Source: Acetobacterium woodii DSM 1030
GTDB taxonomy: Bacteria; Bacillota; Clostridia; Eubacteriales; Eubacteriaceae
Direction: 5' to 3'
DNA: 64,000 bases
Assembly (NCBI RefSeq): GCF_000247605.1
Contig: NC_016894.1
Coordinates: 1,054,001 to 1,118,000, forward strand
A program made the position numbers and the translations under genes. A model generated the notes under the pieces. The model ran no database searches and had not been told where the DNA came from. It was given only the letters and a program-made list of their open reading frames with translations. Of the stretch, positions 1 to 64,000 are shown in pieces (within the stretch, counting starts at the first letter, position 1; each line of letters starts with the position of its first letter).

Positions 1-1
1 T

Positions 2-103
2 GGTGATACGTTTGCCTTTCTGGTGGCGGCAATTTTATACCTGTTGATTAATTTTGTGATTACCATGGTATTTAAAAAGCTTGAAACCAAATACGAATTT
101 TAG
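2..103 (+). CDS. Amino-acid ABC transporter permease, C-terminal end (partial)
   Basis: Only the last 33 codons are in the window, entering from the left edge and ending in TAG. The visible peptide has one hydrophobic membrane segment followed by a short charged tail (KKLETKYEF), as is common at the cytoplasmic end of HisM/GlnP-type permeases. It stops 9 bp before the start of an ABC ATPase of the polar amino-acid class, which supports the assignment. The substrate cannot be told from this fragment. Confidence 0.6.
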   Translation, partial: GDTFAFLVAAILYLLINFVITMVFKKLETKYEF

Positions 104-112
104 GGGAAAAAT

Positions 113-907
113 ATGGAGATTATAAAAGTTAATCAACTCAATAAAAGTTTTGGTGATAATCACGTTTTAAAAGATATTTCGTTTACTGTAAATAAGGGTG
201 ATGTGATGGCCATTATTGGATCATCGGGATCAGGAAAATCAACCCTGCTCCGTTGTCTGATCGATTTAGAAAAAGCTGACAGCGGGGATATTTTTATGGA
301 AGATAAACCACTTCTTAAAGATGGCGTTTATCCAAGTGCGTCCGAAATTCGTGCGATTATCATGAAAATGGGAATGGTTTTTCAGCATTTCAACCTATTT
401 CCACATCTGACAGTTCGGCAAAATTTAGAATTGGCACCCAAAGTTGTCAAAAAAGAAGTGACGGCTGAAATGAATTTGCGGTGTGAAACTTATTTAAATA
501 AGGTTGGTTTACTGGAGCGAATCGATGCAATGCCCTTGACATTGTCCGGCGGGGAAAAACAACGGGTAGCCATTGCCCGGGCCTTGATGATGAATCCAGA
601 TATCCTACTTTTTGATGAACCGACATCGGCGCTTGATCCCGAACTCACCGGTGAAGTCCTTAGTGTTATGCAAAGCCTGGCGAATGAACGAATGACGATG
701 GTGGTGGTGACCCACGAAATGAGTTTTGCCCGAGAAGTTGCTAACAAGGTGGTTTTTATGGATTCTGGTAAGATTCTTGAAGAAGGAACGCCGGAAGATA
801 TATTTATTCATCCTAAAGAAAAAAGAACCCGTGAGTTTTTAAGCAGCATCTTGCGCGAAGAACGAAAAAAAATAAAAAAGCAATATCGCTTAAAACGTTA
901 TTGTTAA
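113..907 (+). CDS. Polar amino-acid ABC transporter ATP-binding protein (GlnQ/HisP type)
   Basis: This 264-residue ATPase would power import of a polar amino acid together with the membrane subunit encoded just upstream. It has a Walker A motif (GSSGSGKST, about residues 36-44), the signature [15 protein letters not shown], and Walker [14 protein letters not shown] with the glutamate intact, followed by the H-loop in VVTHEM. Length is slightly above the usual 240-250 because of a basic tail rich in Lys and Arg. A GGGG-containing Shine-Dalgarno precedes the ATG. It is last in its operon: a strong terminator follows. The substrate is not identifiable from sequence. Confidence 0.93.
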
Positions 908-925
908 AAAAAGAATGGGTAAAAG

Positions 926-959
926 AAAGCCTTCCCGATTTTTTACCGGGAAGGCTTTT
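926..959 (+). terminator. Rho-independent terminator after the ABC transporter
   Basis: A 12-bp perfect stem (AAAGCCTTCCCG pairing with CGGGAAGGCTTT) with a 9-nt loop is followed by a short T-rich end. It separates the transporter operon from rpoB. Confidence 0.85.
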
Positions 960-976
960 AAAATGCGATAAAACAG

Positions 977-1005
977 TTGACAAATCAAAAGTTATGTGAT
1001 AGCAT
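977..1005 (+). promoter_or_regulatory. Candidate rpoB promoter
   Basis: TTGACA at 977-982, a 17-bp spacer, and TAGCAT at 1000-1005 preceded by TGA, giving an extended -10. The -35 is perfect and the -10 matches four of six. It lies just after the upstream terminator, which fits an independent promoter for rpoBC. Confidence 0.6.
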
Positions 1006-1011
1006 ATAAAA

Positions 1012-1277
1012 TTGCATTGGTATCTTTTAAAATAAGATTAGAGTGCATCCTTGTCGTCAATTTTTAGATGATCAACGAAGTGTTTGCGACGCCGTCATGA
1101 TGAACTGATCAAAGGGGAAACATGTCGGAATCAAGTCAAATATGAAATTGATTACGGTCTAATAATAACACATGGGAAGAGGAAACACAACAGGCAAATT
1201 TGGGATACCCACAGGACGAATGCGAGTCTGGAAAAGGGTAGTCCGTTGCTGAGTATTTTTGCGAGGGGTGATATTGG
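1012..1277 (+). other. Long untranslated leader of rpoB
   Basis: About 265 nt separate the predicted transcription start from the rpoB start codon. I see no convincing gene here. An open frame at 1084-1284 that overlaps the rpoB start by 7 nt has no Shine-Dalgarno and no recognisable product. The stretch is more GC-rich than other intergenic DNA in the window and may be a structured leader, but I could not identify a known RNA class. Confidence 0.4.
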
Positions 1278-4200
1278 ATGGTAATGTTGCATCCTGAAAA
1301 AGATGGTTTAAGAACACGCCAAAGCTTTTCTAAAATCAAAGAAGTTATTGAAATGCCGAACCTGATCGAGGTTCAAAAAGATTCATACGATTGGTTTATT
1401 GAAAAAGGACTCCAAGAGGTTTTTGATGATATTGATAAAATTGAAGATTACACGGGGAATCTGGTATTAGAATTTGTGGATTATTCCATTGAGGGAAAAC
1501 CAAAGTATTCAGTGGAAGAGTGTAAAGAAAGGGATCAAACCTACTTTATACCACTAAAAGTAACCGTTCGTTTAATAAATAAGGAAAAAAACGAAGTTAA
1601 AGAGCAAAAGGTTTATATGGCCGATTTGCATAAAATGACCGATACCGGAACCTTCATTGTTAATGGAGCAGAACGGGTTATTGTCAGCCAGCTGGTCAGA
1701 TCACCAGGGGCATATTTTTCCTTGAGTCGAGATAAGTTGGGTAAAAAATTGTTTTCGGCTCAGGTTATTCCAAACCGTGGGGCCTGGTTGGAATATGAAA
1801 CTGATTCCAACGACATCATGTATGTTAAAATTGACCGAACCCGAAAATTGCCGATCACAGCGCTGATTCGAGCGCTGGGACTGGGAACTAATCAGGAAAT
1901 TCTTGATTTCTATGGGGATGATTACCGACTCATCGAAACCATTAAAAAAGATGAAAACAATAATATGAAGTCAACTCGAGATGGTTTGATCGAGATTTAC
2001 AAACGCCTCAGACCAGGGGAACCACCAACGGTGGAAAGTGCTCAATCACTGCTTAACTCAATGTTTTTTGATGATCGACGATACGATTTGGCAAAAGTTG
2101 GCCGTCATAAATATAATAAAAAATTGTCTCTGGCAACTCGTATTGCCGGACAACGCGCGGCCAATACGGTGGTAAATCCGGAAACTGGCGAAGTTTATGT
2201 TGAAGATGGTGAAATGATCTCAATCGAAGTGGCGACGGATATTCAAAACGCCGGAATCAATGTAGTTGATGTTCGAGTTGATGATAAAACTGTTCGCGTG
2301 ATTGGAAATGGTTTTGTTGATATCAAGGCTCAGGAACTGCCTTTTGACATCAGTGATCTGGATATCAAAGAATTTGTTTGTTTTGAGGTGCTAAAAGAAA
2401 TTTTAGAATCAGACATGACCGATGAAGAAAAGAAAAAATCGGTCAAAAAGCGGATGGATGAACTGGTGCCTAAGCATGTCCTGATTTCAGATCTTCATGC
2501 ATCGATCAGTTATATAATTGGTCTTGATTATGACATCGGAGCGATTGACGATATCGACCATTTAGGGAATCGACGATTACGTTCAGTTGGTGAACTTCTA
2601 CAAAATCAATTCAGAATTGGTTTATCGCGGATGGAGCGAGTGGTTCGGGAAAGAATGTCCGTTCAGGATGATGAAATTTTAACGCCGCAGGGGTTAATTA
2701 ATACGCGCCCGGTTAATGCCGCGTTAAAAGAATTCTTTGGCAGTTCACAGTTGTCTCAGTTTATGGATCAGACGAATCCATTGGCTGAACTGACTCATAA
2801 ACGACGGTTGTCAGCATTGGGACCTGGCGGTTTAAGCCGTGAACGAGCTGGGTTTGAGGTTCGCGATGTTCACCATAGTCATTACGGTCGAATGTGTCCA
2901 ATTGAAACGCCTGAAGGTCCTAACATCGGTTTGATCGGTTCACTTAGTACCTATGCCAGAGTGAATGAATATGGTTTTATTGAAGCACCTTATCGTAAAG
3001 TTTACGATGGCGTCGTTTCAGATGAAATTCATTATCTGGCCGCCGATGAAGAAGGGCGTTATACCATTGCGCAAGCGAATGAACCGTTGGACGAGTCCAA
3101 TCATTTTGCCCGAAAACAGGTAACCGGTCGAGCGGGAAGCAAACGAGATTTCGTCCTGATTCCGCCGGATCGCGTGGATTACATGGATATCTCACCAAAA
3201 CAAATTGTTTCAGTGGCGACATCGCTGATCCCCTTCCTTGAAAATGATGATGCCAACCGGGCCCTCATGGGTGCCAACATGCAACGTCAGGCCGTGCCAC
3301 TTCTAATTCCGAAAGCACCTGTTATTGGAACGGGAATGGAACATAAGGCAGCCAAAGATTCCGGGGTTTGCGTGATTGCCAAAAAGGCAGGAACAATTGA
3401 ACGGGTTGAGGCTTCAGCTATTCATATCCGCACCGATAATGGCGAGTTGGATAAGTATACCTTACTTAAATTTAAACGCTCTAATCAGGGTACCTGTATG
3501 AACCATAAACCTTTGGTCAGCAAAGGTCAATATGTTCAGGCGGGCGAAATTATTGCCGATGGTCCTTCAACCGAAATGGGTGAACTGGCATTAGGTCGTA
3601 ACATTCTGATGGGCTTTATGACCTGGGAAGGTTACAACTACGAGGATGCGATCCTCATTAACGAAAAACTATTAAAAGAAGATGTCTTTACCTCGATTCA
3701 TATTGAGGAATTTGAAGCAGAAGCCCGTGAAACCAAGTTGGGACCGGAAGAAATCACCCGGGATATTCCGAATGTCAGCGAAGATGCCCTGAAAAATCTG
3801 GATGAACGGGGAATTATTTTTGTTGGTGCCGAGGTTAAATCAGACGATATCTTAGTCGGAAAAGTAACCCCCAAAGGGGAAACCGATTTATCGGCCGAAG
3901 AAAAACTGCTAAGAGCAATTTTTGGTGAAAAAGCCCGGGAAATTCGAGATACATCGCTAAAAGTTCCGCATGGGGAATCCGGGATTGTCTTAGATGTTAA
4001 AGTTTTCTCCCGCGAAAACAAAGATGAAGATTTAAAACCGGGAGTTAATACCTTGGTGCGGGTCCTCATCGCAGTTAAACGTAAAATATCCGTTGGCGAT
4101 AAAATGGCTGGTCGTCATGGAAACAAAGGGGTTATTTCCCGAATTCTACCTGAAGAAGACATGCCGTTTATGCCGGATGGAACCGCCTTGGAAATTGTTC

Positions 4201-4946
4201 TTAACCCATTGGGGGTGCCATCGCGAATGAACATTGGTCAGGTATTGGAAGTCCATCTGGGACTGGCCATGCGAACGATTGGCTGGCATATTGCCACCCC
4301 TGTTTTTGACCCCGCCAATGAACAGGACATCATGGATCTGCTTAGCCAGGCTGGTTTACCGGAAGATGGTAAAATTCAACTTTATGATGGCCGTAGTGGT
4401 GAACCATTTGACAATAAGGTAACGGTTGGTTACATGTATATTCTAAAACTTCACCATTTAGTTGATGATAAAATGCATGCCCGTTCAACCGGACCATACT
4501 CCTTAGTGACGCAACAACCATTGGGCGGTAAAGCTCAGTTTGGGGGACAACGTTTTGGAGAAATGGAAGTTTGGGCGTTGGAAGCCTATGGTGCCGCCCA
4601 TACCCTTCAGGAAATCCTGACAATCAAGTCAGATGATGTGGTTGGCCGTGTTAAAGCTTACGAAGCGATTGTTAAAGGCGAAAATATTCCTAAACCGGGA
4701 ATTCCAGAGTCCTTTAAAGTATTGATGAAAGAATTCCAAAGTTTAGGTTTGGATGTAAATATCCTTAACGATCAGGAAATGATAAAAATACTTGATGATG
4801 AAATGGACGAACGGGATCCTTTGGAAGAATTAGCCATTGAAATTGGCAGCACCGGAATTTCCGAAGCTGGCGATGATGTGAAATTGGAAGATAGCTTTCA
4901 GATTAAGAGCATTGATGATGACGAAGACGACGACTTATTTCAATAA
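1278..4946 (+). CDS. rpoB: DNA-directed RNA polymerase subunit beta
   Basis: The catalytic beta subunit of RNA polymerase, 1222 residues, close to the usual firmicute length. The N-terminus carries the family block [22 protein letters not shown]. The rifampicin region is clear ([29 protein letters not shown] written in part: [20 protein letters not shown]), as are [13 protein letters not shown] and the C-terminal [22 protein letters not shown] block. The C-terminus is a very acidic tail ([10 protein letters not shown]). The ATG at 1278 has an AGGGG Shine-Dalgarno 8-9 nt upstream; an ATG two codons later is an alternative. rplJ and rplL, which usually precede rpoB, are absent; rpoC follows after 33 bp. 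Confidence 0.98.
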
Positions 4947-4979
4947 CAATAAATTTATTAAAGAAGGGAGCGAAGCCAT

Positions 4980-7900
4980 TTGTTAAACGAGGAATTCACC
5001 TTCAAATCCTTACAAATCGGATTGGCCTCACCTGAAAAAATCAGAGAGTGGTCACGTGGAGAAGTAAAAAAACCGGAAACCATTAATTATAGAACCCTAA
5101 AACCAGAAAAAGAGGGGTTGTTTTGTGAGAAGATTTTCGGGCCCCAAAAAGACTGGGAATGTAATTGTGGAAAATACAAGCGTATTCGTCACAAAGGCAT
5201 TGTCTGTGAAAACTGTGGGGTTGAAGTCACAAAGGCAAAGGTTAGACGTGAACGGATGGGGCATATTGAATTAGCCTCCCCCGTTTCACATATCTGGTAT
5301 TTCAAAGGTATTCCCAGTCGAATGGGACTGATCTTAGAAATGTCGCCCAGAAATCTGGAAAAAATTATTTACTTTGCGGCCTATGTGGTAACCGACCCGG
5401 GCGAAAGTAATTTTGATTTTAAACAGATCTTGACTGAAGCAGAATATAAAGAAGCCAAAAGTCAGTTTGGCAATAAATTTACCGCCAGCATTGGCGCCGA
5501 AGCGATTCAAGAATTGCTGAAATTGGTTGACCTGGATCAGGAATCGGCAGTTCTTAAAGAGGAACTAAAAGGCAGTTCCGGTCAAAAGAAAATCCGGGTA
5601 GCCAGACGTCTGGAAGCGGTTGAAGCTTTTAGAAATTCGAATAACCGTCCGGAATGGATGATCTTAGAAACGATTCCGGTTATTCCGCCAGAATTACGAC
5701 CAATGGTCCAATTGGATGGTGGACGTTTTGCAACTTCCGATTTAAATGATTTATATCGACGGGTTATTAACCGGAACAATCGGTTGTTAAAATTATTGGA
5801 ACTGGATGCCCCGGATATTATCGTTCAAAACGAAAAACGGATGCTTCAAGAAGCGGTCGATGCCCTGATTGATAATGGTCGACGCGGTCGGGCTGTCACC
5901 GGACCGGGTAACCGTCCGTTTAAATCCTTAAGTGATATGCTAAAAGGTAAGCAAGGTCGTTTTAGACAGAACCTTTTGGGGAAACGAGTGGACTACTCTG
6001 GCCGTTCGGTTATCGTCGTTGGACCGGATTTGAAAATGTTCCAATGCGGTTTGCCAAAAGAAATGGCGATTGAATTATTTAAACCATTTGTGATGCGTGA
6101 GTTAGTCGGACGTAATCTATCGCAAAATATTAAAAGCGCCAAAAAAATGGTTGAAAAACTGGACCCTATGGTTTGGGATGTTTTAGAAGATGTTATTCAA
6201 GAACATCCGGTTTTACTAAACCGGGCCCCAACCCTACATCGTTTGGGAATTCAAGCCTTCGAACCGATTTTGGTTGAAGGTAAAGCGATTAAACTCCATC
6301 CATTAGTTTGTACCGCTTACAATGCCGATTTTGATGGGGATCAGATGGCTGTCCATGTACCCCTTTCAGTGGAAGCTCAGGCCGAAGCGCGATTCCTGAT
6401 GTTGGCATCTAATAATATTCTTAAACCACAAGACGGAACGCCCGTTGTGGCACCAACCCAGGATATGATTTTGGGTACCTATTATATGACCATCTTTAAA
6501 AAAGATGGCAAAGGAACCGGCAGTATCTTTAGAGATCTGGATGAAATGGAAATGGCTTATTTTAACAGAGATGTTGAACTCCATTCGCAGGTTAAGGTTC
6601 GGATTACCAAAGAAATTGATGGCGAAGAAATAACACGTCTGGTTGAAGGCACGGTCGGGCGATTTATCTTTAATACGATTATTCCTCAAGAATTGGGTTT
6701 TGTTGAACGCGAAACCATTGAAGATAAATTTAAGCTGGAAATAGATCGACAGGTCAACAAAAAAGTCTTGTCAGAAATTGTTGAGCGCTGCTATAAAACG
6801 TATGGACCAACGAAAACATCAGAAGTATTGGATGAAATTAAACGATTAGGTTTTAAATTCTCGACTAAAGGTGCCATTACAGTTGGGGTCAGCGATATGG
6901 AAGTCCCTAAAAATAAAGAAGAAATTTTATCGCGGGCTGATGATAAGATTACTGAAAACATGATGATGTATCGCCAAGGTTTCATCAGCGATGAAGAACG
7001 TTATAACAATGTTGTTGAAATCTGGAATCGTGCGACTGATGAAGTTACTGATGCGCTACTTAATCATTTGGAAGCGTTAAATCCAATTAACATGATGGCT
7101 GATTCCGGAGCTCGAGGGAGTAAAAACCAAATCCGACAATTGGCGGGGATGCGTGGTCTTATGGCGAATCCAAGTGGTCGAATCATCGAGTTACCAATCC
7201 GATCAAACTTCCGTGAGGGACTAAATGTACTGGAATTTTTCTCCTCAACTCATGGGGCGCGAAAAGGACTCGCGGATACCGCTCTTAGAACGGCGGATTC
7301 AGGATATCTGACAAGACGTCTGGTTGACGTCAGTCAGGATGTGATTGTCAGAGAAGATGATTGTGGAACGACCCGAGGGTATGAAGTTTCCACCATCAAC
7401 GATCATGGCGAAATTATCGAAACGCTCCAGGAACGTTTGGTTGGCCGTTATGCCTTTGAAGATATTGTTCATCCGGAAACGGGCGAAGTGCTGGCACCGG
7501 CGGGTGAAATCATCTCCTCGGAAATGGCTTTGAACATTGATAAAGCTGGCATTGAAAAAGTTTTAATTCGGGCGGCATTTAATTGTCAATCAAAATATGG
7601 GGTATGTAAGAAATGTTATGGGGTGGATTTGACCACCTGGCGACCCGTTGAAATTGGCGAAGCTGTTGGTATTATTGCGGCGCAATCGATCGGTGAACCG
7701 GGTACTCAGTTGACCATGCGTACTTTCCATACCGGCGGGGTTGCTTCGGCTGATGATATTACTCAGGGTCTTCCCCGTATCGAAGAACTTTTTGAAGCCC
7801 GTAAACCAAAAGGTCAAGCGATTATTTCGGAAATCGATGGCCGGATAGAAATCCAAGATACTCAGAAAAAAACAGAAGCGGTTGTTACTGGTACCGATGG

Positions 7901-8654
7901 AGATATGAAAGTTTACCTCATTCCTTACGGATCTCGCTTACGTGTTCATACGGGCGATCAGGTCTTGGCCGGTGACGAAATTACCGAAGGTTCTATTAAC
8001 CCGAGTGATATTTTGCGAATTCAGGGAATTGACCATGTTCAGCAATATTTACTTCAAGAAGTACAAAAAGTTTATCGGATGCAAGGGGTTCATATTGGTG
8101 ACAAGCATTTGGAAGTTATTATTCGACAAATGCTCAGAAAAGTTAAAATTGAGAATCCCGGAGATACGGCATTATTGGCTGGCAGTTTAGTGGATATCTT
8201 TAACTTTGAAGAAGAAAACAAAGCGGCCATAGAGGCTGGCTTAGAAGTGGCAACCGCCAGTCGGGAACTATTGGGGATCACCAAAGCATCGCTGGCAACC
8301 GATTCATTTTTATCAGCCGCTTCCTTCCAGGAAACAACCCGGGTGCTGACCGACGCCGCCATTAAAGGCAAGGTCGATCCACTGGTTGGACTTAAAGAAA
8401 ATGTTATTATCGGACAATTGGTACCAGCCGGTACCGGCGTGAAGATGTATGGCGAAATTGATCTGGTATATGAGCGGGAAGAAGAAGACGTTGACGAAGA
8501 TATCATTGACGAAGATATCATCTCTGAATCGCTGGATATTGTTTTTGACGATGATATCTTGAATGCTTGTGTGGAAGAAGAGCAAGAAGAAACGGATGAT
8601 GCAATTATTACTGATTTGGATATTTTCGACCTGGATTTCTTAACTAAAGAATAA
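4980..8654 (+). CDS. rpoC: DNA-directed RNA polymerase subunit beta'
   Basis: The beta' subunit, 1224 residues, completing the polymerase core with RpoB. The N-terminal zinc site ([20 protein letters not shown]) is intact. The catalytic Mg-binding motif NADFDGDQM starts at residue 448. A second cysteine set ([13 protein letters not shown]) and the bridge/trigger region with TFHTGGVAS are present. The C-terminus is strongly acidic, like that of the neighbouring RpoB. Translation starts at TTG 4980, with a GAAGGGAG Shine-Dalgarno, 33 bp after rpoB, so the two are co-transcribed. A separate promoter follows the stop codon. Confidence 0.98.
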
Positions 8655-8657
8655 TTC

Positions 8658-8686
8658 TTGACATTTTAGGCGCAAACATGTATAGT
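8658..8686 (+). promoter_or_regulatory. Promoter for the L7Ae-like/str operon
   Basis: TTGACA at 8658-8663, exactly 17 bp, then TATAGT at 8681-8686. It starts 4 bp after the rpoC stop and lies about 50 bp upstream of the L7Ae-like gene, so this operon need not depend on read-through from rpoBC. Confidence 0.85.
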
Positions 8687-8734
8687 AATTAGGTGTGTTT
8701 ATAGAAATACTTATACAGCAAGGAGGAGAATCCG

Positions 8735-8974
8735 ATGAATCAATATGTTGATATTGCAAAAGTGATTGGAATGAAACAAACTCTTAAAGCTGTGAAAGAA
8801 GGAAAAGCGACTAAAGTTATTTTGGCCGACGATACGGATGAAAGTATCAAAAAAAGCATTATTGAATGCTGTGAGCAACATCATATCCTGATTGAACGAG
8901 TCGAAACGAAAGTTGGGCTTGGAAAAGCGAGTGGGATTGACCGGGCAGCAGCCGTTATTGCGATTATCAAATAA
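8735..8974 (+). CDS. ybxF: L7Ae-family ribosomal/kink-turn RNA-binding protein (YbxF-like)
   Basis: A 79-residue protein of the bacterial L7Ae/YbxF family, which bind kink-turn RNA. Typical features are the N-terminal IGMKQTLKAVKEGKATKVILADD block, a central CCEQHHI segment, and the C-terminal VGLGKASGIDRAAAVIAI. An AGGAGG Shine-Dalgarno precedes the ATG. Its place between rpoC and rpsL is the standard firmicute location. The exact cellular role of this family in bacteria is not settled. Confidence 0.92.
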   Translation: MNQYVDIAKVIGMKQTLKAVKEGKATKVILADDTDESIKKSIIECCEQHHILIERVETKVGLGKASGIDRAAAVIAIIK

Positions 8975-8977
8975 CCT

Positions 8978-9011
8978 GAATCGGGGTTATCCGAAACGAA
9001 AACCCCGATTC
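8978..9011 (+). other. Strong hairpin between the L7Ae-like gene and rpsL
   Basis: An 11-bp perfect stem (GAATCGGGGTT with AACCCCGATTC) around a 12-nt loop, starting 4 nt after the stop codon. No T tract follows, so it is more likely an RNA processing or stabilising element than a full terminator. Confidence 0.6.
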
Positions 9012-9077
9012 CAACGAAGTCATTAATGATCTTTCAGATTATTAATATATTAATATTAAAAGGAGGTGCAGGACTAA

Positions 9078-9452
9078 ATGCCTACCATTAATCAGCTTGT
9101 AAAAAAAGGAAGAAAACGCATGGAAGAAAAAACAAAAACCCCAGCGTTGAAAGCTAATCCTCAAAAAAGAGGCGTATGTACAGCAGTTAGAACATCCACA
9201 CCAAAGAAACCAAACTCGGCTCTTCGAAAAATTGCCAGAGTTCGTCTCGTTAACGGAATGGAAGTAACAGCCTATATTCCAGGGGTCGGCCATAACTTAC
9301 AAGAACATAGTATTGTTCTTATAAAAGGTGGACGTGTCAAGGATTTACCAGGGGTTCGTTACAAAATTATCCGTGGTGCGCTTGATACCGCTGGTGTTGA
9401 TGCTCGTAGACAAGCTCGATCCAAATATGGGGCTAAAAAGCCTAAAAAGTAG
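9078..9452 (+). CDS. rpsL: 30S ribosomal protein S12
   Basis: The 124-residue decoding-centre protein of the small subunit. The conserved [10 protein letters not shown] loop, containing the lysine where streptomycin resistance maps in other bacteria, is intact, as is [13 protein letters not shown]. The sequence shows no resistance-type substitution at the loop lysine. A perfect AAAGGAGG Shine-Dalgarno lies upstream. First gene of the classical str set (rpsL-rpsG-fusA-tuf). Confidence 0.98.
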
Positions 9453-9487
9453 TAGTGCATAGTGCTGCATATTCAAGCGCTCGTTAA

Positions 9488-10063
<576 letters not shown>

Positions 10064-10101
10064 TCTTTATTTAGATTTAAAAATAAGAGAGGAAAGCATC
10101 T

Positions 10102-12174
10102 GTGTCAAGAAGTTATAGTTTAGAAAAAACAAGAAATATAGGTATTATGGCACATATTGATGCAGGAAAAACTACAACCACAGAAAGAATCCTGTTCTAT
10201 TCCGGAAAAATCCATAAAATTGGAGAAACCCATGATGGGGTTTCTCAAATGGACTGGATGGAACAGGAACAAGAAAGAGGTATTACCATTACCTCGGCAG
10301 CAACGACGTGTTTTTGGAAGAATAACCGTATCAATATCATTGATACACCAGGCCACGTTGATTTTACCGTAGAAGTAGAACGATCATTGAGAGTTCTTGA
10401 TGGAGCGGTAGCTGTTTTTTGTGCAAAGGGTGGTGTAGAACCTCAATCAGAAACAGTATGGCGACAAGCAGATAAATATCATGTTCCCAGAATGGCTTAT
10501 ATCAATAAAATGGATATTACCGGGGCAGATTTTTACAATGTACTGAGTATGATGGAGGATCGTTTAAGCACGAATCCTGTTCCAATTCAATTACCTATTG
10601 GAAAAGAAAATGACTTTGTGGGGATTATTGATCTCCTGATTATGAAAGCCATGATTTATAAAGATGAATTAGGCGAAGATATTGATATTATTGATATTCC
10701 TGAAGATATGCGTGAGCTAGCGGAAGAATATCGAGAAAAATTAATTGAGTCTATTTCTGATTACGATGAAGACATCATGGAAAAATTCCTTGATGGCGAA
10801 GAAATTGGTCTTGACCAATTAAAAGCAGCGATTCGACTGGCAACATTGCATGTTGATATTATACCGGTTGTATGCGGTTCTTCATATAAAAACAAAGGGG
10901 TTCAGTTAGTATTAGATGCGATTGTCGATTATATGCCCTGTCCACTTGATGTTCCGGCAATTACTGGAATTAATCCCGATACCGGGGAAGAAGAAGAACG
11001 TCATCCAAGTGATGATGAACCATTCTCAGCATTGGCATTTAAAATCATGACAGACCCTTTTGTCGGAAAACTGGCATTTTTTAGAGTGTATTCCGGAAGT
11101 ATCAACTCCGGTTCTTATATCTACAACTCATCAAAAGGCAAAAGAGAACGACTGGGACGTATTCTACAAATGCATGCGAACCATCGTGAAGAAATATCAA
11201 CGGTTTATACCGGTGATATTGCCGCCGCGGTTGGTTTAAAAGATACTTCAACAGGTGATACTTTGTGTAACGATACAGCACCCATTATTCTTGAATCAAT
11301 GGAATTCCCGGAACCGGTAATCCATGTAGCCATTGAACCAAAAACAAAGGCTGGCCAGGAAAAAATGAGTACGGCGTTAGCAAAATTGGCTGAAGAAGAT
11401 CCGACATTCAGAACCCGTACTGATGAAGAAACCGGACAAACGATTATCTCTGGGATGGGTGAACTTCACCTTGATATCATTGTTGATCGAATGTTACGGG
11501 AATTTAAGGTCGAAGCAAATGTTGGGGCTCCTCAAGTTGCTTATAAAGAATCGATTACTAAAGCAGTTGATGCTGAAGGTAAATTCGCACGTCAATCTGG
11601 TGGTCGTGGTCAATATGGTCATTGTCTCATCCGGATGGAACCGGTCGAACCAGGTACCGGATATATCTTCGAAAACAAAACCGTCGGGGGTTCGATTCCA
11701 AAAGAATTTATCAACCCGATTAATCAAGGGATCGAAGAAGCCATGCGTAATGGTGTCCTTGCCGGATATCCAGTATTGGATCTTAAAGTTACCGTATATG
11801 ATGGTTCTTACCATGATGTCGATTCATCGGAAATGGCGTTTAAAGTCGCCGGATCGATGGCGTTTAAAAATGGTATGAGAAAAGCAGATCCGGTTATTCT
11901 GGAACCAGTTTTCAAACTGGAAGTCGTTATTCCTGAAGAATACATGGGTGACGTTATGGGCGATATCAGTTCGCGACGTGGCCGTGTCGAAGGGATGGAA
12001 ATGCGTGGTGGCGCACAGATCATTAAAGGGATGGTGCCACTATCAGAAATGTTTGGTTATGCGACAACCTTAAGAAGTAAAACTCAAGGTCGTGGTGTTT
12101 ATACTATGCAATTCTCACATTATGAAGCAGTTCCTAAATTTATTTCAGAAGAAATAATTGAAGGACGTAAATAA
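10102..12174 (+). CDS. fusA: Elongation factor G
   Basis: Translocase GTPase of 690 residues, the expected length. G motifs: [13 protein letters not shown] (G1), DTPGHVDF (G3), NKMD (G4). The switch I segment [11 protein letters not shown] and the domain IV/V blocks are intact. The start is GTG 10102 with a GAGAGGAAA Shine-Dalgarno, 38 bp after rpsG. A tuf gene follows directly, so this is the main translational EF-G. Confidence 0.98.
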
Positions 12175-12212
12175 TAGCAAAGCTATAAAATAAATTTTAA
12201 GGAGAAGAACAA

Positions 12213-13406
12213 ATGGCAAAGTCAAAATTTGAAAGAAATAAGCCACATGTAAATGTTGGAACAATTGGTCACGTCGATCATGGTAAAACAACATTAACAG
12301 CAGCGATCACATCTGTATTAAACAAACGATTTGGTACCGGAGAAGCCGTCGCATTTGAAAATATCGATAAAGCGCCAGAAGAAAGAGAACGTGGAATCAC
12401 GATTTCAACAGCCCATGTTGAATATGAAACGGCAACCCGTCACTATGCTCATGTAGACTGCCCGGGACATGCCGATTATGTTAAGAACATGATCACCGGT
12501 GCGGCCCAAATGGATGGAGCAATCCTGGTTGTTAGTGCGGCTGATGGTCCAATGCCACAAACCCGTGAACATATTCTGTTAAGCCGTCAGGTAGGCGTAC
12601 CATACATCATTGTTTTCTTAAATAAAGTTGATATGGTTGATGACGAAGAATTACTGGAATTAGTTGAAATGGAAGTTCGTGAGTTACTTGACGAATATGA
12701 TTTCCCAGGTGATGATACACCAATCATTGCAGGTTCCGCTTTAAAAGCATTAGAAGATCCAGATGGTCCTTGGGGCGACAAAATTGTTGAACTGATGACA
12801 GCTGTTGACGAATGGATTCCAGATCCTGTTCGTGATACCGACAAACCATTCCTGATGCCAGTCGAAGATGTTTTCTCAATCACTGGTCGTGGAACAGTTG
12901 CTACCGGACGTATTGAACGTGGGGTTGTAAAAGTTGGTGAAGAAGTTGAAATCGTGGGGATTCACGATGTTCGTAAAACGGTTGTAACCGGAATCGAAAT
13001 GTTCAGAAAATTACTCGACGAAGGTCGATCAGGCGATAACGTTGGTGCCTTACTACGTGGGGTTGATCGGACTCAAATCGAACGTGGTCAAGTATTGGCT
13101 AAACCAGGTTCAATTAAACCACATACCCATTATACATCAGAAGTATATGTCTTAACCAAAGAAGAAGGTGGTCGTCATACTCCATTCTTCGACGGATATC
13201 GACCACAATTCTACTTCCGTACAACGGATGTAACAGGTGTCATTAAATTACCAGAAGGCGTTGAAATGGTAATGCCAGGGGATAACGTGCAAATGGAAAT
13301 CACCCTGATCACACCAATCGCGATCGAAGAAGGTTTACGTTTTGCTATTCGTGAAGGCGGACGTACCGTTGGATCTGGTGTTGTTGCAAAAATGTTGGCT
13401 GACTAA
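12213..13406 (+). CDS. tuf: Elongation factor Tu
   Basis: GTPase that delivers aminoacyl-tRNA to the ribosome; 397 residues. G motifs [19 protein letters not shown] and NKVDMVDD are intact, with [14 protein letters not shown] in switch I. A strong AAGGAG Shine-Dalgarno precedes the ATG. It ends the str operon: a terminator follows and the S10 operon is not next, so the rest of the ribosomal protein genes are elsewhere. Confidence 0.98.
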
Positions 13407-13505
13407 TAAACGATATAAAAAAATAAATAACTTAAATTTGAACGATGTTGTTCGATCAGTTCTGCAACATACGGTAATTATCAGATTAAGACAAATAGTT
13501 TTTTT

Positions 13506-13533
13506 CGCCTCTTTCATAGAGGCGTTTTTTTTT
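13506..13533 (+). terminator. Rho-independent terminator after tuf
   Basis: CGCCTC-7 nt-GAGGCG stem followed by nine T residues. It ends the L7Ae-rpsL-rpsG-fusA-tuf operon. Confidence 0.92.
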
Positions 13534-13628
13534 CTAAAAAATTGGCAATTCGAGATAAATTATTAACTGCTGTCGAAGATTGAATTATGGTACAATAAAT
13601 AAAGAAAAACGGTAAAAGGAGATAATAG

Positions 13629-13886
13629 ATGAAGAAATATATTTGTGTGACGATCGAGGATAAGATTGAAGCAAGCGGTAATGACTATAACAAAGGGTTT
13701 CGTAAATGTAGAACAAAGGAATTGGCGCAGGAAATTGAAGATATCTGCAATGATAATGATGAAAAAGGTTATGATCTCGTTTCAATTGTTCCCATTTTGC
13801 AAGGTGAACATGTTGTTATTTCAAACGACGGAGCCTGGGCAAACAGTACTACTGAGGGTGTGATTATTACGTTTAAAGCAAGATAA
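13629..13886 (+). CDS. Small DUF4177-like protein of unknown function
   Basis: An 85-residue soluble protein with a good AAAGGAG Shine-Dalgarno and its own terminator, so probably a real monocistronic gene. The central segment NDNDEKGYDLVSIVPIL and the final strand GVIITFKAR resemble the small DUF4177 fold, where a helix is followed by a G-(Y/W)-(D/E)-L-V strand and a terminal beta strand. The match is by eye and weak. No cysteine clusters, signal peptide or membrane segments. Function unknown. Confidence 0.7.
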   Translation: MKKYICVTIEDKIEASGNDYNKGFRKCRTKELAQEIEDICNDNDEKGYDLVSIVPILQGEHVVISNDGAWANSTTEGVIITFKAR

Positions 13887-13927
13887 AAAAAGTTCTATTC
13901 AGAGTTTCTTCTGAATAGAACTTTTTA
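13885..13927. terminator. Bidirectional terminator between the DUF4177-like gene and the TetR gene
   Basis: A long near-perfect inverted repeat (AAAAAGTTCTATTCAGA with its complement, short loop) with A and T runs on the outer sides. It can serve both converging genes and overlaps the last bases of the TetR gene. Confidence 0.88.
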
Positions 13928-14581
13928 AATTAGCAGTTTAATTTCCGAAAAATCATGGTTGCGAAAAAATAGCAGCGCTTCATAACTTACCCGATAAATA
14001 GATTTTTCCGGGATGCCAAAGCAACGAGCGGTGTTAGTGATAATCAGAATAGAAAAATCCTCGACAGGCATCTTTATTTTTTTTTCACAAAAGGCTCGGG
14101 TTAGATCCCGACGGGCTCCAAAATCGGCGATCAGTAAGGCATCAAATTCGATTGCACGAATTCGTAGGTTGAAGTCTCTTACGAATCCATGATAGATATC
14201 ACTCATGCGCAAGTGAAGAAACGGATAAAGTGATTCATTTTGCGAAATCTCATGGTAAAAATTGTTGACATTTGGATCAGTTAGCAGATAATTATACCAG
14301 ACCATAGTTAAGTAAAAATGGTTTTCAAAAGAATTGATCGGCTTATAACCAACTAGTTTTTCGCGCAGCGACTTTGTAATGGAATTGAGATAGTCTTCGA
14401 AAATTTTAGCAATAAAAGTATCTTTAGTAGCAAAATGATAGGTCATAGAACCTAAAGTAGTGGCAGAATGATCGGCGATTTGCTGAATTGTTGTAGCATT
14501 ATAACCTTGATTATAGAATAGTTCTTTGGCACTAAGAAAGATACGTTCTTTTGTCAATTCACCTTTTGTCATTTTTCGCAT
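13925..14581 (-). CDS. TetR/AcrR family transcriptional regulator
   Basis: A 218-residue repressor-type protein. The N-terminal helix-turn-helix is typical: LTKERIFLSAKELFYNQGYNATTIQQIADHSATT, then the MTYHFATKDTF segment equivalent to the conserved YxHFxxKexL block. The C-terminal part is a variable ligand domain. It is divergent from a GPH-type symporter, the classic arrangement for local control. The 280-bp intergenic region contains TTTACT/AGTAAA inverted repeats that overlap the symporter's -10 box and recur at the methyltransferase promoter at 20771-20808. The ligand is unknown; a methylated substrate of the nearby demethylase is a reasonable guess. Confidence 0.9.
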   Translation of the reverse strand: MRKMTKGELTKERIFLSAKELFYNQGYNATTIQQIADHSATTLGSMTYHFATKDTFIAKIFEDYLNSITKSLREKLVGYKPINSFENHFYLTMVWYNYLLTDPNVNNFYHEISQNESLYPFLHLRMSDIYHGFVRDFNLRIRAIEFDALLIADFGARRDLTRAFCEKKIKMPVEDFSILIITNTARCFGIPEKSIYRVSYEALLFFRNHDFSEIKLLI

Positions 14582-14687
14582 TTAAAATCTCCTTAAAAAG
14601 TTTTCCAGAAAATAATTTTAGCATTAAGTTCAAAAATAAACAAGAAAAAAAAGGGAACATTTGATATAAAAAAAAATATAAGTGAAG

Positions 14688-14708
14688 TTTACTAAAAAAA
14701 ACAGTAAA
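14688..14708. promoter_or_regulatory. Possible TetR operator, inverted half-sites
   Basis: TTTACT at 14688-14693 and its complement AGTAAA at 14703-14708, separated by an A-rich 9 bp. The half-sites are the same as in the two sites described at 14756 and 20741, but the spacing differs, so this could be chance in AT-rich DNA. Confidence 0.35.
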
Positions 14709-14733
14709 ATACATTAGATTTAATAAAATATTC

Positions 14734-14769
14734 TTGACAAAATGACTGTAAAGGGTTACTATTTAGTAA
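14734..14769 (+). promoter_or_regulatory. Promoter of the GPH symporter with overlapping palindromic operator
   Basis: TTGACA at 14734-14739, 17-bp spacer, TACTAT at 14757-14762. A perfect 14-bp palindrome, TTACTATTTAGTAA (14756-14769), covers the -10 box and the expected transcription start. A repressor bound here would block initiation. The adjacent divergent TetR gene is the obvious candidate. Confidence 0.7.
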
Positions 14770-14861
14770 GTCGATGTAATATTACTGATTTGACAAAAAA
14801 CGATAATGAAATTGCCGGAAATTTTGTTATCAAAAAAATGAAAATTGAAGGAGGCTCTTTT

Positions 14862-16250
14862 ATGGAAAAAAAACCCTTAAGTTCAGGGCTTAAAAAATTC
14901 TTTGGTGTCGGGGATCTTGGTTTTACTTTGATGTCGAATGTTGAAGTATTTTATTTTGCATATTTTTTAACGAATATTGCAAAATTTGATTTAGGAACAA
15001 CTGCAATAATTATGACCTTAACAAGTACAGTAGATATGGTATTGTCACCTTTCTATGGCGGATTTATCGATGCTCTTAAACCAATGAAATGGGGAAAATA
15101 CCGATCGTACTTATTGGTAATACCACCAATTGTAGTGGTTCTTTATACATTGATGTTTACGGTTATTGGTACCGGAATAGTACCAGTTGTTATTATCTGT
15201 GTAGCTTTTATAACTTCACACGTTGCATGGAACTTCTCGTATGTTGCTAATATAGCATTAATACCTACAATTTCGTCGTCACCTGAAGATCGAACACAAT
15301 TATCCGCAACACGAGGCGCATATGCAAATGTTGGGAAAATTATTTTCTCAGCAATGGGATTGGCAACCATTTTATGGGTTGGTGGAGTAGTCGGAAATCC
15401 TGTATTAGGATTCACTATTTCGGCATTCGCAATGGCTTTGATTTACTGGATAGGTTATTTCATTCACTTCAAAATGACGAGTGGATACGAAGTAACCTAT
15501 GAAGAAGGCGCTGCTGTAGATACCAATACTGCAAAGAAAGAAAAAATATCCATTGGTGATATGGCCAGATCATTGGTTCAGAACCCGCATTTGTTAGTAT
15601 TGCTTTTAGCAGATGTAGCACGTTGGACAGTTAACTTTGTCTGTGCAGGATCAGCAGTATATTTCTTTACTTATGTAACAAACGATGTTGCAATGTTCAG
15701 TGTTTATTTGTTAGTTGCCAATATTATGGCAGTAATTGGCTCATATTTAAGTAAATATGTTGCCGCAAAATTATCAACAAGAACAGCTGCACTCATTGGC
15801 TGCTACGGATTAGGGGCATTTTTAATCATCTGTCAATTCTTTGTTTCTAATATAATGCTTGTCCTAATCGTCCTTTCATGTGCTCAGTTCTTCTTAGGAT
15901 TCCTTTACGCATTGATGGTTGCTTTATATGGTGATGCATCGATTTACAGCGAATGGAAAACAGGAAAAGCAGCATCAAGTTGGGTTATGGGGTTATCGAA
16001 TTTACCATTAAAACTGGGTATCTTTATCAAAGGCTTAATCATTCCAGCAATGTTAGCTGCCTGTGGATTCGTTGCAAATATGGATCCAGCTACTGCCACA
16101 CCGGAATTAAAAGCTGGAATTACGACTTTATTCTGTACAATTCCAGGTTGCACGGTTTTAGCAGGAGCTATTTTATTAACTTTTGGATACCGTTTAACGA
16201 CAGAAAAAATCACACAATATCAAACTGAAATAAATGCCAGAAATAAATAG
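14862..16250 (+). CDS. GPH-family (MelB-like) cation symporter, MFS_2
   Basis: A 462-residue membrane protein with about 12 hydrophobic segments, of the glycoside-pentoside-hexuronide:cation symporter type. Diagnostic stretches are the N-terminal GVGDLGFTLMSN and the loop SPFYGGFIDALKPMKWGKYRSY, matching the family's D-x-x-x-x-(R/K)-x-G-x-(Y/F)-R-P/Y region. I chose ATG 14862 because of the AAGGAGG Shine-Dalgarno 7 nt upstream; the frame stays open to 14742, but that extension overlaps the promoter. Members near demethylase genes may import glycosides, ethers or betaines; the substrate here is unknown. Terminator at 16294. Confidence 0.88.
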   Translation: MEKKPLSSGLKKFFGVGDLGFTLMSNVEVFYFAYFLTNIAKFDLGTTAIIMTLTSTVDMVLSPFYGGFIDALKPMKWGKYRSYLLVIPPIVVVLYTLMFTVIGTGIVPVVIICVAFITSHVAWNFSYVANIALIPTISSSPEDRTQLSATRGAYANVGKIIFSAMGLATILWVGGVVGNPVLGFTISAFAMALIYWIGYFIHFKMTSGYEVTYEEGAAVDTNTAKKEKISIGDMARSLVQNPHLLVLLLADVARWTVNFVCAGSAVYFFTYVTNDVAMFSVYLLVANIMAVIGSYLSKYVAAKLSTRTAALIGCYGLGAFLIICQFFVSNIMLVLIVLSCAQFFLGFLYALMVALYGDASIYSEWKTGKAASSWVMGLSNLPLKLGIFIKGLIIPAMLAACGFVANMDPATATPELKAGITTLFCTIPGCTVLAGAILLTFGYRLTTEKITQYQTEINARNK

Positions 16251-16293
16251 TAAAATAATAGTAAAAGAGATAACAAAAAAGTAATTACATAAC

Positions 16294-16340
16294 AAATAAG
16301 AAGCCATATTCAAATTACTTGATAGGCTTCTTATTTATTT
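16294..16340 (+). terminator. Terminator after the GPH symporter
   Basis: AAATAAGAAGCC pairs with GGCTTCTTATTT across a 19-nt loop, followed by T/A-rich sequence. Confidence 0.75.
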
Positions 16341-16418
16341 AATAAGATGAATCGAATAATATCGCATAAGATCAAAAAATTGCTATCATTTAAATCAAAT
16401 ATAATAGTGAGGTGAATT

Positions 16419-17813
16419 ATGAATAAAAAACAGATAATCGGATTGATCATCAGCATTGCGGTGCTTATTGCCGTTTTTTTTCTACCCATTCCGATGGGTC
16501 TAACAGATAAAGGACTGATAACCATTGGCTTACTGCTCTTCTTTTTAATCATGTTGATTTCTGAAGCGCTTCCCGTTGGGGTTATTTGTTTTCTTTGTCT
16601 GGCGCTTTTACCAACGCTTGGGGTCACCAAAAATCTGACAACCGGTTTAAGCGGGTTTACCAATACGATTCTGTTTTTTGTACTGGCGTCATTTGGACTT
16701 GCCGAAGCGGTGACTTCAACACCGATTGTGCAACGAATTTTACATGGGCTTCTTAAAAAATTTGGCAAAGATGTAAAAACATGTATACTGGCAATTATGA
16801 TAACAGGTGCCTTAGTTTCAGCCATCGTAACAGATGTCCCTTCAGTTGTCGTTTTTATGGGAATTGGCGCTAGTTTTCTCAAGCTGTTTAATAACGAAGC
16901 GGATCGTCAAAAAACTGCGAAATCATTAATGATGGGGATTCCGATTTCCGTCATGTTAGGAGGATTGATGACTCCGGCAGGAAGCGGCATTAACATTTTA
17001 ACGATTGATCTCTTAAAAAATCAGGCTGGCATCCAGATTTCCTTTATTCAGTGGATGGTTTGCAGTATTCCTATTATCATTGTAATGGTCCCGCTGGCAT
17101 GGTATGTATTAACCAAAATATACCCACCGGCAGAAATTGAAAATGCAGATATTCAAGATTATCTGGCAATGATCGAAGTAAAAGAAAAAGTCGGAGGCAG
17201 AGAGCTGAAAGTTATCGTTATTGCCTTGATAATGGTTATGTTTTGGCTTTTAAGCTCATTTTTCCCGGCCATTGAAGTAACTGTGGTCGCACTATTGGGG
17301 TGTGTCAGCTTCTTTTTACCCGGTATTAAAATTCTAACATGGGAACGATATATGAAGGCGGTGAGCTGGATTTCGTTTATCTTGATTGGAACGGTTTTAT
17401 GTATTGCTAACACCATTGTTGCAAACGGTGTCAGTGAATGGTTTGTCACTTATGTGTTGCCATCATCCTTTACCTTTTCAATCATGGGTGGAGTCTTTTT
17501 TGTGGCCGTGATGATTTTTATTGTGATCTTGATTGTACCGGTAGCGCCAGCTTTAATCGGAATTTTGACCCCGGTAATCATCAGTCTGGCAGAAACAACA
17601 GGAATCAATCCGGCGCTCCTGATCATTACACTCGGACTCTGTGCCGGTAATTGCTACTTATTTCCCATCGATACGATTCCATTAATTACTTATACAGCAG
17701 GTTATTATAAAATGACTGATATGCCGAAGGCGACCATATGGCTCCAACTGGCCTTTGTTGGATTGGCCACGCTTTGGCTGCCGATTGCGGGAGAACTTAT
17801 TGACCTCGTATAA
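16419..17813 (+). CDS. DASS/SLC13-type sodium:anion (dicarboxylate or sulfate) symporter
   Basis: A 464-residue integral membrane protein with about 11-12 hydrophobic segments. The early block LISEALPVGVICFLCLALLPTLG and the pattern TDVPSVVVFMGIG (compare the SNT motif region of the family) suggest the divalent anion:Na+ symporter family. The second repeat is seen around VPVAPALIGILTPVIISLAE. A GTGAGGTG Shine-Dalgarno precedes ATG 16419. It is bounded by terminators on both sides, so it is a single-gene unit between the GPH symporter and the methyltransferase operon. Substrate cannot be assigned. Confidence 0.85.
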   Translation: MNKKQIIGLIISIAVLIAVFFLPIPMGLTDKGLITIGLLLFFLIMLISEALPVGVICFLCLALLPTLGVTKNLTTGLSGFTNTILFFVLASFGLAEAVTSTPIVQRILHGLLKKFGKDVKTCILAIMITGALVSAIVTDVPSVVVFMGIGASFLKLFNNEADRQKTAKSLMMGIPISVMLGGLMTPAGSGINILTIDLLKNQAGIQISFIQWMVCSIPIIIVMVPLAWYVLTKIYPPAEIENADIQDYLAMIEVKEKVGGRELKVIVIALIMVMFWLLSSFFPAIEVTVVALLGCVSFFLPGIKILTWERYMKAVSWISFILIGTVLCIANTIVANGVSEWFVTYVLPSSFTFSIMGGVFFVAVMIFIVILIVPVAPALIGILTPVIISLAETTGINPALLIITLGLCAGNCYLFPIDTIPLITYTAGYYKMTDMPKATIWLQLAFVGLATLWLPIAGELIDLV

Positions 17814-17822
17814 AAATAATTT

Positions 17823-17954
17823 ATGTCAGAGAAAAGCAGGTTACTGACGCGTGAAAAATTCATTGTCATAAACAATGAACCTGGACGGTATTTAGAAACG
17901 ATCTACCAGACGTTTTTTAAAAATTTTTCCAATGATACTCCTAAAAAAATATGA
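17823..17954 (+). CDS. Possible 43-residue peptide or gene remnant
   Basis: An open frame of 43 codons starting 10 bp after the DASS gene stop, with a mixed, protein-like composition (LLTREKFIVINNEPGRYLET) and ending just before the terminator at 17957. No Shine-Dalgarno is visible, and an internal 8-bp inverted repeat (17859-17866/17872-17879) argues for RNA structure instead. It may be a remnant of a lost gene. I do not recognise it. Confidence 0.22.
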   Translation: MSEKSRLLTREKFIVINNEPGRYLETIYQTFFKNFSNDTPKKI

Positions 17955-17956
17955 GA

Positions 17957-17997
17957 AATAAAAAAGAAAACGCAACTCAAGCGTTTTCTTTTTTATT
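17957..17997. terminator. Bidirectional terminator between the DASS symporter and the methyltransferase operon
   Basis: A perfectly symmetric 17-bp inverted repeat with a 7-nt loop; A-rich left and T-rich right sides supply U tracts on both strands. It ends the + strand symporter and the - strand corrinoid operon. Confidence 0.9.
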
Positions 17998-18035
17998 AGT
18001 TATAATGTTGATAAATAAGGTTTAATGATGATATA

Positions 18036-18662
18036 TTAAGCAACTAATTCCTTGGCTTTAACTGCGGCGCTACCAGCATCAGGAGCAAATCCATCAGCGC
18101 CAATTTCGGCTGCGTATTCTGGTGTAACCGGTGCACCACCAACAATCACTTTAACATCTAAACCACTGGCTTTAATGGTTTGTACGGCTTCTTTAAGAGC
18201 AGGCATTGTCGTGGTCAATAGACCTGAACAGGCAACTAAGGTGACGTTTTCGTTTTCTTTTACAGCTTCAACAAATCGTTCTGCTGGGACATCTACCCCA
18301 AGGTCAACCATCGTAAAACCAGCGCTTTCGATCATCATCGAAACTAGATTTTTACCGATATCATGTAAATCGCCGGCAACAGTTCCGATAATACAGGTTC
18401 CTAAAGATGCTGAAGTATCACCAGCTAAAAGTGGTCGTAAAACATCAACGCCTTTTGCCATTGCTTTGGCCGCAATTAACATTTCCGGAACAAAAATTTC
18501 TCCTGAAGAAAATTTTTCACCAACAACACTCATTGAATCAACCATTGCTTGAAGGATATCAGCTGCTGAACTACCTTCGTCTAAGGCTTCCTGTACTAAT
18601 CCCGGAATCAGTTTAGTTTTACCAATTTCTACTTTTGCTTTTACTTCTTCAATTTTTGACAT
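18036..18662 (-). CDS. Methyltransferase cognate corrinoid protein
   Basis: A 208-residue methyl carrier of the MtaC/MtbC/MtvC type. The N-terminal helical cap domain (about 1-85) precedes a cobalamin-binding Rossmann domain with the DxHxxG motif DLHDIG (residues 98-103); His100 would be the lower cobalt ligand. The downstream SGLL and GGAPVT motifs are also typical. It accepts a methyl group from the substrate methyltransferase and passes it to methyl-THF methyltransferase, both encoded upstream in the same - strand operon. Being last in the operon and preceded by a hairpin may adjust its dosage. Confidence 0.95.
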   Translation of the reverse strand: MSKIEEVKAKVEIGKTKLIPGLVQEALDEGSSAADILQAMVDSMSVVGEKFSSGEIFVPEMLIAAKAMAKGVDVLRPLLAGDTSASLGTCIIGTVAGDLHDIGKNLVSMMIESAGFTMVDLGVDVPAERFVEAVKENENVTLVACSGLLTTTMPALKEAVQTIKASGLDVKVIVGGAPVTPEYAAEIGADGFAPDAGSAAVKAKELVA

Positions 18663-18698
18663 GCTATTCTCCTATTTAAATTAATTTAATAATTTTAT

Positions 18699-18731
18699 TC
18701 GCTATTGGTATTGTGTGTAAACACCAAGCGA
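18699..18731 (-). other. Intercistronic hairpin upstream of the corrinoid protein gene
   Basis: TCGC...TTGGT pairs with ACCAA...GCGA in the 91-bp gap between the methyl-THF methyltransferase and corrinoid protein genes. No U tract, so possibly an mRNA processing or stabilising structure. Confidence 0.4.
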
Positions 18732-18753
18732 TAATGGTTCATAATATTAGAAA

Positions 18754-19557
18754 TTATTTTTTCAGACCGAAGATGCCTTCACGATAGGCGCCGATATATT
18801 CCATACAATAGTCATCTTCCCCAAGCAATGCTTCAGTTGCATAGATGATTCCCATTAAATCACCATTTGTCGGGTCAAGAATAGCACTGTCCAAACCAGC
18901 GTTCATAGCCAGAACGGTAAAACCCATGTTAACCATTTTCCGAGCTGGCAGGTTGAATGAAATATTACTGACTGCGCCGGTCACATGAATAGTTGGGTAT
19001 TGTTCTTTAATACTTTTAATAACTTCGACCACCATTGCAATACCATCTTCGGAGGTACAAAGCATTTCAACCAGAGGATCGATGTGCATGCGGGAAGGAT
19101 CGATGCCATAGGCATTCACTTTTGCCATTAAATCAGCGAATACATCCAGTCGATCTTTAGCCGTTTTAGGAATGCCTTTGTCACTGTTAAGCAGTGCTAC
19201 ACATTCCCATTTTGTATCGGCAATCACTTTAAATGCTGCATCAACCTTATCACCTTCCAGTGAGACCGAATTAAATAAACCCGGTTTGTTACAATATTTC
19301 ATTGCTTCAATACAGGTGTACACATTAGGGCTATCCACCGCAATCGGGGTATCAGTAACTTCCTGAACCAGATCGATTAACCATTTCATGGTTTCCAGTT
19401 CGATGTCATCATCAACCGAGGCACAGACATCAATATAATCGACACCAGCTTCAGTTTGAATCTTAGCCAGATTTTTGATAAAATCCGCATCTTTAGCTGC
19501 GATTGCTTTTGCAGTAGATGGAATTGCACCGTTAATTTTTTCGCCTATGATTATCAA
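18754..19557 (-). CDS. Methyltetrahydrofolate:corrinoid methyltransferase (MT2)
   Basis: A 267-residue pterin-binding TIM-barrel enzyme that moves the methyl group from the methylated corrinoid protein to tetrahydrofolate. The N-terminus IIIGEKINGAIPS and the segments GVDYIDVCAS, PIAVDSPN and the N-containing VSNISFNLPAR strand are characteristic of the AcsE/MtvA class. Length is standard. It sits between the URO-D-type substrate methyltransferase and the corrinoid protein, giving a complete MT1-CP-MT2 set. Its product, methyl-THF, feeds the Wood-Ljungdahl genes at 26969-33888. Confidence 0.93.
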   Translation of the reverse strand: MIIIGEKINGAIPSTAKAIAAKDADFIKNLAKIQTEAGVDYIDVCASVDDDIELETMKWLIDLVQEVTDTPIAVDSPNVYTCIEAMKYCNKPGLFNSVSLEGDKVDAAFKVIADTKWECVALLNSDKGIPKTAKDRLDVFADLMAKVNAYGIDPSRMHIDPLVEMLCTSEDGIAMVVEVIKSIKEQYPTIHVTGAVSNISFNLPARKMVNMGFTVLAMNAGLDSAILDPTNGDLMGIIYATEALLGEDDYCMEYIGAYREGIFGLKK

Positions 19558-19616
19558 TTTATTGCCTCCTAAGACAGTTATTTATGGTAATAATTATAAA
19601 ATATTAATTTAAAGGA

Positions 19617-20597
19617 TTAAAACATTTCCTTTGACATTTTGTCGATGGCGTCGTTGCTTGCTTCATAAACGCCTGGGAAAGAGCTGATCCCTAAACCTTG
19701 ACAAGAGCCAGGAATAAAGTAAAGTTTTCCACAATCATGACATGCTCTAGTAAATTCTTCTTCAACTTGTTCTTTTGTCCATTCAGGATGATCGATGACA
19801 CCACTATGAACACCACCCATAAAGCTAATCTGGCCGCCGTATTCTTTAATCATGTTAGGAATATCATTAGTGGTCATGACCCCTTGCCAAATATCAATAC
19901 CCATTTCAATCATGTAAGGTACTAAGGTAGCAGCATAACTATCACTATGATGAACAATTAGTTCAACCCCGTTTTCTTTATAGAAACCATAGATTTTTTT
20001 GTATGCTGGCAAGAAGAATTCTTCGAACATAGCAGGAGAAAGGAACGTTGAAATTTGGCTGCCCCAGTCATCATGATGAAAAACAACTTCTGGTTTGAGG
20101 TAAGTAACTAATTCTTTAGCATAAGCCAGTTCAAATTCGGTGATATAATCGATTAGTTCAGCCATTGCTTCGGGTTCTTCATAGAAACTCATTAAAGCGT
20201 TTTCCATACCCATTAAATAGTGAGTTAGTTCAAAAACACCAGGTGCAATAAATGCGGTTACATATTGATTATCATGATCAACGGCTTTAGCATCAGCAAT
20301 CGCTTGTTCCCAGGCTTCAGCAGGGAAAACAACGTTTGGAGCCTTGACGTAGTCGCGCCATTCGGTGATATCTTTTAAGAGAATGTGATCAGCATCGTGG
20401 ACAGGAAAAGAACCAAGTTGTCCTTCTGGCCAACGAATCGTGACCCCCCATTCATTGACAACTTCTTCGCCGATGGCAGGTTTGATTCGGCTAGATGGAA
20501 CGCTCATGATCATTTGCATAAATTCATATTGTTTGACAAATCGATCCGGATTTCCACCAGTTAGGACTTCTTTTAAATTTTCTTTTACAGTTAACAT
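19617..20597 (-). CDS. URO-D family methyltransferase (substrate:corrinoid MT1)
   Basis: A 326-residue protein of the uroporphyrinogen decarboxylase superfamily, used by MtaA, CmuA and O-demethylase MT1 enzymes. I start it at 20597 (MLTVKENL) because of the AAAGGAGG Shine-Dalgarno; the frame is open further upstream but runs through the leader. Candidate metal ligands are H174-H175-D176-D177, H216-H217-S-D219 and C299. The His-X-Cys pair of classical MtaA-type zinc sites is replaced by H-S-D. As the first gene with CP and MT2 behind it, it most likely demethylates the substrate. Which methylated compound is used cannot be deduced; phenyl methyl ethers are the best-known substrates of related systems. 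Confidence 0.85.
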   Translation of the reverse strand: MLTVKENLKEVLTGGNPDRFVKQYEFMQMIMSVPSSRIKPAIGEEVVNEWGVTIRWPEGQLGSFPVHDADHILLKDITEWRDYVKAPNVVFPAEAWEQAIADAKAVDHDNQYVTAFIAPGVFELTHYLMGMENALMSFYEEPEAMAELIDYITEFELAYAKELVTYLKPEVVFHHDDWGSQISTFLSPAMFEEFFLPAYKKIYGFYKENGVELIVHHSDSYAATLVPYMIEMGIDIWQGVMTTNDIPNMIKEYGGQISFMGGVHSGVIDHPEWTKEQVEEEFTRACHDCGKLYFIPGSCQGLGISSFPGVYEASNDAIDKMSKEMF

Positions 20598-20740
20598 AGT
20601 TTTGTAGCCTCCTTTAATTTGGTAAGTTGAAAGATTGAACAGTTTGACAAGGATTTCATAATGTATGAGGATCGAAATTGAAAGATAAAATCCGGATACA
20701 AAAAACTTGCAAATTGCTTTGATTAGTATAGTCACATTCG

Positions 20741-20760
20741 TTTACTAATATTTTAGTAAA
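20741..20760. promoter_or_regulatory. Perfect 20-bp palindrome in the methyltransferase leader
   Basis: TTTACTAA, a 4-bp centre, then TTAGTAAA. It lies about 10-35 bp downstream of the predicted transcription start on the - strand. It shares its half-site with the operator-like repeats near the TetR gene (14688, 14756). Confidence 0.65.
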
Positions 20761-20770
20761 TAGACTTCTA

Positions 20771-20808
20771 TTTACTGTTAGTATAAACGGTTGCATTATC
20801 TTTGTCAA
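20771..20808 (-). promoter_or_regulatory. Promoter of the methyltransferase operon, with overlapping repeat
   Basis: On the - strand: TTGACA (20808-20803), exactly 17 bp, TATACT (20785-20780). The -10 lies inside an imperfect palindrome TTTACT-GTT-AGTATAAA (20771-20787 on the + strand). The 5' leader to the URO-D gene is about 175 nt. In the rest of this 474-bp intergenic stretch (20598-21071) I see only the 20-bp palindrome and the terminator at 20983; 20820-20980 shows no gene. Confidence 0.8.
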
Positions 20809-20982
20809 TGATTATTTTAAAGATTATATGATCGAATCGAGTTAAATTGACAATCGAAAGGGATGTTGATAAAGGTGGTGTCGGTAGGATTAATAAATGC
20901 CTTGAAAGACGCATAAGTGGATGTTAATTGATTAGATTTAAGTGTTGGTTTAGATAGTACTCATCAAAAAGAACGATTAATT

Positions 20983-21014
20983 AAAAAAAAACGCTGGTAG
21001 CTACCAACGTTTTT
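20983..21014 (-). terminator. Terminator of the oxidoreductase/asparaginase-like operon
   Basis: AAAAACG-TGGTAG-CTACCA-CGTTTTT forms a long stem with a single mismatch; the - strand transcript ends with a run of eight U. It follows the FAD oxidoreductase gene. Confidence 0.85.
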
Positions 21015-21071
21015 GAATACCTGGAATAAGTTAATAAATAAAGAATCTGGAGTTACTTGGATTTTAAAAAG

Positions 21072-22532
21072 TTAATCTTGATGGGCATTAATATAATCGA
21101 CAATTTCGTTTTTTCCGACCCGGTTAACGCCACTGTGTTCGACATCAAAACTTGAATCAATTTCATGACCAAGCTCTCGTTCCATCACTTCGACAACGCG
21201 AGGACGACAGAAAGTGCCTTGACACCAGCCGCACCCGGCTCGTGTTCGCCGTTTGATTCCATCAACCGTTGTTACCGGAATGCCACGGTTCATTGCATCA
21301 ATGATGGTTGCTTCATCAACCTGTTCGCAGCGGCAAATAATTTTTTCAGGGCTTGAAGCGATGTCAATGAGTGGTTGAATTTCTTTGAGTGGTTTTAGTT
21401 CGGTTAAGGTAATGATTGGTTTGCGGTAGGGATTATAGTTGGGATCTTCCTCAAAGGGACAATTTAATTCTTTTAAGAGTTTAAGAACTAATTCGGCAAT
21501 CGCCGGCGAGGAAGTCAGCCCCGGCGATTGAATGCCGGCACAATTAATAAAACCATTAACCGGCGTTGCTTCAATAATAAAGTCATCGGTAGAACTGACA
21601 GCGCGGATACCAGTATAGCTACGGATAAATTGTTTAATGTTAAGTTTGTCAGTGGTGTGCTTAGCTTCGTTAAAAATCTTTAAAAGTCGTTCCGAATGGG
21701 TCGATTTATCAGCAATATCTTCATTAACAGCATCGGGTCCAATCAGCAGATTTCCGTAGAATGTTGGGGTGACGAGAATTCCTTTTCCCATCTTCGTCGG
21801 CATCTGGAACAATACATTATTAATGATATTAGCAGAACCGCGAACCATTAGAAGGTATTCACCGGAACGAGGAGTGATTGTGAAGTTGTCGATACCAACC
21901 ATTCGAGCGATTGTATCAGAGCAAACGCCGCCAGCGTTTATAACGTAATGCGCGGCGTATTTTTTTTGGTTGTGATCGGTTAATTCAAACCCGTCAGGTG
22001 TTTTGACGATGTCGATAATTTCCGTATTCAGCGCCGGTTCAACGCCGTTTTCAACCGCATTTTCAGCAAGCGCGATGGCCATTTCATAGGGTGAACAGAC
22101 ACCGGCACCTTTACAGTAGAGGGCATATTTGACATCAGGATTGACATTTGGTTCCATTGCCATGATTTGATCATGATCAATAATTTCCAAGTCGTCCAGA
22201 CCGTTAGCCAGACCATTTTCATAAAGTTCTTTCAGTTTCGCCAATTGGTCATCTTCAAAGGCAAGAACCAGCGAACCGATCTTATCAAAACCAAAATGCA
22301 GCTCTTCGTTGAGTTGGTCAAATTGTTTTCTTCCTTTGTAACATAAACCACCCTTAACTTTTGCGTGGGATTCGGCAAAACCTCCGTGAACGATGGCTGA
22401 ATTAGCTTTTGTAGCGCCCATGGATACATCGTTTTCTTTTTCAAAAACGATAACAGATAATTGGTAACGACTTAATGCTCGGGCAATGGATGTTCCAATT
22501 ATTCCAGCACCGATTATAGCAACATCATACAT
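21072..22532 (-). CDS. FAD-dependent oxidoreductase with C-terminal BFD-type [2Fe-2S] domain (GlpA-like)
   Basis: A 486-residue protein in two parts. The N-terminal DAO/glycerol-3-phosphate-dehydrogenase-like domain starts with the dinucleotide fold GAGIIG (residues 8-13). The C-terminal BFD-like domain carries C400-x-C402 and C434-x2-C437, the four-cysteine iron-sulfur pattern of GlpA-type and related enzymes. Such proteins oxidise a hydroxy or amino acid and pass electrons to an iron-sulfur partner. It is 43 bp downstream of an asparaginase-like gene and probably co-transcribed. Whether it takes part in demethylation, for example oxidising the demethylated product, or supplies electrons for corrinoid activation is open. 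Confidence 0.85.
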   Translation of the reverse strand: MYDVAIIGAGIIGTSIARALSRYQLSVIVFEKENDVSMGATKANSAIVHGGFAESHAKVKGGLCYKGRKQFDQLNEELHFGFDKIGSLVLAFEDDQLAKLKELYENGLANGLDDLEIIDHDQIMAMEPNVNPDVKYALYCKGAGVCSPYEMAIALAENAVENGVEPALNTEIIDIVKTPDGFELTDHNQKKYAAHYVINAGGVCSDTIARMVGIDNFTITPRSGEYLLMVRGSANIINNVLFQMPTKMGKGILVTPTFYGNLLIGPDAVNEDIADKSTHSERLLKIFNEAKHTTDKLNIKQFIRSYTGIRAVSSTDDFIIEATPVNGFINCAGIQSPGLTSSPAIAELVLKLLKELNCPFEEDPNYNPYRKPIITLTELKPLKEIQPLIDIASSPEKIICRCEQVDEATIIDAMNRGIPVTTVDGIKRRTRAGCGWCQGTFCRPRVVEVMERELGHEIDSSFDVEHSGVNRVGKNEIVDYINAHQD

Positions 22533-22575
22533 AGCAGTCTCCTTCTTAAAACTAAAATTAAAACAGATAAGTTTT

Positions 22576-23631
22576 TTATATTACATACCCATTTACGGGG
22601 GCATCTTTCAAAAATTCATAGAAAAATTCCCGATTGAGATAACTTTGAGGTGAACACTCATGTTGATTATAAGCGAAATTCAATTTGGTGACAGCGGCTT
22701 CAAAAGAGATGTTTTCTAATGGAATACCGCCCGCGGCAATGAGCTCCTGACAAGATAAATAAAGATCTCCATGAATGTTTTTATAAGAAATCAGGTAATG
22801 GTCGACGTTTGGATTATTTTTGATAAAGGCGAGTAAGGAGGTACCGTTTTCGCCAATAATATTGCCGCTACCACAATGGTATAGTGAATGAAGTACCGCT
22901 CTGACTGGCCGTTTTCGCAGGTCAATGACATCATAGTTTAAACCGGGGTAGGCTCTTAAAGCCAATATTTCGTTGCGAAACTCGACGATCATGGGAATAT
23001 CATTGGTCACTGGGTTATAAAGCTTAAGCATGGTTGGGTTTTTGGGTGAAGGCGTACAACAAAGACCACGCTGATCGTAAGTCGCAAACGGTTCGCCGAA
23101 GCTGGAAAAATCATCTTTTAGCCAATCAGCTTCTTGCAGGCGAGAAGCGAGATGAACGTAAGTGATATGATCACTATTTTCATAGATCGCATAAAATCCA
23201 GGGAGTTTCAAATTATAAATAAAGTCAACACTGGCAGAAAAATTAGTAATGGCATTACTATCAGGTTCGCCGATGGCATAATTTGCAGCAACTAAAACAA
23301 TCGGAATTAAAGGAGCATCAAGACCATAACAAAGGGCAGCGGCGGTATAGGGAAGCGTATCAGAGCCATGAGCGATGATAACACCCAGATAATCGCTCAG
23401 CTGATAGGACTCTAAGGTTTTGATGATTTGCAGCCAATGTTTGGGTTCGGCATTTTCGCTAAGGATATTAAAAGGGCACACAACTTCAAACTCGACTTCG
23501 TTTTTGTTTTGATCCCGATAAATTGATAATAAGTCGTTGCCACGACTGGCATCTACGTTGATACAGTGATCATTAACTGAACTTCCAATGGTACCACCAG
23601 TTAACAATAATAAAATTTTAGCGTTCTCCAT
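22576..23631 (-). CDS. Asparaginase/glutaminase-family amidohydrolase
   Basis: A 351-residue protein with both catalytic signatures of the L-asparaginase superfamily: TGGTIGS (11-17) and HGSDT (88-92). ATG 23631 has an AAGG Shine-Dalgarno; an in-frame upstream extension falls in the leader repeat. No signal peptide, so cytoplasmic. Overall divergence from housekeeping asparaginases and its position inside a demethylase locus suggest a special amide substrate, but this is inference. First gene of a two-gene operon with the FAD oxidoreductase; its promoter region carries a striking 15-bp inverted repeat (23658-23718). Confidence 0.82.
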   Translation of the reverse strand: MENAKILLLLTGGTIGSSVNDHCINVDASRGNDLLSIYRDQNKNEVEFEVVCPFNILSENAEPKHWLQIIKTLESYQLSDYLGVIIAHGSDTLPYTAAALCYGLDAPLIPIVLVAANYAIGEPDSNAITNFSASVDFIYNLKLPGFYAIYENSDHITYVHLASRLQEADWLKDDFSSFGEPFATYDQRGLCCTPSPKNPTMLKLYNPVTNDIPMIVEFRNEILALRAYPGLNYDVIDLRKRPVRAVLHSLYHCGSGNIIGENGTSLLAFIKNNPNVDHYLISYKNIHGDLYLSCQELIAAGGIPLENISFEAAVTKLNFAYNQHECSPQSYLNREFFYEFLKDAPVNGYVI

Positions 23632-23657
23632 AGTTAACCTTCTTTCCGGAAAAATTG

Positions 23658-23728
23658 AATTATTGGTAATTGGGAAATAAATCATAAAGTTATTAGTTTT
23701 TCACAATTACCAATAATTAGGGATTATA
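23658..23728 (-). promoter_or_regulatory. Promoter and 15-bp inverted repeat upstream of the asparaginase-like gene
   Basis: Extended -10 on the - strand, TGG-TATAAT (TATAAT at 23728-23723). Immediately downstream are two perfect inverted copies of AATTATTGGTAATTG (23658-23672 and 23704-23718), 31 bp apart. Each copy is itself nearly palindromic (AATTA-CCAA-TAATT), as expected for a dimeric repressor site. In RNA the two copies could also form a long hairpin. Confidence 0.7.
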
Positions 23729-23752
23729 CCATCGAATGAAGCCAAAAGGAAT

Positions 23753-23788
23753 AAAAAAGCAAACAACATAAAATGGTATTTGCTTTTT
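23753..23788 (-). terminator. Terminator of the RACo gene
   Basis: AAAAAAGCAAA and TTTGCTTTTT arms with a 15-nt loop; the - strand RNA ends in six U. Located 20 bp after the RACo stop codon. Confidence 0.8.
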
Positions 23789-23807
23789 GGTAACAATTAA
23801 ATTAGGT

Positions 23808-25604
23808 TTAGATCATGATATTTTGGCCAAGGGTAGTATTTTGCATGTAGATATTGGCAAAATTTGGATCGGAGGCTAATTCAATATGGGTTGTTCGTTT
23901 GGGAATCGCTTCACAAAGTTTGGCTTCGTCGGCAGAAAGCAAGAAAAGTTGAGCTCCGGTTCCGGCACCGTTGCCAATGGAACGGATGGGAACGCCCTCA
24001 ATTTTAGGGAGTAAACCAATAAATTGTGCGTTTTCGATATCGATGTAATTGCCGAAAGCACCAGCAAGAGCGATTTCTTTAAGGTCTTCACCTTTTATTC
24101 CAAATTTTTCAGCTAACATACAGCAACCGGTAAAAATAGCGGCTTTGGCTAATTGAACCGAACGGATATCTTTTTGAGTAATAATCAATTCTTTACCATT
24201 AGGGTTATCTTCAGATTTTACAAACACAAAGTATCGTTGCCCTGCTTCATCGGTTTTAAAACGATCTTTTAAGGGGTGATTATCAAGGTCATCGCCTTTG
24301 ACAAAATTACCGCGGTCATAAATAATTTTTTCTCTAAAGAGGAAGGCAATGGCATCAATGATTCCCGATCCGCAAAAGCCGATGGGCGGGACATTGCCAA
24401 TAACGTGACACTCAATTTCATCATTAACCATCGCAATTTTTTCAATAGCGCCACTGGTGCCACGCATGCCCATATGAATGCCGGCACCTTCCAGTGCGGG
24501 CCCACAGGCGGTAGAGGCAACAAAATATTTATTATGATTGCCGATGGCAATTTCACCATTCGTGCCGAGATCGATCATTAGACGATAAGCATCATCTTTA
24601 GGAAGTCCCAATAGAACCGAGGTCGTATCAGCACCAACAAAGCCGCCTAATAACGGGAGGAAAGTAATTTTTCCAAATGGGTTAATATTAATATTTAATT
24701 CATTGGCATTAAGGATGACAATGTCTTGTGAAACACCGGTGAATGGCGAAAAACCTAAATGCAAAGGATTTAAGCCCAGAAATAGAGTGGCCATCGTACT
24801 GTTTCCGCAAAAAACACAATCGTAAATTGCATCAGATGATATTTTTGATTCATAAATTAGGTTTGATAAAATATCATTAATCGTTTCATGGATGGCATGT
24901 TGGATCGTTTTGAGATTTTCGGGAGAAGCAGAAGCATACTCAATCCGACTGATGACATCACCGCCAAAAGAAATTTGTTTGTTTAGTGATGAATGCTGAT
25001 GGATCAATACACCGGTAGTCAGATCGTAAAGATACCCGACAACGGAAGTGGTTCCGATATCAAAGGCGACCCCATAAGCTTTTAATTTTTCATTACTGGC
25101 TAATAAATCAATGATTTCATTGTTATACAAGAAAAGATTTAGAAATGTGTTGTTTTTTGTGTGAAAGACTTCAGATGATTTGCGGAGCACTTTGATCGAA
25201 GTCATGGTCACCGGAAGATCGAGAATAGTACGGACGGTTTCAAGATCATAAGAACACATTTCAGTTTTGAATTCCGCAAAAGGGATTGTTACAACGCGAG
25301 TCTTAGGGTTGAAACTTAATTCACCGTTATCACTTACTTCAAGAATCTGAGATATAGCGGCTTCTTTCGAAATAAGAATACTCATATCTTCAGAAACTAG
25401 GTGTTGGCAACCAAGGACTTCAGAAACTAAATCGTTTTCACGGATGGTTACAAGACACTTTTTACAAGTCCCTTTTCCACCGCAAACTAAATTTTGAGGA
25501 AAACCGACTTGAGCACATGCCTCAGCAACGGTTATACCAGCTTCAACAAGAATATTTTTGTCCAATAAAGGAAAAAATACACGGATGGTTTTTAATGATG
25601 ACAT
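23808..25604 (-). CDS. Reductive activator of corrinoid proteins (RACo-type, ferredoxin + ASKHA ATPase)
   Basis: A 598-residue protein that would use ATP and a low-potential [2Fe-2S] cluster to reduce inactive Co(II) corrinoid back to Co(I). The N-terminal ferredoxin domain has C41-x5-C47-x2-C50 and C66. A linker follows, then the DUF4445/ASKHA domain beginning at GVAFDIGTTS (about 178-187), with later phosphate motifs around MIDLGTNGEIAIG and ALAGAFGN. It is transcribed from its own promoter, so it may serve several corrinoid systems. It matches the activator usually encoded with acetogen O-demethylases. Confidence 0.93.
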   Translation of the reverse strand: MSSLKTIRVFFPLLDKNILVEAGITVAEACAQVGFPQNLVCGGKGTCKKCLVTIRENDLVSEVLGCQHLVSEDMSILISKEAAISQILEVSDNGELSFNPKTRVVTIPFAEFKTEMCSYDLETVRTILDLPVTMTSIKVLRKSSEVFHTKNNTFLNLFLYNNEIIDLLASNEKLKAYGVAFDIGTTSVVGYLYDLTTGVLIHQHSSLNKQISFGGDVISRIEYASASPENLKTIQHAIHETINDILSNLIYESKISSDAIYDCVFCGNSTMATLFLGLNPLHLGFSPFTGVSQDIVILNANELNININPFGKITFLPLLGGFVGADTTSVLLGLPKDDAYRLMIDLGTNGEIAIGNHNKYFVASTACGPALEGAGIHMGMRGTSGAIEKIAMVNDEIECHVIGNVPPIGFCGSGIIDAIAFLFREKIIYDRGNFVKGDDLDNHPLKDRFKTDEAGQRYFVFVKSEDNPNGKELIITQKDIRSVQLAKAAIFTGCCMLAEKFGIKGEDLKEIALAGAFGNYIDIENAQFIGLLPKIEGVPIRSIGNGAGTGAQLFLLSADEAKLCEAIPKRTTHIELASDPNFANIYMQNTTLGQNIMI

Positions 25605-25680
25605 ATAATTGTCCTTTCTTATTCGTGGAATGAGTTAATTATGTGGATAAGCAGAGATAACTAACTTAGATATATTCTTA

Positions 25681-25709
25681 ATTATACACGTAAAGAATCA
25701 TCATTTCAA
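25681..25709 (-). promoter_or_regulatory. RACo promoter
   Basis: On the - strand: TTGAAA (25709-25704), 17 bp, TATAAT (25686-25681), about 80 bp upstream of the RACo start codon. None of the TTTACT repeats seen at the methyltransferase promoter is present here. Confidence 0.78.
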
Positions 25710-25729
25710 CAAAATAGAAAAATATATAC

Positions 25730-26926
25730 AGGTGCAACAGGTACGTATTTAACTTATTGTTCAGTTGAAAATGAGGTTATATCAAGGCGATAAGGGTGAT
25801 GATTTTTTAGTGGAAAAATAATGTAATCGTGTTTACGATTGAGGCGGTATAATAAGCAGGATTGACTTTGTTTGAGCGGATATTTCAGAATATGCGATTA
25901 ACTAGATGACAACAGAGAGAGAAGGGAATTTGGACGATACATGGACGAGAAATTCGCTTTGCATCTTGTAACACTAACCAACGTCTGAAAGTTGTTCAAG
26001 AAGCGATTTATTTAGCACTTAAAAAATGATTTGGAATATAACTTCATTCAAACATACGAATGGACTGAGTGATGATTGTAACAATATTTACGCGGTCATA
26101 TCGATTAGTACAGCATATAATTAATTATGAGGGAGAAACAACCAAGCTGAATGAATAACGATAATTTTAATTTGTTAGTCAGGAGAATAGCTTTGAATGA
26201 ATTATTAAAGTGATCATTGCTCAATATAGTAAATAAAATTAATGCATTTTATTATAAATTAAAGTAGCAGAGAGCATTTTAGACAAGAAACGACAGGATG
26301 ACGTATAAATATTTGACTTCAATTAGCCGGTTATCATTGGATAATGAATTAAAATATGGCGATATATTACATTTTCTATTATTGTTTGAGAATTAACAAA
26401 CAATAAAAGAAAAAAATAGACGTGAAGTAGAAAAATATTGACATTGATGATAAAAAATGATAATCTGAAATAAATTTGTATATACAAGTAGATAGTGGAC
26501 GAATTGCTCAGCATTAAAATTATAAAATGCAGCGCTGGGTAACGGGAACAAGAACAAATTTAAGAATTTCGTCTTAAAAAGTTGTTGGAGGTGAAATACG
26601 GGAAATTATTGGTATACAAAGCTAGTTATAAAACTAAATACCGAGGTGACATTAGGAAAAATGGAAAATCGATTATTTTACGAGCAGATAAATTTGATTG
26701 AAAGGTAAATATTATGTTTTTAAAATCGCTATTAGCGTACTTTATAACATAAATATAAATTGAAATTCAATTATTGAATAAAAAAATCAAAGATTCTGTA
26801 TCACAGAGTAAAATATTGTTCAGTTTATTGATGTAACCCCCGTAAATGTAAACGTTATTTGAATTTTTACAGTTAAAAATTGTCACATTTATTATTTGAT
26901 TTTTAGATTGAGATCAGATATCATAA
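25730..26926. other. Gene-poor AT-rich stretch between RACo and fhs
   Basis: About 1.2 kb with stop codons dense in all frames. Short open pieces look like decayed protein sequence, for example around 25930-26030 (+ strand; WTIHGREIRFASCNTNQR and so on), loosely recalling an IS3-type integrase fragment, but the match is too weak to assign. I see no tRNA, no recognised riboswitch and no strong fhs promoter. TTGTCA at 26880 with TTAGAT 17 bp on is only a poor candidate. Confidence 0.4.
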
Positions 26927-26968
26927 ATGCAGATGTTAAAAATTTATCAAAGTATTGGAGGAAATAAT

Positions 26969-28645
26969 ATGGGTTTTAAATCAGACATTGAAATTGCACA
27001 AGAGGCTACACCACAGGATATCCGTGAGATAGCAAAGAAATTGGGTTTAACCGAAGACGACTTGGATTTATACGGTAAGTATAAAGCAAAGGTGGATTAC
27101 AATCTGTTAAAGAAAAGCACTGGTAAAAAAGCGCGACTGATCCTGACAACCGCTATTAATCCGACACCGGCCGGCGAAGGAAAAACAACGACCACTATTG
27201 GGGTTGCCGACGGATTATCACGAATTGGGAAAAACACCCTTGTTGCCCTGAGAGAGCCATCGCTTGGTCCAGTTTTTGGTGTTAAAGGCGGAGCTGCCGG
27301 CGGCGGATATGCTCAAGTTGTGCCAATGGAAGATATTAACCTTCATTTTACCGGAGATTTCCATGCCATTGGGGCAGCCAACAATTTATTGGCAGCCATG
27401 CTTGATAATCATATCAAACAAGGTAACGAACTGAAGATTGATGCCAAAAAAATTACCTGGAGACGTTGTGTTGACATGAATGACCGTCAGCTGCGAAACA
27501 TTGTTGATGGTTTAGGCGGATCTGGCGATGGTGTTGTTCGTGAAGACGGATTTGATATCACGGTTGCCTCTGAAGTAATGGCAGCGTTCTGTTTATCCAG
27601 TGATATTTCAGACCTGAAAGAACGTTTGGGCCGCATTATTGTTGCTTATAGTTTCACAGGAGAACCAGTTACAGCTGAACAATTAAAAGCTAATGGTGCA
27701 ATGGCCGCGTTATTAAAAGATGCTTTAAAACCAAATCTGGTACAAACCCTGGAAGGCACCCCAGCTTTCATTCATGGTGGACCATTTGCCAATATTGCCC
27801 ACGGTTGCAACTCTGTGATCGCAACTCGAATGGCAATGCATTTTGCCGATTATGTGGTAACTGAAGGTGGTTTCGGTGCTGACCTTGGCGCTGAAAAATT
27901 CCTGGATATCAAATGCCGAATGGCAAACTTGAAACCGGATGCAGTAATTATTGTAGCAACCGTACGAGCCCTTAAATATAATGGCGGCGTTGCCAAAGCA
28001 GATTTAAACAACGAAAACCTGGAAGCTTTAAAAGCCGGCTTACCGAACTTATTAAAACATGTTGAAAATATTACCCAGGTCTTTAAATTACCAGCTGTTG
28101 TTGCAATCAATGAATTCCCACTGGATACAGAAGCAGAATTACAACTGGTTAAATCTGAATGTCAGAAACTGGGCGTTAACGTTGCAATTTCTCAGGTATG
28201 GGCAAAAGGCGGAGAAGGCGGAGAAGAACTGGCCAAAGAAGTTGTTCGTCTCATTGACGAAAGCGAAGGAAATTTCGAATACTGCTACGATCTGGATATT
28301 CCAATCAAAGAAAAAATTGAAACGATTGCCACCCGGATTTACGGTGCTGACGGCGTAGATTTCACACCCGCAGCTGCTAAAGAAATGGACCGTCTAACCG
28401 CACTTGGTTTTGACAAGGTGCCAATTTGTATGGCGAAAACACAATACTCATTAACCGATGATGCAACGAAACTGGGTCGTCCAACCGGATTTAAAATTAC
28501 GGTTCGTCAATTGACCATTTCAGCCGGGGCTGGTTTCATTATTGCCTTAACCGGAGAAATCATGAAAATGCCTGGTCTTCCTAAAGTTCCGGCAGCAGAA
28601 AAAATTGATGTTGATGAAAACGGTGTAATTGCCGGTTTATTCTAG
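26969..28645 (+). CDS. fhs: Formate-tetrahydrofolate ligase
   Basis: ATP-dependent enzyme that activates formate to 10-formyl-THF, the entry to the methyl branch of the Wood-Ljungdahl pathway. It is 558 residues from ATG 26969, chosen for its TTGGAGGAAA Shine-Dalgarno. The nucleotide-binding loop is TPAGEGKT (66-73). Other conserved blocks are [19 protein letters not shown] (in part) and VRALKYNGG. fchA and folD follow, giving the enzymes in pathway order. Confidence 0.97.
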
Positions 28646-28661
28646 ACTCGATTTTAAATAG

Positions 28662-28693
28662 GCTGATAGAGGTTCTATAGAACCTTTTTCAGC
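28662..28693 (+). terminator. Hairpin after fhs, possible partial terminator
   Basis: AGGTTC-TATA-GAACCT with five T, nested in an outer GCTGA/TCAGC pair. In the middle of a pathway operon it probably gives partial termination or sets an mRNA end. Confidence 0.6.
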
Positions 28694-28744
28694 TCAATTT
28701 AAATTAAAAAAATATACAATAAAAGATTGAAGTGGAGTTAGCAA

Positions 28745-29404
28745 ATGGAATTTGATGCAGTTGGAACTGAACAAAGTTCGATCTCAGAAAAAAAATGTAC
28801 AGAGTTTGTTGAAGCGTTATACAGCAAAGCTGCTGTACCTGGTGGCGGCGGTGCCGCGGCATTAGTCGGTGCGGTTGGAACAGCGTTAGCCGGAATGGTT
28901 GGGAATTTGACTACGGGCAAGAAAAAATATGCGGCGTTTGAAGATGATATCCAGCGTATTTTGAAAGAAGCGCAGATTCTTCAAGATCGGTTATTAGCAA
29001 TGATTGATGAAGATGCAAAAAACTTTTTGCCACTCTCAAAAGCATATGGCCTTCCCAAAGAAACTGAAGCAGAAAAAGCTTACAAGGAAAAAACGTTAGA
29101 AGAATGTACAAAGGTAGCTTGTAGTATCCCACTTGAAATTGTCGAGGTTTGTTATAAGGCTGTTTTGTTGCAAGAAGAATTAGTTGGCAAAGGTTCGGCC
29201 TTAGCCATTAGCGATGTTGCATGTGGCGTTCAATGCTTAAGAGCTGCGATGATCAGCGGTTGGGTTAATGTCTTAATCAACATTAAGACAATCAAAGATA
29301 AAGACTATGTAGATGATGTTAATAAAAGAGTTAAACCGATGTTAGAAAAAGGCGTTGAAATTTGTGATCGCGTTTATGCTGATGTTGAGAAACAACTTTT
29401 ATAA
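28745..29404 (+). CDS. fchA: Methenyltetrahydrofolate cyclohydrolase
   Basis: A 219-residue FTCD-C-type cyclohydrolase that converts formyl-THF to methenyl-THF. Characteristic features are the PGGGGAAALVGAVGTALAGMVGNLT region (first part seen at residues 32-55) and a fully helical remainder. Position between fhs and folD matches acetogen operons. Folate cyclohydrolase activity is thus encoded separately, although FolD is often bifunctional. Confidence 0.94.
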   Translation: MEFDAVGTEQSSISEKKCTEFVEALYSKAAVPGGGGAAALVGAVGTALAGMVGNLTTGKKKYAAFEDDIQRILKEAQILQDRLLAMIDEDAKNFLPLSKAYGLPKETEAEKAYKEKTLEECTKVACSIPLEIVEVCYKAVLLQEELVGKGSALAISDVACGVQCLRAAMISGWVNVLINIKTIKDKDYVDDVNKRVKPMLEKGVEICDRVYADVEKQLL

Positions 29405-29441
29405 AATAATAAAAATTTGAATTAAGAGGAGTAGTATAATT

Positions 29442-30347
29442 ATGGCAGCAAAATTATTAAGTGGAAAAGAAGTTAGCGAGTCAATGCTCGCTGAAGTACT
29501 AAAAGATGCGAATGAATTAAAAGCAAAAGGCATTACCGTAAAAATGGCAATCATGCGCGTTGGTGAAGACCCAGGTTCCATTTCTTATGAAAAAAGTATT
29601 ATCACCAGAATGGGAAAATCAAATATCGAAGTTGAATCGGTACAATTCCCAATTGATGTAACAGAAGCTGATTTTATTGCCAAACTTCAATCAATCAACG
29701 AAGATAAAAACATTCATTCAGTATTAATATTCCAACCTCTTCCCGATCAAATCGACGCTGAAAAAATAAAATATCTGTTAAGTCCTGAAAAAGATCCAGA
29801 TGCTCTTAATCCAACAAACTTAGGAAAACTAATGATTGCTGATGAAAGAGGATTTTTTCCATGTACCGCTGAAGGCGTTATGGAAATGTTTAAATTCTAT
29901 AATATTGATGTTAAGGGCAAAGACGTTGTTGTTATTAACAACTCTAACGTGTTAGGAAAACCACTGACAATTATGTTAACAAACGAATTCGCAACCGTCA
30001 CAATGTGTCATGTATTTACAAAAGATACGGCTTCTTACACCAAGAAAGCCGATATTGTTGTAACCGCATGTGGTATTTACGGTTTGGTTAAACCAGACAT
30101 GTTAAGCGAAGATTGTATTTTAATTGACGTGGCAATGGCTCAAATGAAAGATGAAAACAAAGAATTTGTTTTAAATGAAGAAGGCAAGAAAATCAGAACG
30201 GGTGATGCTCATGTTGACTGTTTAAACAAAGTCGCAATGATTACTTCTGCTACCCCAGGTTGTGGCGGTGGAACCGGTCCAATTACCACAGCTTTATTAG
30301 CTAAACATGTGATCAAAGCCTGTAAAATGCAAAACGGCTTATTATAG
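29442..30347 (+). CDS. folD: Methylenetetrahydrofolate dehydrogenase (FolD)
   Basis: A 301-residue member of the FolD family, which interconverts methenyl- and methylene-THF using NAD(P). Seen: VGEDPGSISYEKS with the catalytic Tyr-x3-Lys pattern, QPLPDQID, and the C-terminal nucleotide-binding domain with NNSNVLGKPL and TPGCGGGTGPIT. The GGAGTAG Shine-Dalgarno precedes ATG 29442, 37 bp after fchA. The usual NRS-x-x-V-G-x-P motif reads NNSNVLGKP, a change at the arginine position that may bear on NAD versus NADP preference. Confidence 0.95.
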   Translation: MAAKLLSGKEVSESMLAEVLKDANELKAKGITVKMAIMRVGEDPGSISYEKSIITRMGKSNIEVESVQFPIDVTEADFIAKLQSINEDKNIHSVLIFQPLPDQIDAEKIKYLLSPEKDPDALNPTNLGKLMIADERGFFPCTAEGVMEMFKFYNIDVKGKDVVVINNSNVLGKPLTIMLTNEFATVTMCHVFTKDTASYTKKADIVVTACGIYGLVKPDMLSEDCILIDVAMAQMKDENKEFVLNEEGKKIRTGDAHVDCLNKVAMITSATPGCGGGTGPITTALLAKHVIKACKMQNGLL

Positions 30348-30374
30348 AACAGAAAAAACGAAGGAGGTATAAAA

Positions 30375-32339
30375 TTGGAGGATTACACGAAGTTTAAACT
30401 TAAAGGAAAGGAAGAGCTTGATGCGTTACTGGCAGACAAAGATGATTTGTTTGTGGTAGCCTGTAACAAATGCTTTAAAGAACTCGAGAGTTTTGAAGAG
30501 CCAGAGTGCGGCTTGTTCGAAGAAATAGCCAAGGAACAAGGTAAAAATATCATTGGTTGTGCAAAAGTTGATTTCCTTTGCAACGAACCGTTGACATCGA
30601 AGAGCTTTCTAGGAACGCTTCCGGAAGAAGCCAAAAATGTGTTTGTTATTTCATGTGGTTTGGGCATTCAAACGATTGCCGAATTGGCAGAAATACCAGT
30701 GTACGCAGCAAGCGACACGATTGCCGTTGATGGTCAGCACGGAATGGCCTTAACAACTACTTTATGTGAAGCCTGCGGCCAATGTTATTTGAATATGACC
30801 GGCGGCATCTGCCCCATTGTTGACTGCTCAAAAAGCTTGTTAAACGGCCAATGTGGTGGTGCTAAAAATGGTAAATGTGAAGTTAACAAGGAAATGGATT
30901 GTGGATGGCAACTCATCTACGAAAGATTGGAAAAACAGGGACGCTTACAAGAGCTATTGGACAAACCGGTAGAACTTCGTGATTATTCTAAGGTTAACTA
31001 CAAGTTTATCAGCGAACATGTAAAATCGATCCGCGAAGAACGATACGAAGGTTATTATGGCGGAATCCATCCAACCGAACACAAGGAATTAAGCGAACAT
31101 ATATCACTGGTTCGTTTCCCGGATCCGTTGAATGTCGTTATTCCAATGTCACAACATGCCGGTGCACCAGCTGAACCGATTGTAGAAGTTGGTCAACAGG
31201 TGAAAATGGGCCAGAAAATTGCTGAAGCAAAAGGCCTGATCAGCAGTGCCATTCACTCCAGTGTCAGTGGTACCGTTGTTGCAATTGAACCACGATTACA
31301 TACCGTTAGCGGACTGGAAGCGTTAGCAATTGTTATTCAGTCAGACGGAAAAAATACCCTCCACGACTCGGTCAAACCAGCCGGAGAACTGGATAGTTTA
31401 TCACCAGATGAAATTATCGAGATTGTTCGGGAAAAAGGAATTGTCGGAATGGGTGGTGCCGGGTTCCCAACGGCAGTTAAATTAAAAGCACCAAAACCGA
31501 TTGAGTTAGTATTACTTAACGGTTGTGAATGTGAACCGGTATTAACTGCTGACCATCGGGTTTTACTGGAATATGCGGATGAGGTCATTTATGGTTTAAA
31601 AGCCATGATGAAAGCATCGGGAGCACCAAAAGGTGTGATCGCAATTGAAGACAATAAGCAAGATGCGGTTGAATTATTACAGGAAAAAACGGCCGATATC
31701 GAAAACATCGAAATTGTTGTTGCTAAAACAAAATATCCGCAAGGGGCTGAAAAAATGCTCATTAAACGGGTAATGGGCAAGCAAGTGCCAAGCGGTGGTC
31801 TGCCAATGGATGTTGGGGCGATCGTTAGTAATGTCAGTACGGCGAAAGCTATTTCAGATGCAATCCAAACGGGAATGCCTCTGATTGAGCGGGTTGTAAC
31901 CGTTGGCGGCGAACGAATGAATAAGCCGGGAAACTATTTAGTAAAGGTTGGAACATCGGTTAAAGATATCATCAATCATTGCGGCGATGTAAAAGGCGAC
32001 GACGTTACGATTAAAATCGGTGGTCCAATGATGGGCTTTAAGATCGAAAACCTGAATGTGCCATTGCTGAAATGTTCAAACGGGATTATCGCGATTGAAA
32101 CCACGGTTAAAGAAGCGGTTGAATGTATCAAGTGTGGACGCTGTGCCGATGTCTGTCCGATGGAATTACGGCCATTATACTTCACTAAATATGCATTGAC
32201 AGAAGACTGGGAAGGCATGAAAACACAAAACGTGATGGATTGTATTGAATGTGGATGTTGCGAATATATCTGCTCATCTAAAATTCCAATTGTTGAGCGA
32301 ATCAAGATTGGAAAAACTGCCATAAGGGAGGGTAAATAA
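30375..32339 (+). CDS. rnfC2: RnfC2: MetV-like domain fused to RnfC-like NADH-oxidising domain
   Basis: A 654-residue subunit of the methylene-THF reductase complex known from Acetobacterium (RnfC2-MetF-MetV). Start TTG 30375 with AAGGAGG. Residues 1-195 match the neighbouring MetV closely, including the block from C131 to C176 (CEACGQCYLN, GGICPI, CSKSLLNGQCGGAKNG). Residues about 225-560 are RnfC-like, with GMGGAGFPTAVKL and LLNGCECEP as FMN/NADH-site motifs. Two [4Fe-4S] sets follow, CIKCGRCADVCP from 584 and CIECGCCEYIC from 623. It likely brings NADH electrons to MetF. metV starts 1 bp later. Confidence 0.95.
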   Translation: MEDYTKFKLKGKEELDALLADKDDLFVVACNKCFKELESFEEPECGLFEEIAKEQGKNIIGCAKVDFLCNEPLTSKSFLGTLPEEAKNVFVISCGLGIQTIAELAEIPVYAASDTIAVDGQHGMALTTTLCEACGQCYLNMTGGICPIVDCSKSLLNGQCGGAKNGKCEVNKEMDCGWQLIYERLEKQGRLQELLDKPVELRDYSKVNYKFISEHVKSIREERYEGYYGGIHPTEHKELSEHISLVRFPDPLNVVIPMSQHAGAPAEPIVEVGQQVKMGQKIAEAKGLISSAIHSSVSGTVVAIEPRLHTVSGLEALAIVIQSDGKNTLHDSVKPAGELDSLSPDEIIEIVREKGIVGMGGAGFPTAVKLKAPKPIELVLLNGCECEPVLTADHRVLLEYADEVIYGLKAMMKASGAPKGVIAIEDNKQDAVELLQEKTADIENIEIVVAKTKYPQGAEKMLIKRVMGKQVPSGGLPMDVGAIVSNVSTAKAISDAIQTGMPLIERVVTVGGERMNKPGNYLVKVGTSVKDIINHCGDVKGDDVTIKIGGPMMGFKIENLNVPLLKCSNGIIAIETTVKEAVECIKCGRCADVCPMELRPLYFTKYALTEDWEGMKTQNVMDCIECGCCEYICSSKIPIVERIKIGKTAIREGK

Positions 32340-32340
32340 T

Positions 32341-32958
32341 ATGTTGATTACCCAACTAAAATCAAAAGAGTCAATTGAATCATTGGCTGTCGGAAAAGTT
32401 GTCATTATCAATTGTCATGGATGTAAAGAAGTTTATTTTCCGGAACACCAAGCAGATGAACTGCAAAAGGAACTTTCAGATAATAAAGAAGTAATCCAGA
32501 TTATTACCACCGATTATATTTGTAATCCGGACAATTTAAAACTGCAATTGAAAAAACACATGGATAAAATCAATTTAGCGGATACGATTCTGGTATTTTC
32601 TTGCGGGGTTGGAATCCAGACGGTAGCAGCTCAATTCGAGGATAAAAAAGTGTACTCGTGTTGCGATACTTACCAATTACCAGGATTTCAGGGAGTAACA
32701 CCGCTAAACGTCGATTGTGGCCAATGCGGAGAGTGTTACCTGAATGGGACCGGCGGAATTTGCCCCATTACGGCATGTTCAAAAAGTTTGATCAACGGCC
32801 AATGTGGCGGTGCTAAAAATGGTATGTGCGAAGTTGACAAAGACATGGAATGTGGATGGGAACGAATTTACCGAAAATTGGAAAAACTGAATAAACTGGA
32901 TAATATGAAATATGATGCACCTAAAGTGCGAAATTTCGGAAATTCAAAACCAGAATAA
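32341..32958 (+). CDS. metV: Methylenetetrahydrofolate reductase partner MetV (zinc/iron-sulfur domain)
   Basis: A 205-residue cysteine-rich protein that forms a complex with MetF in acetogens. Cysteines cluster at C126-x2-C129-x2-C132, C141, C146, C155, C163 and C171, with the diagnostic GGICPITACSKSLINGQCGG region. Very similar in its last third to the N-terminal domain of RnfC2 just upstream. The start is 1 bp after the rnfC2 stop, implying translational coupling. Confidence 0.94.
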   Translation: MLITQLKSKESIESLAVGKVVIINCHGCKEVYFPEHQADELQKELSDNKEVIQIITTDYICNPDNLKLQLKKHMDKINLADTILVFSCGVGIQTVAAQFEDKKVYSCCDTYQLPGFQGVTPLNVDCGQCGECYLNGTGGICPITACSKSLINGQCGGAKNGMCEVDKDMECGWERIYRKLEKLNKLDNMKYDAPKVRNFGNSKPE

Positions 32959-32991
32959 CCAACAATTTAAGATGATTAGGAGTAATTATAA

Positions 32992-33888
32992 ATGAGAATA
33001 ACTGAGCTGTTTCAACGTGACGAGTTTGTATTAACTGCAGAAGTGGGACCTCCAAAGGGGGTTGAACTTGACCACTTGATTAAAGATGCGCATGAATATT
33101 TAAAGACCCGAGTTCATGCTTTGAATGTAACGGATAACCAATCCTCAGTCATGCGTACTGGTTCATTGGCAACCTGTAAAGTATTAAAAGATGAGGGACT
33201 ACTTCCAATCTTTCAAATTACTTGTCGGGATCGAAATCGTATTGCCTTACAGTCAGACGTCTTAAGCGCTGCATTATTGGGCATTGAAAATTTATTATTA
33301 TTAACTGGGGATTACACCACATTGGGAGATCACCCACAAGCAAAACCGGTTTTTGATTTGGACTCCGTGTCACTGATTCACGCTGTAAAAAGATTGGAAG
33401 AAGGTTTTGATCTTGCTGGTAATGCGGTTGATGGAGCACCTCCAAAGTTTGCTAAAGGTGCAGTTGTATCACCATGTAGTGACTCAGTAGATGTCCAACT
33501 GGCAAAAATGGAAGCAAAGGTGAAAGCCGGATGTGAATATTTCCAGACGCAAGGCGTATATGAACCAGAAAAATTTATCAAATTCATGGAACAAGCTAAA
33601 CAATTTGGCGTGCCAGTTCAACTGGGTCTGATCATTCCGAAAAATGTCGGCATGTGTCGTTATATGAATGCCAATGTTGCTGGCGTCCATGTTCCTGATG
33701 ATATGATTGAAGAATTAAAAGCTGACAAGGAAAAAACCAAAGCTGGCGATACTGGGGTGGAAATCTGCGCGCGTTTAATCAGAGAATGTAAAGATTATTG
33801 CCAAGGTGTTCATATCATGTCATTAGGTTGGGAAAACCGAATTCCGGAAATTCTTGACATGGCAGGAATCGCACCAATCGCAAAATAA
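32992..33888 (+). CDS. metF: 5,10-Methylenetetrahydrofolate reductase
   Basis: A 298-residue TIM-barrel flavoprotein that reduces methylene-THF to methyl-THF, the last methyl-branch step before the corrinoid iron-sulfur protein. Seen: VLTAEVGPPKGV with the catalytic Glu, VTDNQSSVMR, ITCRDRNR, LLTGDYTTLGDHPQAKPVFDLDS (in part) and TQGVYEPEKF. Completes the fhs-fchA-folD-rnfC2-metV-metF run. A weak hairpin without U tract follows the stop (33893-33926). Confidence 0.97.
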   Translation: MRITELFQRDEFVLTAEVGPPKGVELDHLIKDAHEYLKTRVHALNVTDNQSSVMRTGSLATCKVLKDEGLLPIFQITCRDRNRIALQSDVLSAALLGIENLLLLTGDYTTLGDHPQAKPVFDLDSVSLIHAVKRLEEGFDLAGNAVDGAPPKFAKGAVVSPCSDSVDVQLAKMEAKVKAGCEYFQTQGVYEPEKFIKFMEQAKQFGVPVQLGLIIPKNVGMCRYMNANVAGVHVPDDMIEELKADKEKTKAGDTGVEICARLIRECKDYCQGVHIMSLGWENRIPEILDMAGIAPIAK

Positions 33889-33929
33889 TAAAAAGAATTT
33901 AATACCGAATGTAATCGGAAATTCTTAAA

Positions 33930-34005
33930 TGCTCCCCCTTAAAGTGGATAGTTTGTGCAACCAAACAGTCCATTTTTAAGGAGGAGTTTTTATGATTGAA
34001 AAATA
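33930..34005 (+). mobile_element. Remnant of an insertion sequence left end (IS3-like)
   Basis: TGCTCCCCCTTAAAGTGGA, then an imperfect complement TCCATTTTTAAGGAGGAG and an ATG whose frame stops after a few codons. This layout (CCCC, AAAGTGGA, inverted partner, strong Shine-Dalgarno, transposase start) is what I know from left ends of IS3-group elements. Nothing recognisable of the transposase remains in 34006-34280, which is AT-rich and shows no gene. Confidence 0.5.
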
Positions 34006-34282
34006 GGTCAGTCAATGCTCTAAAATTCATCGGTTATTATTTGATACGATTAATTTATAAACAAAAATATTTATTTAAATGAATAATACATTGCATCTGA
34101 CGAATTTAAAAGAAGGCTAAGAACAGTTGGACAAATCGTCGAAATTAATATAAAATTAAGAAAAACTATCTGAAGTGGCTATAAGTAAAGAAAAAATAAT
34201 TACAAAACCATTTTAATAGAAACCGTTTGAAAGATGTCTGATAGATTAAACGACATTAAAAAAGGAAGGTGGCGTTCACGTT

Positions 34283-34354
34283 ATGAAAATCAACAAGAAA
34301 GAAAAGGTGCAAATTAGTATGATTTTACTCGAATATAGGTTGGTGGCAGCATGA
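34283..34354 (+). CDS. Possible 23-residue leader peptide of lpdA
   Basis: ATG 34283 with a good AAAGGAAGGTGG Shine-Dalgarno begins a 23-codon frame whose TGA overlaps the lpdA ATG in an ATGA junction. This arrangement would couple lpdA translation to the upstream peptide. The peptide is basic at the start and unremarkable otherwise. It could also be the tail of a decayed gene. Confidence 0.35.
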   Translation: MKINKKEKVQISMILLEYRLVAA

Positions 34355-35727
34355 AAATAACAGTTATTGGGGCAGGCCCAGGCGGATATGAAGCGGCTAT
34401 CATGGCGGCAAAACTGGGAGCAGAAGTTATCCTTATTGAAAAAGATGAACTTGGCGGGACTTGCTTGAATCGGGGATGTATTCCGACGAAGGCATTTTTG
34501 GCAAGTTCAGACGTTTTAGATGAAGTGGAAAGATCGAAAGCCTTTGGTATTATTGTTGATGGTGACATTAAAATCGATTATCCGGCCATACTGGCGCGAA
34601 AAAACAAAATTGTAGCTGATAGCGTTGCTGGAATCAATTATTTAATGAAAACAAACAAAATTAGCGTAATTAAAGGTTTGGGTAAGCTTATTGATCAAAA
34701 TACGGTCGCAGTAACAAAAGATGATGGCACAACTGAAAACATCATGAGTGATAAAATAATCTTAGCAACAGGGTCGATTCCGGTTAATCCGGGAATATTT
34801 AAATATGACGGTAAAAAAGTCATTACTTCGGATGAAGTGTTAGATCTTGAAGTGTTGCCGGAATCAATGGTTATTGTCGGCGGCGGCGTTATTGGTTGTG
34901 AAATTGGTCAGTTCTTAAGCCGCATGGGGGTCACCATAACAATTGTGGAAGGGTTAACACAACTGCTTCCTAATATGGATGAAGATGTTTCAAAACAACT
35001 TTTACGTCAGTTTAAAAAAGAAAAAATTAAAGTGATTACTGGTGTTGGCGTGGCTGAAGTAAATGTTGGTGATGATCGTGTTATCGCTGAACTCGCAAAT
35101 GGAAAAGTGGTTGAAGCACAAACCATGTTAGTGTGTATTGGCCGACGCGGTTATACCGATGGTTTAAATGCAAAAGCAGTTGGGGTTGCATTTGATGATA
35201 AAGGCCGCATTACGGTTAATGATAAAATGGAAACATTAGTTGAGGGAATTTATGCTATCGGCGATATTGTTGCATCCCCACAATTAGCTCATGTTGCATC
35301 GTTTGAAGGGATCACGGCAGCTTATAATGCGGTGAAAGATGCCGGTAAAAAGGTATCCTATAAAGCGGTTCCGGGTTGCGTATTCACCGATCCAGAAATT
35401 GCAGCTTGTGGTTTATCGGAAAAAGACTGTCAAAGTCAGGGAATACCCTATAAAATTGGAACTTATGACTACCGGGCGTTGGGCAAAGCGCGAGCGATGG
35501 GAAAATTGACCGGATTTTTTAAAGTCATTGTTGATGATAAAGATGTGATTATCGGAGGCGCTGTCGTTGGGGCTCATGGAGCAGATTTGTTGGCGGAACT
35601 GACGTTAGCGGTTGAACTTGGATTAACGGCGGAACAAGTCGGGAATGTGATCCATCCTCATCCGGCGTTGTCAGAAGGCTTGAAGGAAGCCCTTCATGAT
35701 GTTCATGGAATGAGTATTAATAAATAA
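34351..35727 (+). CDS. lpdA: Dihydrolipoyl dehydrogenase
   Basis: A 458-residue flavoprotein that reoxidises dihydrolipoamide with NAD. FAD fold GAGPGGYEAA at 7-16; redox disulfide in GGTCLNRGCIP (C38, C43); second dinucleotide fold IVGGGVIGCEIG; C-terminal HPHPALSE with catalytic His437 and Glu442. gcvH follows, so it likely serves a glycine cleavage/reductive glycine system that exchanges methylene-THF with the upstream folate genes. Genes for the P and T proteins are not in this window. Confidence 0.95.
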   Translation: MKITVIGAGPGGYEAAIMAAKLGAEVILIEKDELGGTCLNRGCIPTKAFLASSDVLDEVERSKAFGIIVDGDIKIDYPAILARKNKIVADSVAGINYLMKTNKISVIKGLGKLIDQNTVAVTKDDGTTENIMSDKIILATGSIPVNPGIFKYDGKKVITSDEVLDLEVLPESMVIVGGGVIGCEIGQFLSRMGVTITIVEGLTQLLPNMDEDVSKQLLRQFKKEKIKVITGVGVAEVNVGDDRVIAELANGKVVEAQTMLVCIGRRGYTDGLNAKAVGVAFDDKGRITVNDKMETLVEGIYAIGDIVASPQLAHVASFEGITAAYNAVKDAGKKVSYKAVPGCVFTDPEIAACGLSEKDCQSQGIPYKIGTYDYRALGKARAMGKLTGFFKVIVDDKDVIIGGAVVGAHGADLLAELTLAVELGLTAEQVGNVIHPHPALSEGLKEALHDVHGMSINK

Positions 35728-35810
35728 TTGATTACGGTGATCGGTAACGTCGATATTGATTGCGTTTGAGGTTTTTATGGATAAAATATGATCAAAAGGG
35801 AGTAAGTAAA

Positions 35811-36191
35811 ATGAATATACCAGATGAATTAAAATATGAAAAAGATCAACACATTTGGGTGTCTGTTGAAGGTAATCAAGCAACGTTAGGAATTACCGAT
35901 TTTGCTCAAAACCAATTGGGAGAATTGCTGTTCGTAGAGTTACCGGATGTTGATGACGAATTTGCCAAAGGCGACGAATTTTCAGTTGTAGAATCATCAA
36001 AAAAAGTATCGCCTTTGGAAGCACCGTTTGCATTTAAGGTTATTGCGGTAAATGATGCCTTGGATGATGAACCGGAGCTGATTAATCAAGACGCCTATAT
36101 AAATTGGATTATAAAAGTTGAAATGACCACTGAAGATGCTATCAGTGATTTAGTAAATGCGGCTGGATATGAAGCCGAAATTACTAATTAA
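35811..36191 (+). CDS. gcvH: Glycine cleavage system H protein
   Basis: A 126-residue lipoyl carrier. Start ATG 35811 is preceded by AAAGGGAG; an earlier in-frame start at 35760 lacks support. The lipoyl-lysine region reads VVESSKKVSP, with Lys64 aligned to the lipoylated lysine of the usual ESVKA motif. H protein plus Lpd without the other subunits is common near Wood-Ljungdahl genes. Confidence 0.92.
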   Translation: MNIPDELKYEKDQHIWVSVEGNQATLGITDFAQNQLGELLFVELPDVDDEFAKGDEFSVVESSKKVSPLEAPFAFKVIAVNDALDDEPELINQDAYINWIIKVEMTTEDAISDLVNAAGYEAEITN

Positions 36192-36200
36192 TACGAAAAG

Positions 36201-37058
36201 ATGCTGATTGATTGTCATATTCATTGTGGACTGGGTCAATTCAAAAACTTCAGCAGTGCTGAGCGTCTCGATACAACTGCGGTTGAAAAAATGAAAGCAG
36301 TTATTCAGGTCTATCATAAAAACGGCGTAGACGCAATCCGTGATGGTGGGGATCGTAGTGGAATTGGAGTAATTTTTAGAGATGTTGCGAAAGATGCGGG
36401 AATTGTTTTTAAGACCCCCATCCGGGCACTTTTTAAAAAAGGTCATTATGGGGACTTTCTCGGGGATGCGGTTGAAACAGGCATTGATGGTAAAATAAAA
36501 ATGGACGCTCTGATCAAAGAAAAACCTGACTTCATCAAAATAATTTTAACTGGGATCATGAGTTTTACTGATTTTGGCAGTTCCGGTCCCGTTGGCTTTT
36601 CTAAAAGTGATTTTTCGCAAATGGTTGATCATGCCCATCAAAATGGCTTATCGGTGATGGTTCACGCGAATACGCCCGCCGGCATTATGATTGCGCTTGA
36701 GGCCGGGGCCGATACCATTGAACACGGCTACGGAATTGACGACGATTGCCTTTATGCGATGCGCGAGAGTGGGGTTATTTGGGTACCGACCCTGGCTCCT
36801 TTTGCGAATATTGCCAGGTGTGATGATAATAGCCCCATGAAAAAATATAAAAAGGTTTCGGAGGCCTATTTTAAACAACATCGGTTGATGGTAAAAAAAG
36901 CGCATAAAATGGGTGTGAACATTGCCTTGGGCAGTGATTCAGGAGCAACGTTAGTTCCTCTGGGGCAAGGTACTTTAGACGAGTTAAGGTACCTGCTGGA
37001 TTGTGGTGTGACAAAAGAAGAACTGGAAGAAATCGGAAAAAGAGTCATAGCGCTTTAA
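36201..37058 (+). CDS. Amidohydrolase-superfamily protein
   Basis: A 285-residue metal-dependent hydrolase. The N-terminal HxH metal motif is H6-I-H8; the pattern MVHANTP, DTIEHGYGID and the C-terminal LGSDSGAT supply the remaining expected His/Asp ligands of an imidazolonepropionase-like barrel. It starts 9 bp after gcvH, so it is likely co-transcribed, and a terminator follows. The usual N-terminal beta-sandwich is missing, making it a shorter, barrel-only form. Substrate unknown. Confidence 0.82.
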   Translation: MLIDCHIHCGLGQFKNFSSAERLDTTAVEKMKAVIQVYHKNGVDAIRDGGDRSGIGVIFRDVAKDAGIVFKTPIRALFKKGHYGDFLGDAVETGIDGKIKMDALIKEKPDFIKIILTGIMSFTDFGSSGPVGFSKSDFSQMVDHAHQNGLSVMVHANTPAGIMIALEAGADTIEHGYGIDDDCLYAMRESGVIWVPTLAPFANIARCDDNSPMKKYKKVSEAYFKQHRLMVKKAHKMGVNIALGSDSGATLVPLGQGTLDELRYLLDCGVTKEELEEIGKRVIAL

Positions 37059-37075
37059 TTATTTATCGATATCAG

Positions 37076-37114
37076 GGAGTCTCTGGAAATTTATTTACAG
37101 AGATTCCTTCTTTG
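37076..37114 (+). terminator. Terminator after the amidohydrolase gene
   Basis: GGAGTCTCTG pairs with CAGAGATTCC (one G-U pair), 12-nt loop, followed by TTCTTT. Confidence 0.72.
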
Positions 37115-37214
37115 TAATTCGATCTTGATTAAAAGTAATTATTACTGGCAATCATGGCAATCATCGGATAAAATAGGAAAATAGATATTGGATGCGAAAA
37201 TAGGGGATGAATCA

Positions 37215-37847
37215 ATGAAAAAAATAATGCTTGTGAGACCAAAAGATTTTGTGGATATTTCATTGGAAATTCCTGGTATCATCACAGATGTAAAATATTT
37301 CACGGGAGATAATTTTGTTGGCGAAAAAATAGATGGTTATGAAAAACCAGCGATTTTATTAACTGAAAAAGCTGCAATTGCTTTGGAACGGGTACAACGA
37401 CAACTGATGGAAGAAGGGTGCGGACTGAAAGTTTTTGATGGTTATCGACCCAAGCGTGCGGTGGCGCATTTCATCCGTTGGGGAAAGCAGGAAGAGAACG
37501 GGAAGACTAAAAGTATTTATTATCCAGACATGACGCGCCGGGAGATTTTTGAAAATGGTTTTATAGCACCGGAATCTTCACATACCCGAGGAAGTACCGT
37601 AGATTTAACCGTCGTAAAATTAGAAACAGGAACTGAAATCGATATGGGGGGGAGCTTTGACTTTTTTTCGGAGGTCTCTTATAGTGATTATGATCATCTA
37701 ACACTTGATCAAAGTAAAAATCGGGTTCAATTGCGTTATTTAATGCGTTCAGAAGGATTTGAGCCGCTGCAGCAGGAATGGTGGCATTTTACCCTTTCGA
37801 ATGAACCGTATCCTGAAATCTACTTTGACTTTCCAATTCAAGACTGA
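37215..37847 (+). CDS. D-alanyl-D-alanine dipeptidase (VanX/DdpX family, peptidase M15D)
   Basis: A 210-residue zinc dipeptidase. The metal and catalytic residues are all seen: H123 and D130 in SSHTRGSTVDLT, E188 and H191 in EWWHF, and the transition-state arginine in DGYRPK. I start at ATG 37215, which has a GGGGATG Shine-Dalgarno; an upstream in-frame ATG at 37188 is weaker. Non-resistance homologues act in D-Ala-D-Ala turnover or cell-wall recycling. No vanH/vanA genes are next to it, so glycopeptide resistance is not implied. Confidence 0.9.
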   Translation: MKKIMLVRPKDFVDISLEIPGIITDVKYFTGDNFVGEKIDGYEKPAILLTEKAAIALERVQRQLMEEGCGLKVFDGYRPKRAVAHFIRWGKQEENGKTKSIYYPDMTRREIFENGFIAPESSHTRGSTVDLTVVKLETGTEIDMGGSFDFFSEVSYSDYDHLTLDQSKNRVQLRYLMRSEGFEPLQQEWWHFTLSNEPYPEIYFDFPIQD

Positions 37848-37948
37848 TTTAGATGTTCTTAATAAACATAGGATATAATAAAAATTCAATCTTAAATTTG
37901 TATTTTTATGGAAAATGTCACTTTTTATTAATGAATTACAAAAAAATG

Positions 37949-37957
37949 TGATATAAT
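37949..37957 (+). promoter_or_regulatory. Candidate extended -10 for the UPF0182 gene
   Basis: TGA-TATAAT about 48 bp before the start codon. No good -35 at the right distance, so support is moderate. Confidence 0.45.
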
Positions 37958-38004
37958 AATAAAATTAGATTAAAATATTGTACCATTAGGAAAGAAGTGA
38001 AATT

Positions 38005-40746
38005 ATGAAAAAAAGGAATAAGACGCTTTTAATAGGATTAGCGGCGATCATTGTAATTTTTACGATTCTATTGTCTTTAAACCAATTTTATCTCGACTAT
38101 CTCTGGTTTGCGGAAATGGGTTATACCGAGATTTTCTTAAAAGAATTAGTAACAAAAACACAAATTGGCATTCCAATATACATTGGATTAGTGTTGATCT
38201 TGTTTTTTTATTTGAAGTTGCTTAACTATATTTCTTCAAAATATTTAGGTGAAACTCAGAAAAAAACCAAAAAACAAAATTTTATTGCGATTGGTGTCAG
38301 TGCGGTTGTTGCACTTTTCCTGACATTTTACATTGCTGACCGACTTTGGTATCAAATACTGGAATTTGTGAATCGTACGCAATTTAATTTGACAGATCCG
38401 ATTTTTAACCAGGATTTGGCTCTTTATTTTTTTGAGTTGCCACTGTATGAGGAAATATTTTCTATTTTCATTGGTTTTTTTGTGACGATTGTAATTTTAA
38501 CGTTTTTGTATACGGCTTATATTTTATACCAGGGAAAGAAAGTTCGGTTTGATCGTGAACAAGATCTGGAAACGATCAAAGATAATGCGAAAGGTATTTT
38601 CAAGGCATATCTTGAGATTGCCTCAAAACAAATTGGTATTTTTTTAGGTGTGTTTTTCATCATTCTGTCATTGGGAAGTTTTCTGGATGCTTTTAAATTA
38701 TTGTATTCGAATGCCGGAATCGTATATGGTGCCGGAGCCGCGGATATTGATGTCGGGCTTAAGGTTATTATTTTCAAAGGTATTTTATGTCTGGTTTTAG
38801 CAGCAACTTCGGTAGTTGCCGGTTATAAGAAAAAATATCTTCATATGGGCGCCGGGCCAGTGATTTTTGTTGTTGTGATTATTGTTGGCGGATTGGCTCA
38901 GGGGATGTATGAATCATTAGCTGTTGTACCGAATCAGTTTACTAAAGAAGAACCATACATTGCCAATAATATTGAATATACGCAACAAGCCTATGATTTA
39001 GCAAATGTTGAAACCCGCGAATTTACAGCAACTCAAGAAATTGGCGCGACCGATATTGAGGCAAACAATGCGACAATTGACAATATTCCCATTAATGATC
39101 AAATTCCGACGCAAGAGATGTACAATTCACTTCAGGGCATCCGTAACTACTATCAGTTTAATGATGTCGATGTCGATCGGTATTTCGTTAATGGCGTTTA
39201 TACGCAGGTGTTTCTAGGAGCCCGGGAAATGAATAATGAATTACTTCCGGATGAAGCGAAAACATGGGTTAATCAACATTTGAAATATACGCATGGTTTT
39301 GGCGTTGCGGTATCACCTGTTAATAAAACCAATAATGTTGGACAACCGGATCTCATTGTTAAAGATATTCCACCGACTACAGATGTGGCTGAACTGACAA
39401 TTGACGAACCACGAATTTATTTTGGCGAAAATGACTATAACTATGTTGTTACTAATTGTACGACCGCGGAATTTGATTATCCTCAGGGCGATAACAACCA
39501 GGAGGTAACATATACTGGGACCGCAGGGATAAAAATGTCATTACTCAATAAATTGGCTTTTGCGCTTAACTTTGGATCGTCAGAACTATTTTTAGCCAAT
39601 GAAATAACTGACCAAAGCAGGATGCTGATTCATCGGAATATCGCCGAAAGAGTATCGATGATTGCACCGTTTTTAAGTTATGACAGCGATCCCTATATGG
39701 TGATTTCGGAAGGACATCTTTACTGGATTATGGATGCCTTTACAACCAGTAGCCGATATCCTTATTCCCAACCGTATGGAGGATCAACGAATAATTACAT
39801 TCGCAACTCGGTTAAAGTAGTCGTTGATGCTTACAATGGTGATGTTAGTTTTTATAAGGTCGATGATGAACCGGTTTTAGCGACGTATAGTAAAATATTT
39901 CCAGGTTTTTTAAAAGATTTATCGGAAATGCCGGAAGGAATTCGGGCGCATCTACGTTATTCAAAAACGATGTTTGATGTGCAATCCGATATCTATAAAA
40001 CCTATCATATGTCTAATGCCAGAGTATTTTATAACAAGGAAGACCAATGGCAAACATCTACTCAATTTTATGAAGCTGAAAAAAAGGAAGTCCCAGTCGA
40101 ATCGGCCTATACCATTATGGAATTGCCAGATCGAGACGCTGAATTTATGTTGACTGTACCCTTTACCCCTAAAGATAAAGATAACATGATTGCCTGGTTG
40201 GCAGGCGTTTCGGATGGTGAAGATTATGGAACGTTGATTTTATATGAATTTCCCAAACAGCAATTAGTGTATGGTCCGATGCAAATTGAACAACGGATTG
40301 ATCAGGACACAGTTATTTCACCACAATTAACACTATTGGGGCAACAAGGTTCGCGGGTGTTAAGAGGGAACTTAATGAGTATTCCGATTGAAAATGCGAT
40401 AATATACGTCGAACCTATTTATATACAAGCAGCCGGTGGCGATAACAACTTACCGGAACTTAAAAAGGTTGTGGTTTGTTATCAAAATCAAATTGTTATG
40501 GCCGATTCATTAGATTTGGCATTAACTCAGGTTTTCAACATTCCCAACGCAGTTAATAATGGCGGACAAACGCCGAGTACCGGGAGTCCGGCAACAAATG
40601 CCGAACTTGTTGTTAAAGCAAATACCTTATTTAATGAAGCCAAGGATATGCAAAAAGCCGGCGATTGGGCTGGATATGGGCAAAAGTTAAATGAGCTTGA
40701 ACAGATTTTGAATCAATTACAACAGCTTTCTGGGGTAGCCCAGTAG
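38005..40746 (+). CDS. UPF0182 family large membrane protein
   Basis: A 913-residue protein. About seven hydrophobic segments lie in the first 310 residues, followed by a large presumably extracytoplasmic region. Family blocks are DYLWFAEMGYTEIF, YTHGFGVAVSPVN, PRIYFGE and YWIMDAFTTSSRYPYS. A helical, Gln/Asn-rich tail closes it. UPF0182 (COG1615) members are widespread in actinobacteria and clostridia with no established function. It has its own promoter candidate and stands immediately before serS. Confidence 0.93.
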   Translation: MKKRNKTLLIGLAAIIVIFTILLSLNQFYLDYLWFAEMGYTEIFLKELVTKTQIGIPIYIGLVLILFFYLKLLNYISSKYLGETQKKTKKQNFIAIGVSAVVALFLTFYIADRLWYQILEFVNRTQFNLTDPIFNQDLALYFFELPLYEEIFSIFIGFFVTIVILTFLYTAYILYQGKKVRFDREQDLETIKDNAKGIFKAYLEIASKQIGIFLGVFFIILSLGSFLDAFKLLYSNAGIVYGAGAADIDVGLKVIIFKGILCLVLAATSVVAGYKKKYLHMGAGPVIFVVVIIVGGLAQGMYESLAVVPNQFTKEEPYIANNIEYTQQAYDLANVETREFTATQEIGATDIEANNATIDNIPINDQIPTQEMYNSLQGIRNYYQFNDVDVDRYFVNGVYTQVFLGAREMNNELLPDEAKTWVNQHLKYTHGFGVAVSPVNKTNNVGQPDLIVKDIPPTTDVAELTIDEPRIYFGENDYNYVVTNCTTAEFDYPQGDNNQEVTYTGTAGIKMSLLNKLAFALNFGSSELFLANEITDQSRMLIHRNIAERVSMIAPFLSYDSDPYMVISEGHLYWIMDAFTTSSRYPYSQPYGGSTNNYIRNSVKVVVDAYNGDVSFYKVDDEPVLATYSKIFPGFLKDLSEMPEGIRAHLRYSKTMFDVQSDIYKTYHMSNARVFYNKEDQWQTSTQFYEAEKKEVPVESAYTIMELPDRDAEFMLTVPFTPKDKDNMIAWLAGVSDGEDYGTLILYEFPKQQLVYGPMQIEQRIDQDTVISPQLTLLGQQGSRVLRGNLMSIPIENAIIYVEPIYIQAAGGDNNLPELKKVVVCYQNQIVMADSLDLALTQVFNIPNAVNNGGQTPSTGSPATNAELVVKANTLFNEAKDMQKAGDWAGYGQKLNELEQILNQLQQLSGVAQ

Positions 40747-42054
<1,308 letters not shown>

Positions 42055-42146
42055 TAAGCATAGAAAACTTAAAATAGAATAATAATTTATAAAATAAAAA
42101 ATTACACGATTACTTTAGAGTTGAAGCGTGTCAGATGGAGGAAAAA

Positions 42147-42629
42147 ATGAGCGTAAATGGAAAAGAATTAATTATCACCGCAGATGGTTTTGATAAAATA
42201 AAAAAGGAACTGGAATATTTAAAAACAGTGAAGCGTCATGAAGTCGCGGATCGCATCAAAACAGCCAGAGAATTTGGTGACTTAAGTGAAAATGCCGAAT
42301 ATGATGAAGCGAAAAATGAGCAGGGATTCGTGGAAGGTCGGATATCTGAACTTGAACACAAGATGAAGATCGCGGTTGTTATCGATGATGCTGATATTCA
42401 CACCGAAGATGTCGGGGTCGGCAGTGTGGTAAAAATTAGAAATTCAGCAATGGACTTGATTGCTGAGTATAAAATTGTTGGTTCGGCGGAGTCTGATCCG
42501 AAAAACAATCGTATCTCCAATGAGTCGCCGATTGGTTCAGCTTTGCTCGGGGCAAAGGTCGGCGAGTCAGTAAAAGTCCAAATTCCTGATGGCGAAGCGA
42601 TTTATCAAATTTTAGAAATTCGTAGATAG
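42147..42629 (+). CDS. greA: Transcription elongation factor GreA
   Basis: A 160-residue factor that rescues backtracked RNA polymerase by stimulating transcript cleavage. The start at 42147 is chosen because GGAGG lies 5 nt before it; an ATG at 42135 would include that Shine-Dalgarno. The acidic coiled-coil tip ARGEFGDLSENAEYDEAK-type block (AREFGDLSENAEYDEAKNE) is present, and the C-terminal FKBP-like domain ends in PDGEAIYQILEI. lysS follows after 11 bp. Confidence 0.96.
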   Translation: MSVNGKELIITADGFDKIKKELEYLKTVKRHEVADRIKTAREFGDLSENAEYDEAKNEQGFVEGRISELEHKMKIAVVIDDADIHTEDVGVGSVVKIRNSAMDLIAEYKIVGSAESDPKNNRISNESPIGSALLGAKVGESVKVQIPDGEAIYQILEIRR

Positions 42630-42640
42630 GGGTATAAAAA

Positions 42641-44107
42641 TTGACGACTGAAAATATAAATGAGCTTCTTGAGATAAGAAGAGATAAACTGAAAAATTTG
42701 CAAGAAGCAGGGAAAAATCCTTTCGAGCAAACGAGTTATAAGGTTAATGCCTTAGCTAAAAAAATTGAAGAAGCTTATGATGATTACGAAGAAAAAGAAG
42801 TAAGCATAGCAGGACGGATCATGTCCAAAAGAGGTCAAGGGAAAGTATCGTTTTATGATCTCCAAGATTCTTCCGGCCGCATTCAATTATTTTTAAAAAA
42901 AGATAACCTGCCCGATATGTATGATGAAATCAAGACCTATGATATCGGTGATATTATTGGGGTTAAAGGTGCAGTTTTTAAAACAAAAATGGGCCAGATA
43001 TCGGTTAGAGTTTCGGACTTGACATTGTTAAGCAAATCATTGCAGATTCTACCGGAAAAATATCATGGACTTAAAGATATGGAACTGCGTTATCGTCAGC
43101 GTTATGTTGATCTCATTGTTAATCCGGAAGTAAAAGATGTTTTCAAAAAACGTTCGTTGATCATGCGAAAAATACGCGAATTTTATGATGCCCGTGATTT
43201 TATCGAAGTTGAAACGCCAGTGCTTTCCAATTTAGCGGGGGGAGCGAACGCCCGTCCTTTTATTACACATCATAATGCCTTAGACATCCCATTATATTGT
43301 AGAATCGCCTTGGAACTGCCGCTTAAACGGTTGATCGTGGGTGGTTTTGACAAAGTTTATGAAATGAGTCGGGTCTTCCGAAACGAAGGGATGGATGCAA
43401 CGCATAACCCGGAATTTACATTGTTGGAATCATATGAAGCATATGCCAACTATGATGATCTGATGAGAATGATCGAAGAGCTTTATAGCTTCCTGGCAAA
43501 AGAAGTTAATCAATCCGAAACCGTTATTTATGGCGATAAAGAAATCAGTCTGGCAGCACCATTTAAAAAAGCGCGTATGGTGGATCTTGTTAAAGAACAC
43601 ACTAACGTGGATTTTGATGTGATGACCGATGTGGAAGTTGCCCGGGCAGCAGCGAAGGAACTACATGTTGATGTGGATGGTAAAAACAGTGTTGGCGAAA
43701 TTATGGCGGAAGTCTTTGACGAATTTGTTGAAGAGAAGCTTATTCAACCAACGTTTGTCACTATGCACCCGGTTGAAATTTCGCCATTAGCTAAAAAAGA
43801 TCCTCAAGATCCACGCTATACAGAACGTTTTGAATTGTACATAAATGGAGCAGAATGTGCCAACGCTTTCTCGGAACTGAATGACCCTATTGATCAAAAA
43901 GATCGATTTATGTCTCAGGTGCAGAAAAAAACCGACGGTGATGATGAAGCCCATCCATTTGATGCTGACTTTATTAATGCCCTGGAAGTTGGTTTACCAC
44001 CAACTGGCGGTTTGGGAATTGGAATTGATCGATTGGTGATGTTATTTACCAACCAGCATAGTATTCGCGATGTTATTTTATTCCCAACAATGAAACCAAT
44101 TGATTAA
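42641..44107 (+). CDS. lysS: Lysyl-tRNA synthetase (class II)
   Basis: A 488-residue class II synthetase. The N-terminal OB-fold anticodon domain (SIAGRIMSKRGQGKVSFYDLQD) is followed by the catalytic core with motif 2 (RVFRNEGMDATHNPEFT) and motif 3 (GLGIGIDRLVML). Start is TTG 42641 with AGGGG upstream, 11 bp after greA; the greA-lysS pairing is common in Firmicutes. A strong terminator ends the unit. Confidence 0.97.
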   Translation: MTTENINELLEIRRDKLKNLQEAGKNPFEQTSYKVNALAKKIEEAYDDYEEKEVSIAGRIMSKRGQGKVSFYDLQDSSGRIQLFLKKDNLPDMYDEIKTYDIGDIIGVKGAVFKTKMGQISVRVSDLTLLSKSLQILPEKYHGLKDMELRYRQRYVDLIVNPEVKDVFKKRSLIMRKIREFYDARDFIEVETPVLSNLAGGANARPFITHHNALDIPLYCRIALELPLKRLIVGGFDKVYEMSRVFRNEGMDATHNPEFTLLESYEAYANYDDLMRMIEELYSFLAKEVNQSETVIYGDKEISLAAPFKKARMVDLVKEHTNVDFDVMTDVEVARAAAKELHVDVDGKNSVGEIMAEVFDEFVEEKLIQPTFVTMHPVEISPLAKKDPQDPRYTERFELYINGAECANAFSELNDPIDQKDRFMSQVQKKTDGDDEAHPFDADFINALEVGLPPTGGLGIGIDRLVMLFTNQHSIRDVILFPTMKPID

Positions 44108-44141
44108 GAATAATATTATCGCTGTAAAAAAATAATTCTCG

Positions 44142-44177
44142 AAAAAACTCAGAGAATAACTGACTCTGAGTTTTTTT
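44142..44177 (+). terminator. Terminator after lysS
   Basis: AAAAAACTCAGAG and CTCTGAGTTTTTTT arms with a 9-nt loop and a run of seven T. Confidence 0.92.
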
Positions 44178-44311
44178 AATTGAAAGATAAATAAAGAGCA
44201 TTTAAAATATAAAAAAGTAAAAAACATATTTAACTATTAATTCAAGAGACATATATAATATAATGAAGGGATAAAATCGGGAACTGTTAGGGCCAATAAA
44301 GCGTTAAAAGT

Positions 44312-44343
44312 CCGTAATCAGCGGGAGTTAAAGCGGATTACGG
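44312..44343 (+). other. Hairpin upstream of the rrn promoters
   Basis: CCGTAATC pairs with GATTACGG, extended by a GC pair after one mismatch. No T tract. It lies 40 bp before the first rrn promoter, in otherwise gene-free sequence (44178-44382). Role unknown; an upstream activator region is possible. Confidence 0.35.
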
Positions 44344-44382
44344 GCAAAAATGAAAAAAGTTAATAAAAAGATAAAAAAGGAG

Positions 44383-44411
44383 TTGACAGGAAGGCTGAAA
44401 GCGCGTATACT
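44383..44411 (+). promoter_or_regulatory. rrn promoter P1
   Basis: TTGACA (44383-44388), 17 bp, TATACT (44406-44411). Confidence 0.9.
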
Positions 44412-44490
44412 AATGAAGTTGTCTCGAACAGGGGCGACGGTCACACAGCTGAATCACTGAAATGAACTTAAAAGAATTTCAAAAAACAGC

Positions 44491-44519
44491 TTGACAACAT
44501 GAAGAAACAACGATATAAT
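44491..44519 (+). promoter_or_regulatory. rrn promoter P2
   Basis: TTGACA (44491-44496), 17 bp, TATAAT (44514-44519): a perfect sigma-70-type consensus, 108 bp after P1. The roughly 210-nt leader to 16S contains small hairpins such as AAAGCC/GGCTTT at 44712-44728, presumably processing signals. Confidence 0.93.
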
Positions 44520-44739
44520 AGAAAAGCTTCTTCGGTCGGGAAACGATTGCAGAGCGGCGGTCATAGAAAAGAGAATAGTACCATAAAACCTGTAAAACAG
44601 CCAAAACATCCGCAAGGATGAAGGCGGCTAAAATAGAAACAGAGAGATGCACTCTTAAAAACATTAACTCGGTAGAGGATAAATTACAGTTATTCAAATG
44701 AGACAGCATTTAAAAGCCCAACGGCTTTAAATACAAACT

Positions 44740-49336
<4,597 letters not shown>

Positions 49337-49536
49337 AAGATTTTATACACTATGCTGTTTCGAGTGATCGATTTGTCCGATTTTTGATAAAAAATCGCAT
49401 TGAGCTTTGAGCGTTAGCGCGCGAAAGGTGACAAATGATCGGCATTTTTTAAGCATTCTTATCCGTAAGGAATAAGAAAAGAATGATTAAAAAATACCAT
49501 CCACTTAAAAGCAATTATAATTAACTAGTTTATCTA

Positions 49537-49654
49537 GTTCCGTAATGATGGCGGAAGGGCCACACCTGTTCCCATACCGAACACAGAAGTAAAGTCTTCC
49601 AGCGCCGAAAGTACTTGGTGGGTAACTGCCTGGGAGGATAGGACATTGCGGGAC
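49537..49654 (+). rRNA. rrf: 5S ribosomal RNA
   Basis: About 118 nt. The ends are fixed by helix I, in which GTTCCGTAATG pairs with CATTGCGGGAC. The conserved CCCATACCGAACAC loop is present. A 200-nt spacer from 23S contains only small hairpins. Confidence 0.95.
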
Positions 49655-49690
49655 TTTTAATTTTTTGCGCGAAACAACGAGCCATGCGGC

Positions 49691-49754
49691 AAAAAATATG
49701 AAAGATATGAAAAATCAAGGTTACTTGGATTTTTTATATCTTTTATATTTTTTT
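49691..49754 (+). terminator. rrn operon terminator
   Basis: A long AT-rich inverted repeat (AAAAAATATGAAAGATAT... with ...ATATCTTTTATATTTTTTT), mostly paired over about 25 bp and ending in a T run. A competing smaller stem TTTTTTGC (49661-49668)/GCAAAAAA (49689-49696) overlaps its start. Confidence 0.75.
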
Positions 49755-49830
49755 AGGAAGAAGCCATCTGGCGACTGACGCGACGGAGGCGTAGCGATAG
49801 CGGAGACGGCGTTGTACGACTTCACAAAAT
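49755..49830 (+). other. GC-rich block downstream of the rrn terminator
   Basis: About 75 bp much richer in GC than its surroundings, dominated by GGCG/GACG/GGAG words (GCGACGGAGGCGTAGCGATA and GCGGAGACGGCG). No open frame or tRNA. It looks like part of a dispersed repeat, but no second full copy occurs in this window. Confidence 0.35.
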
Positions 49831-49933
49831 AGCAATCATTCTCCATAATTACAATTTTAAATTTTCGTGGTATAATAAAGTGAACGATTAACGTAATAAT
49901 AAAATGATTTGATTACGTTAGCAGGAGTTGAAT

Positions 49934-50281
49934 ATGAAAATAAAATTAGATCTAAAAATCTTATTACCAGCATTACCGTATTTATTGTTAACAGCGATGA
50001 TTTTTTTTATTTTACCAACGTTGGACCCGAATTCAACAATGTTTACGTTGTTTTTGCTTGTAATTATACCGGTTTATTGTTTCATTTGCGCCTACCTCTA
50101 TGGGATAAAAAATGGATTTATTTGGGTTTATCCAATTATAATTGCGGTAGTTTTTTTACCATCGATATTTTTAATTATCGGTTACAAGGCAGTAATTTAT
50201 GCAATTATTTATGGATCTTCGGCAATGATAGGAATTGTTATAGGGAAGATTGTTAAAAACAGAAGAGACGGTGAAGAATGA
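49934..50281 (+). CDS. Small membrane protein of unknown function
   Basis: A 115-residue protein with four predicted membrane helices and a short basic/acidic cytoplasmic tail (KIVKNRRDGEE). ATG 49934 has an AGGAG Shine-Dalgarno 6 nt upstream, and an extended -10 (TGG-TATAAT) lies near 49868. Monocistronic with a terminator at 50358. No family recognised. Confidence 0.7.
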   Translation: MKIKLDLKILLPALPYLLLTAMIFFILPTLDPNSTMFTLFLLVIIPVYCFICAYLYGIKNGFIWVYPIIIAVVFLPSIFLIIGYKAVIYAIIYGSSAMIGIVIGKIVKNRRDGEE

Positions 50282-50357
50282 CGTGAAGAAGAGCAGCAGG
50301 AAGGCAAATTTTATCCGGTTCATTAAAAAAGAGAAAATAAGAATATCCGCAATTTAT

Positions 50358-50410
50358 AACATCGTCGCAGACTTATTTGATAAAAAAGTCTGACGGTGTT
50401 TTGTTTTTAA
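50358..50410 (+). terminator. Terminator after the small membrane protein gene
   Basis: AACATCGTCGCAGACTT pairs with AAGTCTGACGGTGTT with small mismatches, followed by TTGTTTTT. Confidence 0.85.
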
Positions 50411-50514
50411 TTTTTTTGTATTTTAGACTGCCGATAATGTAACTTAGGGGTGTAATGATTGTAAGGTTGTGTTAGATCATTTAAAATTATTTTATAAAGT
50501 AAGGGGGGCGAAAA

Positions 50515-50982
50515 TTGCGGTTAAAACTGATCCAAAATAAAAATCAAGATGAAGTTGAAGTTCAAATAATTTATTCGGAAATGAATAATACGGTTAAAAC
50601 TCTAATTGATAAAATAAAAACGTCGCAAAGTAAATTGATTGGATACCGAGATAACGAGAAAATGGTTATAAAAGCGGAGGAAATTTTATACATTGAAAGT
50701 GTTGATAAAAAAACATTTTTGTATTGTAATAACGCCGTTTATCAATCACAACTCAAATTATATCAAGTGCGGGAAGTTCTAAAAAATTTAAATTTTGCCC
50801 AAATTAGTAAGTCATGCATATTGAATATTGATATGCTGATCAGCATTCGACCACTTGCTAATAGTCGAATGGAAGCCGTTATTATCAGTGGCGAGCGACT
50901 CAATGTAAATCGCAAATTTATTCCCCAAATAAAAGAAATGCTAAAAAAGGAAAGGGCTGATATTAATGAAACGGATTATTAG
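50515..50982 (+). CDS. LytTR-domain transcriptional regulator
   Basis: A 155-residue DNA-binding protein without a receiver domain. The LytTR region (about 50-150) shows the typical I-x-Y-I-E-S strand, KLYQVREVLKNLNFAQISKSCILNI and the RKFIPQIKEML end. Start TTG 50515 with an AAGGGGGGC Shine-Dalgarno. The gene overlaps the following DUF3021 gene by 17 bp; this pair is a recurrent firmicute module in which the membrane protein is thought to control the regulator. The likely target is the protease gene downstream or its own promoter. Confidence 0.9.
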   Translation: MRLKLIQNKNQDEVEVQIIYSEMNNTVKTLIDKIKTSQSKLIGYRDNEKMVIKAEEILYIESVDKKTFLYCNNAVYQSQLKLYQVREVLKNLNFAQISKSCILNIDMLISIRPLANSRMEAVIISGERLNVNRKFIPQIKEMLKKERADINETDY

Positions 50983-51361
50983 AAACGCTTTAATTACGAC
51001 TGCGTTGATTCTTTTAACTATTGCGATTTGGGGATATTTTCTGGGGGCAGAAAGCATTTATATTACGACCGTAATGCAAGTCGCTTTGATTGCGGTCGCG
51101 ATTCAAGGAATTAGAGAAATGTTAAAAAAGATTGAGATACCACATTTAATGTTGGAGAAAACGATCGAATTTTTATGTATTGCGGCATTAATTTGGGTTA
51201 GTTCATTTATCTTTGATTGGGTGGCTTCTTTTTCGCTTAAGGTCTTACTGATGATAACATTAATTGTTTATGTGGTTTTTTATCTTTTAGATCGAGTTAA
51301 GACGGCAAACGATATTGAAGAGATTAATCAGCTTTTAAAAGATTCGGATAAACGTAAGTAA
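50966..51361 (+). CDS. DUF3021 membrane protein
   Basis: A 131-residue protein with four hydrophobic segments and a C-terminal charged helix (RVKTANDIEEINQLLK). It begins inside the LytTR gene, implying translational coupling, and matches the membrane partner of LytTR regulators by size, topology and context. Function beyond that is not known. Confidence 0.85.
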   Translation: MKRIIRNALITTALILLTIAIWGYFLGAESIYITTVMQVALIAVAIQGIREMLKKIEIPHLMLEKTIEFLCIAALIWVSSFIFDWVASFSLKVLLMITLIVYVVFYLLDRVKTANDIEEINQLLKDSDKRK

Positions 51362-51372
51362 AAGGAGAGCCA

Positions 51373-52268
51373 ATGAAGATAATAAATTACGACACAAACA
51401 AAAAGCTGGTGTTATTTTTCACGTTAACGTTATTGTGGACGTGGTTTTGTGGTTTTATGCCTGTTATATTAGGGATTGTTGGAACGCCATTAGGAACATT
51501 CCTTTTTTATTTTGGCGGTGGAGCACCAACGGTAGTGGGATTAACGATGGTTTTTATAACTTATCCCATTGAGGCACGAAAAGATTATTTTAAGCGCTGT
51601 TTTAGTATAAAACGTATGGGTATCAAGTGGCCATTAAGGACGGTCCTTTTTTTTATGCTCATTGCGCTTATTGGCTTGCTCATTTCGCGGATAATGGGGA
51701 TGACATCACCTGGTATGAATTGGATTAAAATCATCTTGCAGACACCGTATATGATTCCCGTACTTTTATTTTTTAGTATCATCTCCGGTCCGCTTAATGA
51801 AGAATTTGGCTGGCGCGGTTATGCACTTGATAAACTGTTAATTCGGTTTAATTTTTTTGGCGCGTCACTAATATTAGGTTTTATTTGGGCTATTTGGCAT
51901 TTAGCATGGTATTTCACGCCGGGGCAAGCACAATATGAAATGCTTCAAAGTTCGGTGTTAGAAGCTTTGTTATTTATACCAGCAGTAATATTACTTAGTT
52001 TTGTGGTAACCTTTGTTTATATCAATACGCAGCGGAGTATACTGGCTGGATCATTTGTGCATCTGACGAGCAATTTTTTTGCAGCCAATTATTAGCGCCG
52101 TATTCATCTGAGACAGGAACCGTCATCAGAATGGTAGCAATCGTTTTTAGTGTTGTAGTGATATCGTATGCCTCTTATTCAAAAAAATTCAAAAGCGTTC
52201 TTGAAATTGAGTTAAACAATATCAAAACTGATGAAGAAAACTTTATGAAAAAGAACATAAATGGATAA
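51373..52268 (+). pseudogene. CPBP (CAAX-type) intramembrane protease, frameshifted near the C-terminus
   Basis: The readable frame (51373-52095, 240 residues) holds the full catalytic set of a CPBP metalloprotease: E143-E144-x3-R148, H176 and H230-x3-N234, with several membrane helices. At a run of seven T (52074-52080) the frame ends early in TAG. Reading with one extra T continues for 60 more codons (QLLAPYSSETGTVIRMVAI..., a last membrane helix and a charged tail) to TAA at 52268. The original gene probably had eight T. Catalytic residues precede the shift, so a truncated protein may still fold. It follows the LytTR-DUF3021 pair by 11 bp. Confidence 0.82.
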
Positions 52269-52374
52269 ATGGCATTAATTAAGAATCATCGTTGTGATGC
52301 GAAGTTGAGTAAAACGAAGACTTGAATCCCGCAAGTCCTTAGTCAAATCAAGCGCTGGTAAGATTATCGGGGCG

Positions 52375-52791
52375 TTATTTGGATAACTGTTTTGAGATAA
52401 ATGCAACTGCATCGGAATAACTGGTAACTCTATTAACAATAAAATATTTCATGAACGCTTTGGTCCACATATCCATTTCCGCTTCAATATCGTTGAGCGT
52501 ATTCATGATAAAGACAACAATTTTACAATCCGTTTTTGACATTGCGGGTAAAAAGACAGAAATGCCCCATTCAACGTCTTCTCTGGCATCTTCAAAGCCA
52601 TGGCGGGCATCGACGACAAAATGACTGCCAGGATGTCGCATTAACAGATCAACAGCGAATGTTGTTGGATTACGATAATTATTTTTACTGCAGAATTTTT
52701 TCCATGTCAATAAAACGAGATGATCAGCAGCAATATATTCGACGTGGCTGTATTCCGAATCGAATTCTTTTATTTCAATTAGTTTCCTCAT
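52375..52791 (-). CDS. Hypothetical protein, possibly STAS/SpoIIAA-like
   Basis: A 138-residue soluble protein with alternating strands and helices (HFVVDARHGFEDAREDVEWG, CKIVVFIMNT) that could be a STAS-like fold; I am not sure of this. A weak AAAGGAAA Shine-Dalgarno precedes the ATG. An insertion sequence has landed with its end only 29 bp upstream of the start codon, so the native promoter is now 1.7 kb away and expression may depend on the element. Confidence 0.65.
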   Translation of the reverse strand: MRKLIEIKEFDSEYSHVEYIAADHLVLLTWKKFCSKNNYRNPTTFAVDLLMRHPGSHFVVDARHGFEDAREDVEWGISVFLPAMSKTDCKIVVFIMNTLNDIEAEMDMWTKAFMKYFIVNRVTSYSDAVAFISKQLSK

Positions 52792-52810
52792 AAACGGTTT
52801 CCTTTCAATT

Positions 52811-52820
52811 GAACACCAGT
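52811..52820 (+). repeat. Target-site duplication, left copy
   Basis: GAACACCAGT, identical to 54498-54507 on the other side of the insertion sequence. Confidence 0.85.
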
Positions 52821-54497
52821 TAGGCGTTTGCGAAACGCCAAACCCTGCATAAAAGCAGGATTATTTCCTGCATAAAAAAATATAACTCCTCACCAGATTA
52901 TGATAAAATTGAGTTGCAAAACCAACAATCTATCAACCTGAAAGGAGTTATACATGGATATTTTACCACAAAAACAGCTTTCGTTGGCTGACATTTACTC
53001 TGATTGTCAAAATATTTTTGAGACCGATCAACACCGGTTTCTTTCGCTTCTCGAGGAAAATCTAAATCTGGATACTTTAATTCCCGGGTCTTTTTATCGA
53101 CACTATTATTCAGCAACAGGTCGTCCCCGGGAGTTTGAACTGCATTCAATGATTCGGGCTTTGCTGCTGCAGAAAATCTTCTCGATTCCTTCGGATACGC
53201 TTCTGCTTATCTTTCTGAAATTTTCCCCTGAAATAAGAAATTTCTGCGGGTTTAAACGCGTACCGGATGCTTCCCGATTTACCCGCTTCAAACAGGAGTT
53301 TCTTTTGGACTTACAATCGTTTTTTGATCATCTTGTGGATGTCACAGAACCGATCTGCCAGGCTATTGATCCTCAAAAAGCTGCCATGTCAATCTTTGAT
53401 ACATCTGGAATTGAGACCTACGTTACTGAGAATAATCCCAAATATTTCAATCGCATCATGATTCAATTGAAAGCCTTTAAAAAAGCCAATCAGCTGCCGA
53501 ATTCCTATGATCCGCATAAGGCGGCCTATAAAATAATGCCTTCTCATGCTGCAGCCAATCCAGCAATCAAGCAACTCTACATCAATGGCCATTTCTGTTA
53601 TGTTTATAAGTTTGGCATGATTACTAATGGGCTGGGGATTGTTCGCGACATCACTTTCTACAACCGGGATTTTCTGGCTGCCCATCCGGACATTGTCGTT
53701 GAGAAAAAGTCGGATTCGCCGGATGAAGATAAATCGTTAGGTGATTCAAAAGCCCTGATGCCGGTTCTGACCGATTTTTTCAACAAGCATCCGCTGATTC
53801 GGCCGGATGTCTTTCTCGGTGATGCTGCCTTTGATACCATCCCGATTTATTCGGGATTATTCAACGACCTGCATTTCAACCGGGCCTATATTCCTTTGAA
53901 TCGTCGTTCAAGTCTTGAACATCCTGACTTTACCATCAATCCTGATGGCATTCCCTGTTGTCCGAACGATCCGTCCCTGCCTATGAAACGGGAAGGCAAT
54001 ACCTCCCATCTTCGGTGTGGTATTCCCACCTTTAAATTTGTCTGTCCAAAAATGAAATCGGTAAAATGTGCCGATGGCAAGTATCATCGTCGTCATCATT
54101 GTGATCATCCCTGTACGACCTCGCTCTGTGGCCGGATGGTTTATATTACCCGGAAAAGAATCTGCGTGCTTATCCCGGTACCATTCGTGGGACAAATGAA
54201 TGGGCACAGACTTATAAAATCCGGGGGTGTGTTGAGCAGACCATTAATCAGTTTAAAGACAGCTTCTGTGTTGCCAATCGCCGTACTCAGAATGAACAGA
54301 CGCTGCATGCCGACCTTTTACTTTCCGGGATTGCTCAACTCTTAACGGTTATCCTTGCCGATTCGATTCATCAGCACCAGTTTATTCGCAGTCTCAAGCC
54401 CCTGATTGCTTAAATCATTTTTCATCTTTTTAAATTTTCCCTTTTTTCTTTTTCTGCTCTTCTCACTATTTTTTCTGATTCGTTTCGCAATTACCTA
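52821..54497 (+). mobile_element. Insertion sequence, DDE/DUF772 type (IS1182- or IS5-like), 1677 bp
   Basis: Bounded by imperfect terminal inverted repeats that both begin TAGG and share TTGCGAAACG (left TAGGCGTTTGCGAAACG, right on the reverse strand TAGGTAATTGCGAAACG), and by a perfect 10-bp direct repeat GAACACCAGT. It carries one transposase gene, which is frameshifted. The perfect duplication points to a fairly recent insertion. Family name is by resemblance of the transposase only. Confidence 0.88.
52954..54413 (+). pseudogene. Transposase with a C-terminal frameshift
   Basis: A strong CTGAAAGGAG Shine-Dalgarno precedes ATG 52954. The N-terminal DUF772-like domain (HSMIRALLLQKIFSIPS) and two acidic catalytic positions, D149 in IFDTSGIE and D290 in LGDAAFDT, are readable. 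Near 54150 the frame shifts. The open frame then ends at 54345 with unrelated residues, whereas the other frame continues as YYPEKNLRAYPGTIRGTNEWA and RGCVEQTINQFKD to TAA 54413. The expected catalytic Glu (in VEQT) is therefore lost from the main product, so the element is probably inactive unless the shift is programmed or a sequence error. Confidence 0.85.
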
Positions 54498-54507
54498 GAA
54501 CACCAGT
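54498..54507 (+). repeat. Target-site duplication, right copy
   Basis: GAACACCAGT, identical to 52811-52820. Confidence 0.85.
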
Positions 54508-54647
54508 ACTAAAAAGCTGGTAAGAAGTAATAATATTATTATAACTTTTCTTTTGGTCGATAGCTATAATAAATGTTATGATATATTTATAAATAAGTAT
54601 TAATTTTAGTGATTGACTAAAATAACGCTGGTTAAAGGAGAAAATAG

Positions 54648-54971
54648 ATGATTACACGAACATGGCACGGAATAGTGCCGCTGCATAAAAAAACAGCTTT
54701 TTTGAAATATCTAGATCAGACTGGTATTAACGACACCACAAGTCTCCCAGGAAATTGCGGAGCTTATGTGAAAGCAGTTGACCAAAACGAATTTTCACAT
54801 GTATTTTTATGCACTGTTTGGGAAACGCTTGAAGATATTATTAGTTATGCCGGAAAACAATATAGCATTGCCGTAACCTATCCTGAAGACGATCAATATG
54901 GATTAATTTCCGATCCGATTGTAATCCATCAAGAAGTGACAAGCACGAATAATCCATTTGAATATGAATAA
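54648..54971 (+). CDS. ABM-like (antibiotic biosynthesis monooxygenase fold) small protein
   Basis: A 107-residue ferredoxin-like-fold protein. TRTWHGIVP at the start, LPGNCGAYVK in the middle and the VWETLEDIISYAGKQYSIAVTYPEDDQYGLI segment are typical of this family's W-x-S/T-x-E-x-I-x-x-(F/Y)-A-G pattern. AAAGGAG Shine-Dalgarno. It overlaps the next gene by 8 bp. Such proteins are often stress or detoxification accessories; no specific reaction can be given. Confidence 0.78.
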   Translation: MITRTWHGIVPLHKKTAFLKYLDQTGINDTTSLPGNCGAYVKAVDQNEFSHVFLCTVWETLEDIISYAGKQYSIAVTYPEDDQYGLISDPIVIHQEVTSTNNPFEYE

Positions 54972-55572
54972 AGAAACGGTTAAAGCAGCAACAGCGATCA
55001 TAATTATTCCTGAGATTTATGGAATTAATCGATATATTAAAGACTGGACCGCTTTTTTTAGCGGTCGTGGTTATGACGTTTACTGCCTGGATTTGATTGG
55101 TAATAAGCACTCTTTTTCTTATGCTGAAGAGGGTGCGGCATACCTGAATTTTAGGGAAAAAATTAGTTTTGATTGTAGTGAAGAAGTTGCCGTCTATTTA
55201 AGAGAACTCAAAAACAATTATTCCCAAATTATCGTTTTTGGATCAAGTGTAGGCGCGACTATTGCCTGGCGACTGACCGAAAACAGTTGCTGTGATGGGA
55301 TGATTGGATATTATGGTTCTCGCATAAGGGAATATCTTGATGTCAAGCCGAGCTGCCCATGCCTGCTGTTATTCGCAGAAAATGAAGAATCCTTTAATGT
55401 GAAACCAATTTGTCAACAACTCATGAGTAAAGATTTGATTGAAGTTGCGGTACTACCAGGCAAACATGGTTTTGCAGATCCCGATGGCAATAATTATTAT
55501 CGTGAATCATGTAAAAAAGCCCGAGATATGGTAGAATATTTTTTGAATAAAATTGAAAAAGGCGCAAAATAA
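54964..55572 (+). CDS. Dienelactone hydrolase-family alpha/beta hydrolase
   Basis: A 202-residue alpha/beta hydrolase. The nucleophile elbow reads GSSVGA, with Ser where classical dienelactone hydrolase has Cys. The acid is likely in LLFAENEES and the catalytic His in GKHGFADP, the family's HGF motif. The start overlaps the end of the ABM-like gene (ATG 54964), so translation is coupled. Substrate unknown. Confidence 0.82.
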   Translation: MNKETVKAATAIIIIPEIYGINRYIKDWTAFFSGRGYDVYCLDLIGNKHSFSYAEEGAAYLNFREKISFDCSEEVAVYLRELKNNYSQIIVFGSSVGATIAWRLTENSCCDGMIGYYGSRIREYLDVKPSCPCLLLFAENEESFNVKPICQQLMSKDLIEVAVLPGKHGFADPDGNNYYRESCKKARDMVEYFLNKIEKGAK

Positions 55573-55591
55573 CAAGAAAAGAGGAAAAACA

Positions 55592-56305
55592 ATGACAGAT
55601 ATTGAAAAACTACAAAAAATTGTCGAAAACGCTGGTAATATTGTTTTTTTTGGAGGGGCTGGGGTCTCTACCGAGAGCGGCATTCCCGATTTTCGGAGTG
55701 TCGATGGGTTATATAATCAAAGTTATCAATACCCACCGGAAACGATTCTTTCACATCAGTTTTTTGTCGATAATACTGAGGAATTTTATCATTTTTATCG
55801 CAATAAAATGTTATATCTGGAAGCAAAACCAAATGCTGCTCATATAAAATTAGCAAAACTGGAAGCCGCAGGAAAAGTAAAAGCGGTGATTACCCAAAAT
55901 ATTGATGGCCTCCACCAAATGGCGGGCAGTAAGAATGTCTTGGAACTGCATGGTTCGGTGCATCGCAATTATTGTGTGCGATGTCATCAATTTTATCCGG
56001 TTCAAACGATTATCGAAAGTGACGGTGTCCCCACATGCACTTGTGGCGGCACGATTAAACCGGATGTGGTTTTGTATGGCGAAGGTTTAGATAATGAGGT
56101 AATGAACCAGTCACTATCTGCAATTACCAAAGCCGAGGTTCTGATTATCGGGGGAACATCATTGGGGGTTTATCCGGCCGCAGGGCTGATTGATTATTAC
56201 CGGGGGAAGCAGTTGGTATTAATTAATAAGACCGCAACCCCGATGGATTCCCGCGCAAATTTGGCCATTAAAGGAAGTATCGGGGAAGTATTTAAACAAA
56301 TTTAA
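55592..56305 (+). CDS. cobB: NAD-dependent protein deacylase, sirtuin
   Basis: A 237-residue Sir2 enzyme that removes acyl groups from lysines using [17 protein letters not shown] at 22-35, TQNIDGLH at 101-108, catalytic H120, and zinc ligands C128, C131, C149, C151. Start 55592 follows an AGAGGAAA Shine-Dalgarno. It is 19 bp after the hydrolase gene. In acetogens with acetyl-phosphate/acetyl-CoA chemistry it may regulate acyl-CoA enzymes, but nothing in the sequence shows a target. Confidence 0.94.
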
Positions 56306-56349
56306 CAAAACAAATAGTCCCGATAAACAATTGGTCGATTGATAACCTC

Positions 56350-56380
56350 AGACGGCTACTTATTAAAGTGACCGTCTTTT
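56350..56380 (+). terminator. Terminator of the ABM/DLH/sirtuin operon
   Basis: AGACGG pairs with CCGTCT, extended by ACTT/AAGT, then TTTT. It overlaps the 3' coding end of the convergent gene at 56356. Confidence 0.6.
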
Positions 56381-57462
56381 GGGGTCGCTAAGCGACGTTG
56401 TAAATTCACCACAAAATCTTGGATATTCGTGATAAATGACCGGGAACTCAGGCTGCCGCGATCTTTTAATTTATTGACGACAAATTCTGAAATATCAACC
56501 GTGTAAAAATAAACGGGTCGAATAATGCCATCAACAACTTGATAAGAAGGGGTCATATTGCCAGTTGCAATGGTATGAAGTTGCGTTGCCAGACAAATGA
56601 CGGTGGTTGCTTTGCGGGTATGAACGCGCAGGGCATCTTGAGCTTGGTAGACATCGGCATAAACGCTGGGGAGCGGGCCGTCATCGCGAATTGAACCAGC
56701 TAAAACCATCGGGATCTTATTTTTGATACAGGCGCTAACAATGCCATCTTCAATTTTATATGTTTCGACTAAATTCTCCAGGGTTTCACAACTCCGGGCG
56801 CGATTAATGGTTTCGATATGATGATAATGACCCATTGATTTATTTTCTTTAGAATAGATATCCTGGCCCAAAGCGGTGTTAAAAAAATGCGATTCCAAAT
56901 CATGGGTGGCTAAAGCATTGCCGGCAAAGAGGGCATCGACATAACCGTTTTCGATCAGCTTGGTCATCGCGTTTCGGGAATCCTGGTCAAAGGTTACGGC
57001 CGGACCCAGAACCCAGAGCAGATAACCATGATCCCGTTCAAATTCCAGTAATTCATAGAGGCGATCATAATCCCGAGAGTAAGCCGTTTCGCGCGAATTA
57101 GAAGTTCGAAACGAAAAATTGTCAGTTTCATTTTGCTTTTTATTAAAGGCAAAGTGATCGACATAGACACCATTTCCGCCATCTTCGTGACGGCCGACAA
57201 CAACGGCATCACCTTTTTTAACATTTCTGAATTCTACCGCTGCAGGATGATCATCCTTGATGACAACGACACAGTCCATCCGGCTTTCACGCATTAATTG
57301 CCAGGTGTTATGGATTTTAAAATATTCAGGAAAGATAGTGGTGGCATAAAAGTTTTCGGGAACGACGCCATCCATCGGAGCCGGCATGGTTCGGACACTG
57401 GGAGCGTTAATAAAAAAGGGTTCTGAAAAATCGGGAGTAGTATAGTTGGGTAAAGTAAACAT
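56356..57462 (-). CDS. LOR/SDH-domain protein (TIGR00300-like, ornithine cyclodeaminase-related)
   Basis: A 368-residue cytoplasmic protein. The block NAPSVRTMPAPMDGVVPENFYATTIFPEY (seen in part), GGNGVYVDHFAF, WVLGPAVTFDQDSR and the C-terminal CLATQLHTIATGNMTPSY are what I associate with the LOR/SDH conserved-domain family, some members of which act on ornithine or arginine derivatives. It stands alone on the - strand. The exact reaction is uncertain. Confidence 0.72.
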   Translation of the reverse strand: MFTLPNYTTPDFSEPFFINAPSVRTMPAPMDGVVPENFYATTIFPEYFKIHNTWQLMRESRMDCVVVIKDDHPAAVEFRNVKKGDAVVVGRHEDGGNGVYVDHFAFNKKQNETDNFSFRTSNSRETAYSRDYDRLYELLEFERDHGYLLWVLGPAVTFDQDSRNAMTKLIENGYVDALFAGNALATHDLESHFFNTALGQDIYSKENKSMGHYHHIETINRARSCETLENLVETYKIEDGIVSACIKNKIPMVLAGSIRDDGPLPSVYADVYQAQDALRVHTRKATTVICLATQLHTIATGNMTPSYQVVDGIIRPVYFYTVDISEFVVNKLKDRGSLSSRSFITNIQDFVVNLQRRLATPKDGHFNK

Positions 57463-57548
57463 TTAAGCACCTCGTGATATAATTTTATTCATTATATCAT
57501 ATCAACAATGGATATGACATTGATATCTGTTGGCGGTTAAATTAGTTA

Positions 57549-57603
57549 AAAAAAACACCGTCAATGATTAATCGGTTAAGATGAATCATTGATGGTGTTT
57601 TTT
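57549..57603 (-). terminator. Terminator of the FmdE-like gene
   Basis: AACACC-TCAATGATT arms pair with AATCATTGA-GGTGTT around a 14-nt loop; the - strand RNA ends in a run of U. Confidence 0.85.
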
Positions 57604-57619
57604 GCTTGCGTCAAGTCGC

Positions 57620-58024
57620 TTAAACTTTTTCAGGTAAAGTAAAATGTGGTTTTTCGAAATCGAAAAGTTTTGAGGCATCCGGTTCATTGAGTAGGAAAGC
57701 TTCCATTTCATCCCGTTCCATAGGCGGCAGTTCTTTTAAAATCAAACGAATACTTTCGCCGGTGGTTTGATTAAAAACGGAAAAAGCCTGTTTGCCTTCT
57801 TTTATAAAAAGCAGATTACCTTTTTCACCGGTACATCCCAGTACCACTCGAATACCATCGACACTGCAGGATTCATTTTCGGCGACACAAACGATTTTAT
57901 CATTTCCGGACGGATCAATAGATAAAGCTTTTATCGCTTCCAGGGAAGCCCGGACACCAATCGCCAAACCAGGACAATGATGTCCATGATAAGCTACACA
58001 TTTATCCCATAATTCTTTATTCAT
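57620..58024 (-). CDS. FmdE-family protein
   Basis: A 134-residue protein related to formylmethanofuran dehydrogenase subunit E. The hallmark YHGHHCPGLAIGVRAS (12-27) and the Cys-rich ENESCSVDGIRVVLGCTGEKGN segment are present. The zinc-ribbon C-terminus of longer archaeal forms is missing. Bacterial members occur where molybdenum/tungsten enzymes or formate metabolism are found; here it is a single gene with no such neighbour. Confidence 0.88.
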   Translation of the reverse strand: MNKELWDKCVAYHGHHCPGLAIGVRASLEAIKALSIDPSGNDKIVCVAENESCSVDGIRVVLGCTGEKGNLLFIKEGKQAFSVFNQTTGESIRLILKELPPMERDEMEAFLLNEPDASKLFDFEKPHFTLPEKV

Positions 58025-58101
58025 AAATTTTTCCTCCTTTTTATAAAGCAGGAGACCGACTTCAGTGGGTCTCTGGGTTTTCGATCAGGATAAGCAGTTA
58101 C

Positions 58102-59460
58102 TTAGTTTTTAAAACTGTGAATGGGGGCCGGAATCTGACCGCCGCGATTCACAAAAACAGAACAGTCGTTTTTATTTACCGGCATGATTGGAGCTCGACC
58201 AAGAAGTCCGCCAAATTCAGCGGTATCACCCACGTCTTTTCCATAAACGGGAATGACCCGAACGCCGGTAGTTTTATTATTAATGACACCGATCGCCGCC
58301 TCATCAGCTAAGATACCAGAGATGGTCGTAGCGGGAGTATCACCGGGAATGGCAACCATGTCAATACCAACCGAACAGACACTGGTCATGGCTTCCAACT
58401 TATCAAAGGTTAAGGCACCACATTCAACAGCTTCAATCATTCCTTCATCTTCACTGACGGGAATAAAGGCCCCGCTGAAACCACCAACTGAAGTTGAGGC
58501 CATGATACCGCCTTTTTTGACCGCATCATTGAGCATCGCCAGAGCCGCGGTGGTGCCATGAGTACCACAATGTTCCAAACCCATTTCCTCGAGAATACGG
58601 GCTACGCTGTCACCGATTTCCGGGGTTGGTGCCAAAGATAAATCTAAGATACCAAACGGAACATTCAGCCGTTCAGCAACAGTTGTGCCAACCAGATGTC
58701 CGGCGCGGGTAATTTTAAAAGCAGTTTTTTTAATGATTTCAGCCATTTCTCCAAAGGAAGCATGTTGTGCTTTTTCAAGCGCCCGTTTAACAACGCCGGG
58801 ACCGCTGACGCCAACATTAAGAACCGCTTCGGCTTCGCCGACGCCGTGAAAGGCACCAGCCATAAAGGGATTGTCTTCAACCGCATTAGCAAAAGCGACA
58901 AATTTAGCACAACCAATCGAATCCGCCTCTCGGGTGAGGTAGGCAGTTTCTTTGATCACTTCGCCTAATCGTTTAACGGCATCCATATTAATGCCGGCCT
59001 TTGATGAGCCGAGGTTAACCGATGAACAGACGCAGTTAGTAGTTGCTAAAGCTTCCGGGATTGAGTCAATCAGAATTCGATCGCCCTTGGTAAAGCCTTT
59101 GGGGACGAGGGCCGAAAAACCACCAATAAAATTAATGCCAACTGTCGCAGCAGCTGCATCAAGGGTTTTGGCATATTCGACATAATTCAGGTCTTCGCTG
59201 CTTCCGGCAATCAGCGAAATTGGCGTAACGGAAATACGTTTATTAACGATGGGAATGCCCAGCTCCGTTTCGATTCGTTCACCCTCTTTGACTAGGTTTT
59301 CGGCTAAAAAAGTAATTTTATCATAAATTTTTTGGCGGCTTTTAACGCCGGAAGAATCAATACAATCAAGTAAAGAAATACCCATCGTGATGGTGCGGAT
59401 ATCCAGCCGTTCTTTTTCTATCATTCTGACCGTTTCAAGGACGTCTTTAAACATTGTCAT
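58102..59460 (-). CDS. UPF0210 (PFL-like, DUF711) family protein
   Basis: A 452-residue protein of the UPF0210 family, often annotated as PFL-like because of a distant relation to glycyl-radical folds. Conserved runs include [32 protein letters not shown] and [16 protein letters not shown]. The partner ACT-domain gene ends 11 bp upstream and is co-transcribed, the constant arrangement of this family. Molecular function is not established. Confidence 0.92.
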
Positions 59461-59471
59461 AATTGGGCCGC

Positions 59472-59741
59472 CTATATGGTGTGCATTGCATTGAAAAGAT
59501 CTTCATGCTGAATGCGGATTGACATACCAATGGTTTCGCCGATTTCTTCAAGGGCGGTTTTTAAGACAATAAAGTCATTTGACATTTTAGACATATCAAC
59601 AAGCATGATCATGGTGAAAAAATCGTGCATAACTGTTTGACTGATATCTTCGATATTGACGTTGTTTTCGGCTAAAATTTTAGATACATTATAAATTATT
59701 CCGGTTCGGTCTTTTCCAATAACCGTTACTACTGCTCTCAT
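59472..59741 (-). CDS. ACT-domain protein (UPF0237)
   Basis: An 89-residue single ACT domain: [34 protein letters not shown] is characteristic of GcvR-like amino-acid-sensing ACT proteins. AAGGAG Shine-Dalgarno. First gene of a two-gene operon with UPF0210, so it may be the ligand-sensing partner. Confidence 0.93.
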
Positions 59742-59951
59742 TTTTAAATTTCTCCTTAATTTTCATTGTTTTAATAGTTTAAACCAAAATAGCCATAATC
59801 ACAAGTTATAATGTCGAAATTCTAATATAGAAATGAAGAAACAATGTATAAAGAATTAATTTTTAAGATTCTTGATGTAAAATCAATACAAACGTTATGA
59901 ATTTTTAACAAAATAACGCCTAGATTTTTGCTTAATACAGGGTTCCGTAAC

Positions 59952-59980
59952 TTGTTAAGGGTGGTGGAGTGTGGTATAAT
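59952..59980 (+). promoter_or_regulatory. mraZ promoter
   Basis: TTGTTA (59952-59957), 17 bp, TATAAT (59975-59980) with an upstream TGG that makes an extended -10. Perfect -10 and correct spacing. In the rest of 59742-60024 I see no gene. Confidence 0.85.
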
Positions 59981-59994
59981 GTGGAAGAAAATGG
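59961..59994 (+). promoter_or_regulatory. MraZ-box array over the mraZ promoter
   Basis: GTGG at 59961, 59971 and 59981, and ATGG at 59991: four boxes at exact 10-bp steps, flanking the -10. MraZ is known to bind direct repeats of TGG-type boxes at its own promoter with one-turn spacing, so this is a good autoregulatory operator. Confidence 0.8.
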
Positions 59995-60024
59995 AAGAAC
60001 AAAGTAAGAAGGAGGGAGACCGGT

Positions 60025-60456
60025 ATGTTTTTTGGAGAGTTTGAACATAATATCGATGACAAGGGACGTCTGATCATTCCTTCAAAATTCAGAGAATCTC
60101 TGGGCGGACAGTTTGTTTTAACAAAAGGGCTGGACTGTTGCTTGTTTGTTTTTTCCATGGAAGAATGGGAAAATTTTGAAAGTAAACTAAAATCGTTACC
60201 CATATCGGATAAGGATGCCAGAGCATTTACCCGGTTTTTCTTTGCTGGAGCTGCCGACTGTGAGCTGGACCGTCAAGGGCGGGCAAGCATTCCGCTTTCG
60301 CTTCGAAAATATGCAAAAATAGCAAAAGAGGTGACCATTATCGGAGTTTCAAACAGATTGGAAATTTGGGATAGTCAAATATGGAGTAACTATAACGACA
60401 ATGATGAGTTAAACTATGAGGACATCGCTAATAACATGGCGATGTTGGGAATATAA
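60025..60456 (+). CDS. mraZ: Transcriptional regulator MraZ
   Basis: A 143-residue ring-forming regulator of the division cluster. Two SpoVT-AbrB-like halves: MFFGEFEHNIDDKGRLIIPSKFR at the start and FFAGAADCELDRQGRASIPLSLR in the second half, each with the D-x-(K/Q)-G-R core. AAGGAGGG Shine-Dalgarno. The stop codon TAA abuts the rsmH ATG directly. Confidence 0.97.
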   Translation: MFFGEFEHNIDDKGRLIIPSKFRESLGGQFVLTKGLDCCLFVFSMEEWENFESKLKSLPISDKDARAFTRFFFAGAADCELDRQGRASIPLSLRKYAKIAKEVTIIGVSNRLEIWDSQIWSNYNDNDELNYEDIANNMAMLGI

Positions 60457-61413
60457 ATGAAACCAGAAACATTTTCACATACTACCGTTTTGTTGCGGGA
60501 ATCAATTGATGGTCTGGACATAAAACCGGATGGCAGCTATGTTGATTGTACCTTGGGCGGCGGCGGACATTCACAGTGGATCTGCGAAGCGTTAAATGAA
60601 AACGGTGTTTTAGTCGGTATCGATCAGGATGATTATGCCTTGCGGTATGCTAAAAATCGTTTAGAACCATATGCTTGTCAGCGCTATTTTGTAAAAAGTA
60701 ATTTTGCCAGTTTGACCAAGGTTCTAGAGGGCCTCCATCTCTCTGGAATCGATGGTATTCTATATGACCTCGGGGTTTCTTCATTTCAACTGGATGATGA
60801 TACCCGAGGCTTTTCTTATCATAATGATGGACCGCTGGATATGAGAATGAATCAGGTTGCGGATTTAACGGCCGAAATGGTTGTTAATGACTATGCTCCT
60901 GGGGAACTGAAAAAAATTCTTTTCCTTTATGGTGAAGAAAAGTTTGCCAGTCAAATTGTAAAATCCATCGTTAAAGCCAGAGAAATAAAAAGAATCCAAA
61001 CAACTTTGGAGTTAAGTGAGATCATTAAACATGCTTACCCGCCCAAAGAACGTTTTAAAGAAAAACATCCCTCAAGAAAAACCTTCCAAGCGATTCGCCT
61101 GGAAGTTAATGGGGAACTGAAAATATTGGAAGATGCACTGATACAAGGTATTGCAGCCTTGAAACCGGGAGGAAGAATGTGCGTGATTACTTTTCATTCA
61201 CTTGAAGATCGGGTGGTGAAACGGTTATTTAAAGAAAGAGCCAATCCCTGTACGTGCCCACCCGATTTTCCGCAATGCGTTTGTGGAAAAAAACCAGAGG
61301 TGAAACTTATTTCGCGAAAGCCGATTAGTTCAGGGATTGATGAATTGGAAAAAAATCGACGGTCGCGAAGTGCAAAACTGCGGATTGTTGAAAAGTTGGA
61401 AACAGAAAGTTAA
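60457..61413 (+). CDS. rsmH: 16S rRNA m4C1402 methyltransferase
   Basis: A 318-residue SAM-dependent enzyme (MraW). DCTLGGGGHS (SAM loop), DLGVSSFQLDDDTRGFSY, GPLDMRM and TFHSLEDRVVKRLF are all intact. Starts at the base after mraZ. Second gene of the dcw cluster. Confidence 0.97.
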   Translation: MKPETFSHTTVLLRESIDGLDIKPDGSYVDCTLGGGGHSQWICEALNENGVLVGIDQDDYALRYAKNRLEPYACQRYFVKSNFASLTKVLEGLHLSGIDGILYDLGVSSFQLDDDTRGFSYHNDGPLDMRMNQVADLTAEMVVNDYAPGELKKILFLYGEEKFASQIVKSIVKAREIKRIQTTLELSEIIKHAYPPKERFKEKHPSRKTFQAIRLEVNGELKILEDALIQGIAALKPGGRMCVITFHSLEDRVVKRLFKERANPCTCPPDFPQCVCGKKPEVKLISRKPISSGIDELEKNRRSRSAKLRIVEKLETES

Positions 61414-61426
61414 AAAGGAGTGTTTC

Positions 61427-61810
61427 ATGTCAACCATTAAAACCGGGAAATTAATACCAAGAAGACCGGAAAAAAAAATGACAACGAGTTCGTATGTCAT
61501 GATTATTGGGATAATCGCTTTTTTTGTAATGACTGGTATTTTATTTCAACATGTGGTTATTACGAATAAAAATACTGAGATCAGAAGTCTGCAGTCAACC
61601 CTTGAGGAGGCTGTTCAGGTTAATGATAGTAAAGAAGGTCAATTAGTAACAAACATGAATCTACAGTCGATTGAAGCGCAAGCGAGAGGTTACGGCATGA
61701 CCGAACCGGTGCAGGACCAGTATCGACGTGAGGTGATTACAAATAAAAAGGATACATCGTTGATGTCCGATTCGGAAATTGTAAAAAGTTGGTTTGAAAA
61801 TTTATTTTAA
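61427..61810 (+). CDS. ftsL: FtsL-like cell-division protein
   Basis: A 127-residue bitopic membrane protein: a basic cytoplasmic N-terminus (KLIPRRPEKKM), one membrane helix (about 25-45) and an extracytoplasmic coiled-coil-like region. I start at 61427 with AAAAAGGAG upstream; the frame extends into rsmH but without a binding site. Sequence is poorly conserved in this family; assignment rests on topology and location between rsmH and the PBP gene. Confidence 0.82.
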   Translation: MSTIKTGKLIPRRPEKKMTTSSYVMIIGIIAFFVMTGILFQHVVITNKNTEIRSLQSTLEEAVQVNDSKEGQLVTNMNLQSIEAQARGYGMTEPVQDQYRREVITNKKDTSLMSDSEIVKSWFENLF

Positions 61811-61872
61811 GTTAGGGTTTATTTAAGCCGTGTAAGGTAAGCTTAATTAAATTAAAATTTTGGAGAAAAAGT

Positions 61873-64000
61873 GTGAATATAAAAAAGAAGGCACAACGAG
61901 AGATTGGACCAATCGGCAAGCAGAATCGGATAATGATTGCGATGGTGATACTTTCATTGTGCTTAATTATTATTATCGGAAGATTGTTTTCCTTGCAAAT
62001 TGTTAATTCAACAGGAAAATATGAGAGACAAGTGGACCAATTAGTTGAAGAAGTACCCATTAAGGCATCCCGGGGCGATATTTACGATCGCAACAAAAAT
62101 GTCTTAGCCAAAGATTCTTCGGCAACAGCCGTTAATGTCATCCCTTATGAGGTTGAAGACCCGGAACGATTGGCGAATACACTAAGCACCAAACTTGGTC
62201 TGAAATACGAAGATGTTTTAACCAAAATTTCGGTCCTTGAAAATAATATTGTTGAGGTAAAAACAGGACTTAGTCAGGGGACAGCAGTGATTGTGCTGAG
62301 TCATAATTTTGACGGCGTAAGCGTTGAAGACGGAACTTTGTATTTTGAACCAATTAAGATTAAAGATGCTGGGGCGGTTGCTTCAGCCATCGCAAAAGAT
62401 TTAGATTATAATTATGAATCCCTCTACGAAAAAGCAACCCGTAAAGAAAATCAGGCGGTGCTTATTAAAGGCAAAGTGGATAATGCCCTAGCGCAGGAGA
62501 TTAAAGAATCAGAGGCCATCAAAGATGCTGACGGTGATATTCAAAGTTATAATGGCATCGAATTGTTGGACGATTATCGCCGATATTATACAAATGGAAA
62601 TTTTGCTTCATACATATTAGGTTTTACAGGGACTGATTATACCGGTTTATATGGGATCGAATCAACCTATGATAACGTCCTTCGGGGTGAGGATGGCGTA
62701 GTCTATTTTCAGAAGGATGCTGATGGAAATCAGATCCCGTCGCAAACAAAAATTATTAAAGAACCTGTTCAAGGGAAGGATATTGTGTTAACAATTGACA
62801 GCAATATCCAGTTGATGGCTGAAAAAGCGGTTAAAGAAGCGGCCGCAACCTGGCAGACCAAAAGTGTTACGGCAATTGTAATGGAAACAAAAACGGGTGA
62901 GGTAGTAGCGATGGCGACCACCCCAGATTATAACCTTAATGATCCCTTTACATTAGATGCGAATTTTGCAGCTACGCACGCCGAAGATTTAGTTGGAAAA
63001 ACAGATCAGGAAAAATTGGCTGAAATGTATAAAAATCAGGCGGTCAGTTTTATTTACGAACCGGGTTCGACCTTTAAAGCACTGACCGGAGCAGCAGCTC
63101 TGGAAGAAGGCGCGGTGACACCGGAAACGATTGTTTATTGCTCCGGTTCAATTCAGATTGGCGATGCGGTTATTAACTGCGCAACCGGACCACATGGTTA
63201 TGAAACGGTATCTGATGCCATCGCCCATTCCTGTAATCCTGGTCTGGTTCAGGTTATTGAAGCTTTAGATCCCGATGTTTTTTATCAGTATGTTTATAAT
63301 TTTGGGTTAGGGGCCCGAACTGGTATCGAACTGGATGGCGAAGAATCCGGAATTATCAACCGTTTACCAACGGCCAATGGGGGAATAAATGAAGTTGATT
63401 ATGCGACCTTTTCGTTTGGTCAGGGATTGGCAGTGACACCAATTCAAATGATCAGTGCCCTTAATTGTGTTGTTAACAATGGTTATTATGAAAAACCAAC
63501 CATCATTTCAACAATCACAAAAGGGGCTGATGCAGAATCCCCAAAACAAATTATTTCAACCGAAACATCGGCCGCCATGCGCGAAATCATGCGTAAGGTA
63601 GTTGGTTATGATTCTGATATGACGGCGCTTTCAGAAGGATACAGCATTGGCGGAAAAACCGGAACGGCGGAGAAATTTATTGATGGTGAATACTCCAACA
63701 CCAAATATGTGACCTCTTTTTATTGCTTTTCACCGGTTGAAGATCCGAAATATTCAGTTTATGTTGTTTTGGATGAACCGAAGGCAGGCGCTTATGGTAG
63801 CACCAGTGCGGCACCAACGGCGATTAGTTTAATGGAACAAACCCTTAATTATAATTCAGCAGACGTCAACTTAAATGAAGCTGCGGCTGAAGAAATTCAA
63901 AAGGGAACCATTGTGGTTCCAGATCTTGTGGGACAGAATATTGATTTTGCAATCAGTATCCTTAAAGAAAAAGGCATAAAATATTCCATTGATCCGGCGA
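61873..64000 (+). CDS. Penicillin-binding protein 2 / SpoVD-type transpeptidase, cut by window end
   Basis: At least 709 codons are visible from GTG 61873 (GGAG Shine-Dalgarno 7-8 nt upstream). Order: short cytoplasmic tail, membrane helix (about 20-38), dimerisation domain beginning VPIKASRGDIYDRN, then the transpeptidase domain with S399-TFK, S453-C-N and K595-TGT. A PASTA domain begins near residue 676 (IVVPDLVGQNIDFAISILKE) and runs off the edge. PASTA-bearing PBPs at this position are division PBP2X-like or the sporulation SpoVD form; I cannot separate them here. Confidence 0.94.
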   Translation, partial: MNIKKKAQREIGPIGKQNRIMIAMVILSLCLIIIIGRLFSLQIVNSTGKYERQVDQLVEEVPIKASRGDIYDRNKNVLAKDSSATAVNVIPYEVEDPERLANTLSTKLGLKYEDVLTKISVLENNIVEVKTGLSQGTAVIVLSHNFDGVSVEDGTLYFEPIKIKDAGAVASAIAKDLDYNYESLYEKATRKENQAVLIKGKVDNALAQEIKESEAIKDADGDIQSYNGIELLDDYRRYYTNGNFASYILGFTGTDYTGLYGIESTYDNVLRGEDGVVYFQKDADGNQIPSQTKIIKEPVQGKDIVLTIDSNIQLMAEKAVKEAAATWQTKSVTAIVMETKTGEVVAMATTPDYNLNDPFTLDANFAATHAEDLVGKTDQEKLAEMYKNQAVSFIYEPGSTFKALTGAAALEEGAVTPETIVYCSGSIQIGDAVINCATGPHGYETVSDAIAHSCNPGLVQVIEALDPDVFYQYVYNFGLGARTGIELDGEESGIINRLPTANGGINEVDYATFSFGQGLAVTPIQMISALNCVVNNGYYEKPTIISTITKGADAESPKQIISTETSAAMREIMRKVVGYDSDMTALSEGYSIGGKTGTAEKFIDGEYSNTKYVTSFYCFSPVEDPKYSVYVVLDEPKAGAYGSTSAAPTAISLMEQTLNYNSADVNLNEAAAEEIQKGTIVVPDLVGQNIDFAISILKEKGIKYSIDPA

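What the first reader, a model, noticed from the sequence alone, without database searches (positions are those of the whole stretch)
14688..20808. Putative regulon: shared TTTACT/AGTAAA palindromes at the symporter and methyltransferase promoters
Seen: a perfect 14-bp palindrome TTACTATTTAGTAA covers the -10 of the GPH symporter. Six kilobases away, an imperfect palindrome with the same half-sites (TTTACT-GTT-AGTATAAA) covers the -10 of the methyltransferase operon, with a perfect 20-bp palindrome (TTTACTAA-4-TTAGTAAA) just downstream. Both promoters are TTGACA-17-TA(C/T)(T/A)(A/C)T. Inference: the TetR protein at 13925-14581 controls import and demethylation together. Caveat: the spacing between half-sites varies (3, 4, 8 and 9 bp), and the DNA is AT-rich.
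Basis: partly seen in the sequence, partly recalled or inferred. Interest (0 to 1): 0.75.

Follow-up and report, generated by a model that had tools for sequence, protein, structure and literature searches.

The report
TetR regulon for methyl-donor use
In the acetate-making bacterium Acetobacterium, one local TetR-type regulator very probably switches on together the importer and the methyl-removing enzymes for one methylated food compound, and its likely DNA binding sites are now defined by comparison across related species.

Summary
In the window three half-site patterns each occur exactly twice, once at the symporter promoter and once at the methyltransferase (mtBAC) promoter; 0 of 200 shuffles reached that. 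Comparing 32 equivalent promoters from three genera shows the unit is the half-site TTTACT/AGTAAA on a fixed grid: an operator TTTACT-N8-AGTAAA (O1 upstream of -35 at the symporter, O3 downstream of the start at mtB), and AGTAAR just after the -10 followed by N10-WTTACT. TetR orthologues exist in 15 of 19 genus and 21 of 40 family genomes, near the symporter or methyltransferase genes. A 19-genome scan with the operator hit five loci not used to define it; all five are upstream of mtB. Best reading: a TetR-family local repressor co-controlling uptake and demethylation. Binding, ligand and sign of control are untested; motif copies are not more numerous than controls, only their location is striking. 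A new member of a known kind; I found no published regulator in the searches listed.

The parts
13925..14581 (-). TetR-family regulator, 218 aa
   Evidence: Pfam TetR_N 4.6e-09; orthologues in 15 of 19 genus genomes, own included, and 21 of 40 family genomes at 48% identity or more; predicted model pLDDT 93.0
14615..14643 (-). putative tetR promoter (TTGTTT-17-TAAAAT, TGC before the -10), largely but not wholly conserved in the 12-row alignment
   Evidence: read by eye from the sequence and alignment; inference
14688..14708 (+). operator O1 of the symporter promoter, TTTACT-N9-AGTAAA (N8 in the other 11 genomes)
   Evidence: both halves (WTTACT, AGTAAA) without mismatch in 12 of 12 genomes, 24-26 bp upstream of -35
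14734..14762 (+). symporter promoter: TTGACA (14734-14739), 17 bp, TACTAT (14757-14762)
   Evidence: AGTAAR exact in 9 of 12, WTTACT at N10 exact in 11 of 12 genomes
14862..16250 (+). MFS_2 / GPH-type symporter, putative importer
   Evidence: Pfam MFS_2 2.5e-67; NCBIfam gph model 188.8 bits, below its cut-off 231.35
16419..17813 (+). DASS / Na_sulph_symp family transporter, possibly read through from the symporter; no operator of its own seen
   Evidence: Pfam 1.7e-47; beside the symporter in 5 of the 11 congener loci with the orthologous symporter
18036..18662 (-). mtC, corrinoid protein
   Evidence: Pfam B12-binding domains; best NCBIfam match MtgC, below its cut-off
18754..19557 (-). mtA, methyltetrahydrofolate:corrinoid methyltransferase type
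   Evidence: Pfam Pterin_bind; PRK07535 334.6 bits over cut-off 259
19617..20597 (-). mtB, URO-D-type substrate methyltransferase
   Evidence: Pfam URO-D 4.6e-18, run on 19617-20600; start codon at 20595-20597
20725..20730 (-). possible further half-site (TATACT on the - strand), 10 bp beyond O3
   Evidence: hexamer in this register ends in ACT in 13 of 14 mtB promoters, is TATACT or AATACT in 10 of 14
20741..20760 (-). operator O3 of the mt promoter, TTTACT-N8-AGTAAA
   Evidence: only exact copy in the genome; second half AGTAAA with 0 mismatches in 11 and 1 mismatch in 3 of 14 genomes
20771..20776 (-). half-site O2 (AGTAAA on the - strand) 3 bp after the mt -10
   Evidence: exact in 14 of 14 mtB promoters
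20780..20808 (-). mt promoter: TTGACA (20803-20808), 17 bp, TATACT (20780-20785); spacer ends in TGCAACCGTT, identical in 11 of 14 genomes

Best explanation
The TetR-family protein encoded at 13925-14581 is a local transcriptional repressor. Without inducer, its dimers bind TTTACT-N8-AGTAAA operators and the half-sites at the start regions of the symporter promoter (14688-14786) and the mtBAC promoter (20725-20808), keeping RNA polymerase off both. When a methylated substrate, or its demethylated product, is present it binds the TetR C-terminal domain, the protein leaves the DNA, and the importer and the corrinoid methyltransferase set are made together, feeding methyl groups into the Wood-Ljungdahl pathway. 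Shown here by computation: the sites, their fixed grid, their conservation beside the TetR gene in three genera, and their concentration at these promoters. Inferred: that this TetR is the binder, repression rather than activation, and the ligand (my guess: a methoxylated aromatic or its phenolic product).
For: TetR orthologue in 15 of 19 genus genomes: divergent from the symporter in 12, directly behind mtC in 3. O1 at 12 of 12 symporter promoters and the AGTAAA-N10-WTTACT-N8 grid at 14 of 14 mtB promoters. Genus scan with TTACTAAWAWAAYAGTAA (0-1 mismatch, 19 genomes): 30 places, 25 at these two promoter classes, including 21 of 21 exact ones; five of the 25 lie at loci not used to define the motif, all upstream of mtB. 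In genus g3 (TetR 57-61% identical) O1, O2 and O3 stand on the same grid before a non-orthologous URO-D-type methyltransferase gene in 5 of 5 genomes, with one or more mismatches in one half-site or another; in g5 (48%) the right half of O1, O2 and the left half of O3 remain before an orthologue of that gene. The DNA-binding domain is more conserved than the rest in 20 of 20 orthologues (g3 L141: 82% against 53%), and the helix segment TLGSMTYHF is identical in 19 of 20. G013 (100% complete) has no orthologue of the nearest TetR paralogue, yet has AGTAAT-N10-TTTACT at a divergent symporter-paralogue promoter facing mtB; G012 (85% complete) likewise. O2 lies at the start region and O3 downstream of it, usual places for repressor sites (inference).
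Against: No binding or expression data. O1 lies about 25 bp upstream of -35, where an activator could also sit. At symporter promoters the right half of O3 is not conserved and O2 is degraded in 3 of 12 genomes (L043, L045, L047). G006 and G008 have the mtB site but no TetR orthologue was found (86% and 83% complete; the mt contigs end inside mtA). Controls: reversed patterns are as frequent or more so (27 places against 30; 53 against 38; 206 strand matches against 122), so only location, not copy number, is notable. In three of five g3 loci a second TetR gene lies between this TetR and the promoter (L141, L142, L144; not in L143, L145 or g5 L146). A TetR paralogue of about 30% identity goes with clusters whose promoters carry a similar N10 site. 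Many genomes are close relatives, so counts are not independent.
Confidence: 0.8

Rival explanations
1. The sites are a shared operator, but the binder is another regulator (a paralogous TetR or a global regulator), and the neighbouring TetR does something else.
For: Own genome has 19 TetR-like matches to this protein, itself included; a paralogue family goes with other methyltransferase clusters whose promoter site is of the AGTAAW-N10-WTTACT type; a second TetR gene is nearer the promoter in three of five g3 loci.
Against: In 21 of 21 family genomes with the orthologue at 48% or more, at least one promoter in the table carries the sites; the second g3 TetR is missing from L143, L145 and g5 L146, which keep the sites; in own genome the N8 operator occurs once and the N10 pair at two promoters and two coding or frame-edge places, which does not fit a global regulator; complete G013 lacks the nearest paralogue.
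Confidence: 0.1
2. The TetR protein acts as an activator, or as repressor at mtB and activator at the symporter, from O1.
For: O1 is upstream of -35 and is the best conserved site of the symporter promoter (12 of 12).
Against: AGTAAR right after the -10 is common to nearly all promoters (29 of 32 exact); no mtB promoter has both halves of O1 exact (0 of 14) but all have O3 downstream of the start; near-consensus -35/-10 at 17 bp should need no activator (inference).
Confidence: 0.08
3. The palindromes are chance products of AT-rich promoter DNA; only the core promoter is conserved.
For: Control patterns occur as often as the motif or more often in the same genomes.
Against: 0 of 200 shuffles for three patterns; 25 of 30 operator hits in 19 genomes are at two promoter classes; in 14 mtB promoters 15 of 18 half-site columns are invariant against 1 of 10 in the N10 spacer.
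Confidence: 0.02

Closest known systems
TetR-family local repressors of catabolic operons, e.g. RolR of Corynebacterium (PDB 3aqt, with resorcinol)
   Same: TetR fold; best VIA-align row for the predicted model, Z 15.1, 191 residues, rmsd 3.7; RolR's role as repressor of resorcinol catabolism is recalled
   Different: 17% identity; FadR follows at Z 14.0; ligand unknown here; two separate promoters and a half-site grid
Corrinoid-dependent O-demethylase and chloromethane (Cdm) methyltransferase systems of acetogens (PMC13222342; passages and Discussion read)
   Same: URO-D-type substrate methyltransferase, corrinoid protein and tetrahydrofolate methyltransferase genes together
   Different: That paper treats the enzymes; it says no regulatory system was identified for cdmBCA and that regulation of the 26 systems of A. 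dehalogenans remains largely unexplored
QacR-type multi-dimer operator binding
   Same: QacR is among the solved structures matched by the profile, over profile positions 11 to about 142
   Different: Here N8 operators at 30-bp steps and a further one about 62-64 bp upstream; multi-dimer binding not tested; QacR's mode of binding is recalled

Membership tests
TetR family of transcriptional regulators | N-terminal TetR_N HTH and all-helical C-terminal domain | tested here: met
   Pfam PF00440 36.4 bits, cut-off 24; 11 helices, pLDDT 93.0; TetR-fold entries lead the PDB comparisons
TetR family of transcriptional regulators | binds a palindromic operator as dimer(s) | not testable with these tools
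   conserved palindromic sites beside the gene; no binding assay
TetR-type local repressor | regulator gene next to or divergent from the target, operator at the promoter | tested here: met
TetR-type local repressor | represses, and is released by a small-molecule inducer | not testable with these tools
   none
Corrinoid methyltransferase system (O-demethylase-like) | URO-D-type MT I, corrinoid protein and MT II genes together | tested here: met
   own locus; same set in 9 of 14 fetched congener TetR loci, two more cut by a contig end and one (G001) completed by L147
Corrinoid O-demethylase | acts on methoxylated aromatics | not testable with these tools
   MtB gives only sub-cut-off MtaA/CmuA-family matches and no sequence match in the PDB copy
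GPH:cation symporter | passes the NCBIfam gph (TIGR00792) cut-off | tested here: not met
   188.8 bits, cut-off 231.35; Pfam MFS_2 is met; hence 'GPH-type', substrate unknown

The most novel reading that the evidence does not exclude
Acetogens of this family run a set of paralogous TetR-operator pairs, one per methyl donor, all descended from one AGTAA/TTACT half-site grid: each pair couples a symporter to its own methyltransferase set, and half-sites drift symmetrically as pairs diverge (AGTAAW...WTTACT in congeners against TGTAAA...ATTACA at the own-genome symporter-paralogue promoter, genome 1790496-1790519). Several TetR dimers would occupy one promoter on a 30-bp lattice.
Probability: 0.3. 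Interest if true: 0.7.

Novelty: new member of a known kind. Interest (0 to 1): 0.5.

Why it matters
A. woodii is reported to encode 30 methyltransferase systems (PMC3315566, passages), and a 2026 paper states that regulation of the 26 systems of A. dehalogenans remains largely unexplored (PMC13222342). This gives one such system a candidate regulator gene, a defined operator and two target promoters in what appears to be a laboratory acetogen, so substrate sensing can be tested directly; the inducer would also point to the substrate, and the pair is a candidate inducible switch for acetogen work.

Tried and rejected
Rejected: separate palindromes with 3- and 4-bp spacing; the alignments show a half-site beside the -10. 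Rejected as targets: the same 14-mer (on the other strand) at genome 1733755, inside an open frame that by eye begins like a HAD-type hydrolase (no family search; L003), and the two other N10 pairs of own genome, inside or at the edge of open frames (L185, L186). The other five of the seven TTACTA-N0..8-TAGTAA places were, apart from L003, fetched in part but not analysed for function.

Led nowhere or weak: PDB sequence search with MtB, no match. NCBIfam gave no match over cut-off for TetR or MtB. Fold comparison puts RolR first, but FadR is close and scores up to about 13 are common for helical bundles, so the ligand stays open. The first window pattern, with a 6-base spacer and 2 mismatches, gave chance-level hits (5 against 5.34 expected). 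Seven other MtB-paralogue loci of own genome show no TTACT-n-AGTAA repeat with n 2-10 (L151-L157), nor does a 77%-identical MtB locus in G003 (L159). The 79%-identical MtB of G013 was not examined. Of 94 family-wide N10 places (my count from the listing), 31 are at the promoter classes discussed, 4 at symporter-paralogue clusters, 2 are the own-genome off-targets; the other 57 were not examined. The 20 off-target places and the 5 were not examined beyond the tblastn. The cre-like spacer element was not tested. The flank-conservation figure was not obtained because the script stopped there.

Paper searches for a published regulator: (listings; passages of six papers; one Discussion section). 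Nothing seen describes a TetR operator for these systems; most subscription journals are not held.
Full report
Where it lies. The window is bases 1,054,001-1,118,000 of a single 4,044,777-bp contig. That length matches my recollection of Acetobacterium woodii DSM 1030, and an fhs gene at 26927 beside methyl-branch genes fits fhs1 = Awo_c09260 of PMC10284823 (passage); the tools did not name the genome, so species and genus names here are inferred. Genes: TetR (13925-14581, -), MFS_2/GPH-type symporter (14862-16250, +), DASS transporter (16419-17813, +), and mtB-mtA-mtC (20597 down to 18036, -): URO-D-type methyltransferase, pterin-binding methyltransferase, corrinoid protein.

Observation. Each of three patterns (TTACTA-N0..8-TAGTAA, TTTACT-N8/9-AGTAAA, AGTAAR-N10-WTTACT) has exactly two copies in the window, one per promoter, and none of 200 dinucleotide shuffles reached two. 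In the whole genome the N8 operator occurs once and the N10 pair at four places.

Orthologues and gene order. TetR orthologues (67-85%) are present in 14 of 18 congeners. In 11 of these the symporter is divergent from TetR, as here. In three of those 11 (L044, L045, L047) the symporter is followed on the same strand by mtB and mtA, and by mtC in two; in L045 the contig ends in mtA. In G011, G012 and G013 TetR follows mtC on the same strand without the orthologous symporter between. In G001 mtB lies about 14 kb from TetR. Beyond the genus, orthologues occur in five g3 genomes (57-61%) and one g5 genome (48%).

Footprints. Alignment of 12 TetR-symporter intergenic regions and of mtB upstream regions showed islands of identity. 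Tabulated on 32 promoters (12 symporter, 14 mtB, 5 g3, 1 g5): AGTAAR 2-3 bp after the -10 is exact in 29 of 32 (not in L043, L045, L047); WTTACT 10 bp further is exact in 31 of 32 (not in L043); AGTAAA 8 bp further has 0 mismatches in 11 and 1 in 3 of 14 mtB promoters, 1 in 5 of 5 g3 promoters, and is not conserved at symporter promoters or in g5. O1, 24-26 bp upstream of -35, has both halves exact in 12 of 12 symporter and 4 of 5 g3 promoters; L145 and g5 keep only its right half; no mtB promoter has both halves exact (0 of 14). The script could choose among offsets 1-4, N9-11, N7-9 and O1 distances 18-33, so the uniform outcome is informative; but the genomes are related (L141-L144 nearly identical) and counts are not independent events. 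In the 14 mtB promoters 15 of 18 half-site columns are invariant, 1 of 10 in the N10 spacer and 4 of 8 in the A-rich N8 spacer, so the N8 spacer is itself well kept within the genus.

Grid. Measured from the AGTAAR after the -10, the best positions for AGTAAR are 0, +30 (mtB, g3) and -62 (symporter) or -64 (g3), and for WTTACT +16, +46 (mtB) and -76 or -78. Dimer-sized operators thus repeat at 30-bp steps and at about twice that upstream. Whether a dimer bridges the N8 or the N10 arrangement cannot be told: O1 stands alone as N8, the symporter start region as N10. Cooperative binding is a guess.

Prediction test. TTACTAAWAWAAYAGTAA was scanned over 19 genus genomes with one mismatch allowed: 30 places, 25 at symporter or mtB promoters (21 of 21 exact, 4 of 9 with a mismatch), 5 elsewhere; the reversed control pattern gave 27 places. 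Own O1, with its N9 spacer, is outside this pattern. Five of the 25 lie at loci that I had not used for the alignment (G001:C9:82794, G004:C54, G006:C134, G008:C210, G012:C82): all five are upstream of mtB. G007 and G009, without TetR orthologue and with best mtB matches of 71% and 64%, have no hit at an mtB. Exact TTTACT-N8-AGTAAA in 40 family genomes: 38 places, 18 on target; control 53 places. AGTAAR-N10-WTTACT in 40 genomes: 94 distinct places by my count, 31 on target (29 at the three promoter classes, 2 at the symporter-paralogue promoters of G012 and G013); 122 strand matches against 206 for the control. So the motif is not over-represented; its location is.

Second genus. In g3 the sites precede a URO-D-family gene that is not orthologous to mtB, in 5 of 5 genomes, with an orthologue (72%) at the g5 promoter. 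A symporter of 33-35% identity lies downstream in 5 of 5 g3 loci and a DASS transporter in 4 of 5. The regulator and its sites thus stay with 'transporter plus methyltransferase' while the enzymes differ. In L141, L142 and L144 a second TetR gene and another URO-D gene lie between this TetR and the promoter; L143 has only the URO-D gene there, L145 and L146 neither.

Regulator. DNA-binding-domain identity exceeds that of the rest in 20 of 20 orthologues; the segment TLGSMTYHF is unchanged in 19 of 20, with Met to Leu in g5; seven paralogues compared differ. The AlphaFold2 model has mean pLDDT 93.0. The best VIA-align row is RolR with resorcinol (Z 15.1, 191 residues, rmsd 3.7), then a Thermus FadR (14.0). 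This mildly favours a small aromatic ligand and proves nothing.

Mechanism. Sites at and just after the start region of both promoters, near-consensus core promoters, and a divergent or operon-end regulator gene are the anatomy of a local repressor lifted by a pathway compound. Shown: sites, grid, conservation, location. Inferred: binder, sign of control, ligand, joint induction. The substrate may be a methoxylated aromatic; but the URO-D superfamily also contains the chloromethane enzyme CdmB (PMC13222342, Discussion read), so this is open.

Paralogues. Four congener clusters with a paralogous symporter (G001, G008, G010, G018) have AGTAAW-N10-WTTACT downstream of a TTGAC-TACAAT promoter. A TetR paralogue (75-82% identical to that of own genome) lies in the same cluster in G001, G010 and G018 and on another contig in G008. 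Own genome reads TTGTAAATATAATATTAATTACAA there, a symmetric change, although the helix segment of its paralogue equals that of G010. G013, complete, lacks that paralogue (best match, 34%, is this TetR itself; G012, 85% complete, likewise at 33%), so there the site most likely belongs to this TetR. This is the basis of the bolder reading.

Verdict. The kind is known; this regulator and operator were not found in print in the searches named under Tried and rejected.

Noticed in passing
14740-14756 and 20786-20802: The 17-bp promoter spacers hold a conserved TGNAAN(C/G)G element (TGTAAAGGGT, TGCAACCGTT; TGAAAAGGTT in g3), resembling a catabolite-repression cre site (consensus recalled). Own genome has a CcpA-like protein at 1589747-1590739, 321 bits, below the model's cut-off of 442.35.
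   Followed up: partly
L220:10497-10520 (genome 1790496-1790519): A symporter-paralogue promoter of own genome carries TTGTAAATATAATATTAATTACAA where four congener clusters have AGTAAW-N10-WTTACT; a TetR paralogue lies in the same cluster.
   Followed up: partly
14800-14861: CCGGAAATTTT (CCGGATATTTT in L043) is conserved in the symporter leader of 12 of 12 genomes, ahead of AAATTT-like runs before the ribosome site; a leader hairpin is possible.
   Followed up: no
13629-13886: Small 85-aa ORF without Pfam match, kept beside TetR in 12 of 14 congener loci.
   Followed up: no
L146:10299-10318: In the g5 genome an ATTACT-N8-AGTAAA site lies at the start of the TetR gene itself, as autoregulation would want.
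   Followed up: no
21072-25604: An FAD oxidoreductase, an asparaginase-like and a RACo-type corrinoid-activation gene lie beyond mtB here and in several congeners; none of the three site patterns occurs there in the window.
   Followed up: no
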